Assembly (NCBI GenBank): GCA_000934385.1
Contig: KN880453.1
Location: 62,001 to 126,000 of the forward strand
Direction of reading: 5' to 3'
Source of the DNA: Cylindrobasidium torrendii FP15055 ss-10
Taxonomy: Eukaryota > Basidiomycota > Agaricomycetes > Agaricales > Physalacriaceae
Length of the DNA: 64,000 bases
This document shows positions 1-64,000 of the stretch, piece after piece. The translations under genes were made by a program, and so were the position numbers. The notes beneath the pieces are model-generated. The model ran no database searches. It saw only the letters and a program-made list of their open reading frames with translations, and had not been told where the DNA came from. Within the stretch, counting starts at the first letter, position 1, and the number at the start of each line of letters is the position of its first letter.

Positions 1-1686
1 ACAAGGAGGGATCTATCCTAGGTCTCCGATACCACAACGTTCCCGTTTACCCTCTCACGGTCTACCATGCCTCGAATAAGGCGAACCGCAGATATACCCT
101 CTATGTAACGAGCGACGAGGTGAGGCGGGTGTGGAAATCCAAACTAGAGAATGCGTTTGGTGTGTATACGGCGCGGATGGAGGGCAACATGTTCTTCAGT
201 CCACATACGCTATCCGATGGATTCTTTCGTACAACGGGAATGAGGATGAGCTCGAATGCTATAATACGAGGGAAAATATCCTGTGCGGCGCCGTTCTGTA
301 GGTCAACAATTGTCTGAGTACCCTGATGATGTTGAGCGCTGACCTTTTCGAAGCAATACAAGGGCGGCATTATCTTGCTGTTGGATGCACGTCAGGAATA
401 TGGGTATCACAAAGAGGTCGAGAGGGTATGTTCCTTCATTATCTAACGAGCAATGAATCTCATCAAGTGGTAGACTTCAAGCGTGTCATTGCATTCCCTA
501 GCCCACGAGCTATCGCTGCAATATACGCACACGGGGAGAAGATTTTCAACAAATTGATTGTGCATGACGAAAGCACATTGAATTCATACCCACTAGACCT
601 TGTTGCAAAAGTCGCCGAGGGCAAAGCAGACGCAAAATCGCTGAGTTCTTCTTGTGAAAAGATTGCAGGACAACCGAAGAATGTTGTGTTCTTCCGATAT
701 ACCCATGTTGGGCCCAGGTTGCTATGTTTGTGTTGCGAATCGTCATATCAGACCTCTTCTGACCTATGGAATAGTGGTATACGCGTACAGGAAGCTACTT
801 CAAGTGTCGTTAAGCTTGCAAGTGGTTGAGGTGCTCGACATTTCCGAGAGCAACATCGCGCCCAAACGTGGGCTCAGTTTTGGGCGGAAGCCGGCAGAGC
901 AAGAGAGCAAGAGCTTCCGGCCCTATGGCGAGGTGCGAAAGCCTGACATATCCTTCAAGAAGAGTTCTAACAAATATTGCGTAGGCCGGGTATGTGCCCA
1001 AGGATGCGTACGATGTAACGGCGTTGATCAAGACGATTGGCGTGTGTACGGCAGATGGGATTGTCATCGCTGACCCAACAAAGTCTGTGGGACAAGTTCT
1101 TTGCGTCCTTTCTGACTGACCGTATATCTGCAGTCTTATGAGAAAGCCCAACGTTGTGCCCAACTTAGCGGACGCGTCGTCAAATATGCCGATGGCGACG
1201 CTCAAAAGCAAGGTCGAAGACTCGAAGCCGCTGGGCATGATTCCTCATGGTGAAGAGCTCTTGGTGGTGTGCGACTGTGAGTTGCTTCTGCCTTCTCGAT
1301 TGTATGGTACTGATGCGTGGTTGGCAGCGATTGGCTATTATGTAGACAGACATGGTCTACCAGTGCGAAATTGCGGATACATGAAATGGGAGACCAAGGT
1401 CCAGTCATATGCACAACGAGGCCCTCATGTTCTTCTCGTGTCAGAGGAATTCATAGAGATACGGCTGATCGACACGGGGAGGATTGTACAGGTCATTGAA
1501 GGGAAAGGCATACGGTTGTTGTATGGTGGACCTGGTCAGGACGCGGTGCTTGTGGCGATGAAGGGCGAGCATGACGATGCGCACGGTGTGAGCGACAAGA
1601 TTGCGGAGTTATTGGAAACCTCCGAGATTCAGACAGCGCATCCCACTTCTGCTTCGGCTGACTTATGGGATGAGTTCGACGCATGA
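1..1686 (+). CDS. Rho guanine nucleotide exchange factor, C-terminal PH-CNH part (5' end outside window)
   Basis: The reading frame is open at base 3, so the N-terminal part, including the expected DH domain, lies outside the window. The first residues, with the pattern YPLTVYHASNKANRRYTLYV and a Trp-containing last helix, look like the end of a PH domain. After that comes a citron-homology (CNH) domain (HYLAVGCTSGIWV, FNKLIVHDESTL, VVFFRY, and a final block with HVLLVSEEFIEIR). PH plus CNH is the arrangement of fungal Rom1/Rom2-type Rho1 exchange factors, which activate Rho1 for cell-wall synthesis at the plasma membrane. Several ~50-bp introns interrupt it; for example, the intron after the CAAPF codons is best closed at an acceptor following a GCTGAC branch site. 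The stop is TGA at 1684-1686. A CNH-only signalling protein is less likely because of the PH remnant. Confidence 0.82.
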
Positions 1687-2256
1687 CATCGAGAAGTCAA
1701 TGGTGTATATCTGCTGTATATCTGTATCTACACTGACGGAACTGTTGTATGTATTATCTAGACTGTGACGGATATTTGATGCCTTTAGAGACGAGTGCTA
1801 AGAGCTGGAGACATGATTTACAGCCGTTGTTTTCCGTATTGGATGGCGAGTCTAGGCTGTGAAAGAGAACCATCTTCTCCCGCAGAATTCTCACTGTTTC
1901 GGCTCGTCTACGTTGCTCTGTTGAAACTCAGTAGGACAGCTCCAAAACGGCTTGAAACCAGGCTTCAAGTCAGTCTAGGAAGTGGGGAATTTCTTTCGAA
2001 CCATAGCACTTTCTCAACGAGACACAAATAAGGAAGGCCATCATTGGGGACTTGACAATGCATTGGCCAATCTTCAACTTGCCCGAGCCATTGTACAGCG
2101 GTAACCTCGTGTCCAATATTGGCATTGAGCAGGCGAGTGCCTATGACGACAGCACGATCGGATTCATTCGATTTGAACTCGCCATGTGGCATGTCATTCT
2201 CTTAAAGTGCCCACGTTCCTTCCCCTCCGTTGGCCAAGGGCTTGCCACTTACCACC
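1687..2256. other. intergenic region
   Basis: About 570 bp hold the 3' flank of the RhoGEF gene and the promoter of the Ppn2-like gene. I see no convincing TATA box or coding exon. Confidence 0.5.
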
Positions 2257-3700
2257 ATGACCTCTGGGATACGCCTTGTTCTGGCCCTCTCCACCCTCGT
2301 TTGCTTTCTAGTCTTCGTCTTGTTCGAAGCAACAGGCCTCAATGCCTACCAATTATTCGAGCCCGGCAGCAACAGTCAGTCCTCCGACTTGGGCTAGTAG
2401 ATCCACTCTAAATAAGCCCAGGATTCCCTGATTTCGCACACTACAGAGATATCAGAGTGCTTTCTCCTGCAGAGTTCCCCATATGTGCGTCGCCAGTTCA
2501 ACCCTTATTCGTCTCGTTGATGTTCGCATAGATGATCCGTCAAAGCGTGTTATCCTCGTCGGGGACATACATGGCATGTACACCGAACTAGAGTATGGTT
2601 TCGCACACCGACCATGATTCGCCGCCTTGACCTTTGCTAGGTCCTTGCTCCACAAAGTTTCTTACACTCCCACCTCTGATACCCTTGTCTCGGTTGGTGA
2701 CATCGTTGCGAAAGGCCCGCACAAGGGTTCTATGGCCGTATTGGATTGGATGGCCACTCACAATGTCACCGCCGTTCGCGGGAACCACGATGAACATGTA
2801 GTCGAATGGTACTCTTGGCTGCAGTGGGTTCGCTCGATGCACGGTGGATCAAAATTCATCGAAACAGTATGCACGCGCTGGGAGCACGCCCAGAAGCATG
2901 GCCACAACGACCCTGAGGTGTGGGTCGAGCGGGAGATAGAGCGAGACCAAGTGAACAAGAAATGGTGGAAACGCATTCCAAAGGGGAAGGGTTGGATCAT
3001 GTTTGGCGACCACTTCGAGATTGCGCGCGCGATGGACCAGCGAATGTACGATTATCTGGTTTCTCTCCCGCTGAAGCTGCACATCCCGCATGCCCATACC
3101 TTCATCGCTCATGCTGGGGTCCTCTCGTCCGACCCCAAGCGCAAACCCTGGCACAGAAAGCAGCCACTTGCCAATGTTCCCAAAGGCAAGGATACCCACC
3201 ACATTCGCACTTTGCAGGAGCAAGCAGTTCTCACCGATATTCCACCAAACAACGATCCTTGGGTCACACTCAACATGCGCAGCATTACCGAGGACGGAGA
3301 CATTTCCCGCCAGAGCGATGATCATCCATGGTCCAAGCACTACGCCAGTGACATGGGCCGCTGCGCTGGATTTGAGCTGCAAGACCATCGTGCAGAACGG
3401 AGCAAGCAACTGCCCTGCTATCCCATGTCCGTTGTCTATGGGCATGCGGCAGGACGAGGCTTGGACGTGAAGCGCTGGTCAATCGGTTTGGACTCTGGAT
3501 GTGTGTATGAAAGGCGTATGACTGCGTTAGTGCTCGGCGGAGAGCTTGCGAAGGTGACATTAGGCGAAGAGGAGGACCCAAGTCAGGTTGTGTTGGACTG
3601 GGATGAAGAGGACATCGGTATAGAAACCAAGAAGAGGAAGTCACTGATCAAGTTTGGTGACAACGGCGTTGGCAGGCTTGTCAGCGTCTCTTGCCATTGA
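2257..3700 (+). CDS. PPN2: Ppn2-like endopolyphosphatase / calcineurin-like metallophosphatase
   Basis: Three exons (2257-2374, 2475-2592, 2641-3700) give about 431 residues. An N-terminal hydrophobic stretch (residues about 5-25) looks like a signal anchor. The phosphatase core follows with the metal-binding motifs GDIHG, GDIVAKGPHKG and GNHDEH, and a later conserved His in YGHAAGRG. A single N-terminal anchor plus a PPP-superfamily domain matches yeast Ppn2 (YNL217W), a vacuolar Zn-dependent endopolyphosphatase. The lumenal vacuolar location is inferred from that family. The start is the first ATG before the anchor; the GDIHG motif spans the second exon. Other members of the ApaH-like phosphatase group are possible. 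Confidence 0.82.
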
Positions 3701-3921
3701 CAATCTGCATTATGATTATTTACCCTCATTTCCACTGTAATTTAGCCCACTATCGTATAGCTTTGTATATTTCACTATTAGTCTATTTGTCCTTGGATGT
3801 CCACACAAAACGGAGTCTTGCTTATTCATGAAGCTAACCTGACGCTCGTGAGTTATCCATTGATCTTACGATCGTCGATCGCCCAGTCAAATCTCTTTCA
3901 TTCTCGACCAACACAACAACA

Positions 3922-5702
3922 ATGTCATCTTGCGGAGCGCCAGCGGCAGAGGGTGGTGAGGCTCTCATGCAAAGTAAGTATACTTGATATCAAGTCGGCC
4001 CTGTCTCAACAAGCCCTCCAGAGCGCCAGAAATACGACAAGTCGAAGAACTGCGTTCGGTGCAAGGACAATATTGGCAACATCGTAGTGCGACATGCTGT
4101 TTACTGCAAGTGCGCTACTACTCGCATGCACCATTTTGGTACTCAACTCATCACAGGAACTGCTTCTCACCTATGATAGCCGCCAAGTTTCGCCGTGGTG
4201 TCGAGCCATACGTGAATGAAGCTCCCAAGGGTCGACGTAGGCTCAAAGCATCTGGCAACATTCTTGTTGGCCTTTCCGGCGGCGTGGGCTCGACAGTGAT
4301 CCTGGACCTCGTCAATCAGAGCTACTTCGCACCGCGAACGGACACACCTGGTGGGAAGGAACATCCACGATTCAACGAGAGGATCTGGCAGAAGGGATTC
4401 GTTTGCTATGTGGATATTTCTGCGGTATTCCCCAATGTGCGTGTATAATCTCTCGTGAAGTTTGCGCTGCTCAACAAGGTCTACATAGATGCGAGACCGT
4501 ACTAATGAAGTCAGAAATGCAGCAAAGACATACGACGCGCTAGAGTTCATTCTCGTCCGCCTCGAGAATGCTTTCGATGATTCCTGGTGGACATCAGTTG
4601 GAGGAAAGCCTAGCAACTCAGAGCTTTTTGTAGACTTCGCAGACCAAGGTTTATTACATTGAATCTCATCACTTGTCCATATCCTCATGTTTGCAGATCT
4701 TCTCATTACCGCAATATCCGATTCTAATACCGACCCTGTCGCTGCCCTGCGCACCTTCATCTCTGCTCTCCCGACGCAAACAGCCATTTCTCAAGCAATA
4801 CCTACTCTCGTCCGCGTTCTCCTGCTGTATACAGCGCGCCATTTGGGCGTTTCACATGTTCTCCTTGGGACGTCTCTCACTTCACTCTCCATATCCCTCA
4901 TCTCGTCAATATCTCAAGGCGGTGGCTTCACTGTACGCGAGGAGTCAGACGAACAGTGGATGGCACCAGGATCGACAACGCCCATACGGATAATCAAGCC
5001 TCTCCAGGATGTAGGCATGAAGGAGTGTTCAGCTTGGGCTTGGTGGCATGGTTTGCCAGTTGTGCAGAAGGAGAAACTTCCCGGAACGGGGCAGGATATC
5101 GCTGCACTTACCAAAGGTGCGGATTTGTCTTTGGCTATGATTGTGTGTAACTCATACATGGTGTAGACTTCATCGTCGGGCTTGAGAAAGACTACCCTTC
5201 CACCGTGTCGACCATTGCCAAAACGTGCGCCAAATTGGCGCCAAAGCACGGCTCTGTTCGACGTTGTCTACTCTGCGAACGGTACGTTGGTCCTTAAAAT
5301 GATAAGCTTGGTATCTGACGCGGGAATAGGCCGATACAAGAAGGCATTGACGACTGGCTCACAAGAACATCCATTCGGTCTCTCTCGATAGGCAATACTA
5401 CGCCCCGATTTTCGACAGCCCGACTAACACCATCCTTGTGTTATTCTTGCCACACCACTTTGACTAGCAAAAGCAGTCGCGGGGCCACAAAATCCACCTC
5501 ATCATTTGTGCGACTACCGGTTTGGCTGTCTGCCGGCCTCCAGAGCGCCGAATATTCCATGTTTCAGATCCCCGACGAACGGGATCAGCCCGCTGAAAAA
5601 ACCTCTGCCAAAGACACGGAGGTTTGGCAGACGCGAAAAATTGGCCAGCAGGAGATGAAGCATGCGATAGGAGATTTTCTCATCGAGGATTCTGGGCAAT
5701 AG
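3922..5702 (+). CDS. NCS2: cytoplasmic tRNA 2-thiolation protein 2 (Ncs2/Ctu2)
   Basis: About seven exons encode roughly 490-500 residues. The N-terminus has the paired Cys motifs of the Ncs6/Ncs2 family (CVRCK, then RHAVYCK, then NCF). After these come KFRRG and a PP-loop-like segment GLSGGVGSTVILDLV. A C-terminal Cys cluster (RRCLLCER and CYSCHTTL) probably binds Zn. The partner Ncs6/Ctu1 carries the catalytic ATP pyrophosphatase; this subunit is needed with it for 2-thiolation of wobble U34 in Lys, Glu and Gln tRNAs via Urm1. The degenerate PP-loop, without the SGGxDS Asp, fits the Ctu2 subunit rather than Ctu1. The start ATG sits in a Ser/Cys/Gly-rich context. The last exon ends with TAG at 5700-5702. 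Confidence 0.9.
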
Positions 5703-5834
5703 TAGCCAGTACTATGCTCTGGGGCAGACCACGGGCGAATGTATCTATGGCGACAGTTCGTCTATTACTCTGCGATGCGGCTTTCGAATGCAGGTGATAT
5801 GCGAGCTCAAGCGCTCAGTACTGAGGAATCTGGG

Positions 5835-5842
5835 TATATATG
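5835..5842 (+). promoter_or_regulatory. TATA box
   Basis: TATATATG lies about 40 bp upstream of the ATG at 5883, a spacing that fits a short 5' UTR for the DUF6699-like gene. Confidence 0.45.
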
Positions 5843-5882
5843 GAGTGCATCAAGCATTCGTGGATAAACTGAACACACAAAC

Positions 5883-6476
5883 ATGGCCGCTCGCAAAGTG
5901 TCCTTGAGCCCTCTCTCATCATCCACCACCCTTCTCGACCGCTGGCCGCACTTCAAAGTCTCTTGCCCTCAGTCTCAGGCATCGTCGCTGAAGCTGCGCC
6001 AGGCTATACTCAGATACACAGACTGGTGGTCAGACCCACCTGAGTTCGAACTCTCGCCCAGGCTCGTGCACAGCGGATGGAAGACTCCCATACGCTACGA
6101 CTTTCGAGACGCGCCGCAGACAGTATGGTGGCGACACGTCCTTTGCCCTGACACCCTTTTTTGCCCCGCGGTCCTGCCATTTCTCATGCACATGCGCATA
6201 CTGCTGAGAACGCGATATGTGGAATGGATTGTGGATGTGCGGCCTGTTGGGTTGACTGAGTACGTGACGCCCTGGGATATCGTCGTGACGCTGCATCAGG
6301 CGCTGCACCGGCCAATTACGAGAAGCCTGGCTCAGGTGATTGAGACACATCGTGCGAAAAGGACGAGGAGGTGGACGGGGCTCAGGATGATTGAGCTTCT
6401 GCGTGGGAGGACGAAATTCGCAGGCTTGTCACGGATGCATGGGATGTGGGATACGTGGGTATTGCATGTCCTGTGA
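5883..6476 (+). CDS. DUF6699-like hypothetical protein
   Basis: This is a single-exon ORF of 197 residues with no signal peptide or membrane segment. The region around residues 115-150 (PVGLTEYVTPWDIVVTLHQA, then LHRPIT) has the spacing of the basidiomycete DUF6699 domain: a short beta segment, then a helix with I/VxxALxxP. An earlier WWRHVLCP region fits the same fold. Such proteins occur in large families in mushrooms and their function is unknown. A TATA box sits about 40 bp upstream. The assignment rests on pattern only. Confidence 0.6.
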   Translation: MAARKVSLSPLSSSTTLLDRWPHFKVSCPQSQASSLKLRQAILRYTDWWSDPPEFELSPRLVHSGWKTPIRYDFRDAPQTVWWRHVLCPDTLFCPAVLPFLMHMRILLRTRYVEWIVDVRPVGLTEYVTPWDIVVTLHQALHRPITRSLAQVIETHRAKRTRRWTGLRMIELLRGRTKFAGLSRMHGMWDTWVLHVL

Positions 6477-8141
6477 ACGGGCATTGGATGGTGCGCAATG
6501 ACTTGGACGACGTCTCGGGAAGGGAGGAATGCTTCCCCGCACATGAGTATTCTGACCCCGTAATTTTTTAACGCAGCCATTTGAGTGTTTGTTACACTTT
6601 CGAAGCCGTACTGTATTAGTCAAGGTCAATTGGTGCCTTCAATTGGTGTGGGAATTCGGGATGTCTCCGTTCAGCATCGATGAACTCTGTTGATCGCATA
6701 CACCGCAGGACTTCTACACCGTGGGTTTGCCAACTGATGAAATCCGAGTACGGATTCATTCTGAGGTTATGAGAGTTGGTGTGTATCTGCTTCTCAATGG
6801 ATATGCTATAGAAGCGGTCTTCCCTTCGAGAGGCAAAACGGTGCTTCCCAGAAAGACCGCATATAGTTGAACGCTTTCTTGGCGAACATCGTCTGGAATC
6901 AATGTCTTGCGATGAGATGTCCAAGTCGACGACGTGCAATGCCCGTTCTCGATTGCAAAGTTACACGCCCTGCTTTCTGTCCGGGAGAAGGAATGCTCAT
7001 TTGCCTTCATACATGGGTGCGCGATAAATCCATCTCCGTTGCTTTACAGTTCCCCATTTCTTAATCCGGTAAACAATGGCGCGTAGCACGTGAGTCGCTG
7101 CGCGGCAGCAATGTCGGTACGGGGATAGTATAGTGCCCGCCTCCTGTGGCCACGGCGGAACCCTAGCTGAGAGGATGATGATGTCGACATCTGCCTCCAT
7201 TTGACCTCTGTCGAGTACGTCGGCGGACGACTGCGCGCCAGTTTTGCGAACGCCATTCCGCTGGTCCGCGGTGTCAACTTGGAGATGGTCGCGACGTGAG
7301 CCTGACATGTCCAATGTGCGGTACCAGTGTCCCCCACAGGGCTGGAGGGGGGCATTTCCTAGCGCTGCCTCATGATCCGACCATCATACTGTCCGAAGCG
7401 GGGAGTTTGAGTAATGAAAAAGACAAGAAGGCAGCATAAATCACAAAAGAAGCGTAAAAGGCGCGTAAATTGAACAAATAGGCCCCCAGAAGGGACTAGA
7501 AGTGCAAGAAGAATTGGGTGAGTATGATCATGTGTGGCCAGGGGGGCATGTGCGTAGAGCATTCTGGTTCGAAAGATGCTTTTAAGCGCGAATGGCGGGA
7601 CCCGCAAACTTCGTATTTGCAACGTCGTTCGGAGGATGCCCTTGTAATTATGATGGACCACGCCAGTTGCGCGCCCCGGCGGCTTCTTATAGCATTTCGA
7701 GAATCCGGGTGCTCTGAACCGGGTGGATTTAATTTTCCAGGGTGCAAGCAGTTGAAATGATGACGGTGAACAAGGAAGGGTGACGAACACATAACAGTGG
7801 GAACAATGCAAGCAACAATAATAAAATGACATATACATAGGCCATCGTGGACGGCGGCGATAACAGAGCCATCTGCAAATCCGTTTAGAGGCGGGAGCCC
7901 TGGTTTACGCGATTTATAAACGATAACAACGTGGTCCTAACGCGATCGAGGATCTAAGGGTTTCGGGGGCTTTGACCAAGGTTCACACACAAATTTTGGA
8001 AGGATTTAAAAAAATGATGAAATTGCTCTGGGCCGGTCCAAGTCTTCCAACAACATCCTTGGTCACCTACGGTCGTGGTCGAGGTCGTCGTCGCGCGATA
8101 CTTGAATACTTTGAACCGGCACTGTTCCACTGTTCGTTCCC
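6477..8141. other. long intergenic region, no gene seen
   Basis: About 1.67 kb lie between two + strand genes. Open frames on both strands here (for example minus 7359-7838) lack family-like motifs, Met starts with TATA boxes, or consistent splice patterns. The part from about 7850 to 8141 is presumably the promoter and 5' UTR of the next gene. I see no repeats or mobile element remnants. Confidence 0.45.
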
Positions 8142-10015
8142 ATGGCGTCGCCTCTCTCCCCTCGCAAGCTACGGGCCGAATTGTCCGGCTTTTTCCACCC
8201 TTCGCACTATTCGTACAGTCCGTCCAGCGGGAGCAGTGATACACCCCCATCCTCGGCGGCCTCATCTGTGTTCGCATTCCACACTATGGCAACGACAGAA
8301 TCCCCGGGCAGGAGCAGAAGCCGGCTCCCCTTCCTTGGCCGCAGGAAGAAATCCAAAGCGCGCGCAGAGCATTCGGAAATCGGCGCATTTTCTGACTACA
8401 ATCCCCAGGATGGAGAAGAAATGTGCGTGCTCTTACAGCGTACAGATGATGACCCTGCTGACCAAATGATAGCTATTCACCTTCATCCCGTCCCTCGACA
8501 CCAACTACCGCGTCCACTCCCAGTCCGCTTCCCCCGAGTCCAGTTCCAACCGTGTCTGGGTCGTTCTTATCCCGGCTCACGCGCCCCAAGTCTGCAAAAA
8601 AGCCGACGAATGGATATCTGTCAGACACCCATCTTCCCCCTTCAACCACAAATACTCCTACCGCATCGCGTCGACAGAGCAGGTCTATTACCCCACGGCC
8701 AAAGGGCGAAACAGTGGATGACTGTTATGCCGACTTGTTCACACGCCCGCGAGCGTCGTTGTCTGCGCTGCCGTCGCATCCTGCATCGCCCACAGAGGCC
8801 GACGTGCCGCCTCCACTGCCTACCAACAGGGAGAATCGCCGGACGATAGGCGCTACTCCTCGTGGACATGTGCCCCATGGCTCACACTCATCCGTTGGAT
8901 CCAGTCTATTTCCTCCGCTGCACAGTCCGCCGAAATCTCCCCTGCCAACTCCTCCCACACTCGAGGCACCCCCACGCATGTCGCGTGCGCGTGCACAGAC
9001 ACTCTCTTCTGTGTCGTCTGCATCCTCACGGTCTTCGCCGTCGATACCCGCCGTGCCAATTATTGCTACGCCTGTGCCCCGCCGGAGCAAGTCTGTCCAT
9101 TCTGAGCAGCGGCAGTCCATCGAACAAACTGGCTCTCCCACCAAAGATAGCCGCAGCATCGACACTGCTTTGCCGGAGGAGCTGCGCCAGATAGCACATG
9201 CCCAGGCCGATAGGATTGAAGAACTCTCGGCATGCATCGTCCGTTTGACGCAAAGTCACACCAGCGAAAAGCATGCGCTCGAACGCAGAGTAAACTTGTT
9301 GGAACGCGAGCTGGGCCGAAAGGAGAAGGAAATACAAGGCCTGACATGGCTGGTAAGGTCCGACAAGAGTCCCATCTCTGAAAGTGCCTCCAAGTCCTCA
9401 CCCTCACTTGATTCACCAATGCTGGACGGCGCCATCCAACTGCCCATCATCAAACTGCCTACAATACGCCGTATTGACGCAGGGTATGGGACCGACACCC
9501 CAGATTCGTCCGGGAACGAGTCAAACTACTCGACCCGAACGACCCGTGCAAAGCGCTCGAGCAAAATACTCCACAGTGGACGTACACTGCGGCCCAGCCC
9601 AGAGTCGCCTCTACCAGCGTTGCCGCCCAGTCTGGACAGGCGCGCCTCGTCGTCCTCGCTCGCATCGTCGCGATCCGCCGCATCCTCAACCTCCTCCCTT
9701 CCTTTGGCACTCGCGTCACCTTTACCACCCCAGCTGACGTCCATCCCCGAGCGTGCGCCGCCCGTACCTCGCCTGCCTTCCTCATCCTTGCATGATCCCG
9801 CCATCATCGCCGCCCTCAACAGCCGACGCGAAAAAGAGATGCGCCGCGCCTCAGTACGCACCCTGCCCGCGACGCCGGTACAGAAAGCAGCTCCAGCCCC
9901 GACGCCAGCCGCTGCATACGCCGCCAACCTCATGCAAGGCAGGAAACCGACCATCTCGCAGCTCCTCGACGATGCCCCGATACCCCCAACATCTCGGCCG
10001 TCCGTTTCGCAGTGA
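8142..10015 (+). CDS. Ser/Pro-rich disordered protein with a central coiled coil
   Basis: Two exons (8142-8422 and 8473-10015) join across a clean 50-bp intron with a GCTGAC branch site to give 607 residues. The N-terminus (MASPLSPRKLRAELSGFF) is followed by long Ser/Pro/Thr-rich sequence. Around residues 330-390 lies one ordered stretch: a charged heptad-like coiled coil starting at LPEELRQIAHAQADRIEEL and ending near ERELGRKEKEIQGL. More low-complexity Ser/Ala/Pro sequence follows. There is no catalytic domain or membrane segment. The composition suggests a scaffold or cytoskeletal/signalling protein, but I do not recognise a named family. The start is the first ATG of the frame. Confidence 0.75.
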
Positions 10016-10718
10016 CAGTTATGCGACGACAAACCCCCAACCAGTAAATCATATCGTACAATCTTATCTTGCTTATTTGTATTTCTCCTCCTCCGACACC
10101 AAACGTAAAGACTCTTTTTTTTCGTTCATTGCTCGTACTATATGTACTACTCCCACCATCGTTCACTCCTTTCGTCTCCGCGTCTCGCTTTGTTAAGTTG
10201 TTAACTTAGTACTAATATCTATATCCTGTGTTGTATGGGTTCAGTGTCTAGCGTGACTACTCTCGGAGGCTCCCACAATGGAAATGGGTATCAAAGTAGG
10301 TTAACAGTGCATGCAGTGCTTGACCTTCAGTCGACAAACTGCATAGCACACGACCATTCTACTTCAACGAAACGACCTTAACTTCTTATTATAATCCGCT
10401 TGCAGATGGTACGCATCCAAAGCTCTTTGAGAGTGTGCACCAGGTGTGCACTATTTGTCGACCTCTTGAACTTGTACGTTGCTCTCAAGTGGATCAGTTC
10501 AAACTGTGTGCAAGAGATTTGTCTTCAAATTCGTGAGAATGACATTCTGCTGGATACTTCCGTGGGTATACATACCTCAAGGAAACCACTCAAGGGGAAA
10601 GCTCCACTCTAAAAGTCTACTGTTCACAAAATACATGAGCTATGGTACGGGTAATGGTTACATTTTATGGTGTACGTATTGACTTCTCTAGATTCCGTCG
10701 TGGTATCATCCTATCCGA
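10016..10718. other. intergenic region between convergent genes
   Basis: About 700 bp between two stop codons should hold both 3' UTRs. Short AT-rich ORFs here look random. Confidence 0.5.
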
Positions 10719-12262
10719 TTATAGGCGGCCTGGAATAATGTGAGAAAATGTCACAAATCATCGACGGCATGATACACTTACCAACGTTGCCGAGATCAGT
10801 GCACGCCTCCGCGACACGAATGGCAAGCGTCTTCTCACCCTCACGCACCCACACGCGTGGGTCGTAGAACTATTGTAGTTATCAGAAAAGTGAAAGTCGA
10901 AATTAGAGTCAGCAAAAGCGGACCTTCTTGTTGGGCTTGTCCTCGCCTTCGGGGTTGCCGACCTGAGACTTCAGGTAGTCGGCCTTGCTGAGAACAAAGT
11001 CCTGCGCATTCAAGTTAAGGAAGGTATCATATTGACGAACATTCGAACTTACGCGGATACCGGCAAGGTAGGCGAACTGGGTGTCAGTGTCGACGTTCAT
11101 CTTGACGACACCGTTCACGACAGCAGTGTGGATTTCCTCCTTGCTGGAGCCAGAGCCACCGTGGAAGACAAGGTAGAGAGGTTGCGCAACCTTTCCACCG
11201 AGCTTCTCGGATGCGTACTCCTGGTGCTTGCCCAAAAGGCCAGGCTCAAGCTTGACATTTCCCGGCTTGTAGACACCGTGCACGTTTCCGAAGGCAGCAG
11301 CAATGGAGAAGTTAGGGCTGATGGCAGCAAGAGCAGTGTGGACGTCGAAGATGTCCGGGGGCTGGGTGTAAAGGAGGGAGTTCTCGACACCAGAGTTGTC
11401 GACACCATCCTCCTCTCCACCGGTAATGCCGATCTCCATCTCCAACCAGAGACCGATGGCAGCCATGCGCTTGAAGTATTTGACGCATGTTCCGATGTTG
11501 TCCTCCTTGCTCTCTTCCGAGAGGTCGAGCATGTGAGAGGAGAAGAGGGGCTCGCCGTGCTCCTTGAAGTAAGCCTCATCCGCGTCGAGCATACCGTCGA
11601 ACCACGGGAGGAGCTTGTGTGCGCAGTGGTCGCTGTGCATGATGACGGGACTACGAAGAATGAACATGGGTGGGAGCGATGGTCGGATATATGACTTACA
11701 CGCCATAAGACTTGGCGACGGCACGGGCGTGGAGAGCCGCGGCGGTAGCACCAGCGATTGACGCTTGCTGCTTGTCGTTGGCGAGGCCCTTTCCGGCGAA
11801 GTATGCACTGCCGCCTTGGGAGACCTGGAGGATGATGGGCGCCTTGATGTCGCTGGGTGAACAACGCGTAAGTTATGAAGCCGTAATGACACCCATAAAA
11901 GAGGACGGACCGCGCAGCCTCGAGACAGGCGTTGATGGTGGAGGAAGAGGTTACGTTCTATTGCAGGATTAGAAAAAAAAAATGACTGAAAATAAGGAAA
12001 CGACGCACGATGGCCTGTAGATGCTCGACAGGAGAACAATATACGTTAATGGATAGGACTCACCGGAATGGCAAACTGCACAAGGAGGTTAGATCTGCCT
12101 GCGATAGATAGTTCAAAAACATACGTTGTGCTCTTTGGCGTAGTCGAAGACCTTTCGGACGTTTGCGCCGGTAACGACGCCAGCCTAGTATGGTTAATCA
12201 GTCGACGGCCTCGACGTGCACTTTCGCGATTTGCGTACGGGAACAATATCGAGGAGACCCAT
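10719..12262 (-). CDS. FBA1: class II fructose-bisphosphate aldolase
   Basis: About 360 residues of the Zn-dependent (class II) aldolase that splits fructose-1,6-bisphosphate into DHAP and glyceraldehyde-3-phosphate in glycolysis. Visible motifs are HSDHCAHKLLPW (Zn-binding His), LEMEIGITGGEEDGVDN, FGNVHGVYKPGN, FHGGSGSSKEEI and KMNVDTDTQFAY. The start exon is only 24 nt (MGLLDIVP), followed by AGVVTGANVRKV and then two tiny exons encoding FAIP and AI before NVTSSST. The last exon supplies only the end of GRL and TAA (stop at 10719-10721). A TATA-like box lies about 65 bp upstream. Heavy splitting of the 5' end is common in highly expressed basidiomycete genes. Confidence 0.96.
12009..12014 (-). 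other. FBA1: 6-nt microexon of FBA1 (Ala-Ile)
   Basis: GCCATC is flanked by a CTACAG acceptor and a GTGCGT donor. It supplies the Ala-Ile of the conserved FAIPAINVTSSST block; leaving it out removes two invariant residues but keeps frame. Confidence 0.8.
12064..12075 (-). other. FBA1: 12-nt exon of FBA1 (Phe-Ala-Ile-Pro)
   Basis: TTTGCCATTCCG follows a TGCAG acceptor and precedes a GTGAGT donor. It encodes the conserved FAIP that follows KEHN. Confidence 0.82.
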
Positions 12263-13005
12263 TATTTTAAAAGCGATGAAGGTGGATGGTGATGGTATGG
12301 ATCCTGGATCTGCGCTGGCCGACTTCTTATATGGACGCCAAAGGTTATCTCCGTCTAGATCGCGGTCCGATTGACCGATTATGACGTTATCCCCAAAAAG
12401 CGCCCTTGCTGGAAGATTGGGCTGGTCGCGCTCGGCGTCGGTGTACCCTTGTCCAGGCCGTTCAAGGTACAGTTCCCATTGTGATTCCCCCCAGTCGAGC
12501 CTCTCCGGTCATTTTTTTCTCCTTTTCGGTCTGTATGGAATTGGGAAATCGCATTTCTCAAGTTATGCCACCCGTTGGCCACTCCCAATCAACGTATTAG
12601 AGCACGTCACCGCTATGAGCGAAAGTGTGTATTTACACCAACGGCAAATGAAAATTCTCCAGGCCAAGGCAGCGCGGAGGAAAGTATTCTCCAAGAATTG
12701 GCCTACAACTCGGACACTTCGACCCAACTTCGACCTTATCACAGCGCACACGAAGTTGCCTCGAATGTCTATAGCGCGGCTCAAACAGCACGCAGTAGCG
12801 CATGCCAGTTGCGCACAATCGATTCTAGTGCTCGCACTCGCGCGCCCAGACAAGATGGACCGCGCAACACCGCACGACGAGTCCTTAGCCCACACTTCGA
12901 GAGTTCCAGCCTTCGATGTTGGGTATGTCAATTAGCAGGCATCCGATAGCGGAATGTACAGTAGTAAAAACAGAAACGCAGATCCAGCCTCAGTGCCCAG
13001 CCTTC
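12263..13005. other. FBA1 promoter and ERG26 3' flank
   Basis: About 740 bp. A TATAAG element on the minus strand lies at 12326-12333, about 65 bp before the FBA1 ATG. The long open frame on the + strand (12381-12935) has no family features and I treat it as chance. Confidence 0.5.
12326..12333 (-). promoter_or_regulatory. TATA box of FBA1
   Basis: CATATAAG read on the minus strand, about 65 bp upstream of the FBA1 start codon at 12262. Confidence 0.5.
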
Positions 13006-14511
13006 TCACTGACATTGCCTGCGACGACCTCCTCTGCGAACCACTAGACTCTGCATCAGTACATGGCTCAACACTATTGCACAGACACATACCTCAACCA
13101 TGCGCTTGATACCGTCTTGCGCACTTACAGGTGGCTCGTATCCAAGCACCCTGCGGGCTTTTTCGATGTTATGCCACCGGTTCACACAGGTGAAAGTCAC
13201 TCTGAACTTTGTGAGTGTTGCTTCCTTGCCGGTGACCCATCCAATAGTCTCGAGCAACCCCGCAACCAGCATCCCGACACTCTTGGGCATCACGAAAGGC
13301 GAGCGCTCCTTCCTTTGTCCAGGGAAGATGCCGTCCAAGTGCCTCCAGATAACCCGCGCAAGATCCCAGAAGTATATGGGCTCGCCATTGCTGATAAAGA
13401 ATGCTTGCCCATCGACGGAAAGCGGCGTGGCTTCCGGATTGAATATTTTGGCGCGTGCAACGGTGTATTCCGACATTTGGTCAAACCGCGTACGCACAGT
13501 CGGGCGGTCTTTCTCGACTGAGTTGGGGTCCCTGAAGCGCTGTTCAATCTTCTCTAGTTCGGGGGTAACGTTCAGACACGGGCCAAGAGGTCGGGCCGCC
13601 GATGTTGGAATCCGTCGTGGCTTGGTAGTCAACGCAATGTGAGGTAGAGCTGGGCCGAGGATATTTCTCTCCTCCTGGGTAAGGGGAGGGAGGTTTTCGA
13701 GACTGTATTCATCCTTGTCCGGCCACTGGCTCAGAGGTTTTGAGGGTGGTGGGGTGTCCAGCTTGTCAGCGGCAAGAAGATGGGCATAGGCTACGTTCTC
13801 CACATATGTGATGTCAAATAAATTGTTGTTGTCGCCAATCTGAAAGTGGGTCTGCCCCTTGCGGAAGACGTCGTACATGCCTTGCATCATTTGGCGGTCT
13901 CCCGGTCTGAATTCTTGGGTCAGTGAGGCCCTGTAAGAAGAAAGGCAAACACGCACCCATAAATTCCTGCGGGACGTAAGGCAACGGTCAAAAGACCACC
14001 TTGGCGATTTGCAGCTAGCACAGCTGCCTCCCCATTCGCCTTGGATTCGTTGTAGGCATCGAATGGCTTTTCTGGATAGGGCACACGTTCGTCGGCATCG
14101 ACAATGTCCGTCCCGGCAAAGACAGCGCCAGCAGAGCTCGTGTAGATAAGTTTTCTGACACCAGCCTCTTGAGCAGCCGCAATGACCGACTTCGTTCCAT
14201 CAACGTTGATTTTGAAGTATAGCGAAGGATCCTTGAGCCCGTGTTGGGGCGAAGCGGTGTGTATAATGCAGGTCGTCCCACACTGAATGCAAATTAACAC
14301 ACGTTGAGCGTAAAGCTATCCCACGCACTCTTTTCAGCACCGAAAGCACTTGGTCCTTTTCGCTGATATCTCCAGAGTAAAAAGGAGTGTCGTGGTAGCG
14401 TTGGACGATGTCGAATACAGATACATTGTCTCCGCGGGCAAGGAGTTGCTTGACAATGTGTCTACCGAGGAAGCCACTTCCACCAACAACAAGGTAAGAT
14501 TCCGGGGCCAT
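13006..14511 (-). CDS. ERG26: sterol-4-alpha-carboxylate 3-dehydrogenase (decarboxylating)
   Basis: About 460 residues of the NAD(P)-dependent 3-beta-HSD/SDR family. It oxidises and decarboxylates 4-carboxysterols during C-4 demethylation in ergosterol synthesis at the ER. The N-terminal Rossmann motif is VVGGSGFLGRHIVKQLL. Other landmarks are the NVDGTK loop, the catalytic YNESK, ALRPAGIYG, and YVENVAYAHLLAA. A loop of roughly 90 residues (near 13480-13760) separates YVENVAYAHLL from the FFISNGEPIYFWDL block. The start is the ATG of MAPESYLVVGG at 14511. Near the C-terminus a 42-bp in-frame sequence with GT..AG ends may be an intron, so the last ~30 residues are uncertain. Confidence 0.9.
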
Positions 14512-14875
14512 GATAGTCAAGAAGGAAATGTGGGGAAGATGGGTGGACCGCGGCTGGATGTACCTGTCAAGTCCAAAGTGGGCTCACTTTTGCGACACGC
14601 CTTTTGATCGCGGTGTTCGATCAATCGTACCTTTTGCGCTTGTGCCACTCCAGTGCTGGCTACCTTCCGCAACGCTTTTAGACCTCAACAATTTATAGGA
14701 ACCAGCGCACATTGTTTTGTCTCTACACACAAAGAAACTTCCGTAAAATCTCATTGTATATCACACTTGAAGGAGACCGAATAATCGGAGTAAAACTAAG
14801 TCAAAAGTCCATTGCAGGGTTCATCACATAATGTCCTGTTCATAACATGCACTATCAAAATCCCTCGACCCATCA
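14512..14875. other. ERG26 promoter region
   Basis: About 360 bp between the ERG26 start and the end of the secreted-protein gene. No clear coding or repeat signal is seen. Confidence 0.45.
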
Positions 14876-15601
14876 TCACGCAACAGGAACAAAGTCCCAG
14901 GCCGAATTATCAGCATACCCACACTTCGTGAGGACAACCGCCGGGCTATTCGACGCAGGGACAGCCGGACAAATATTCCCAATGAAAGGCATCTTCAAGA
15001 AACAATGCGTCCCAGAATTCTCCCCGCATTCTTCACAGTAGATGCTAAACGTTGCTGCGCCTTTCCCGTAGCCAGTCTTGTCATCCACACACCAGTCCGC
15101 GGTGAGTCCGACAGGATAGGTCGTATCCTGGGGGGATTGGGCACAAAAGACGAAGCGGTTGAGAAGAGACGTGCTGAAAGTCCTGACGGTTAGAGATGAG
15201 TCGCAGGCTGCAAGAAAGAACGCACGAGATAGTCCAGTCGGGGCTGCTCCCATTGTTGGGCCAGAGGTACCACTGGGATTCAGCACTGGTCAAGTCGGCG
15301 TTGGTCTGGGTACAAATGAGCGTCAGAACATATGATACTTGAATGTGCGTAGGTACCATCGTGACTGCGTGGGGGGCATCACCTGCCTCAGGCCACTTGA
15401 ATTCCCAAGCCTGAGTGTCTACGCAGCGTAAACATTAAAACAGGCTAGGGTCACTGGAAACCTACGGTCTGTACTCAAGAGGACGTTAACCGCATCGCCT
15501 GTGAATTGCGGCCTGCAGTAGTCCTCGATTTGTCGACGAGCTGGTGAAGCGATAGCTCCAGCAGCAAGCATAAGCGAAACGATATGGAGCGAAGAAACCA
15601 T
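14876..15601 (-). CDS. small secreted cysteine-rich protein
   Basis: Four exons with good GT..AG junctions give about 194 residues. Residues 1-19 (MVSSLHIVSLMLAAGAIAS) form a signal peptide, followed by a possible Kex2-like RR site. The mature part has about eight Cys, including YCEEC, and several Trp residues (QAWEFKWP, SQWYLWPNN, ADWCVDD). There is no membrane segment or GPI-like tail. I do not recognise the family; the size, Cys content and signal peptide fit the secreted small proteins common in mushroom genomes. A TATA box lies about 70 bp upstream. The stop is the TGA after WDFVPVA. Confidence 0.8.
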
Positions 15602-16118
15602 GGCAAAAATCTTTCGATGGAGAGACGAAAGACGGGCGCTGATTTACTATGGGCTTCAAACATAGCGATGCTTTATACCCAAGGGCCCAAACGCTCAGCA
15701 AACGCCCACCATGCCCTGATCTGCGTGGGCGGGCTTCGCTAGCCGGAAAGATATAGACAAGAGCCGAGAGCGCGACGAGAGCAGATGTGGCCATGGGCCA
15801 CATCCAACACTACCTCGGCGAGCTTCGTGACTGAGCGACGTCGAGCTGTCAACGGGTGGGCGCGAGTCCTGTATCCATCGTATATAGAGCTTGTAGCTGG
15901 GACTATTCATGGACTCAGATTGCATGAGCGTCAATGAAAAATACCACGGTGTCCTGATGCAGTGGTATGGAAGAACGGCCTGTACCTTCGGTGTAGCACA
16001 CCCCGAAAACATACAACCTTAGTCTAAATCTGGTACAATACACACATCAAACCAAAGCACGGTTTTTGTCGCAGAAAGGAGTCCAGGTTATGTCGGTTGA
16101 GCGGATTTTTGCTGTAAA
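15602..16118. other. intergenic region
   Basis: About 520 bp with the promoter of the secreted-protein gene (TATA at 15671-15678). I see no further gene. Confidence 0.45.
15671..15678 (-). promoter_or_regulatory. TATA box of the secreted Cys-rich gene
   Basis: GTATAAAG on the minus strand, about 70 bp upstream of the ATG at 15601. Confidence 0.5.
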
Positions 16119-16553
16119 TCATGCAAGAGCGGAGCGTTGAGTCGAGATATCTAGTAGACGTTGACAAACGAAGTGTGCTTGTTGTGCGTGTGCACAAGAT
16201 GGGCAGGAAGATCCTTGCCATACCCTTGCAAAACGGCGACGGAGATTCCGACGGAACAGTAGAGCATTTATAGACATGTTGTCTATCTTGAATTTGATGC
16301 ATTCGGCCCCAGCCTCGTGATACAGAAGAGATGAACGGTGAATATCTCGGGGTGTGGGCCGCTCACAAGACATAATGTGTGCTACGGGCTCGTCTCCTTC
16401 GTGCCCGCGAGGGAATCTCTCCAGGATGGTACGCGGTGATATGAAGTGGAAATGAGAGTTGCTTGTGATCTCGATACTGAATTGAACTTGAGCGTGAGCA
16501 ATCAGTCGAAGTGGTTCTAACGTTCTCGTCCCTCGGCTATCGATTTCGGACAT
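16119..16553 (-). CDS. weak hypothetical ORF, possibly DUF6593-like
   Basis: A 144-codon frame starts with a real ATG about 80 bp downstream of an AT-rich TTATATG element near 16632-16638. The middle part (VQFSIEITSNSHFHF, SPRTILERFPRGHEGDEPVA, then SSLLYHEAGAECIKFKI) loosely follows the beta-rich pattern of basidiomycete DUF6593 proteins: a strand, RTxIxR, then an A-x-I strand. The C-terminal 40 residues look unlike a domain and may be intron read-through, since a GTATGG donor follows CGTTTTGCAAG. This may be a chance ORF or a decayed copy. Confidence 0.3.
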   Translation of the reverse strand: MSEIDSRGTRTLEPLRLIAHAQVQFSIEITSNSHFHFISPRTILERFPRGHEGDEPVAHIMSCERPTPRDIHRSSLLYHEAGAECIKFKIDNMSINALLFRRNLRRRFARVWQGSSCPSCAHAQQAHFVCQRLLDISTQRSALA

Positions 16554-17431
16554 GAAGCAACCTATGCTGGCTTCCGACCCAGGCGTAAGACGCAGAGTTA
16601 CTGCAGGACAATACTCTTGTTGGGGAGACTACATATAAGCCTAGTGGCTGTGGGAGGAGGCAACAATGAGGGATCATAGGCGCACCTCCAGGCTCCGGAC
16701 AACGGAGTTAACACAATCCAGGATCATTGTGGATCAAAGCACCTTGTCTCGCCGCCGCAAGAGGTTGCTATCTAGCTGTCCGTTCGCATTCAACCGACCT
16801 GAGACTGACGTAGACTGAGTCTCACTATTAGAGCGCAGCTCCGAGTCCGGATTCCATCGATGCGGTGGACGTCTCTAGTCATACTTAGTGGTGGTGGTAG
16901 TCGGTTGGAAGTCGAAGCGCTGAGGCCTGGGCCAGAGGTCACAGTGGCCGCGTGTATGTCTTCCACGTTATGTAAGATTCCATTTTGAGGCGTCGTCCGC
17001 GCGCTGGAAACAGAAGAGTTGGCAGATGAGAGAAACCATCTCGAGTCAGAATCTGTGAATCAACTGGCCCGCATACGTCATGGAGAAACCCCCCGCTTTG
17101 ACCAAGCTCGATGCTGCGGACGTCGCACAGACTCAGAGTGTAAAAGACCAGAAAATCCAATGAATATTCGTATAATTACATAGAGAATAATTACGTTTAT
17201 ATGTAAGTGAGTAAATCCCGAGATATATATCCAAAACTAAGATGAATTCTAACTGTACAGTGAGTGCAAGTGGTACAATTTGGGTGTGAGAAAGTGAGAG
17301 CGATGTACGGGACAGCGAGGAAGGGAGATGGTACGGTACGGTAAGGAGCGGGTTGATTGTGGAACAGGGCACGATTAGTGTTCACAACGGGCAGTGGTAT
17401 GAAAGGCAGCAGGGCCCTCGTTTTGGCGTCT
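16554..17431. other. intergenic region, no gene seen
   Basis: About 880 bp of unique sequence between two minus-strand frames. ORFs are short and featureless. Confidence 0.45.
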
Positions 17432-18160
17432 TCAGGCGTAGTCCGCAGAGACGAATGTCTTGGAGAGGCAGCTCTTCTTGGGTACAAAGACAGTGGGCGT
17501 GGTCCGGGTATGCTGGTTGTGTACATGAAGTTGGATGGCCCAGAGGCTAGTGATCGTCGGCGAGCGTGAACGCTTAGGGGCGACGGCGGGCGCAGGGGCC
17601 GTCAACTTCGGCGAATTGAGAACACCGTCAACGGGTACATGTGCGAGGGATGATGGTGGCGTTGTAGGACGTCGTGACCCGGGGGCCACGCCCATATGGC
17701 GACTGTGAGACGTCACTGGCGGCGGGGCCATGATGGGCGCCGGCGAAGGCGCACGCACCACGAACGCCAATGGGTCCAGCCCAGCTTCCTCCGCAAAGGG
17801 ATCAAAGTTCGACGACGCCAGTGGAGGCGGCAAAGCGGGGCGGACAACGCCTAGCACTGGTCCTTTGGTCCTGCCCTGTCCAAAATCGGTCCGGCTCGGT
17901 TTAACGCGCAAGTTCTCGTTCTGATTCTGGTTTTGGGTATGATACAGCGGCCGTGATCCATTCGGGACGGCGGGAGATCCAGAAAGGTGAAGAACATAGC
18001 GGGGAGCACGCCCGTTGCGAGGCGGCGCCTGCCTTGACCGAGGCATATTGGCACCATTGCGACGGGCAGACGGGTTGGCGTAATAGTTGTTTGGAGAATA
18101 GCGGTTGGCATAGGGTGCATACTGTGCATAAGCAGCGGGAGACTGGATCATAACAGACAT
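17432..18160 (-). CDS. Pro/Ser/Asn-rich disordered protein with DPF motif
   Basis: A single-exon frame of 242 residues starts at the ATG of MSVMIQSPAAYAQY; codons upstream lack a further ATG. A strong TATATAAG lies about 85 bp upstream. The N-terminal third is rich in Tyr, Asn, Arg and Pro. Around residues 110-130 a short motif FDPFAEEAGLDPLAFVV stands out, and DPF-type motifs can bind clathrin-adaptor ear domains. The C-terminus has a basic stretch and ends with VFVPKKSCLSKTF and a few residues more. There is no enzyme domain, signal peptide or membrane segment. I do not recognise the family and infer no function. Confidence 0.65.
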   Translation of the reverse strand: MSVMIQSPAAYAQYAPYANRYSPNNYYANPSARRNGANMPRSRQAPPRNGRAPRYVLHLSGSPAVPNGSRPLYHTQNQNQNENLRVKPSRTDFGQGRTKGPVLGVVRPALPPPLASSNFDPFAEEAGLDPLAFVVRAPSPAPIMAPPPVTSHSRHMGVAPGSRRPTTPPSSLAHVPVDGVLNSPKLTAPAPAVAPKRSRSPTITSLWAIQLHVHNQHTRTTPTVFVPKKSCLSKTFVSADYA

Positions 18161-18852
18161 AGTGGGGGTCGATAACGCAGACAGGACAAGTCGAAGAGAG
18201 ATGGGTTGCAATGGCGCGGGAATTTCGGCCGGTGAGAGACAGTGCTTATATACCTTCGCAACAACCCGGCGTTATAAGGCACCCACCAATCGGAGTCTGT
18301 ACTGACAATGGACAACAGGCTCAGACCAGTCCGTGATCCAATCAAATGATGTCCAACTGCGATCCTCGAAGTGGCCAGAAGGGATGCAGTCATAGCACGC
18401 CCCGGATTCTCACCACTTGGACCAGTTCAAAAAGGACAGACCTTTCGGATTCATGACATGTGGCTTGCAAGGCTTGTAGCTACTAGCAGCGAAACATCCT
18501 CATGTGGATTGTTTTGTTCATCGGCTGCATGGAGAGTTTGGCTTTCCTAGCAGTGTCTCTGACAACAAACGACGCTCAAAAGGGAAGGTCCAACTCCGCT
18601 CTCTCATGTGCAAGATCTGGGCCTCTGGCAACTCAACTATCGGATCCATGGGGCAAGATCGTCACACGCCGGCTGCTCATAAGCGGTGGAAGAATACTGT
18701 ACAGCTACCACAGCACAAGGTCCTTGTTTGTCAACTAAACCTATGTAACTCCTTCCAGGGTAAGTGTATATACACTTCTCTCCGGAGACGGCGCGTAGAG
18801 TGGGGCTCTGCAAAAGGACAATGGGATTCGCGTGGGTTTGGATAGTTGCCAG
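18161..18852. other. promoter of the DPF-motif gene and POP1 3' flank
   Basis: About 690 bp. Apart from the TATA box at 18246-18253 no feature is apparent. Confidence 0.45.
18246..18253 (-). promoter_or_regulatory. TATA box
   Basis: A perfect TATATAAG on the minus strand, about 85 bp upstream of the ATG at 18160. Confidence 0.6.
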
Positions 18853-21594
18853 CTAAACCAGGTCCATCTTCGCAACCCTGCAGTGGCCCTCATCCGCATT
18901 CCGTAATTGCACCCATATCGAGCTATCACCGTTATTATGCACCCTGGAACATATCCTGTTATAAGTACGGAGACCATGCCGCTATAACGAGGCAAGAACA
19001 CGCACCTTTTTCGCTGTTGCTGTAGCTCAAGATATCTGGAAAGTGGTATGCAACCCAGCGCCTGGAACTCCCCACGCGCTAGTGAGAAGTGACCCGTTGT
19101 CACAAAGCCTATTACTGTAGATGGATCGGGGATCACAATCTTGGCCGTACCCTCGCCCTCGGTGTCAGCTTCATCCCAGCTCTTCTCCGCCACACTTTTC
19201 GCTTTCTCTTTCTCCCATTTCATTATTTCCTCGTCGGGCATGACGTGAATCATCGCGTTGTCCTGAGGAGACCCTCGCTTCGCCATATCCAGTCGGACGG
19301 GCAGCAGCGCACTCTGCATGAGGCCTTCGCTTGCCACATTTGTCAATGGTGCGATACCGCGAGCAGCCCGCAGGGCGTTGACCTCAGAAAATAGTATGCT
19401 CGGCGCCGCATCTCCTGTTCCTATGAGTTTGGCGAGCATTTCATGCGTCTTCGGGCCTGATACCAACCACGGCGGTAGATCTGAGCCATACGACTGGACG
19501 CCATCCATGTCATCGTCCTCGCCTTCACCTCTCTGTGTCGTAAGTAATCCTGCATCTGGTTTTGTCTTGCCTAGCACCGCATCCCAATCTGGCCGCCACG
19601 GGCTACGCGTGAGCAATTTCGTATAGTTCGGTCGTTTCGCAGGCGGTTTTCGGTTCCATGTCTCTTCCTCCTCCTGTGCTTGCAACTTCATCTCGCTGTC
19701 GTATAATTCCGTGGTCGGGAAGTCCTTTGGGAAAAACGGAACTCCTGCTTCAAATGACTGGACTTGACATTCGCGCTGTCCACCCACTCGCGTACCAGTG
19801 TATGTGAGCGAGTCCCAGAACGGCATAGACCAGCCGGACGGGATGATGAGAGTCCAGCCATGGAGACCATCCGACCGTTCCGCGGAAGATGCAGATGGAC
19901 GCAGAGAACGTTGGATGAGAAGAACGGGCACGCGATCATCCTGGCGTAAGGTTTGTAGCTTTGTTCCAGGGATGAGATTCTTCGACGGAGTTAGCATCAT
20001 CAAATATCAACAGGCGGATGTACTTACTTTCTCTCGACGCTCATCAAGATCTTTCTTCTTGAACTTTGGTGGCATGCGCTTTGTCTCATCCCAGAGCGGA
20101 CTTTGAGCTAGCAGGGAAGCAGGGAATGGAAGCATTGGCGATGCTTGATCAGAATCCGCTGGCTTTGAGTTCTTTGGTGGGAACCTAGGACAAATGAGCT
20201 CGATGGAATCCAAAATGGTATCCAGAAGGTGCTGACTTGAGCCGGGGGTCATTGACAGTAAAGCCTATCACCATGTCTGGTACTGCACCCCCAGGAGATT
20301 GAAGATCTTTCAGAGCGCTCCAGAACTAGATACGAGTTGCTTCACTAGCGATTGAAGGAATTTGGGCAATACACACCTGTTTGAACTCTTGACTTTGCCC
20401 TATTGCCGCAGGCTGTAGAGCACCCTTGAGCACTTGACTTGACTTGGGACCCATGATATCGTAGATATTGAGTTGCCCTCTCATGTCAACTAGTTCAACG
20501 TCGACCGGTCCTTCAACTGCAGAACCAGATTTGAACATCTGAAGAACTTTTGTCGCACTGGTCTGGAGAGCGTCGAAAACGGCATCGAATGTAGCAGGAT
20601 GGGCACGAATCCAAAGCTGGCGGACCGCGTCTTCGTCTTTATGCGCAGGCTGTTTGCCCTTTGTGTCGACCGGTGGCCGCCACAGGATGGTTACAAGCGC
20701 GACCAGGTCATATGGATATGTTCCAGGTTTGTACAAGTGGCCTCGATACGCTCGCGAACCGGCAGTGTAGCGTGGGGCACCTGGTTTGACCTCTTGTAGG
20801 TCCATGCACATATCAAGAATGGCCGTGAGAACCTTCAGTTGACCGCTCATCTCAATCACAGATTCGTAGGACGCGTCGTGGATGATGGCGCCATGGACAG
20901 CCGCACGATGAGATGACCGGAAAGATTTGTCTGAAGTGTGCATTGCAATTCTGTAACCCCATTTCGTCTCCATCTTCATGCGCTTGGCGTGCCATTTGTG
21001 CGTCTCCAACCAGGTTTTGTCGCCTGTGGGTGATTGGCGAGAGTTAATAGGATTTGTGATATGTACCTACGTTGACGCTTCAGATACTCTTCTGTCTTGG
21101 AGATCTGTTTGTTCTTTCCGCGTTTAGGCTTGTGTTTAGGTGGAGGTGGCTTTGCATCCATTTCCGCGACGGCTTTTGCACGAAGACGGGCTGGGACGCG
21201 ACGAACATCATGACTAGCCGCCCGACGACGTAGATGTCGCGGGAGCGTCTGCCAAACGCGATGGGTAGCACCATTACTAATTTCAAATGAGCATGTTACA
21301 ACATTGAAGGCGCGCATAGACCTACTGGGCCGACTTGATCGCGTTTGCCATTGCTTTCACCTCATATTGTCGCGCCTCCACGAATTTCTCGGCATTCAAT
21401 ACACCAGGAAGACGCGCCATGCCTATCTAAAATGGGTGGGTCGTTGAGAGTAGAGGAATGCACACACTGTTCGCTGTGGATGGCCCCGCAGTGGGCTCTT
21501 GCTGAACAGCAATAGTACGCGCGGCATTCAGCTTCTGCTTTTTCCTGTCGCGTCCAGAAAGCGCATCGGGATCCACAGGTCGTTTTGGCGCCAT
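18853..21594 (-). CDS. POP1: RNase P / RNase MRP protein subunit Pop1
   Basis: Roughly 800 residues over about eight exons. Pop1 is the largest protein of nuclear RNase P and RNase MRP and stabilises the catalytic RNA for tRNA 5' processing and rRNA processing. The N-terminus is basic (MAPKRPVDPDALSGRDRKKQ), then RRRAASHDVRRVPARLR. The Pop1 core contains THKWHAKRMKMETKWGYRIA and SSHRAAVHGAIIHDASYES. The POPLD domain follows (VPVLLIQRS, GWTLIIPSGWSMPFW, GGQRECQVQSFEAG, FPKDFPTTE). The C-terminal domain has IGFVTTGHFSLARG and ends at VAKMDLV. A 53-bp intron inside DPRLK-FPP is needed for the conserved DPRLKFPP. The ATG lies only 69 bp from the start of the divergent neighbour. Confidence 0.93.
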
Positions 21595-21663
21595 GGTGAA
21601 CGGTGTAGAGATGGTCTGATCGACTACGGCAGACTCCGAACTCTCACCTCTCTGGCGCCCACG
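21595..21663. promoter_or_regulatory. 69-bp divergent promoter between POP1 and a mitochondrial protein gene
   Basis: The two start codons face away from each other with 69 bp between them, so both 5' UTRs and core promoters must fit here or overlap. There is no TATA box; the sequence includes CTCACCTCTCTGG and GATCGACTACGG. Confidence 0.55.
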
Positions 21664-22376
21664 ATGTTGATTCGACCAGCTCTTTCGCGCGCAACAAACT
21701 TGGCCTCGCGTCGCTCGTTTGCAACGACAAGGCTTGCTCGCAATGAGATACCAGCTGTGCCCGCGCCCCCAGTAGTCGGCACCCGGCCAGCGCAGAAGAA
21801 GCCTGTCGGCGGTTTCCGCGGCGGGTGCGTCCCAGAAAGTCACAGTCCACGGACGCTAAATTCCCTCTCAGAATTGTTGGATTTCTATTTGGATTCTCTC
21901 TCGCGTCTTCATACGCAGCATACCATCTGCTGGACGAGTTCAAAACCGCATCTGCCGCCCTCCAGGTCAGCGTAGAGCGCCTCCAGGAAAGCACAGAAGC
22001 AGTGCGTCTACCCCACACATTCACATCTCCGAATATCCACATTTCCTGTTAGGTGACTGCACAAGTCCGTCGCATCGAGGCTGTGGAGAAGGACCTCCAG
22101 GCCCTTTCCAATGCATCGGCTTCGAAGGATGAGATATCTCGTCTCCGTGCCGAGCTCAAGAAGCTGTACGATGGGTTACACATTGGTAAGCAATACATGC
22201 GCTTTATTGCATGCAATGCCAACAAAGTCTCTAGAATTCTTGGACCTCCGAACATATGTCTGGGGAATGCGTAAGTACATTGTACATCTCTTGATCGAAG
22301 TTCTTACCAAATATCTTATACAGAGCAAGACGTACACAAGCTTTCAAAGAAGGAGTCCACCACTGTTACTGTGTAG
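21664..22376 (+). CDS. small mitochondrial inner-membrane-type protein with coiled coil
   Basis: Five exons give about 150 residues. The N-terminus (MLIRPALSRATNLASRRSFA) is rich in Arg, Ser and Ala and lacks acidic residues, as in a mitochondrial presequence. A Pro-rich stretch and Gly-rich GGFRGG lead into one hydrophobic segment (IVGFLFGFSLASSYAAYHLL). A charged coiled coil follows (KTASAALQVSVERLQ and VEKDLQALSNAS, then DEISRLRAELKKLYD). The C-terminus is polar. Matrix targeting and a single membrane span are inferred from these features. I do not recognise a named family. The neighbour POP1 is divergent and unrelated. Confidence 0.72.
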
Positions 22377-23035
22377 ACCGGTCTGTGATGAACCCTTATT
22401 ATTCGTACAATCACAGAACCTTGACATGATGCATCTCTCAAACTGAACGGCAAAGTATCGGAGTTTCGTCGAGCTTCAGGAAGTGATCCTGTCTATTGGT
22501 ATCCCCTACCGGTGGATATAGGGAAACACACATCACCCGAGTTGCCCAGTCGACTTCTCTTGCGCTAGTCAGCGGGACGAGCGAGTGTCCCAAGCTCTGA
22601 TGAGGCATAATCCTACGCGCGCAGTCCTCATGCTCATCCCTTGTGAGAACAAAGACCAGCAGGTTGTGGAGGCCATGGATAAACATAAATCGGAAAGCAA
22701 TCCCGACAGCCTCCGACTCCCCTGGTCCTGGAATCCTTCATTTTGTCACCTTGTAAAACCAGCGTACGGCATGGCAACGTCTGATGGATCGAGGCTTAGG
22801 GTCCTGCAGTATATAAGGAGCCCCACCTCGGAATTGATTTCCACCACCCTTCTCTTTCTCCTTCATTTTCCAGTCAAGACAGGTTCTTGCTTATTTCACA
22901 CTTTCGGTGCGCCTTGCAGTATGGCGCGCGCTGGAATATACTAACAAGACTAGTTCGCATAGTTCGCAGGCGCACATTTCCCTTCATTACACCAATCTTT
23001 CTCCAACCAGTCTCGTCAACTAGTCTTCAGTCATA
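22377..23035. other. promoter of the secreted repeat protein gene
   Basis: About 660 bp. TATATAAG lies at 22810-22817. The 5' UTR downstream is pyrimidine-rich (CTTCTCTTTCTCC), typical of strongly expressed fungal genes. No other gene is seen. Confidence 0.5.
22810..22817 (+). promoter_or_regulatory. TATA box
   Basis: A perfect TATATAAG, about 220 bp upstream of the ATG at 23036; this implies a 5' UTR of about 190 bp. Confidence 0.55.
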
Positions 23036-24853
23036 ATGTTCGCTACCAAGTCCCTTGTTGCCTTCTTGTCTCTGTCCATCGTCTGCTCCGCCCTGCCTAT
23101 CTTGCGCCGCGAGGTGCCCCAAGGTACGTCCACGCCAAACACGCATGTAATTTTTCCTGATCTCGCATCCTCAGAGCATTCCCATGAGCAATTCCTGACC
23201 TCTGTCCGCGCTAGCCTCGCGCTTGACAATCCCGACAGCCTGGGAGACCCTGTCTTCGCGCTGCTTGGCAACAAGGCCGCCGTTCAAGGCGCTGGCAAAA
23301 CCATCACTGACCCCGACTGCCTGCAACAAGCCATCGCGGATCAGGCTTTCACCAACGCCAAGGCTGCGAACGATGTCGACGGCATGGTCGGTGCATTGAC
23401 CTACAGGGCTCTTGAGCGCAACAGCGGTCAGGTATGTCAAATGCAACCGGAAACCCTGTCACTGGTAACTGATTCTCATGCAAAGGTGGGCGCAAAATCG
23501 GCCGCCTGTACCGCCATCACCGCTACGAACCCAGAAATTGCTGCCATCCAGCAACACCAGGACCCCGCATCGGACGGCGCTGCTGAAGCGAACAAGGCCG
23601 TTACTCTCGAGCTCGCTAAGCAAATCGCTGCTGTCGGTGGTGACCCACAGGACGCGCTCAAGTCCGGCACGTTCGCCCCGGGCCAGCTCGACGATCCAAC
23701 TGCTGCGGGCAACACTTGTGATGACCAGAACGACACCGTTGGATGTATCTTTACGCAGAACCTGCTTGTCGAGGATGCGACGGCAGAGGAAATCGACGCT
23801 GCAGTGGCTGGAGGCTCAAGCGGAGATGCTTCAGCTTCGGGCTCTTCCAGTGATTCCAGCGCGTCTGCTTCGGGTGCCGCATCTGAGTACGTTATTCATC
23901 AGTCTGCCTGAAAATTTGTTAATCAGTTCTCCAGAACTGCTGCGACATCTGCGGCAGAGGCCAGTGCGAGCGCCTCTGCGACCTCTTCTGCAGCAGCCTC
24001 TTCAGCCAGCTCCACCGCGAGCAGCTCTTCAGACTCGGACTCGACATCAAGCGCTTCGGGTAACCTCCAGACCTTTACCGGTAGCCTTGGCGATGTGACC
24101 CCTCCTGCTGTTACCGCCAATGGCGATGGTTCCTTCTCGGTTGAAGGCAATGCCGACTTCAAGAACCTTCAGAATGCACTTGTCAGGTAATAACGATGTT
24201 TTTTTTGTCATGAGAGCTCGTAACTAACACATGGTAGGAGTTGCGATGTCCAACACAACAAATGTGCCAACGCAGCCAACAGCTCTGGAAACAAGGGCGA
24301 TCTGACTGTGGAGGCCTGTGGCCAGCAACAAACTGAGTGCAATGCTTCGGCTCAAAGCGCATCTGCTGCTGGTAGTGCTTCGACTGGTGGCAACGCTTCA
24401 GCCGGGTGAGTTTAACGTGTTATTAAACATTTCTATCTTATATTGATGAATTTTCAGAAGCGCTTCGGCATCGACTGCAGGGAACAGCGACAACAACGAC
24501 GCAAGCGCATCTGCAACCTCATCGGCCGCTGCGTCTTCTGCTAGCTCCGCTTCAAGCGACTCGTCCAGCGCTTCAGGAAATCTCCAGGCTTTCACTGGCA
24601 ACCGTAAGCTGCATTCTCGCATCCATGGCATCGTTCTAATCAACTGGTAGTTGGTGGCACTGCGCCTGCAGTCACCGCTGGTGGAAAGGGCTTCATCGTC
24701 GAAAACAATGACGAGTTCTTGAACTCTGCTGCTGCGTTGACCAGGTCGTGCGATGTCCAGCACAACGCTTGCGCCAACGCGGCCAACAGCGGTGGAGGAT
24801 TCTCTGTCGGTGATTGCGATGCCCAGAACACCGAATGCAAGGCAGCAAACTAA
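23036..24853 (+). CDS. secreted Ser/Ala-rich protein with two tandem Cys modules
   Basis: About 500 residues over about seven exons. Residues 1-19 (MFATKSLVAFLSLSIVCSA) are a signal peptide, followed by a Kex2-type RR site. The N-terminal half (to about residue 230) is Ala/Asp-rich with a few Cys. Then Ser/Ala-rich linkers, probably O-glycosylated, separate two copies of a module containing SCDVQHN, CANAANS and a later C..Q..EC. The second copy ends the protein (ECKAAN). Similar modules are found in secreted basidiomycete proteins of unknown function; a cell-wall or matrix role is inference. There is no GPI-like C-terminus. Introns lie in different places in the two copies. Confidence 0.85.
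24059..24346 (+). repeat. Cys module copy 1 of the secreted protein
   Basis: Starts GNLQTFTGSLG and runs through SCDVQHNKCANAANS to TECNA. A phase-2 intron falls in the Arg codon just before SCDVQHN. Confidence 0.75.
24576..24850 (+). repeat. Cys module copy 2 of the secreted protein
   Basis: Starts GNLQAFTGN and runs through SCDVQHNACANAANS to TECKAAN. Its intron lies between TGN and LGG; the Arg-Ser-Cys junction is uninterrupted. Confidence 0.75.
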
Positions 24854-25428
24854 GTTAGCTCTCGTCTCTGCTCTGTGCGACTTGGCTTGAGGGAATTGAT
24901 ATCTACCATGTACATTTGACTGCTACTTACTGGACTATCGTTGGTTCTTTACATACTTTTACTGGAAATGAAATGAGAGAGGGTTTGGTATCTGGCTTAT
25001 AATCCTGCGCGCAGGATTTGAAGTGAGAGTGGCATCAATTTCGCCTCACAGTTATCCTTGTAGCCGTTAGGCCGATAACAGAGGACACACATCATCGCTC
25101 TATAGTCCATTTATCAACCGCCGCGAGAGCAAGAAAGACGGGAACATTCCATGTGGCCAGTTGATCGTGAGCGCCAAGGCGGGAATTACCCACGTGATCG
25201 TGCACTGCGCCTTGTCGTCCACTGACGGTCAGGTCGCTGTGACAAGCCCGGGTTCTGATTCGCTGGGCGCGATAACAAACGTTGTCTATCGGTTTGAATT
25301 CGCATGGTACGTCCACTTGCGATATCGCATGTGCGCTGTCAGTAACCAGATGCTCACCGTGCCTCTAGGCTTGGGAATTCCTATATGACTATCTCGTCCC
25401 GCAAGGCGAGCTGCAGACGACTTTGTCC
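24854..25428. other. intergenic region
   Basis: About 575 bp between two secreted-protein genes. No gene or repeat is seen. Confidence 0.45.
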
Positions 25429-27565
25429 ATGTTCTCCGACAGTCTGAAGCTGCTCTTCACCGTCGCGCCCTTTGCGGCAGTGACGGCGACCACCATTGCG
25501 GACATACAGGGCACGCGTTTTACGTCTTCCTATGCTGGGAAGAACGTGACTGGCGTTACCGGCGTCATCACTGCCAAAGGGAATTCTGGATTCTACCTTT
25601 CCGGTGAACCCAGTGACGATATTCGGGTGTCTAACGGCCTCTACGTCTATGGATCGACCAGTGCAGTGGTCGGCGACAACATCTCTCTGGGCGGAAAGGT
25701 GTCCAACTACCGTTCGAGCTCGTACCCAAGCTACATGTACCTCGTCGAACTCACGTCACCTTCGAATATCACCATCATTTCCAGTGGCAACGAGGTCACG
25801 CCTGTCGTTCTAGGTGAAGACCGCTCGCCTCCAACCCAGTATCTGTCCGCATTGGACACCGGCAGCGACGGCTGGCTGTCCGTTCCAAACAACGTTAGCC
25901 AGGTGTCTGTGAGGAACCCTGAGCTAGAGCCAGCAAAGTACGGGATGGACTTTTGGAAGAGTTTGGACGCACAGCTAGTGGTTATACCACATCCCGTTGC
26001 GCTCAATTTCGACAACTCGTATGGCGAGTTCTGGGTTCGAGGAGACTGGGAGGTCACCGGCTTGAACGGACGGGGTGGGTTGACTCTAACTTTCGGTAAG
26101 CTGTTCGCGTGTTTTGGGGTCACTAAATACTGATACAAACCACAAGGTGAAGACGGAATTCCGGACGCCAACCCAGAGGCTATCATTGTTGGCAGTCCTT
26201 TGGATGGTACAAAGAATCCCGAGGTTGCAGTTGGTACCGGGATAAGCAATATCACTGGTATCATTTCGTACCAGTCAGTCCGCTTCATGAGAATCCACAG
26301 CCTAGCACTGACAAAGGTTGTAGGTTCGGATTTTACACCGTCTTGCCTTTAACTGCTCCTACTGTCGTATCGACTCCTGATCCAACTGTCCCTGCCACTA
26401 CGTTGCGGGTGTCCACAGATAATGCGTGTTCCCTTACTCTTGGCGACTATAACGTACGTGAAGTCTTGGTCCCAGTCGCAACATATCTTACTGTGTATAG
26501 GTCGAGAATCTTGCCCCCGACTCTGACCATCTGGGTAGCATTGCGGACCACATTGCCAACCACCTTCTTTCGCCTGACTTCATGTTCGTGCAAGAGATCC
26601 AGGACAACTCAGGACCAACCGATGATGGCACTGTTTCCGCCAACATCACCCTTGCGACACTGTCTGCTGCTATTGCTGACGCTGGCGGGGTCACCTACAA
26701 TTTCACGGAAATCAGCCCAGAGGATGGCAAGGATGGCGGACAACCTGGCGGTAACATCCGCGTGGCCTATTTGTATGTGAGGTTGTGTCTGTTAATCATA
26801 AATTACTCAAGACTTTCTAGATATAACCCAGAGAAATTGACCCTGGCTCCTGGAAAGGCTGGCCTCGCCACCGAAGCTGTCAATGTCACAGCTGACGCCA
26901 ATGGTCTTCCTACGCTCAGGTAACTATCTGGCTCTCTTCTTTTAGCAATAATGCTCATAAACAGCCTTAATCCTGGGCGTATTGCGCCAGACAGTTCGGC
27001 TTGGGTTAGCTCTCGGAAGCCACTTGCTGCAGAATGGATCACCGCATCGGGCGACAAACTGTTCACAATCAACGTCCACTTTTCTTCCAAGGGTGGTAGC
27101 ACGTCAAATCATGGCGACCTCAGGCCACCTGTCAACTCCCCCGTTGCTCAGCGTACGACCCAGGTCAAGGCTGTTGCCGCATTGGTTCAATCCATCCTCG
27201 ACATCGACCCCAAGGCAAACATTATTGTATCAGGAGACTTCAACGAGTACACACAAACGCGCTCGGTTCTGGCGTCTCTGAACGCCATCATGACGGAGAT
27301 AGACGAGGCGGCGGGTATTGATGAGGTCGAACGATACACATATGTGTATGATCAGAACACACAGCAGCTCGACCACATATTCATCTCTCCGGGCCTCGCG
27401 GCGCGCGGCGTCGAGGCTGAGCATATCCATGTATGTCTCGTTGGTTTATTGCGATCTCGAACGCATTTGTCTAACAATCTACGAAAGGTGAACAATTGGG
27501 CACCGTCATACGACGACAGAATCAGTGACCATGACCCTACTGTTGGGAAAGTGTTGGTGTGTTGA
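25429..27565 (+). CDS. secreted endonuclease/exonuclease/phosphatase-family protein (ExeM/NucH-like)
   Basis: Roughly 600 residues over about seven exons. A signal peptide (MFSDSLKLLFTVAPFAAVTA) precedes an OB-like N-terminal domain (IADIQGTRFTSSYAGKNVTG, then GVITAKGNSGFYL). The C-terminal domain has the DNase-I/EEP landmarks: a start NVENL, FMFVQEIQDNSG (catalytic Glu), FTINVHFSSKGG (His), IIVSGDFNEYTQT (GDFN) and ISDHDPTVGKV (SDH). The same layout is found in extracellular bacterial and fungal nucleases related to ExeM/NucH, so secreted DNA degradation for phosphate or nitrogen is likely. A phosphatase on another substrate is possible. The start is the ATG at 25429; upstream codons of the frame contain no ATG. 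Confidence 0.87.
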
Positions 27566-27920
27566 CACAAAGAATTGGGGAATGAGGCTCTGATCGCTAC
27601 TCATGCACAATTACCTGGGGAAATCCTCGTGGGAGCCTCAGAAACTGGCGATTGTTAGTGCACAGCTTATTTTCGATTTAGGCATCAGCCAGACAATTTG
27701 ATCGTCCGTGTCCCAGATCGCACCCATCGTACACCTATTGTCTGACTTTCGCCCCTCTTTCGTACTGTACCACTGGCCGACACACCCCCATGCCCCGATA
27801 CATGTAACATTGTGTCTTAGCCGCCTGGGTTTGTATATATGAAAACGCCTTACCGGTTTTCACTCCCTATTGACCCTCCGCTAATATTCCCTAGTCCCGT
27901 CAGTTCCGTCACCTCTAATC
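27566..27920. other. promoter of F-box gene 1
   Basis: About 355 bp. A TATATATG element at 27834-27841 lies about 80 bp before the start codon. Confidence 0.5.
27834..27841 (+). promoter_or_regulatory. TATA box
   Basis: TATATATG about 80 bp upstream of the ATG at 27921. Confidence 0.5.
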
Positions 27921-29417
27921 ATGGAGACTATCTCCCTCACAGGTATGTTGGACGGATTAGCCATTTCGAGAATGTTGCTGACAGTACCAAGGATCCCTCG
28001 CTAGTCAACTACCTTCAGAGGTACTCTGCCTCATTCTTCGCAATGTCCAGCACGATAAACCTACTCTTCTCGTCGCATCGATGGTCTCCAAACAATGGCG
28101 CGCGACTGCCATTCGCTACCTCTTCACCTACGCAGACTTCGGCATGCGAGAAGACTTCGTCGCATGGCAAGCCATATTAAATGCCCTTCCTGCTATCATT
28201 CCCTGCGTAAATGAAGTGCGATACGGCCCAGGAATCCGCCAACAGATCCAACTCGACCAGGCATATCATGAAGGCATCCCCGAACACTTGGACGATGGGC
28301 TCATTAATCCGGACTGGTCCGATGAATGGGAAGCCAAAAGCCGCGACCATCATGCCTGCATCGATGTCGTTTTGCAGTCCCACATTACGCTCCCCGTCAT
28401 GCCTGCGGTCCATACGCTTAGATGGGAGAGCTGGATGCTCTCTCGCTTGGGATGGACCGGCACACGATATAACAGCAACACCTCACGATTCCTGGATTGC
28501 TTTCCCGGGGTCACCACTCTCTACATATCAGACCGACTCTCTTTTTCCGACGTCTTCAAGATTGTCAGCCATTTTCCTCGACTGAGGACGCTCCATTGGG
28601 ACGAGGGGGCACATAACGATGTTTTCGACGGTGCATCGTGCAGCGTGTTGAGCTGCCTCGAGGAGCTCTCCGTAACCAATGCGCGCTGGCCTCTGGATCC
28701 TTTCGTCGACGCTGTCATCGCGAGCGGTGCCTCTCTTCGCTCATTCACTCTTGCGCCCCTCCTTGATGTTCCTCTCTCCCCCACGGGATTGGCAAGGCTC
28801 TTTAAATCCACTGCGCGCACGCTAGAGACCCTCCATTTCGACATGAGGGCGGATAGTGGTATGTCTTTCGTGGATGTTTGACATGGATGATGTTGTACTG
28901 ACCATGGAACCCAGACTCGGAGTACCTCACCGCACTCGTTCGCGAAGGTGCAGTTTTCGAGGGTATTATGCTCCCACAGCTGCAAACCCTCACACTCTCC
29001 TTCTGTCTCAGGGGCTCTGCTGGACCCGAAGCCCTCGAGACCGTCGAGGCGTTTCTCGCACACTTCCCCGTGTCTGCTGAAATGCCGGAGCTCACGCTGT
29101 ACTTGCACCATGTCGTCGACTTCCCCATCAGCATCCACGCGCCCGCGTACATCTTTGACAGAGATTACCACAATTGGGGCGGGATGGGGGGTATTTTGGC
29201 ACGCACCTTTCCGGGACTGAAGAAACTGAACATCGTCCTACATACTTGGCACGCCGCGCTGGCAAGCACAAGGACGGATACCGCGATATTTGCAAACAAG
29301 GCGCTCGCGTCCGTCGAGGCCGATGTTGCTATGTATGTCCCCGTCGACTTTCCACTCCTATGTTGAATGTTAATGCTTGCTCGCAGATCCTGGACCACCC
29401 CGACACACGAATCTTGA
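27921..29417 (+). CDS. F-box protein
   Basis: About 445 residues. Exon 1 is 22 nt (METISLT) and a 49-bp intron leads into the F-box: SQLPSEVLCLILRNV, then LVASMVSKQWRATA. The rest is a leucine-rich, repeat-like region without sharp motifs (for example TLYISDRLSFSDVFKIVSHF and MLPQLQTLTLSFCL), as in many basidiomycete F-box proteins that recruit substrates to SCF ubiquitin ligases. An intron sits in the codons for DSG near 28860. A final intron with a GTATGT donor at the end is likely, giving a last exon ISWTTPTHES and TGA at 29415-29417; without it the frame stops at 29366. The substrate is unknown. Confidence 0.78.
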
Positions 29418-29923
29418 AACTCTAGTTTCCGAACATACTAATTTGCAGCTGTCCTGAATGCTCTATCTTTTACTCATATCCTCATCCTAGTTTCTTGGTT
29501 ATTCGCTCTGTCGTGCTCTTTAATCTGTCATATCTATCTAATAGTAATACATAATCTCTCAACACTGGGCTAGCTGCTGGCTTTTGACTCGCTTACGCAC
29601 CTAATACGCACCTAACTTAAACCTTACTGCAGACTTGGAACTCGTTGACGCAACTTACTACGATCAGACTGCCTAAACAGGAATACAATGGTTGATTCCC
29701 ACGGGCACGGCTTTGAGCGTTTCTTTGCCTATGGGCATGGAGGAACGGAATACCACTCCGTACAAGTAAATTATAAGGCGTGACACAAGCAACGCTAACT
29801 AGTCCAATAAGCAATTTGGCTGCCATCAAAAGGCAAAGGGAGACGCAATCCATCTAATGTTACATCTTCCACGATTCTTTTTGTTTGTAAAGCAAAGAGT
29901 CCCATCCACGGCATCCGAACAAC
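29418..29923. other. intergenic region between convergent genes
   Basis: About 505 bp, 3' flanks only. No gene is seen. Confidence 0.45.
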
Positions 29924-31310
29924 TTACTTCCCGTTATCGCTGAGCGCAAGACCTTCACGCATGTACTCTTCGTACAATGCCTTGTAGTCCTTGTGCCAGC
30001 GGCTAAGCGGAGGGCGGCCTTCGGCGACATCTCCAGCAGCCCACATAATCCTGAGCTCGTCCATCTGCCTCTTCGTCTCGTTGTCGGGGCAGAGAATATA
30101 GAAATCTCCTTGTCGGGCCTTGTCAATCATGTACAACACGGTTTCTTCTGAGGTCCAGGCACCGTCCGGTTTTGGGTTCGTACCGTTAGCGCCAGCCAAC
30201 CCAGTGAACGTCCAACCGGGACTGGACGATAAGTCAGCCATAGGAGTCGCGAGTTGTGTTGGAGCAAGCCACGTACATAAACAGATGCGCCGTCACGTTG
30301 CTCTGAGGACGCTCACGCAGTTCGTGAGCCAGGCCCTCGGTGAGACTTTTGACCGCGGCTTTCGAGGCGTTATACGCTGCGTTTCCACTGAGTTGGGGGG
30401 AAGAATGAAATGGGGAGGAAAGAGAAAAGGAAGAGTGACGTCAGACAGTACGCAGCGTAGAGGGGGATGCTCGATACGCACGGAGGGTTGGTTATGCCCT
30501 GCTTTGAGCCAGTGTTGATAATCATGGCCTGATTTTCCTGGTGAAGCATAGCCTAGGCAGAGATAAGGATACGCAGGTTGAGGCGTGGATAAGCCTACGC
30601 ACCGGAACGAAGGTCTGCTGCACGTTGACGACGCTGGACGGAGGTTATGGGGGAAAGGGATGTCATGCGGGGTTGCATACCCAAATAGGTTGACGTTGAA
30701 GGTACTATGCCAGTTGTCGAGGCCATCCCAAGAGGTACCCCGCGCACCGATGCCAGCATTGTTCAACAGGACGGCGACCTGTCCAATGATGAGTATTCCA
30801 CGACGGAATCGTCACGGAACAGGTGGGGAGGGAGGGGAGGGTAGAGGAGGGTAATGGGGAGTGCTCAAGCATGGGGATCAGCCGTCCGTGATCCTCACCT
30901 CATCCCAAGTCTCGTAGACCTTGTCTCTCAGTCTGACGACCTCATCGAGCTTCGACACGTCCGTGGGGACAATGATCACGTTGCTGTTGCCCACAATGGC
31001 GGACACTTCCTTGCCGACAGAGTTCAGTCGCTCCTCGTCGATGTCGGCGAGAGCGAGCTTGAAGCCCAGTCTATACCGAATATGAGCGCTCCGACATGTG
31101 CGCTGGACCAAAAATCACGCACTTGGCAAACTCGAGTGCGGCAGCATGGCCAATACCGCTGGCGGCGCCTGTGATAACCACGACGCGCCCGGGCTGGATG
31201 ACAGGATGCAACTCGTCGGCGACTTGTAGGGTGTCTGGTTTGTACGAGCCAGTCGTACTAAACGGCGGACGGTTGGGTGATACGTTGCGCGAACGGTCGG
31301 CGATAGGCAT
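29924..31310 (-). CDS. short-chain dehydrogenase/reductase
   Basis: About 340 residues with several introns. After a 40-residue N-terminal tail lies the Rossmann start VVVITGAASGIGHAAALEFA, then PTDVSKLDEV, a NNAGIG motif, and MIINTGSKQGITNPP. The YNASKAAVKSLTEGLA block holds the catalytic Tyr and Lys. The C-terminal part (SPGWTFTGLAG onward to the stop after SDNGK) closes the fold. This is a classical SDR with NAD(P) as cofactor. The substrate cannot be read from sequence. The start is the first ATG at 31310. The divergent neighbour is a hydrolase on the opposite strand. Confidence 0.86.
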
Positions 31311-31707
31311 GCTGGCGGTCTCGTTACCCGGTGGGAGAAGGAGGAGAAGATGGGAGTAAAGGTGAGGGTAAGAGAGGAAGGAACAGAGTTCTCAGTCGTC
31401 AAGGATTGTTGATTTTTAACTTTTGGTGGATCGTTTATATAAGGTGCTAGTAGCAAACAGGGGCACTCGATCCCCCAAGCGCCGTAATAATGCCTCACAA
31501 TGCAGGCGCCGAACCGTGCAAGGTGTGTCTTGCCTCGAATCGCATCATCCTTGCGCACGTTTGAAATGTTGGCCCCCCAGAATTGTGTGGTGTTCGCGCC
31601 AGGCCGCGCCCTCATTAAATCCAGCAAACTCGTTTTGAAGTATATATTCGACGCCACAAATGACACAGGGCTGCGCACGATTCTATAAGGCAACACTATT
31701 TCCTCCC
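31311..31707. other. divergent promoter region (SDR / hydrolase)
   Basis: About 400 bp with two TATA-like elements: TTATATAAGG around 31436-31445, readable on either strand and suited to the SDR gene, and TATATAT at 31641-31647 for the hydrolase. Confidence 0.5.
31641..31647 (+). promoter_or_regulatory. TATA box
   Basis: TATATAT lies about 65 bp upstream of the ATG at 31708. It is too close to the earlier in-frame ATG at 31660 for that to be the start, so it supports 31708. Confidence 0.5.
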
Positions 31708-32660
31708 ATGACTACCCACCGTGTGCCATTCGTCGTCGGCGACGAGTGCTTCGAAACCTTCGTCACCCTCTTTGGCAATCTAAACAGTGCCACAGATTCT
31801 CCATCACATTCAACACCGACAGTTGTCCTGCATGGCGGTCCGGGCCTCTCCCATGACTATCTGCTCCCTCTCGCGGACCTGGCGCCATCAACCGGACCCA
31901 TCATCCTCTATGACCAGCTTGGCTCAGGCCAGTCCTCGTCTCTCGTGGGAAGGGGTGCCAAGTTCATCAACATCGAGCTCTTCATCCGAGAGCTGGAGAA
32001 TCTCCTTGCATTCTTCAACATATCAAGCCGATACAACCTCATCGGTCATTCATGGGGCGCAACATTGGCGAACGAGTTCATCGTCCGCCGCGGCGCCAGC
32101 GGTCTGCATCGCTACGTCCTCCAAAACGGTCTTGCCTCTGCCGCTTTGCGCAATAACGCCATTGCTGCGCTACGCAAGGGTCTTCCTGAGGACATCCAAA
32201 TGACGCTGCAGACCTGCGAGGCGTCAGGTGCCACGGACACGCAGGCATACACAGACGCTATGGACATTTGGTACCACCGGCACAGTTGCCGCATCAATCC
32301 ATTTCCTCCAGAACTCCAGCGGTCGTTCGATGCGCGCCTCAACGATCCTACTGTGTGGGATGTCATGTAAGGGTCACCTTGTCTTTACACCGTCCAAGCT
32401 TTGAACGGCTTTGTAGTCGAAGCGGTCCTGAACAAATGGGCAGTGGATGGGATATCAGAGACAAAATCCACCTCATGCGCCATGTCCCGACTCTACTCAT
32501 CAATGGCGAGTTTGACTACATGACCGACGAAGTCGTCAAACCTTTCTTCTTTGGCATTGACAAAATCAAATGGGTCAAATTTCCAGAGTCAAGTCATATG
32601 CCGCATATCGAAGAGAGGGAGAGTTACATGAGCATCGTGGGCGACTTCTTGAAGGATTAG
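31708..32660 (+). CDS. proline iminopeptidase / L-amino-acid amidase-like alpha/beta hydrolase
   Basis: Two exons (31708-32366 and 32417-32660, intron 50 bp) give 300 residues. The alpha/beta-hydrolase landmarks of peptidase family S33 are present: HGGPGLSHDYLL (oxyanion region), YDQLGSGQS, the nucleophile elbow NLIGHSWGATLAN, the Asp in NGEFDYMTD, and the His in PESSHMPHIE. Such enzymes remove N-terminal Pro or hydrolyse small amino-acid amides. There is no signal peptide, so it is probably cytosolic. The 3' end faces the end of the ZIP gene 100 bp away. Confidence 0.88.
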
Positions 32661-32761
32661 AAGGGTCGGGGAATGGCCTGTTGCATGTCTATGGAGCAAT
32701 GACATTCCAGTCCATTTATTCCTGTACATTTCGATTACCCACGTCGAATACTTCCTTTGGC

Positions 32762-33831
32762 CTAGTGTCCATGCCCCAATAGCGAGGCCATTGTAAATGG
32801 GACCGCCATACCAGCCACTATGAGTGCTACGCGGGTCATTGGCTTCATGTCTTGCGCTTCGTCTCCTGACACAGGCTGTAGAACGGTGGCCACATAGAGA
32901 AAGGTCCCTCCCTACTAGGATCAGCGAAAGCCCAAGACACTTAGCAACTATGTACTGACAGATAGTAGTAATGCAACTCCTGTAACTGAAGACAGCTGGG
33001 AGCCGCCGAGCGACAGAGTAGCGTAGGAGGCAATGGCAGCGAGCGGTGTCGCAGCCGCAAATACCGCTACATGCTTCTTGCAGTCCGGTCGCGGCAAAGA
33101 CATCGACAAAAGTGAAGTCGACAGTGCAAAGGATGTGGGTGCTACATAGAAGTTCAGCGCTTGCATGCAAGGAAAAGACGCGTTGTAGGACCTTTGTGCA
33201 CGATGATGGCGAGAAACACAATTGCGGAGAGATTAGATGTAGCTGCGTCTGCGGGGAAGAAAGACACCCCAAGGGCGAATCCATCGACGAGACTGTGGAT
33301 AACCAGTCCCAAGGTTGTTGACAATGCCTTTTCCTTGACAAGGGCAAGGCCTTGCTGGGTGAACAGGCCGCGGTCTGATTCGGTCCCGTCTTCCAATTGG
33401 TGAAGCTCGGCGTCGAAATCTACTACAGAAAGTGCATTGTGCGAATGTGAATGGCGGGAAACTAGTTGTTCGATAGCAAGCATGGCCATGAAGCCAATGA
33501 GCAGGGAAAGTGCGACGCGCTTGGAGACTTGGTCGGCATCAAGGCCCGCGGATAGAAGTGTTTCGACGCCTCTGAGATGCTTCAGAAGAGAGATGGTGAT
33601 AATGGGATTTGATACAAACTCTGGAATGATAACGCCCAACGCCGTCCCAAGGAGCAGACCAGTGCCAATTGTGGTCAGTATAGATTGGTGCTGCTCTAAT
33701 AAATCAGAGTTTATTAGGAGCCTTTTGTCCGGCGTAATTTACTCACTTGAGAGAGAGAATGAAAGAGGAAGTATACCGCAGGCGAACGCGGCGGCACCCA
33801 GCACGGCCGACTCGATTAAAATGGGCAACAT
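32762..33831 (-). CDS. ZIP-family metal transporter, ZIP9/Atx2-like
   Basis: Roughly 300 residues and several hydrophobic segments. The N-terminal MLPILIESAVLGAAAFACGI and LPLSFSLS correspond to TM1 of the SLC39A9/Atx2 group. ALGVIIPE, the His-rich loop SRHSHSHN, and the signature HSLVDGFALGVSFF (HxxxDG in TM4) and IVHKGP (TM5) make up the metal site. The C-terminus includes SLGGSQLSSVTGVALLLSGG and ends LLGHGH. Relatives are Golgi Zn/Mn transporters; substrate and location are inferred. The ATG lies 63 bp from the divergent THOC3 start. Confidence 0.87.
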
Positions 33832-33894
33832 GATGATACGGTGGTGAAGGGAGAGACGCGATCGAACACCAACTTGACTTCCTGCTATCAAACA
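33832..33894. promoter_or_regulatory. 63-bp divergent promoter between ZIP transporter and THOC3
   Basis: Only 63 bp separate the two ATGs. There is no TATA box. The sequence is rich in GA on one side and CAACTTGAC on the other. Confidence 0.5.
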
Positions 33895-35143
33895 ATGCCT
33901 CCGAAGGAAGAAGAGGAAAACGCGCCTGTCCCGCGCGCAGGATCGCCGCCTCCGCATACGACGTTCTCCGTGCGCGGCGTCCACGTACGCGTCCTCTCCT
34001 CATCCTCGTCGGCGCTCTCCAATTACGGACCAGATACCCAATTTCTCCACTTTCCGTCCGCGGGACTATAGACTGCCCGGCAGCTCTGCAGCCTCACACG
34101 TCGCCTGGAGCTGTGACGGCAAGAAGCTCGCGGCTGTGGGAAACGACCGCACGACCCGCGTCTGGCACGCAGAAAAGCCTATCGACGTGCGTTCAGCCAT
34201 GTCTTTCACAGGCTCCGCCTCGGAAGTGGACTACGTAGCCTGGCACCCGATACACCCAGAACTGTTTATCACCTCCAGCCAAAGTGACAAGCGAATATTG
34301 TTTTGGGATGCGCGACGTGCGTGACTTGGACGCGTCCGCACACATACATCAAAGCTCATCGAAATATAGAAAGCAAGTCCACGCAACAAGTCTCGCTGAA
34401 GAACCCCCCCGCAAAAATAAGCTATTCCCCAGATGGTCGCAAAATCCTATACACCGTAGTCACATCGCAACTCTATTTCTTGGATCTCGCGCTGCGGGCA
34501 GGCAACACAAAGGAAACTTGGGGTCATGTAGAGACAGTGCGTCGTCCTGCGCGCGCTATTGCTTGGACTCATCCCATCTCTCTAGCCAATACTGCCTGTG
34601 ACAACAGCAGTTTGGAACCACTCCGGGGATTCGCTCGTCGTGCTGAGAGGCGCTGAAAGCCAGTTTCGTTCAGTCGAATATCCGAAGATGACCACCCAAG
34701 ACTCTGCCTCTGCGCATGTTGGTGGCTGCACTGCGGTAGCATTGGATCCCCGTGGCCGCTACGTCGTTACTGGCGGTCGCGACTCCATCCTCAACATATT
34801 CGACATGACCGAATGGATATGTGCCAGGAATATTACATGCACGGAGTGGGTTGCCTCCATTGACCACGGCGCGCCGCTCACGTCCATCAGATACGAGACC
34901 AATGCGCTCAGCTTCTCGTTCGACGGTGAATTCATTGCTATAGGGAGCAAGGGCAATTATGTCGACATTGTGGGAACAGAAACTGCCGCTCTGGTTCATC
35001 GCATTCCCTCATCTGCGCCTGCTCTGTCTGTTGCATGGCATCCCAGTCGCTATGTCCTCGCATACTGTGGAGTGAAGGCGAAGGACGGCGCACCAGCGTC
35101 GGCGAACGTGCCATCGATGAGTATGTTTGGATTAATGGAATGA
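33895..35143 (+). CDS. THOC3: THO complex subunit 3 (THOC3/Tex1), WD40 protein
   Basis: Four exons (33895-33984, 34034-34316, 34370-34536, 34586-35143) give 365 residues in an unbroken frame. The protein is a run of WD40 repeats: HVAWSCDGKKLAAVGNDRTT, YVAWHPIHPELFITSS, ISYSPDGRKILYT, VALDPRGRYVVTGGRDSIL, then SFSFDGEFIAIGSKGNYVDI and LSVAWHPSRYVLAYCG. The last repeat ends MSMFGL, as in THOC3. THO/TREX couples transcription to mRNA export. The N-terminus is a short polar tail. Relatives outside THOC3 are possible for any WD40 protein, but the order and spacing of these blades fit THOC3 well. Confidence 0.85.
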
Positions 35144-35890
35144 TTATTCTTCTGTGCTATTTCTTGGATCTTGTCCCATGTATCATAATTTCCTGAGCTC
35201 TCTTGTTCGAGTTCGCCTCTTGTACTCTGCATCTACGTCGGGGTGTGGAACGGGTAGGCTTCGTTGTTTTTGAAAGAGGATGCTGTTGTGTCAATCCTTT
35301 CCACGCAATGTTGATGCACCCCGACGAATAAGACCCTGTCCTGGTCCAGCGCCGGCGGCCATGCGATTGTGTACATGAACAGGCAGCTGGCTTTTGAGGT
35401 CGTGTGCACACTATTCGACAAATCACGGGTGGAGGAAGGCGACAGAGGGAATGTGGTGTAGATGATGGCGTTTCGATTGAGCACTGGTGATACAATTGCC
35501 GTCGGACTCGGTGTATGAGGATAGACAGTGGCGCCTCTTCGACCTCCCACACCGATACTCCCTTCGATGATTGAAGAATGTTGAGGGAAACGTTGTGTTC
35601 CCACACCAACAAAATGTGAATACGACTGCTCGAAATTGTTTATAGATTCATATATCATACATAGCACATAACTGCTTTGTTACAACCTTTGCACAATGGC
35701 TTCAATTGTCAATTATAAACGTGCTTGTACATGTAGTTTGGCTCTTCGACCGGACATCCGCGCCCATCTGTCCCTTACCAATGCATCTCCGTCGCCGACT
35801 TACTGCGTCCTCGCTGTTTGTCATCACAGATCGCTTGGATGACTTATGTCTTCCAGTCTGCTTCCAGTGTCTCCACTCTGAACCACCACC
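35144..35890. other. intergenic region with a split minus-strand ORF
   Basis: About 750 bp. On the minus strand one frame runs from about 35661 to 35050 with a single in-frame TAG at 35233-35235; its end overlaps the THOC3 3' end antisense. There are no motifs. The rest should be the THOC3 3' UTR and F-box promoter. Confidence 0.35.
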
Positions 35891-37327
35891 ATGAGCCTCC
35901 TTTCCGACCTGCCGCCGGAGACATTGGAGGAGATTCTGCTGCATGCCGACCCACGGGATATCAGCCAATTGTCGAGGACATCATCCATATTTTACCGGTT
36001 CATTTACTGCAAGGAGGACCATCTCTGGCGATGGCTGTTTATGCAACAGGAGCTCGACGACCCGCGCGAATGTGTGAACCTCGACGGGACACGACGGGAA
36101 GATAGAGAGTGGGTCGACTGGAAGCTGGAGCTGCAGACGTTCATCCGGGCACGCACCATTCTGCAGAATCGTGCACGAAGAACGGCAAGCGACCTGCGAA
36201 TACTGTTTACCAAGCTTATCGAGCTTGTTGAATGTGTCCCTCCACGGCCTCTTCGGTCACGGAATATCGAATATGTGATCTCGGCCGTTCTCGCAGACAC
36301 CCAGCTACTCACGCTGAACAGCGACGGGCCCTGGGATGACCAAGAGGCGCGCCAGCTACAAGCCAAATTGCACACCTACATTGGCCCTGCCGTGCAAGAG
36401 CCGGACGGCCAAGAGGCGTCATTGGTGCGCGCTCGAGCGTTCGTCTACGACTTTCGCAACTACACTTGGGGCAATGGCTTTGGGCCGTTTCATGATACGG
36501 ATTCGGGCAAGGTGAACTGGGTGCACATGCGTGCGATTCAACAGGCCATGGCAGTCCACACGCATCCAGATGAAGAGGACGTCAAAGCAGAATCGGGATT
36601 GCCGCTCACGCAGGTTTATGTACCACCCGGGGAAGAGTGGGCATGCGACTGGGCAGGGCTCAACGGCGTTTGGCAATGCAAGTTCTGCTTCTGTGATCAT
36701 CTCAATCTTGCAGGTATATTTAATTCTACTTGCCTCTCCACGCATCTCACTGACTATTATCTCTCAGAGTACAATAGTTCGGTGGTATGCAATACATACC
36801 GGTGGTAGCCCTTCTTTCGGCTTATCTCTAAACAGGATGAGGAGCGAGATCCCGTATTTTTCGAAGACGCGTCGCATGGGGACGTCTGTCGCGCCATCGA
36901 CATCAATGTCCGTGTCTTGAGCGCATCACACGACCCTCGCCATCCGCGACACCCACGCCTTACATTTGGAGGACACTTGGGTATCTCCATGTCAGCCACC
37001 ACGGTGAGCGGATATGTCACCATGACCGATGAGGGCTATGTGAGATGGCACTTTGTACGTGCTTCCAACTACTATCAATCTCCTGGTTGACCTCAGTACA
37101 GCGCTCCGGCGAACCCATCAATCCAATATGGAGCTCAGAGGGTGTTCAACTTGGAGGCATAGGCTCAAGATACGGTGTTTTGGGATCTTGGACTACAAGC
37201 TTTCACGATCTTATGGATCCCGTCGGTTAGTCCTCCATTGTTTGGCCATGTCCTGGTCATTGAACTATGTTACACAGGTCCGTTTTGGATGAGGAAATTG
37301 ACTGAACCTTCACAATCTGAGTCGTAA
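35891..37327 (+). CDS. F-box protein
   Basis: About 405 residues over five exons. An F-box starts almost at the N-terminus: LLSDLPPETLEEILLHADPR, then LSRTSSIFYRFI. The middle is helical and charged. The C-terminal half contains TWGNGFGPF, WACDWAGLNGVWQCKFCFCD and a terminal YGVLGSWTTSFHDLMDPVGP. This last pattern, with conserved Trp and Gly, is shared by one basidiomycete F-box group in which it probably forms the substrate-binding domain. It likely acts in an SCF ubiquitin ligase. The final exon, after an intron in the GP codons, ends with TAA at 37325-37327. Confidence 0.83.
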
Positions 37328-37556
37328 CACATATATTTATTGACCACTCCTATGTACAATGGCTTGTTTGCTTTCACATTGGACTATTCCCCATGGGTTT
37401 TCCGTATTTAACGAGCTCTGTACGTCGCCCTTTTAGCAGTACATTACTCGCATGCTGGCAACAATCAAGGCAATCCCTCGGAAACATCCGAAGCTCCTGT
37501 CGTTCGAACCATCACTGCCGTTTGCGGTTACACCACTGGCGATCTAGTCTCCTACA

Positions 37557-38417
37557 ATGGCGACTCCTGCCAACCCATTTGCTACACTAATTTCCGAGGC
37601 CTCTGATGATCCAAGTCAGATACAAAAAGCCTACGAAATGCATCGTACCTCCCGACTGTCGCAGCAGTGTACCCTCTTCAGATCTCCCACATTCGAAGGG
37701 CTGGTCATTGACACCGTACTGCTTCGCTTGACACAAGACCCTTCTTTCGTGGACACCAGAAACTCACTCAATTTCCGAATCCGACCACCAGGCGACATAC
37801 AAGCCGTCGTCGCATCCTGCGTCACCGAATTGGAATCCGTCCTCCCAGGGCTCTGGTCCGTACCGCAAGACTGGCTTCACCTCACCGTGCTCGAACTCGC
37901 ACACTCACGCACGCTGCCAGAAATCGAGGCGCTCGTCCACACCTTAGGCGCAGCCACCATCCACTCTATCCTCGCATACCCCCAAGCACATCCCGTGCGC
38001 CTGGTCAAACCCATGCTCGGGTTCGACTCCAGCGCCATCGCACTTTCCTTCCTACCCGCAAACGACGCCGGGGATGCTTATGGGTACCACCATCTCCGCA
38101 GAGACATTTACGATATGGCTGTGTCCTCTGGCACCCAGATAGCTTCACGCTACGCTGTACCCTCAGCACATATCACCATCGGCCGGTTCATCCATCCAGA
38201 GGATCTCCAGCTACCCGATGGCCGTATCGACACCGCCAAAATCGACGCTTTCATCACCAAGGTGGACGAACTGAACGCATGGCTGAAGGACCAGTTCTGG
38301 CCGAGACAAGATGGCAGCATACCCACAGGCGGCGGATGGAATATTGGAATAGACTCTACACTTCAATGTGGTAAGGGCATCCTATGGTACGGACAAGGTA
38401 ATGCCTTCGAACCGTGA
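37557..38417 (+). CDS. 2H phosphoesterase (RNA ligase / cyclic phosphodiesterase-like)
   Basis: A single-exon ORF of 286 residues. It has two HxT-type motifs about 100 residues apart: DWLHLTVLELAHS and VPSAHITIGRF. This is the hallmark of the 2H phosphoesterase fold (LigT/CPDase/AKAP7 group), which hydrolyses or ligates 2',3'-cyclic phosphates or related bonds. The surrounding beta strands (SLNFRIRPPG, LVKPMLGFDSSAIALSF) fit that fold. There is no signal peptide or membrane segment. The physiological substrate is unknown; RNA ends or ADP-ribose derivatives are candidates. Confidence 0.78.
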   Translation: MATPANPFATLISEASDDPSQIQKAYEMHRTSRLSQQCTLFRSPTFEGLVIDTVLLRLTQDPSFVDTRNSLNFRIRPPGDIQAVVASCVTELESVLPGLWSVPQDWLHLTVLELAHSRTLPEIEALVHTLGAATIHSILAYPQAHPVRLVKPMLGFDSSAIALSFLPANDAGDAYGYHHLRRDIYDMAVSSGTQIASRYAVPSAHITIGRFIHPEDLQLPDGRIDTAKIDAFITKVDELNAWLKDQFWPRQDGSIPTGGGWNIGIDSTLQCGKGILWYGQGNAFEP

Positions 38418-38771
38418 AAGCGCGCACCTAAGTAAATCAATGCAAAACCACAATACTCGTCTATTGGCCTGCAACACGAACGGCATGGAAGTGTTCGTAT
38501 ATTAGTATGATATTCGATAGCATTTAAATAGCACGTTTGAAAAAGAAAATGGTGAGGTATGTTACACAAAGAGCGACGAGAGAGGGGTTGGAGAGAACGA
38601 ACATAGAGAAGCGTAAGATAACGACGTGTTACATGTTGCATGCAGGGAAACGAAGAGGGCATGTAAATGGGTCGCTAGTAAGATCAGTCCTCGTATATAT
38701 ATAAATACACCCGTACAACACAACAGATTTTGCACTCTTATTTTGGGAGGGAGTCGACCAGCGAGCGGTTA
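38418..38771. other. intergenic region between convergent genes
   Basis: About 354 bp between two stop codons, AT-rich, with ATATATAAAT near 38695. Only 3' UTR sequence is expected. Confidence 0.45.
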
Positions 38772-41610
38772 TTATGCTGCACCACTGGCCGCAAAGGCAT
38801 CAGAGCTCGTAGCCTGAGCTTCTTGCATCTCGGATTCAATGACCTTCTTGAGCTCACGAACTAGCCGCTGCACAAAGTGTTAGCAAATCTCCACAAGCGA
38901 CAGCATAAAGGTCACACACCTGCGCATCATGGTCTAACCATTCTGAGCTGTACATGCCCTTATTCTCTATATCCTGCCCGAGTCGAATGCCGTATTCGAT
39001 GAGCTGGCGCATGTAATGTGGGCTGATGATGGTCTCGTCCTCTGATAAGGCTGGACGAGGTGGTGGAGCTTTTGCACAGTCAATCCCCGAATGACCTGTA
39101 CGGGCGACATTGGACTCACTGTCCGCCATCTCCACCCAGTCCTGTTCCAAAAGCTCAGGGATAGTCATCCTCTCCTTCGGGTTGCGAGTCAAGCAGCTCT
39201 TCATCGTCTTAAGGACGTCTTGACGCAGAGCGATTCTCGGCTTGGGCGGGGCCGGTGGCGAGTGGTCGGGGTAAAGTTGTTTGGGAGGTGGACGAGATAC
39301 ATAGGCAGGGAAGTCAATTGCGTAGCTTTCATCCGGGATAGCTTTCATCTTTTGGTAGACATGGAGCGCTTGGAAAGGAGGATGGCCGTACACCATCTGG
39401 TAGAGAATACATCCCAGAGACCAGACGTCGCTTGGGCGGCCAACTTTGATTCGCTTCATGCCTTCCTGGATTTCGATAGCCTCTGGGGACATGTAGTTCA
39501 CAGTGCCAATCTGTGGACGAAGGTTAGACCCAGACGATAATCAAATAGTGTACTAACCTGGTGATCACGCTGTATATTTGTTGTGTCATTGGCGATTGCA
39601 TTGGCAATGCCAAAGTCAATGAGCTTAAGTTGGCCCTTGACGAGCACAAAGTTGGCGGGTTTGAGATCTGAATGTACAATTTTCTCGTCGTGCAGGATTT
39701 GCACAGCTTGAAGCATCTGTAGGGAGATTGAGCCCAAGGCGTGAATAGAATAACGAGGATGTTACCTGTTGCCAATAATATGCGACCCAGACCATATCAA
39801 ACCCTTGTTGTTGACGTTCGCCGAGCAGCTTGGCCAAGTCGATCTCGCCGAGCTCGAGAACAAGGCAAAGGGCGCCTTTGGTACCTCCACTGCCCTGCTT
39901 CAACTCGCTATCTATAAGGGTGATGATTCGAGGATGGCCTTCCAAGCGCTTGAGTAGGGAGATCTCGTTGAGGAAACCCTGCATAGTATCCTGATCGGTT
40001 TTGTCGAGAGCAACACGTTTGATGGCGTAAATCTCATTGTTGCTTGACATGGCGCGGTACACGCGTGACGAGCCTCCCTTGCCTATCATGCCAAGGCGGG
40101 CGTAGACCTTCTTGTTGACCTGGTAGTCTCTTTAGTAGATGCAAAACGAAGCTATCGTGGGACGTACAACAATATTGGTTTTGGAACCAGGTAGAGGAAT
40201 GGGGGCGGGACGTTGTGTAGGTTGTTGTATGTTGGCATGTTGTTGCTGCTGTTGAAGGCGATGGTTCTCGAGCTCGAGAGCCCGTGCTTTCTCGCGGAGG
40301 AGATTTCGCTCGCTCTCCATGTCCCTGTCGCCTACAGGTCTGGAAGCAGCTTGCTGGAGACCGTCGGTGGCTGTTGGCAGCTGAGTTGCAGTAGGGCTGC
40401 GGCGGTGATTGCCAGTGGTGGCCGTGGGTGAAGGCGCGATGCCTGACCTAAGTGTGTCTGAATCGCGGCGTTTGTGAGAATACATCATCCGTTGTTGAGC
40501 CGTGTGTGGAGGACTGTTGTCGGGAGAAGGAGTCCTGCGCGTGTGGGGCGTGTATGCGTGGTGGTCCGCGTGCGGAGCTGTATATGGGCGCATGGGAGGG
40601 CCGCTTGGTGGATTACTTTCCGCCGAGGACCGGCGCTCGTCGAACTGGACTGCACGACGAGCAGGGGGAGCGTCCCGGATACCAAGACTCGTCCCAGGTC
40701 GGGAACGTGGGGCAGTCGGCGCCGGCTGTGAATACCGGGGACCTTCGATAGCAAGAGCGTCACTTAAACTTGCAGAGCGGCGAGGGCGAGAGGCGGCTTG
40801 ATGTCCAGCACCATCGTCGTCGTAAATTTCAAAATCCGGGTCGCCATTGGAACTATCCTCCTGTGTTCGATCAACGTTCGGTTTACTGGCAGATCTGCCT
40901 AGTAGGCGAGGTGTTGCGCGCGCGAGGGGTGCACCATCACTGAATTGGCGCTTTCGTCCTGTCACTGCGGCGTCGCGGGAGGTAATCGCATTGCGTAGAG
41001 AGCTGGATGGAATGATGCGCCCAGGCGCATTGCTGGTTGATTGCCGGGTGCCGCGCTCGTCCAGCGCATGCCCATCGACGTCAACGTTGCCGTCTATGTT
41101 TTCTTTCTCCCCAAGGTAGTCCTTATCCAGTCCATTCGATGCGGCGGGGAGGCTGCGGAGTTCCTCGGTATGGCGTTTGCGAGCTGGAAGACTTTCAAGC
41201 GGCTCTGGTTGCCCACGAGAAGGCAGTGACGTCGCAGGGCGCTGTGGAAACAGATAGCCCGCTGGGCCTGACGCAGTACGCTGAAATGCATTCCGTCCGG
41301 TGGCAGCTCCAGTTTCGCGGTCTTGTTGAACGCTCTCGGAGCGGGCAAGCGCTGAGCGGGCGAGCGGCGACTCCAGCATATTGTATTCCACTGGTGCCAT
41401 TTTGTCCAATGAAGGCGACGGCATCGAATTGTAATCTGGTGTCGGTGGAGAAGAAGTGCGAGTTTGTCTCAGAGCCTTGCGAACGAGATTGCCATCGTCG
41501 TCCGGAACATAGTCGAATGAAAGATCTGCAATGTAAGAGTCGTTAGAAAGGATAGAGTCCGCTGGAGATGACGGAGGCGGGCGTTCGAGGCTGCCTTGAC
41601 GAGAGCTCAT
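38772..41610 (-). CDS. MPS1: dual-specificity spindle checkpoint kinase Mps1 (TTK)
   Basis: Roughly 860 residues. The first ~500 are Ser/Pro-rich and disordered. The kinase domain starts at [20 protein letters not shown] (Gly-rich loop), with AIKRV (ATP Lys) and [10 protein letters not shown] (hinge). The catalytic loop reads [14 protein letters not shown] and the DFG loop [10 protein letters not shown]. The activation segment ends in [14 protein letters not shown] in place of HRD, and [10 protein letters not shown], are specific to the TTK/Mps1 family. Mps1 phosphorylates kinetochore proteins to recruit the spindle checkpoint and acts in spindle pole duplication in fungi. The start is the first ATG of the frame ([11 protein letters not shown]). 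The last exon ends FAASGAA and TAA. Confidence 0.94.
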
Positions 41611-42241
41611 CGCGGCGTTGGTGGTAGTCGTAACGGAAACAAAACCAACCAAAGTCAAGCCTCGTGTCGTGAACACGATCACGTGGGGACTGTGATGACA
41701 AAGAATTGTACTCTCTCTTGTTCTCGTCCATTGTTACAAGTCTATAATGCGCAGGCGCAGATTCGTTATCAAGAATTTCCAGGATGGAGCTACCGCTATA
41801 TCTTGCTAAATATCATTCTGGCACCCAGGGTAGACAGCCAGGGACTCGGTTCACTTGAGTAGCTAGCACTGTCGTCTACCAAAAATGTAATTCCTACGAT
41901 TCGGGCCAGAACTTTTTGAGGGCACCGATAGCTATGTACAGTTATTCAACCGACATCTCGCAACACCCGTAAAATCACGGCGACAACTGCATGCTGGGTA
42001 GATCATATCGCAGTGTCGATGTACTTTTGGATGGCTGGGGGCGATGGTGAGGGTAGAGGATGATGGCATACTTGAGGATGGTTGTGGAAGGATGGACAGT
42101 GCATGGGTGGCAGGCATTGACATATATAGCGATGTGCTCCCTCGAAAAAAATGGTCGTACAACAGTAGCATCACACTTGGATGGCATGGCGGCATAGCAT
42201 ATACGAGAAAGAGAGGCCATAAAAACAAAGACGCAGAGCAT
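41611..42241. other. MPS1 promoter and RPS19 3' flank
   Basis: About 630 bp. No coding region is supported; the long minus-strand frame at 41932-42351 is the RPS19 Glu tract read out of frame plus random sequence. Confidence 0.5.
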
Positions 42242-42266
42242 TTACTCCTCATCTTCGGCCTCCTCG

Positions 42267-42300
<34 letters not shown>

Positions 42301-42832
42301 TCTCGGCCTCAACAACAGCAGTGGCGATGCGGTCCAAGTCACGAACACCATCCTGGCTTATCCTGCGGCCGCCGTTCTCGGTTTGCTCAAGGACACCAAT
42401 CTTCTCCAGGGACTGGCAAACCTTGCGCTGGACGGAGGCAGACGACTCGTGGTGGTGGGAGGGGCGGTTGCCGCGGCGGTTCTTTCCACCGTGCAGTTTT
42501 GTGAGGGCACCAATGCCAACATCCTTGCGGAGGTAGATGTGCCGTGCGACAGCGGCTGTGGTGGATGGAACGAATGAGATCTCTCTTGATAGATGCGACT
42601 AGCTCTACGCACCAGCACGGATGTAGTACCAGTCGGGATCATAGGGAGCAAGCTCCTTGTAAGAGCCAGTCTTGACGATGTCCACCCATGTTGGCACCTC
42701 AAGCTTTCCGGAGCGTTTTAAGTGGGAAGAGTAGGCGGCGATGAAAGCCTCAGCACTGTACAATTGTATGTTCAGAAATACGCTAAAAACCACACGTATA
42801 ACCACGCACCTGATATCTCTTACTCCCGGCAT
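42242..42832 (-). CDS. RPS19: 40S ribosomal protein S19 (eS19) with acidic C-terminal tail
   Basis: Three exons give about 167 residues. Family landmarks are [80 protein letters not shown] and QKVCQSLE-like [20 protein letters not shown] ending [17 protein letters not shown]. The protein is needed for pre-40S maturation and binds 18S rRNA. Most S19 proteins end shortly after this point at about 145 residues. Here a tail of about 25 residues, almost all Glu with a few Ala and Asp, is encoded by GAG/GAA repeats before TAA at 42242-42244. The start ATG is in the usual short first exon. Confidence 0.95.
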
Positions 42833-43398
42833 GATGGCGTGATGATCTTGAGGGTGATGTGCGGGGCGGCGGCGACGGCGACGGGGCTTATTTTGTGTGT
42901 TGGCCCTGCCAAATCGACTTTCCAAATTCGGCAAAACTGTACAGTCTCACGTGACATATGCGCCACATTGACACTCAACTGCTCCTCAAATAATAGAGTG
43001 ATATTCCGGATTCCAAATACTCGTTAGCATTATGCACTTCCAGAGTGCCCCGTCCTTGATGATTTCTTATATTTTTCCTAAGGAAAACGAGCGTCAAATC
43101 ACGTCCGATTACGATAATTTGCCTGTGTCTTGATGTTGTAACTTGCAGGTATTCGTTGTGATTATAGGAGGGCCCGTTACCCACCGGACGGGCTGCATAG
43201 TTGCCAATGATCCAAACAGCCAGTTTGCTCTGACTTTGCTCAACGCGCAGGTGCTTTTGCATTTCCCACGTGTTTGATCCGGCTCTGAGCATTTGGCCTG
43301 TGATATTTACCCCGCACTACCCTGCCCGCCGACAAACCGCTCTTGCCGTTCCCTCTCATCTGCCCGTACTCCGTTCAGTCAACCTTGTCTACACAAGT
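42833..43398. other. divergent promoter region (RPS19 / nitronate monooxygenase)
   Basis: About 565 bp between two start codons. No TATA box stands out and no further gene is seen. Confidence 0.45.
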
Positions 43399-44881
43399 AT
43401 GCCTATCTCGACGCCTGTGACCGAAATTCTTGGAATCCGCATGTGCGTTGCCAACCTCACGGACGCTTGAGTGCACACTAAATGTCCATTCTAGTCCTGT
43501 TGTACAGGGCGGTATGCAATGGTATGAGTTGGGATTCCTGTACTGTCTTAGGTCCTGAGTGTTTCTCGAAGGGTTGGACTCCCTGTTTTGGTCGCCGCAG
43601 TGTCTGAGGCCGGAGGGTTGGGTATGTCTGGTCCTTTAAACGCACCGTATGGTTCCTCATCAGCTTCATAACATTAGGTGTTCTCACCGCCCTCACACAA
43701 CCAAACCCCGACGCCCTTCGCGCTGCTATCCGCGAGACGCGCAAACTTACATCCAAGCCATTTGGTGTTAACATCACTTTGCTACCCAGCATTAACCCGC
43801 CGGATTACGAGGGATACGCCCGCGCTGCCGTCGAAGAGGGTGTGCGTGTGTTCGAGACTGCGGGAAATAATCGTGAGATAACAGCTGAATCCATGTATAC
43901 ATGATGACCCAACAAGAACAGCTGGACCTTTGATCAAGTACTTCAAGTCGCAGAACTGCGTCGTCATCCACAAATGCACGACTGTCCGCCACGCCAAAGT
44001 TCGCCGTCATACACATTTGCTTGAACCCTTCTCTCAATTCCGTTGCAGAGTGCACAGAAACTAGGAGTGGACATTCTCAGTATTGATGGGTTCGAATGTA
44101 TGTGCTTTCGAGTCGTTGATGCATTCATCTGAGCGAGGTCAGGTGCTGGCCATCCTGGAGAAGAAGACATCGGAGGACTCGTCTTGGTTTGTGATCAGGA
44201 TGCATCCATCGACCTGCAATTCTGATCTTGTTCATGCTAGCTTGCGCGCGCAGCAGAGGAGCTCAAGATTCCCTACATTGCTTCTGGTGGTGTTGCCGAT
44301 GGACGTGGGCTCGCCGCTGTCCTAGCTCTTGGTGCTTCTGTACGTCTCCAGGACCCATTCACTCCTCCCCGGCATGCTGACCCTTCTCATAGGGCGCAAA
44401 CATGGGTACACGGTTTATGTGCACCGTCGAAAGGTGTGTGCAGCGGCATCCAACTTCCGACTGACTTCTAGTTTCCCGAATCCTTACTGATTGCTTCCGT
44501 TTTGTTGCTAGCCCTATCCACCAGAACATCAAGGAGAAGATCGTCTCCGCCAAAGAAACCGACACGGTCCATATCTTCCGTTCCCTGCGCAATACCGCCC
44601 GGGTATTCAAGAACAAGGTAGCGACAGAGGTGGTGGCGATTGAGAAGCGGCCGGGCGGGGCTAAGTTCGAGGATATCCGAGAACTTGTATCGGGACAACG
44701 GGGTAAGGTGGTCTATGAGAGTGGAGATCCAGACTATGGTGTCTGGAGCGCTGGTGTGACCGTCGGCCTTATCCATGACATCCCGACATGCAAGGTGCTC
44801 CTAGATAGGATGGAGCGCGAAGTGGAGAACACCGTCGCTGGTCTAGGGAAGGTCGTGGTTCATACAAAGTCGAAATTATAG
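43399..44881 (+). CDS. nitronate monooxygenase (2-nitropropane dioxygenase family)
   Basis: About 355 residues over about eight exons. The start is the ATG of MPISTPVTEILGIRIPVVQGG. The TIM-barrel FMN enzyme motifs follow: VGLPVLVAAVSEAGGLGVLT, FGVNITLLPS, VEEGVRVFETAGNN, CTTVRHA, IDGFECAGHPGEED (active-site His region), IPYIASGGVADGRGL (FMN phosphate loop) and GANMGTRFMCT. These enzymes oxidise nitronates such as propionate-3-nitronate to carbonyls and nitrite. Many mushrooms have several copies. There is no targeting signal. The last exon ends VVVHTKSKL and TAG at 44879-44881. Confidence 0.9.
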
Positions 44882-45075
44882 GTCAGGCCTGGACCGTGTG
44901 TAGAAGACCTTACATAGTGAGTACAAGTATCGTGACCGAGGAATCTAGTGTCCGAAAATTCAACTATTCATACAACCAAACAACAACCAGATAAGCGGTA
45001 TCCCATGAAGCCATATATACATACCAAGTAGAACCCAACACCCAAAAAGGAAAAAGAATCAAGACGGATAGCGTA

Positions 45076-45894
45076 TCATGGGAGTCCCTGCGAGCCCTCG
45101 GTGTGCGCGCCTGGCAATCCGTTGGATTTCTGTCCAATTTTGGGGACGCTTGCGTGCTGCGCAGGTGCATCCTCGGTGTCGTGGACCCTGCCCTTGCGTT
45201 CGGCTGCCTTCAGGTCCATACGCTTGAGTGTGTGTTCAATCAGTCGAATGTGACGGTCGATCTCGTCGTGGCCTTTGAAAAACGCAAGCTCGGATATGCA
45301 GAGATCCCTAGTGAAGGTCGCATTCAGTGCTAGCCTTGTAGCATCACTGGACGAACTCACTCGACCTTGCCGTCCTCGTCAATGACAAAGCTGGCCCTCT
45401 TGGTAAACCATTTGTCGACCATGCTACCCACACCAAAGCCGCGCGCCACGGCAGCATCAGGATCACTGATGAGAGGATACTGTCGAACAAAAATAAGGCG
45501 AAAGCAACGACAAGGATATGTAAAGAAGCGCACCCTGAGTCCCCGTGCGCGTGCTTGGTGCGCCAAAAGTTCCACCTTGGCCGTACACACCCCAACGACT
45601 TGTAGCCTGCTTTCGTCCGCCTGGTTCTGCGAGCCGCGGAGTTCTGCGGCGTGCGTGTTACTCCATCAAGGGTGCGAGGAACATGGCGCGAGGAATGCGA
45701 GACGTACTGCTATCGTAGAGCTGCATCATGCGCGCGACTTGGTACGTCGTGATAGTAGCGCCGGGCCCGACAAAGAAGAAAATGACAAGGCGCGCGCCGA
45801 GTGTGCCAGGGACGAATTTGAACGGGCGGCCTTCGTGGTCGATGAGCTCGAACGAGGGTGCAATGCGGCCCCGTAGTTCCTCTGCGTTGACCAT
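45076..45894 (-). CDS. peroxiredoxin-like (AhpC/TSA fold) protein lacking the peroxidatic Cys
   Basis: About 215 residues over four exons. The fold is that of peroxiredoxin Q/BCP: IAPSFELIDHEGRPFKF, LGARLVIFFFVGPG, LQVVGVCTAKVELLAHQA, YPLISDPDAAVARGFGVG, then RASFVIDEDGKVE. In active relatives the turn after the second strand contains TPxCT. Here it reads PGATITTYQVARMM, with Thr where Cys should be, so ordinary peroxidase activity is not expected. The C-terminus carries an added polar tail. The splice at 45670-45720 was chosen because only the acceptor before AACTCC keeps frame into LRGSQNQADE. A TATATAAG lies about 95 bp upstream (45985-45992). Confidence 0.78.
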
Positions 45895-47487
45895 ATCTGG
45901 TGAGAACCGAGGTTTCACGAAATGGGGATGGGCGAAGCAAGAGGAAGGGATGCAGAAACCGGGGAAACTGAAGCCTTCGTCTTACTTATATACGGCCGAC
46001 CTGATGATGATGAAGTCCAAGTGGAAACGCCATCTGGCAATCTCGGGAGATATATGGGGGGTTCAGCAGCACTGTGTCCCTGCTATGTCCGGCCCAGGAA
46101 TTTCTCAGAATCCAAGATTCGTACGCACAGGAGGTTTGCGTAAAACGGGGTATAATAACCAGGATGACTGCTGGGATGCCCTGCACTTTGGACGGTGCCT
46201 CGCGCTCGAAGTCGCGCATGGGTGCGTTTGATTCCATTTATTCCGCATTGACTCAGCCATTTTGCAAGGCGAGGAATATTGCCTACTTTGTTTGGTCACA
46301 ATCCTTTGGACCTCTCACTCTACCCGTGAATATATTGAGATCCTAAAGCAGCAGACCACTATGGCCTAATATTCTGTGGGAATGATACCGCGGTCAAAAG
46401 AGAGAATCACCAGTCGAGACTTCCATTGCAGGATCTTGACAGTCTTCGGATGAGCTGAGCAGGCCAAAAAGCACTGCGAAAATCGGTACAGCGCAACCCG
46501 GTACAAGAGTACGCTCCCAAACCCCTTCGCCGGCGCCACCATTTTGAGCGAACGACGCATTAGATCCCACACCCAAAAGGTCATTTCGCTCCAGTTGGAC
46601 ACGATGGGAAAAGGCTGCATGAAAGTTCGCGTTGGCAGCGGGCACCCGGCTTTTTGGACCATCGTGACCTGAGTTCGAGCGTTTTGGTGACGACACTGAA
46701 AGAAGCTTTGCCAGCACTTGTACCGTCTGCAAAGGGTCGCCGAGCCTATAAATGAGGTGTACGAACGCGCGTGGGCTTGGTATCGACCAGATGTGAGCAC
46801 CAGCGGGCGGGTGACGGATGCCTGCTTGACTCTGGTGCGGCTGGAAAGCGTGCGCTCGGTGAAAAGGTGCGAGCCTGATAGCATTATGATTCTAGGCGCG
46901 GACTGCCAAATTCCATATTTCAAAGTCCATCGAGAAACCACGCGCTCGCACCCCGCTTGTAGTGCGGCATGCCTGGACCTACACAGCTTATAATCCGAGT
47001 TTCAATCGCATTTGTATTTTGTAGTGATCACTCGGAGTTGTCCGAGATCCTGTTGAGTGGAAACCTGAAAGTAATCTCTCAGATGGATGGGAGCAAGATT
47101 AATCATAGGGCTTTGGGATGCAGCTTGCCAATAGCTGTTGGATCCGATGCTAGCAGTGGCGACTTAGTTCCCTATGCTCTCGGTCATTTACGTGACAATC
47201 GCACCTTTCTCGAGCCCATTTTGGATCTGCCTAGCATCGAAATAGAGTAGCTTGGCCCAGGCGTAAGCTTAAACACGTTACCTCATCTAGTTAGTGTTCC
47301 AAGTCGAACCAAGAAACCAGGCCCTTCACGAGACCTGTATTGTACAATGCGGATTGTCGTTCTTGTAGAGGATCGGGACTTTGCGATAGACAGATGGTAA
47401 TGACATTGGCGATTCATGGCACGGCTCAACAGCGAACCACAAAGCTTGTACTAACAAAAAGACAACGGTCAACTCGCAGCCTCAAAA
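45895..47487. other. long intergenic region with no supported gene
   Basis: About 1.6 kb. The first 100 bp upstream of the peroxiredoxin-like gene contain its TATA box. Overlapping minus-strand frames between 46366 and 46941 are open for long stretches, but none has an in-frame ATG start with a plausible splice pattern or a family motif. I see no repeats. Confidence 0.4.
45985..45992 (-). promoter_or_regulatory. TATA box of the peroxiredoxin-like gene
   Basis: TATATAAG on the minus strand, about 95 bp upstream of the ATG at 45894. Confidence 0.5.
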
Positions 47488-48746
47488 CTAGTATGGTACT
47501 TCGTGGAACAGTTTGGATACACTCTCGCCGTAGTGACTTCGCCTGATGACCTCCCCAAGCACGACGCCGATGTCGATGACCTCTATCTTCGCACACCTAG
47601 CTTGATTTTCATGTTGCGGTAACGTATTTGTCACAATGAGCTTTTCCAATGAGCTGTTGTCCACCGCTTGCAATGCATTGCCGCTGAGGATACCATGGGT
47701 GACGATCGCGAACACTTTTGTCGCGCCGCCCTCAGCTAGGTGTTCCCCTGCTAGGCAGAGTGTGCCGCAAGTGTCGGCCATATCATCTACAAGAATTGCA
47801 ATCTTGCCTTTGACGTGCCCGACAAGGACCATGCGTGAGACTTCGTTTGCTTTCTTTCGCTCCTTGTGGAACAATGCAAAGTCGACGCCAAGACGATCCG
47901 CTATTGACGTTGCGCTGGATAGGAATTTAGATAGGGCGGCAGACATGAAGAGGAGCCCAACCGTTTCGCACCTCCCGCATCGGGGGATACAATCACGACG
48001 TCGTCTAGGTTAAAGTGCGTCCGGATATAAAGGATGGCAGACGGTTCAGCATACAACTAGAAAGGAATGAGATCGACATGAAGAGTGGGATGTACAACGG
48101 CATACACTGTAGTTACGGTTAACACGAGGGGAAACAACTGGTTCATTATGTCACTCACTTGTCCACCGGTACATCGAAGAAACCTTGTATTTGGGATGCA
48201 TGGAGGTCCATAGTCTGAATGGTCTTCAGATGATAATGAGTATTGCAAGCTACAAGCACTGACGATAATGTGGTCGCAGCCAGCCCGCTGGATCATATTT
48301 GCGACGAGTTTAGCAGTGATGGGTGCACGGCTCTTGTCCTTTTTGTCTTGACGAGCGTAAGGGAATAGTGGGATGACGGCAGTGATTCGTTTTGCGCTCG
48401 CAATCTTGCAGGCATGGATCATGATGCAGAGTTCCATAAGCGCCGTGTTGACCGACCCACAGCCGGTGTTAATGATGTAGACATCCGTTTCGCGGACAGA
48501 TTCTGCTATTCGCACGTTGGACTCGCCGATGCCGCTCTTCGTAACCTCCGCCTTCGACACATTTAAGCCGATTCTTGTGAGGAGTAAGTCTCCTGCGGAG
48601 CGCAAACGACCATTCGACGCACCTTCTAGCGATGATTTCGGCCAGTTCTGGATGGCTGGTGCCTACACTATATGGTTATACGCTGACTCCCCTTCTTGTG
48701 TAGCTTAAATACCAGAGAAGATTTTGATGCCACTTCCAGAGAGCAT
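47488..48746 (-). CDS. ribose-phosphate pyrophosphokinase (PRPP synthetase)
   Basis: About 320 residues. The enzyme makes PRPP from ribose-5-phosphate and ATP for nucleotide, His, Trp and NAD synthesis. The spliced N-terminus reads [20 protein letters not shown] and [47 protein letters not shown] (ATP loop), [32 protein letters not shown] and the PRPP-binding loop [14 protein letters not shown] follow. To join PVD to [15 protein letters not shown] in frame, a single T exon at 48106 is needed; a one-intron model shifts frame. The GGAKR-ATSIADR junction uses a weak GTTGGG donor. The stop follows KLFHEVPY. Confidence 0.88.
48106..48106 (-). other. putative 1-nt microexon of the PRPP synthetase gene
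   Basis: A single T lies between an intron ending CTACAG (48107-48158, 52 bp, donor GTGAGT) and one starting GTATGC (48057-48105, 49 bp, ending TTTCTAG). It completes the Asn codon of the conserved Val-Asp-Asn-Leu-Tyr-Ala-Glu-Pro. Confidence 0.6.
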
Positions 48747-49440
48747 TGTGGGGTCAAGTATTTAGTGTAGGTGGCAGGAGGAGATAAATTGCGATTGCAT
48801 CATCGTGGCAAATTATTGGATCGGCGGATCAGCTAGCGACGTCGCCGATGAGTGGCGCATCTCTACCCAGTATTGTCGATAAGTAGCTAAGTTGAAGCTA
48901 AGCTACCAGCAACTAAGTAGGCGTCCGACGTCGCAACTAACTCCAGGCAGCACATGAAGGCAAGATTGAGAAAGTTCGTCGCGGTCACGCATATTCGAGC
49001 GCGAGTTATGTAAAATTACACGGAACGCTATTGGCAGTTAGGAAGTACTCCGGAGATGGGCATGAAGTACGCTGCCTGCGCTAACTGCAGGAAATGTGAG
49101 CACCTATTGAACTTGCACAACTAAGCCAGGAACTCTCGACGTTGCAGGGTGATTGTGGGTGTCAACACTCGTTGTTCCCTGCCCGACCACTGCCTTTTGG
49201 ATCCTGTACTTCCTGTACGTGGTATGCATGGCCAAAGGAGAACGAATGGGTTGCGTGTGATATGGAAGAGTCTGTGACCGCAAAGCCTCGTTGATGGTCG
49301 AAAGCTACTGCCAACGACGTGGTTGGGTTCTCGGGCAAAGACGGCGGAATTGGGAGACACAAGAAGCAGGAATGCATGTAGGTGGGGTGGATTTGCAGAG
49401 CACAAGTAGAGTGGCTTTAATGTACGTCTATTATGGGGTA
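48747..49440. other. PRPP synthetase promoter and TIM9 3' flank
   Basis: About 690 bp. No coding frame with motifs. Short imperfect repeats of CTAAGTAG/AAGCTA type around 48880-48930 look like low-complexity drift. Confidence 0.4.
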
Positions 49441-49853
49441 TTATTTCTGTTGCGCTTCCATCATTTCTGAAGAGCGTGTCAGTATGAGACACGACTGTGC
49501 AGTAGGACCACGTACCAGCATTTAACTCTGCGAAGCGGGTACCAATGCGTTCCGAGTGTTTTAACCACTTCTCCGCGCAGTTGGTTACACAGGTATCCTG
49601 CGGGTATGGTAAAGACATATTCCAATAATTGTTAGAGCCAACATACCTCCTTCGAGGTTAAGGCTTTCGACGTGAAGTCATTACAGCATGTTGAGAAGCA
49701 CTTCTCGACGATGTTCGAATACATTTTGAGGAAGTCTTGCATCTGTGGAGTGTAAGCGTGTATACGTCTGCGAGACGGCGCGCGCACCTGCTTCTTCTCG
49801 ATGACCTTGGTCATGTGAGCCTGCTCTGCCTGGTTCATGCCTGAGAAGTCCAT
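49441..49853 (-). CDS. TIM9: mitochondrial small Tim chaperone Tim9
   Basis: Four exons give 89 residues. The N-terminus MDFSGMNQAEQAHMTKVIEK is almost family-identical, followed by MQDFLKMYSNIVEKCFSTCC. The twin CX3C motifs are CFSTC and CVTNC, separated by NDFTSKALTSKEDT. The C-terminal helix has KHSERIGTRFAELNAEMM. Tim9 forms hexamers with Tim10 in the intermembrane space and escorts hydrophobic precursors to TIM22 and the SAM complex. A small last exon encodes the end of EMMEAQQK and TAA at 49441-49443. The divergent neighbour is DAHP synthase, 263 bp away. Confidence 0.96.
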
Positions 49854-50116
49854 GTTGTATGTTTTGGTAGTGGGCTACGCGTCGTGAGTGTCGATGAGTG
49901 TGTAGACGAGGAACGCCGGCGGGGTCGATCAATCCGTTCCGAAAAACGTTGGCCGAATGATGGCCGACGCGAGTCAGTATAGCAGCTTCCTTCTAAAATA
50001 GCAGTGCACATCTAGGCTGCTCCTTTCCACCATCACTCTTCGTTGCCTTTCGATTCATTCGCGAAGGGATACAACAAATCCTCCAAAAGCAACGATTTCC
50101 CTTGCAAATCAGAAAC

Positions 50117-51703
<1,587 letters not shown>

Positions 51704-52222
51704 AAAGGGCACATGTACTTAGTGCGCACTGTCAACAAAATGTACATTATTGTACCCATTGGGCTAACAACGCTACTCCCACAATCCGATTCCTTTCGGA
51801 AGCCGTATCGGGGCGCCTCTGTGTGATATTTCCGATGCGTCAATTACTGTGTTTACCATCACCGCTGTCGTTAACCGACTCGCCCGCCCGCCTCGTTTGT
51901 ATTCAGTAGACTTCACGTACTACACGCCGCTGCCTGTACTTAAGAAAACTGGAGCGGACCGTTGTGAGATGCTTTTCCCCCCTTCCTCGTTGTTGTGTGT
52001 CCCTCTACTTTAGTCATTTGCAAATACGCCGGTGCCGGGTCCCATATCTGCATATCTGCTTACAAGAATCTAGGTCTGTCACCCGTGGAACCCTCGGCAA
52101 GTATTGCTAAAACACGTTTTTGACCGGAGGAACAGTGAAACCTCTGTCAACCCAGTTTATATATAAATTGGATCTGAAAGATGGGATGGGCCGCGCATGT
52201 TTCCGACTTTGCCAGACGCCCC
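51704..52222. other. intergenic region, ATG26 promoter
   Basis: About 520 bp holding a strong TATA box at 52158-52167. No gene is seen. Confidence 0.5.
52158..52167 (+). promoter_or_regulatory. TATA box of ATG26
   Basis: TATATATAAA lies 56 bp before the ATG at 52223 and only 14 bp before an in-frame ATG at 52181; this spacing favours 52223 as the start. Confidence 0.55.
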
Positions 52223-55200
52223 ATGTCGATACGAAGCTTCCGCTCTTCCCGCTCGTCGTCCCGCTCGACAGATAGCATCGACAAGGAGTCCGTCGAATCT
52301 GAAGGCGCCCAGCTACCCACTATCGCGTCTATTTACCACCAGGCCGACAAATACAATGACGTCCTAGGATACAGTGGGGTCGTACAGGTTGAACAGGACC
52401 TTACGCCATCCGAGAAAGCTGAAATACAACAAGTCAGCAAACTCCAGGCGGCGTGGGGGTCAGACCTCGAGGAAGACAGCGGTGCTGAGCAGGCCAACAA
52501 TAGCGATGCGTCCTCCGAACATACTTCTGCCTCTGAACCCCAATCCTCGCACGCCTCCACCGAGAACACATCCATTGCAGATGATGTTCCCACAATTGCA
52601 ACCCCAATACCGCCCACACCGAACATGGCAACGCCGATGCCTAAATTCTATCGCCCAGCGTCGATGGACCAGGACATGTTTCCACTCGAACCCAAAGAGA
52701 TCGTTCAACTCCTTATCAACGAGTTTGGCACCTTGGCCAACGAAGACGAAAGGCCAGAGCGCTTGGTGTTGGAGAGCGATGCTGTTTTCTTCAATGGGGT
52801 TGTGATACTGGTGCGTACGTTTGAATGTCTCATATTCACTGTCTAACCTGTTTTCAAGGGTGTTATGCATATCACCACCCACCGCATCGCCTTTCATGCG
52901 TCCCTTCTGGCGTCAGACCAGCGTCCCACTGCCGCCAGCCAGACTCCTATCAAAGCGAGTGGTGTCACAGTCCATCGGCGAGGGTGGCACACGAAGAGGC
53001 GTGTGTGGCTGGAGTTGTACCCAGACATGCTTGTCAGCTGCAACTCGTCCAGCGAGCACGACCGCCTCAGACCAATACGCACCATTTTCCTATCCCATGT
53101 CAAGAACATCCTCCTCGACCCTGATTTCCCTTGTGCCATCACATTCGTTCTGAACACCCATGATGTTGTGACGCGCTCGTTTGACTATGCAGAATTTGAC
53201 ACACCGGAGTCGGCTTTGGAATGGCGACGCGAAATTATGGGTACGTGATATACACACGTCAGGGATGTGTCTGTTTGCTGACGTTCTGTACAGGCGCGCT
53301 CTACTTGCATAGCCATCGCAAACGGGACTTGCTGGATCAGAGCTCCGACGGTGGGGACTCTGGTATCCGGATTAGCTGCCCGCTCCAACGAATCGAACGC
53401 ACTGCGATGCGAACACAAGAACGCAGCCTCTCCTTCTCCTCGTTCTATCTGAACTCGACTGCAGAAGACCCAATGAATGTCCTACATCTCGCCCCTGTCA
53501 CCCACATATCGAGTTGGTCCAAGATAGATGATTTAATCGCTGCGGCAAAAGAACGCCAGCCCCTCTCTCAGACGTCTATACCACCGCTTATTATCGACTT
53601 CGGCCCATTGAATGTCACCGAAGGCAACCACAAGCCTGTGTCCTATGCCGACGAGAAAGAGGCGCTAGTTCGCAAGGGCCTTGCATTGGAAGACGAAGGC
53701 GAAGTGTGGAGTACGTCGTTCCTATCTTTTGGTTTCCTGGTCTAACTCCACATTCCAGTCCAGCGCGCACGCCTCTTCCGGACCATATCTTGCTCAGGCT
53801 ATTTCACCATCTCCACCAATCTCGTTGGCTACCTCAGCAGAGCCTGCCCCCGCAAGGAAATCCAATACCGCATCCCTATTACCAAGATTCGTTCCGCCAA
53901 ACCCTTCCGCTCGTTCCCCATCCGCCACTGGGGTCTTACAATCGAAGTCATCGGTCAAGGGGACATCAAATTCCAGTTCAAGACACAAGACTTGCGCGAC
54001 GAGGCAGCTCAACGCATCAACAACGCGATTGTGGCCGTAACCGACTCCCCAAGGTCGAGGACACCCGAACGTAGCAACTCCAACCGCAGCAGTGTCATTG
54101 GAATTCTCTCGCCCCATTCACGAGCCCTTGCCGTAGCGCGCGCTTCAGAGCTACCGTTCGACGTCAAGGTTCGCTTGCCCAAGGTCATCAACATCGAGCC
54201 ACAGTTTGTTGGCGGAATGTCTCCGATGCACTTTGTTTGCTTGACGATTGGGAGCCGCGGAGACGTCCAGCCCTACATTGCGTTGGGCTTGGGCTTGATG
54301 AAGGAGCAACATAAGGTCACCATTGTCACTCATGAGGAGTACAAGGACTGGATCGAAAGCTTTGGGATTGCGCATCGGTCCGCGGGCGGAGACCCGGGCG
54401 CGCTGATGAAGCTTAGTGTCGAAAACAAGATGTTCTCGCCCGAGTTCTTCAAAGAGAGTTTACAGAACGTCAGTGTTGCCCGTGCTTCCGACTTCGACAT
54501 TAACTGACATTCATTACAGTTCCGCCCATGGCTTGACCAACGTATGTTTGCATGGACAGTGCGGATGACTGGGTCTAATTTCTTTGTAGTGCTCATAGAC
54601 TCCTGGGAGGCATGTCAGGATGCCGACGTTCTCATTGAGAGCCCTTCCGCCATGGCCGGTGTTCATATCGCTGAGGCTCTCAGTATGTCTTTCCCTGCGT
54701 TCTTTCTAACGCCCAATTTATCTAACCCGCCTCAGATATCCCATACTTCCGCGCCTTCACGATGCCTTGGACGCTTACCAGTGAATTCCCTCATGCTTTC
54801 CTATCGCCCCCGGTCGAATACTCTACCTTCAACCGTGCCTCGTGCGTAATACTCAATGTCCAAAGGTCTCGTACTGATGTTCAACGTAGTTATGTCTTGT
54901 TCACCAACGTTATGTGGGCCGCTACGTCTGGACAAATCAACTCTTGGCGCAAGAAGTATCTCAGCATTGCGTCCACCGATATGGGCCATCTTGCACAATC
55001 CCAAATACCCTTCATCTACAATTTCTCTCAAGCTGTGGTTCCCAAGCCCATGGACTGGAGCGACTCAATTTGTGTTTCTGGATAGTACGTCCATGTCATG
55101 ATTTACTGACGGACAATGGCTAACGCAAACCCAGCTGGTTTTTGGACGACCCAGATCCTGATTGGACACCTCCGGCGTCGCTGAAAGAGTGGATGGCCAA

Positions 55201-55989
55201 GGCGCGTGCCGATAATAAGCCCATTGTTTACATTGGGTTTGGCAGCATTACTGTCCCACATCCCAACCGCGTCTCCAACCGCATTATTCAGGCTGTACTC
55301 AAGAGTGAGTTCCTCACAAAGGTTTCCTTGTTATGTGCTGACGTTCCTCTCTAGGCGGTGTACGTGCCATTGTGTCAAAGGGATGGTCGGCACGGATGAG
55401 TAGCTCCAGTACCGACGACGATGAGGCTCCCGAATTCCCTCCAGAGTGCTATGCGCTGGACAAGGTGCCTCACGACTGGCTTTTCCCGCGCGTAGACGCT
55501 GCGTTGCATCATGGTGGCGCTGGTACCACCGGCGCGAGCTTGCGTGCAGGCATTCCGACCCTCATCAAGCCGTGGTTTGGAGACCAGTACTTCTGGGCAT
55601 CGAGGGTGCAGAAGCTGGGTGCTGGTCTCAGGGTACCCAGTCTCTCCGTGAACGATCTCTCGGAGGCGTTGACCAAGGCCACGACGAGCCGTGCCATGAA
55701 GGAGAAAGCTGCTGCTGCCGGAGAGAAGATTCGTTCTGTACGTGATCCTTGTTTGCAGTGCAAAACCATGATGCTGACTAGCTTGCAGGAGGATGGTGTT
55801 CGCACCGCGATCCACAATATTTACACATACCTCCCTCGGGCTGGTCAGGATAGGCGGAAGATGATGCCCTCGCGCAGTGCCAGTATCTTCACGCGTTCGC
55901 CGTGTCCCGTCTCTCCGACGTTCGATATACACTCCTCGCCTAGTCTTGGTATGAATGCAGAACCTCCGTCGTATACTTTGAATGTTTAG
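52223..55989 (+). CDS. ATG26: sterol 3-beta-glucosyltransferase (Atg26/Ugt51)
   Basis: Roughly 1,080 residues over about ten exons. The order is: Ser-rich N-terminus; a GRAM domain ([17 protein letters not shown]); a PH-like region ([40 protein letters not shown]); a second GRAM-like segment ([20 protein letters not shown]); and a GT28/UGT-type glycosyltransferase ([50 protein letters not shown]). The donor-binding block is [20 protein letters not shown] and [10 protein letters not shown]. The enzyme transfers glucose from UDP-glucose to ergosterol at membranes; in some yeasts it acts in pexophagy. A shorter Ser-rich C-terminal tail follows. Confidence 0.93.
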
Positions 55990-56358
55990 ATAGCGTAGAC
56001 TCATACCATAGGTCGCTCCTTTACCATACCGTACTTTATACCACCATCAAATTTCAGGTAGACACAGTTTGTATTACATAGTATGGTTTCTGTTGTCCGT
56101 TATGTACTTTAAGGATTGAATGTTACCGTGCAACATAATTGAGAACTTCACTCAGTTTGCTGGTGATCTTGGGCCTCTCAGTTATTGTGTAGTTGTTGAG
56201 CTATTGTGGTCTTTAGTGCACCAGTTTCAATTGGGCCCTTCAACTTCTTGTACTTGATCACGGCAAACGCCGATCAAGGTCTCCCTCTTTCCAACCACAT
56301 CTGGGTTTATTGGCTGTCCCCTTCCACTCTTTCTCTCCCCACTACTTCCAAGGGTTCA
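55990..56358. other. intergenic region
   Basis: About 370 bp between ATG26 and NUP96. The frame upstream of the NUP96 ATG is open for 50 codons but shows no sign of the NUP98 autoproteolytic domain. Confidence 0.5.
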
Positions 56359-58927
56359 ATGGCGCGTTTCGGTCTCGTAGACTCAGAGGATGAGTCTGAG
56401 TCGGACGTCTTCCCGGATGTGCGGCCCGTGGCTGTTGGACGTCAAAACCCTGCGCGCGACGAAGTGGATGAAGACATGGAAGATGAAGAGGAACAGGAGG
56501 AGGAGGAATATGATGAAGAGGAAGATGATGCAGAAAGAGACCAGGGCTCCGAAGATGAGCACTCTGAGAATGACTTTATGGACGAGGACGAGTTGCAGCC
56601 ACGTCCTAGTCGCAACAGGCTCGTTCTCGACGACGATGGCGAATTCGAGGTCGCTGGCCCCTCGAATGGCGTTCCCTTTTCCAATGGATTTGCTGCGAGT
56701 GGACGAATGCGCGTTATGCAAACATCGCTGTTCAGGATGCCAGAAGAGGCAAACAACATGCGAGCAATGTTGGTGGACGAGGACGCGCCCAATCCACTAG
56801 TAACGCGTTTGAAGGTTACGCGAAAGCATAGCAGAGATTCTGATGGAGAGGGGATGGGAATGAGGTTGGATAGCGTAGAGGTGCGCATTTAGTTGCCCCC
56901 GAACTCATTTACTAATGCCGTGTACTATAGCGTACATCGTTTGCGCACGATAATATTTCTTACCGCCCTTCCAAAAAGTACGCGCGTGTTGCCACCGCGT
57001 CATCAGCATTCACGGGACATGATGGGGCTGCTGTGGACGCCGGACTCTTCTATGGACAGGCTTTCCGCGTAGGTTGGGGTCCTGCGTCAACATATTGCCA
57101 TTTAAGCCCTGGGTGCGCGCCTTAGCAAAACGAACCTTTGAATATAACTGACGCTAAGGAATAGAGAAACCGCTGCATCAACCACTGTCCATTTGACCAA
57201 GAAATACGCCTACACGGAAACAGAAAAGGCCAAGGAACTCGCCTCAACGCTCCTCCAACACCATCTAACACATACACCTATTGAGAAGGGCAACGTTCCG
57301 TCAGCGACACCCTCACAAGAGTTGACGTTCTCTTCTTTCTCTGCGCTCTTCCCGACGACCGACCACTCTCCTGAGGCATCATTATTCCGATTGGGGCACG
57401 CCTTGTTCGACCCAGTCAGCAGCAAAATTCGAAGCACGAATGTCGACGACTATAGTCGGACACGTTTGGAGCATATTGCGCGAAAGGCAACCTTGTCAAA
57501 GTGGCTGCAGTATGCCGTTCAACCTACCATCGAAAATCTGCTTCGTGCGCCTGGGATTACAGCTACTGAGAAGGTGTGGCTCTTGTTGACGGGAAATCAA
57601 GTCGAACGCGCCTGCGAAACAGCGATGGATGCGGGCTACATCAAACTTGCTACACTTGTTGCCCAAGCCGGCGGCGACTACGAGACGCAGGCAGATCTCG
57701 AAGAACAACTGGACATATGGGAACGCGATGGCATAACAGCACACATCGACAAGTTCACTGTTCGAATATACGCCCTTCTTGGAGGAAGACAAGTCGATAC
57801 TGGTCTTGAAGGTGACTGGAAGCGAGCATTTGGATGTCATATGTGGTTCTCGGAGCCACTCGATCTTCCTCTCGCAGATGTGTTCAAGTCCTTCACCAAA
57901 CCCCCCGCGGATGCAGACCCATCGTTCGCCCTTCTCAAACTATTTGCCGACCCAGGATGCTCGTTGACCAAAGTCCTTGAACCGCGCGGGCAGGATTATA
58001 CACTCACTTGGCATCTATACGTCGTTCTATCACGGGTGCTCGAAATTCGCCATTTCGTGGACCGCGAGGCGGTGAATTTCCTTAGTGAGGATGGAGATGA
58101 AGTTTCCGACACGCATACGGCCGACCAATTAACTGTCACCTATGCAGTTCAACTTGAGCAGCTCGGCCTGATCCAGGAGGCTGTATTTGTCCTTCTTCAC
58201 TTGCCCGCGCCAGAGAGGTCCATCAAAGAGCTCCTGGCTCGTACCGCACCATTCATTGACGACTGGGTCAAGTCCGGTCTACTTGGTAGTCTCAAAATAC
58301 CCCAAGCATGGGTGTTGGAGTCTCAAGCTATACTGGCACTGGGCGAAGGGCGCGTATACGACTCGTACAAGCTCTACCTTGATGCGAGGATGTGGAAAGA
58401 GGCGCACGACATTGCTTGCCGAGAGCTTGCAGGCGAAGCCATCATACGTCGGGATGTGGAATGCTTGAGAGAGTTGTTCAATCGGTTCCCTAGTAATCAT
58501 GAAAAGGTGGAAGGATGGACGTTCCGAGGACAGGTAAGTGGAAAATTGCAGCTTCTCGTAAGACTTTTTGCTAAGTGCCGTGTCCAGATTTTTGCAAACT
58601 ACGCGGATATTGTAGGGGACGTCGAAGGGACGAGCCAGGAGATACTTGCGAAGAGGGCTGCCGACCTTATGCTTCTTCTTCCGGATGCTGTGTTCGACAA
58701 AGTTGTGCTGGATGAGATGACGAGGCAGCTTGTGCGTGTGGTGGATAAAGCAAAGACGGGACGTGGCGTGAACTTGGTATGCTTTTCATTCCGAATTGCC
58801 CTAGGTTACTGACAGTCTTTTCTAGTCGTCGGTACACTTCTCGCTCATCGACAGTCCAAGTCGGATCCACCATATCAAAACGGTTGGCGTCAAGCGCTTC
58901 CTCAAGAGTGTTGCCTCGGCAGCGTGA
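56359..58927 (+). CDS. NUP96: nucleoporin Nup96 (Nup145C), free-standing
   Basis: About 780 residues. The protein starts MARFGLVDSEDESESD, which aligns with the first residues of processed vertebrate Nup96 (SKYGLQDSDEEEE). An acidic stretch follows (residues about 40-85), then SLFRMPEEANNMRAMLVDED, and a Nup96 helical domain with FRVGWGPAS, LADPGCS-like LFADPGCSLTKVLEPRGQDY, HLPAPERSIKELLARTAPFI and LYLDARMWKEAHDIACRELA. It is a scaffold subunit of the Nup84/Nup107 Y-complex. The second intron after QVSGKLQ-encoding sequence (58534-58590) is in frame. The last exon encodes HFSLIDSPSRIHHIKTVGVK and ends with TGA at 58925-58927. Confidence 0.88.
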
Positions 58928-59176
58928 AGGCCCCTCTAGGGTTCAAGGACGAAATCGCTGATAACTTTCTTTGTACCTACGTGCTTTTATGTCTTAATGT
59001 ATCATGCGAACTTCGCATTGTCTGTCATGGCAGCTGCCTCTTGTACTCCTTTTTGGGAGCAAAGCTCACACGGTCGGTGAGATTAATCCGAATAGCTCAG
59101 TTGGGGCATGTCCAGGGCAGCTACAAGTACTTATGTATTTGCTGCGGATAAAGCGTGCACCGAACTATTATCTAGA

Positions 59177-59564
59177 CTAAGGAACTATCTTCTCGACAAC
59201 GAGTTGCGGACAGGTAGATCCACGCTGGAATACCTCATTGTCCTCTTCCTTTACCTTTTCTTTGTTAAAAGGAACCTCATTTCCATCATCATCGACAAAC
59301 TTGTAGCGTCTACCCAACAGCGCGGGATCCACCAGCAACGGTAACTTCCAGAAACAGAGCCGCTGAGCATGTTGCATTGCCCTCCAAGGGATTGAATCAA
59401 CAAGCGGGCACTTGGCGTCATATTCGTGTATCCAGTCCAGAGCCTTGCGGGCTTGCGAGTCGACCTTGTCGTCCGTGTTGGCTATGGATATGCATTGAAT
59501 TTCTCTGTTGCGAGACAAACAAGGCGATGGACTTACGCCGATATTTGGGCATCGAGCAGTGCTT
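59177..59564 (-). CDS. partial conserved-looking ORF without recognisable start
   Basis: Two exons can be read: 59537-59564 (EALLDAQIS) and, after a 55-bp GTAAGT..CATAG intron, 59177-59481 (NTDDKVDSQARKALDWIHEY, then CPLVDSIPWRAMQHAQRLCF, WKLPLLVDPALLGRRYKFVD, with a charged C-terminus). The composition and the clean splice suggest real coding sequence. Upstream of the GTAG acceptor at 59565-59568 I find no ATG-started exon in the right frame before the neighbour's start at 59758. It may have a very short first exon or be a 5'-truncated copy. No family is recognised. Confidence 0.45.
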
Positions 59565-59757
59565 CTACATATGTAATTTTGAGTATCGATTATTGAAACA
59601 TGGGAGGCAATCAGCGGTCCACCACCCGACGCTGCTTGACTAGAAAACGAAAGTTGGCAACTTCAACTTGACGGATTCGGCTAATGTTACATAAGCATTG
59701 ATTGATAGCTTATCGCGTTCTGTCGAGGACAGGGTGTACCGTTAACGTTGACGTTCG

Positions 59758-61448
59758 ATGTCTGCGTGGTCTTGGATAACTGACAATTTTTTCTCCGCTG
59801 CTCCTCCTTTAACCCCTTCTCTTGTCATTGGAAACGCGCGTGTTGCCAATGGTCAAGGTCTCTGGACTATTGCTTGCAGCGGCGGTTTGATAACCTCTGT
59901 GCTTCCTGCCGATAGGGATGTCGGACTCTTCGATAAATGGCGTTCTTCTTATGTTGACGCCAAGGGCGCCTTTGTTATGCCATCGTAAGTCTATCGGATA
60001 CTTTAAGGATTCCAGCTCCGTCTAATTGCCCAATTCCCTTAGCCTTTGCCATTCTCACATTCATCTTGACAAATGTTTTATCTATGATAGATGCAACTGT
60101 ATCAATGGGTACGACCGTCTCTAATACCCACTGAAAGGCAGTTGTTGACAACTTGGGTCACAGAGACTTCCCGGAGGCCTTGAAATTGACTGCAGAAGCG
60201 AAGCAACAGTTCCCACAAAATCAAGGAGACTTGATTCAACGCGGACGGAGGCTCATTCACGAGAGTATCGAGTGTGGTGTCACCGCTATGCGCGTGCATG
60301 TTGAAGTGGATGAATTCGTTAAATTCTCTTGCTTGGAAGCGGCGTTGAGTCTCAAAGCAGAGTTCCGGTCTGCGTGCCATGTTCAGATTAGCGGTGGGTT
60401 ATTTCTCGACTCGCGCATGAGGACCGCTAACTCATAGGCTACCTCAGTGTTTGCACAAGAGCCTCTGTTCTCTACAGCTAATGACGACGCACCTGGGTCA
60501 AACTTCGCGCTGCTGGAAACGGCTCTTCGAAAGTATGGAAACATAGAATCCGTCGGCTCAGCACCTTACGTCGAACCGACCATCACACAGGCGAAAATGA
60601 ATATTCGGCTCGTCCTAGAGCTCGCAGTGCGGCACGACCTGCACCTCGACTTCCATCTTGACTACAACTTGGACCCGGCGTCCGAACCTCTCATATTTGA
60701 GGTTGTCTCACGAGTGCAAGAGGTACATCGACAGCCCACCTCAGAACACTGGAGAAAGCATGTAACCATTGGACATGCAACCCGCCTGCAGCTCTTTACG
60801 CCTGAAGAGTGGCACAAGCTCATCATGCGGATTGGCGACCTCCATATAACGCTTGTGGGGCTTCCCAACTCCGACCTATACATGCAAGGACGAGCAGACG
60901 CGCACAAGCCATTGGGAGCGCCGAGGGCCACTTTGCGCGTCCCACAGCTTGTGCGCCAACATGGACTACAAGTTGCGATGAGTGTGAACAATGTGGGTAA
61001 TGCGTTCACACCACAAGGGTCGGTGGACCCGCTAGCACTGTGTACGCTAGGGGTGGCTATCTTCCAGGCCGCCACTCCAGAGGATATCCATGCACTCGCG
61101 GTAAGCGTCTGTCCCTCATAAGAAGTACCCAACTACACCAACTCACGGTGATGATAGTGCTCGGTCACTTCAGCTTCTAAACGAGCGATGGGGCTCAATG
61201 CCCCAGGGAGAATGAGCATCGAAGCAGGGGATACCGCAGATCTACTCGTCATGCACCATAGTAGGTCGTTGGCTGATGTTGTTCTTAACCCAAGTTATGA
61301 CAGAACGACGATCCGTGGCGGAGTTGTTGTGTCTTCCCGACATACTGTCTCGAGACTTTCGGCACCAAGAAATGACAGAAGGTCGATAGCATATGTTGGG
61401 GTACTGCTGCTGGTTGGGCTATGGTGGTTGAGGAAGGAGTGTATATAG
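59758..61448 (+). CDS. metal-dependent amidohydrolase, cytosine deaminase-like, with C-terminal membrane anchor
   Basis: Roughly 480 residues over about five exons. The amidohydrolase fold is shown by LVIGNARVANGQGLWTIACS (N-terminal beta part), the metal site CHSHIHLDKCFI, GDFPEALKLTAEAKQQF, GVTAMRVHVEVDE, LHLDFHLDYNLDP (second metal His pair), HVTIGHATRLQLF (His), LVGLPNSDLYMQGR and the final GDTADLLVMHH. This pattern matches cytosine-deaminase-like amidohydrolases; the substrate is not clear. The last 25 residues contain one hydrophobic segment (SIAYVGVLLLVGLWWLRKE), so the enzyme may be tail-anchored. The start ATG lies head-to-head with the partial minus-strand ORF. Confidence 0.83.
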
Positions 61449-61772
61449 CCAAGTCTAGGCCTCGTCTCCTTGCTTACCGATCGTGGTACCAGGTTAGGGA
61501 CAATGGGCTCTGCTTATTTAAGGAGCCTGATGCAGTTACCTCTTTCAATCTATCCCAATGGCAACTACATACTTGTTGTTTAGCACGACGCTTCGGGAAC
61601 AATGTGCGGGGAATAAAGTTTGACAGCTTGCACTGAACAGGGGTAAAACGAGAAAGCGCCGGCCGCCTGTCAATCGACAGAGTTGGACGCAGATGGCGTG
61701 TTTGGGATAGTTTGAGGATCGTTCTGCGCCGGGTACCTCTTGCCTTTTGACCACCACCATCCACTCCCGCAG
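61449..61772. other. intergenic region
   Basis: About 325 bp; a TATTTAAGG element at 61514-61522 lies about 250 bp before the next ATG. No gene is seen. Confidence 0.45.
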
Positions 61773-63591
61773 ATGGAGACGCGGCGGGAGGAGACGCAGC
61801 CGAGGACGTACGCTCTCACCCTGAAGGCGTTGCTGACCCTACCGGTACGCGTTCATTTTCATACATCTAGCCTGCTAAAACTCAATCATTGGTGGATAGT
61901 TCCGACTCTGCAATCCACCACCTGCAGTCGGGAAGGTCAGATCCCTCGGTTGTACGTCCCTCCAAAATCAAAAATCGCACGGTCTCACTCGTGGATAGTG
62001 ACTCCGGTGCTCGAAGTTCGCCTCGAGGACGTGCTAGATCGGAAGCACTTGCCACCTCTAGGTATGGTGTCTTGCTGTATGCGCTAGCTTTCCTCTGATA
62101 GGCATTCCGTCAAGGCCTCAAGGACTTCGAAGAATGGCTACTCTACATCGAGATGTCTCCAGAAAACCTGTGTGTAGTTACCCATGCAACCATCCTCCCT
62201 TTGCTGACTATCGCAGATACTTCATTCTCTGGCTTCGAGAATACACGACAAAGTACATGCAATGGAAGGCACAGACGGACGCAGACAAGACAGACGTTCC
62301 CATGTACCTCGGTGTCTGGCCATCTGCTAAATCGCAGCCGTTAGCGATGTTCTACTCGCGCGCTAAGGAGACATTCTTTACCCCAAATGCGAACCACGAG
62401 CTCAACCTTCCTTCCGACATACTTGCCCCAATTCGCACTCCCAATGGCTCCCCTCATCCCGATCCTCACATCTTCGATCGTGTTGCGGTCGAGGTCCATA
62501 AAATGCTGCAAGAAAGCCTCCAACGTTTCGTAGCGGCCCAGTTCTCCAACGTTGGTAGTCCTCGAGCCCTGTGCGGTGTCTGTGCGGGTATCTTCTGTCT
62601 ACTCGTTGGCGGGCTGCTTCCCATTCTCTATACCATCTTTGTCCAGCGCTCGAGGTGGCTCCGTATTACCGCCATGCCAGGCCTTTGGATGGGGCTCACG
62701 CTCATGTTCACTAGTTTGAATGGCGTGTGTCTCGGCATCTACGTCTTTGGCGACCTCCGACAACTCCGCAAATTTGAACTGTCGCGTCCGGCCATCTCGC
62801 GCCCACAAACATTCTACAGTTCCACGAACCGCAAACCAACCCTGTCTGCTTCAATTCCACAGGATAGCATCGCCCCATCGGTGAACGACATGATATCGAC
62901 GCGCCTGTCCGAGGTCTCCAATGATTCGTCGGGGGATATCCATATCTCACCAGCGTATTATGACATGAACCCCGTGGATGGACCGGCCCTTTCACCCAAC
63001 GGCGTCCATTTTTCGGAGAAGGACTCAGATACAGAAAGCGAAGTCGAGTCGGTCGGACCAGATACCCCAACCAGTGCCGACGCGTTCGTTCCGACTGCTT
63101 TGTTCATTCACCCATACAACAGCGGCTCTGAAGAGAACATTGACCCATCATCCTATGCTGTTGAACCTGCGAAAAACGCTCACAAGATTCGCTTGCCGGA
63201 AGAGGCTCAGCGCATTACAGAGTTCGAATTCGAGTCGTTGCCATGCCCTCCAAGACGGCTAGTCGAGGAGGCTCGTACACGCAGCCAAGTATTGGAGCTT
63301 GAGCAGTGCTCGAACCCATATTCTCCGGTGTGTCTCCTCAGGCGTTGGCAGGAACGGTGTAGTGTCAAGTTCAAGGGCTGGGTTCAGGGAGCGCCGCTAA
63401 AGCGGAAGAGCATGCTGTCGTTTGGGTTCAAGAAGGAAACAGAGGTACCAGCTTTCGGACCGATGACCAAGATTCTGTCGCCGGTGATCGTGCGAGGACA
63501 ATGGGAGATAGTGGTGCGGTCGATGGTGTTGGCTCTCTTTGGTGCATGGTTGATTATAGGGCCGTTACTCGCAATTCCCCCGCGCGTTTGA
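61773..63591 (+). CDS. RGS-domain protein with three membrane segments
   Basis: Roughly 540 residues. After a short N-terminal exon (METRREETQPRTYALTLKAL) the splice into the RGS domain is uncertain. The RGS core is clear: RLEDVLDRKHLPPLGLKDFE, EWLLYIEMSPENLYFILWLR, EYTTKY, and further HKMLQESLQRFVAAQF. Two hydrophobic segments follow (ALCGVCAGIFCLLVGGLLPI and MPGLWMGLTLMFTSLNGVCL), then a long acidic/Ser-rich region, and a last hydrophobic stretch (VLALFGAWLIIGPLLAI) just before the stop. RGS domains speed GTP hydrolysis by G-alpha subunits; membrane location is inferred. Two introns within the domain (53 and 47 bp) restore the canonical motif. Confidence 0.84.
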
Positions 63592-63932
63592 TTCGGGCAT
63601 GCAACCAGACATGCATCTTGTTTAAAGACTTACTGACGTCTTGGTTATCGTATTCACTTTTACTTACTGTATCGCATATACCACCCCATTGGCGCTTTTT
63701 GGGTCAAACCTACTTGTAGTATTCATAGGATTTCAGCTTTACCCTCCCTGCATGCAGTAGAAGGGCCTCATTTTACCATTGCAGAACGAGCAAACGCCTG
63801 AAGCATGCAGTTATACTTGATCCAGGCGCTGAATGGCAGCAAAGAATTGATCACCACTCTTCATCCACCTTGCAACTAGATTGAAAAGGCTAGCCATACA
63901 TATTATACTCTCCATCCACCAAAGATATCTAC
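63592..63932. other. intergenic region between convergent genes
   Basis: About 340 bp of 3' flanking sequence. No gene or repeat is seen. Confidence 0.45.
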
Positions 63933-64000
63933 TCAGAACAGGCCCGCGAGGTCGGCAAATGGATCCTTATTCTGTGGCGGTTGCTGCTGCTGCTGTGGTT
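63933..64000 (-). CDS. C-terminal end of a gene running off the window
   Basis: The minus strand reads a Gln-rich run followed by NKDPFADLAGLF and TGA at 63933-63935. A Gln/Pro-rich tail ending in DPFADLAGLF is typical of some endocytic or Arf-GAP-type proteins. The rest of the gene is outside the window. Confidence 0.5.
   Translation of the reverse strand, partial: PQQQQQPPQNKDPFADLAGLF

What the first reader, a model, noticed from the sequence alone, without database searches (positions are those of the whole stretch)
48057..48158. Single-nucleotide exon in the PRPP synthetase gene
The sequence on the minus strand goes from GAC-AA, through 102 bp, to TTG-TAT (Leu-Tyr of LYAEPS). Removing the stretch as one GTGAGT..CTAG intron leaves AA-TTG, a +1 frame error in an otherwise intact gene. 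Inside it lies a CTACAG acceptor, one T, and a GTATGC donor. Splicing as introns of 52 and 49 bp with a 1-nt exon (T at 48106) gives GAC-AAT-TTG-TAT, which is Asp-Asn-Leu-Tyr, the residues conserved in PRPP synthetases. Both introns have the normal length for this genome. Exon definition of one base is extremely rare, so intron-by-intron recognition or nested splicing would be needed.
Basis: partly seen in the sequence, partly recalled or inferred. Interest (0 to 1): 0.8.

Follow-up and report, generated by a model that had tools for sequence, protein, structure and literature searches.

The report
One-letter exon in a mushroom gene
A core metabolic gene of a mushroom carries an exon only one letter long, and signs in the databases suggest that mushrooms of several orders share it and that most of their sampled public gene models are wrong at that spot.

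Summary
On the minus strand, 48158..48057 is 52 nt (GTGAGT..CTACAG), one T (48106), then 49 nt (GTATGC..TTCTAG), inside a PRPP synthetase gene of Cylindrobasidium torrendii. Removing all 102 nt breaks the frame; keeping the T gives Asp-Asn-Leu-Tyr and a 320-aa protein 92% identical to its best match. Of 29 in-frame splicings enumerated, this scores best and alone keeps the motif. A scan of 267 kb for 1-10 nt exons returned only this one.

The main new evidence is from relatives. Of 156 listed homologues, 70 come from short, intron-free, transcript-like contigs: 69 read Asn here, one Ser, none has an indel here. Of 86 annotated-genome proteins only 5 read plain Asn; 81 deviate, and all 56 internal indels fall at residues 144-147. 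The deviant models look like frame fixes around a one-base exon and span about six orders. An assembly error is therefore very unlikely; a conserved, mostly misannotated one-nucleotide exon fits best. Such exons are known (plant APC11, VPS55; Fusarium CYP621A), so this is a new member of a rare kind. No cDNA of this species and no genomic DNA of relatives could be examined.

The parts
48713..48746 (-). exon 1 of the PRPP synthetase gene (ATG at 48746)
   Evidence: spliced translation; homology
48663..48712 (-). intron 1, 50 nt, GTATTT..GTGTAG
48574..48622 (-). intron 2, 49 nt, GTGCGT..CACAAG
48215..48263 (-). intron 3, 49 nt, GTCAGT..CATTCAG
48159..48214 (-). exon 4, ends in GAC-AA
48107..48158 (-). 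intron 4, 52 nt, GTGAGT..CTACAG; branch-like GTTAACC 13 nt before the exon
48106..48106 (-). exon 5: the single nucleotide T (third base of Asn147)
48057..48105 (-). intron 5, 49 nt, GTATGC..TTCTAG; branch-like TCTCATT 12 nt before the exon
47962..48056 (-). exon 6, begins TTG-TAT (Leu-Tyr)
47915..47961 (-). intron 6, 47 nt, GTTGGG..TATCCAG
47488..47914 (-). exon 7, TAG stop at 47490..47488

Best explanation
Two ordinary spliceosomal introns of about 50 nt flank a one-nucleotide exon (T) that supplies the third base of the conserved Asn codon in a PRPP synthetase gene. Each intron is recognised as a unit (intron definition: its own donor, branch point and acceptor). The two sites flanking the T are too close to be occupied together, so the introns are removed one after the other; intron 4 first is mildly favoured, since its removal improves the exon side of the intron 5 donor (AGT|GTATGC becomes AAT|GTATGC). 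Shown: the anatomy, the frame need, typical intron lengths, usable sites, and the Asn reading in transcript-like homologues. Inferred: that splicing runs this way in this species, the order, and that Agaricomycetes of several orders share the exon.
For: Exact anatomy and frame. 153 of 197 trained introns are 44-60 nt, only 5 of 197 are 95-109 nt. Best of 29 in-frame splicings, 21.96 against 16.92 for the next, and the only one keeping the motif. 15 of 20,000 shuffles and 0 of 1,975 other natural stretches do as well. Sole candidate for exons of 1-10 nt in 267 kb. Transcript-like homologues: 69 Asn and 1 Ser of 70, no indel at the site; annotated ones: 81 of 86 deviate there and all 56 internal indels lie there.
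Against: No cDNA of this species and no genomic DNA of relatives was seen (0 hits). The intron 5 donor is weak (percentile 11 of 197; 8 of the 153 short ones). That the 70 unnamed contigs are transcripts is inferred from length and lack of introns. 5 of 86 annotated proteins read plain Asn, so some relatives may have a simpler gene structure; one model (P0112) fits a single phase-0 intron as well. Scan and chance thresholds were chosen with the real scores known.
Confidence: 0.93

Rival explanations
1. One 102-nt intron plus a one-base assembly or sequencing error beside it.
For: Removing 102 nt is exactly one base short of frame; raw reads were not available.
Against: Annotated proteins of 81 of 86 relatives deviate at the same codon while 69 of 70 transcript-like ones read Asn; independent errors at one site in so many genomes are implausible. 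A 102-nt intron is rare here (5 of 197 at 95-109 nt).
Confidence: 0.03
2. A single longer intron with a donor inside the upstream exon (110 or 116 nt), deleting Val-Asp-Asn or Val-Pro-Val-Asp-Asn.
For: Both keep the frame; 18 of 86 public models of relatives show the Val-Asp-Asn deletion.
Against: Both score far lower (3.09 and 2.87 against 21.96), with donors below all 197 trained ones. Transcript-like sequences identical elsewhere keep Val-Asp-Asn (P0064 against P0115, P0063 against P0109).
Confidence: 0.02
3. A stwintron: one intron nested in a splice signal of the other, all 102 nt removed.
For: The stretch is twice the usual intron length, and fungi have stwintrons (listing and beginnings of abstracts only).
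Against: Removing all 102 nt shifts the frame and stops at 163 aa.
Confidence: 0.01
4. The gene is a decaying copy with a real frameshift.
For: A second PRPS locus exists in the genome, and two other introns have weak donors.
Against: The rest of the gene gives an uninterrupted 320-aa protein, 92% identical to a relative; the second locus has a different gene structure at this codon.
Confidence: 0.01

Closest known systems
CYP621A P450 genes of Fusarium (PMC12940212; parts 1 and 2 of 3 read)
   Same: Fungal coding gene; one-nucleotide exon within a conserved motif; stretch about twice the median intron; the paper says that nearly all public models are wrong at the motif.
   Different: Ascomycete genus, P450, G in the middle of a Gly codon, splicing confirmed by reads. 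Here a basidiomycete, core enzyme, T as third base of an Asn codon, several orders, no reads of this species.
APC11 and VPS55 of land plants (PMC4674806, part 1 of 3 read; PMC8831610, passages read)
   Same: One-nucleotide exon required for frame, old, widely misannotated.
   Different: Plants; Arabidopsis APC11's exon lies in a 422-nt stretch; tested with constructs or RT-PCR. Here both introns are about 50 nt.
snR57-55-61 snoRNA host of Candida species (PMC5033589; passages read)
   Same: Fungal transcript with a one-base exon and ordered splicing.
   Different: Non-coding host, so no frame constraint.
Stwintrons of ascomycetes (listing and beginnings of abstracts only)
   Same: Two successive splicing reactions at one site in a fungal gene.
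   Different: No base is retained in a stwintron; here one must be.

Membership tests
single-nucleotide exon | Exactly one base between a canonical AG acceptor and a canonical GT donor | tested here: met
   CTACAG|T|GTATGC at 48106
single-nucleotide exon | The base is required to keep the frame and a conserved motif | tested here: met
   only 1 of 29 in-frame splicings keeps the motif; skipping stops at 163 aa
single-nucleotide exon | Both flanking introns are of normal size with usable signals | tested here: met
   52 and 49 nt; intron 5 donor weak but within range
single-nucleotide exon | Transcript of this species contains the base | not testable with these tools
   no cDNA or reads of C. 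torrendii at hand
single-nucleotide exon | Same exon in genomic DNA of relatives | tested here: inconclusive
   no genomic DNA found; indirect support from annotated against transcript-like proteins
stwintron | All of the stretch is removed and the frame kept | tested here: not met
   frame lost, stop at 163 aa
PRPP synthetase (ribose-phosphate diphosphokinase) | Full-length homology to solved enzymes | tested here: met
   31 distinct PDB sequences at E <= 0.001; Ribose-phosphate pyrophosphokinase 1 over residues 6-319

The most novel reading that the evidence does not exclude
The one-nucleotide exon is old, shared by Agaricales, Boletales, Russulales, Polyporales, Atheliales and Amylocorticiales, and is kept because its slow double splicing sets or regulates PRPP synthetase output: each of the four mis-spliced forms tested (exon skipped, intron 4, intron 5 or both retained) ends in an early stop.
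Probability: 0.12. Interest if true: 0.88.

Novelty: new member of a known kind. Interest (0 to 1): 0.7.

Why it matters
As far as six searches of the paper library show (most subscription journals are not in it), no single-nucleotide exon has been reported for a basidiomycete or for a PRPP synthetase. If it is shared by several orders it is an old constraint that gene predictors mostly get wrong: 81 of 86 sampled public proteins deviate within a conserved motif. It offers a natural test, replicated in many cultivated species, of how a spliceosome handles two short introns with one base between them.

Tried and rejected
Genomic DNA of relatives was sought with a degenerate pattern over the upstream exon end and first donor, in viral contigs and genome contigs: 0 hits each. 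The second PRPS locus (L001) reads GACAACTTG without an intron at this codon. The first intron-training script failed with 0 introns because its thresholds were too strict; after looking at the score range they were loosened and 197 introns were called. I asked whether long intron calls hide small exons: of 43 calls of 62 nt or more, 11 could be split into two canonical introns with an in-frame exon, mostly at low scores; not pursued. A search for papers on Asn144 in PRS1 as allosteric gave 0.

Limits. The intron set is self-trained without protein support for each intron and may hold false calls, above all in its long tail (31 of 197 are 95 nt or longer). The split of the 156 proteins into 86 annotated and 70 others was copied by hand from the source columns; P0003 and P0042 carry both kinds of source and were counted as annotated. 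Only the 120 best of about 7,990 hits were listed per search, so this is a sample of close relatives. The filters were chosen after the real scores were known.

Full report
What is there. The minus strand reads GGTTTCTTCGATGTACCGGTGGACAA, then 102 nt, then TTGTATGCTGAACCG. The 102 nt are GTGAGT..CTACAG (52), T at 48106, and GTATGC..TTCTAG (49). The gene runs from ATG at 48746 to TAG at 47488; its seven exons give a 320-aa PRPP synthetase. Its best match, from Mucidula mucida, is 92% identical, and it aligns with the solved Ribose-phosphate pyrophosphokinase 1 (human, as I recall) over residues 6-319. By the offset in that alignment Asn147 here is residue 144 of that chain.

Which organism. The Nup96-domain gene at 57193-58812 best matches a protein of Cylindrobasidium torrendii FP15055 ss-10 on a contig of 194,835 bases; the window's contig C23 has exactly that length. 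The species is in Agaricales, Physalacriaceae. The 120 hits listed and name no Cylindrobasidium PRPS, so its public model is probably absent or broken; this is inference.

Is it more than chance? I trained an intron model on 267 kb of this genome (window, L001 and 20 stretches of 10 kb): 197 introns, median 52 nt, 31 of them 95 nt or longer and 5 of them 95-109 nt; 153 of 197 are 44-60 nt. Against the 197, intron 4 has a strong donor (percentile 79) and a fair acceptor (31); intron 5 has a weak donor (11) and a good acceptor (79). Two other introns of this gene have weaker donors still (GTATTT at percentile 2, GTTGGG at 0), so a weak donor is not unusual in it. Branch-like sites lie 13 and 12 nt before the exon, against a median of 14. 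Among 29 in-frame ways to splice the region with one or two introns, the one-base exon scores 21.96; the next scores 16.92 and leaves 17 fewer residues; the two single-intron ways score 3.09 and 2.87. Of 20,000 shuffles 15 do as well; of 1,976 natural GT-N98-AG stretches 1 does, which must be the real one, as the window was included. A scan of the same 267 kb for exons of 1-10 nt between two introns of 44-60 nt with coding flanks returns one candidate, this one; for 11 and 12 nt it returns two and one others.

What relatives show. Two searches listed 156 distinct homologues. 70 come only from unnamed collections, on contigs of about 1-3 kb that hold the whole ORF uninterrupted; for a gene with several introns these are most simply transcripts (inference). 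69 of 70 read Val-Asp-Asn-Leu and 1 reads Val-Asp-Ser-Leu. 86 are proteins of annotated genomes: 5 read plain Asn; 25 read Lys; 18 lack Val-Asp-Asn; 26 have Lys followed by Trp (13), Tyr (8) or Cys (5); 12 have other replacements or insertions. All 56 internal indels among the 86 lie at residues 144-147, and none at the other intron sites; the 70 have one internal indel, at residue 4.

Reading the errors. This decoding is inference from the genetic code. Lys would be AA plus the first G of the donor. Lys-Trp, Lys-Tyr and Lys-Cys would be AAG followed by TGG, TAY or TGY, as expected if the model runs four bases into a donor GTRNGT and uses the GT at its positions 5-6. Loss of Val-Asp-Asn is what a GTGGAC-type donor eight bases upstream gives. 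Asn-Val-Ser (3 models) can be AA + Y followed by GTNAGY, a donor directly after the one-base exon. Four models end their insert in Ser just before Leu-Tyr, as AG + Y would read if an intron 4 acceptor and the exon base were translated together. One model (P0112, Moniliophthora roreri) inserts Val..Gln, which could be a retained 75-nt GT..CAG intron after Asn; a single phase-0 intron would look the same. In the 30 closest annotated/transcript-like pairs shown (94.4-100% identity over aligned residues), 29 annotated models deviate at the site while their partner reads Asn; the other, Laccaria P0003, agrees with its partner.

Mechanism. Short fungal introns are generally held to be recognised by intron definition (recalled), so a tiny exon hinders not recognition but simultaneous occupancy of both its sites; removal in sequence solves this. 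Removing intron 4 first raises the intron 5 donor score from 3.43 to 4.37, a modest preference. If the exon is skipped the protein stops at 163 aa; if intron 4 or both are retained, at 147; if intron 5 is retained, at 166. Correct double splicing is therefore needed for the full-length product.

Compared with what is known. Single-nucleotide exons are reported in Arabidopsis APC11 (PMC4674806, part 1 of 3 read), in APC11 and VPS55 across land plants (PMC8831610, passages read), in CYP621A of Fusarium (PMC12940212, parts 1 and 2 of 3 read), and in a Candida snoRNA host (PMC5033589, passages read). One-base exons in mitochondrial genes also appear in the search listings (papers not opened). [quoted passage not shown] Six library searches showed no report for a PRPP synthetase or a basidiomycete.

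Verdict. One-nucleotide exon in this gene: about 0.93. Shared across several orders of Agaricomycetes: about 0.85, pending genomic DNA of relatives. Amylocorticiales and Atheliales were looked up; the other orders are assigned from recall.

Noticed in passing
47961..47915 and 48712..48663, minus strand: Introns 6 and 1 of the same gene have unusually weak donors (GTTGGG, GTATTT; percentiles 0 and 2 of 197 trained donors), yet homology forces them.
   Followed up: no
L012 near 3412, L013 near 8817, L019 near 6437: Candidate micro-exons of 12, 11 and 11 nt between introns of normal length; not checked against homologues.
   Followed up: no
L001 (G000:C228): The genome's second PRPS locus has no intron at the equivalent Asn codon; two loci match the N-terminal PRPS family.
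   Followed up: partly
P0001-P0156, residues 144-147 of the window protein: Public PRPS gene models of Agaricomycetes conflict within one genus, e.g. Pleurotus P0071 (Lys), P0115 (deletion), P0117 (insertion) against the near-identical transcript-like P0064 (Asn).
   Followed up: partly
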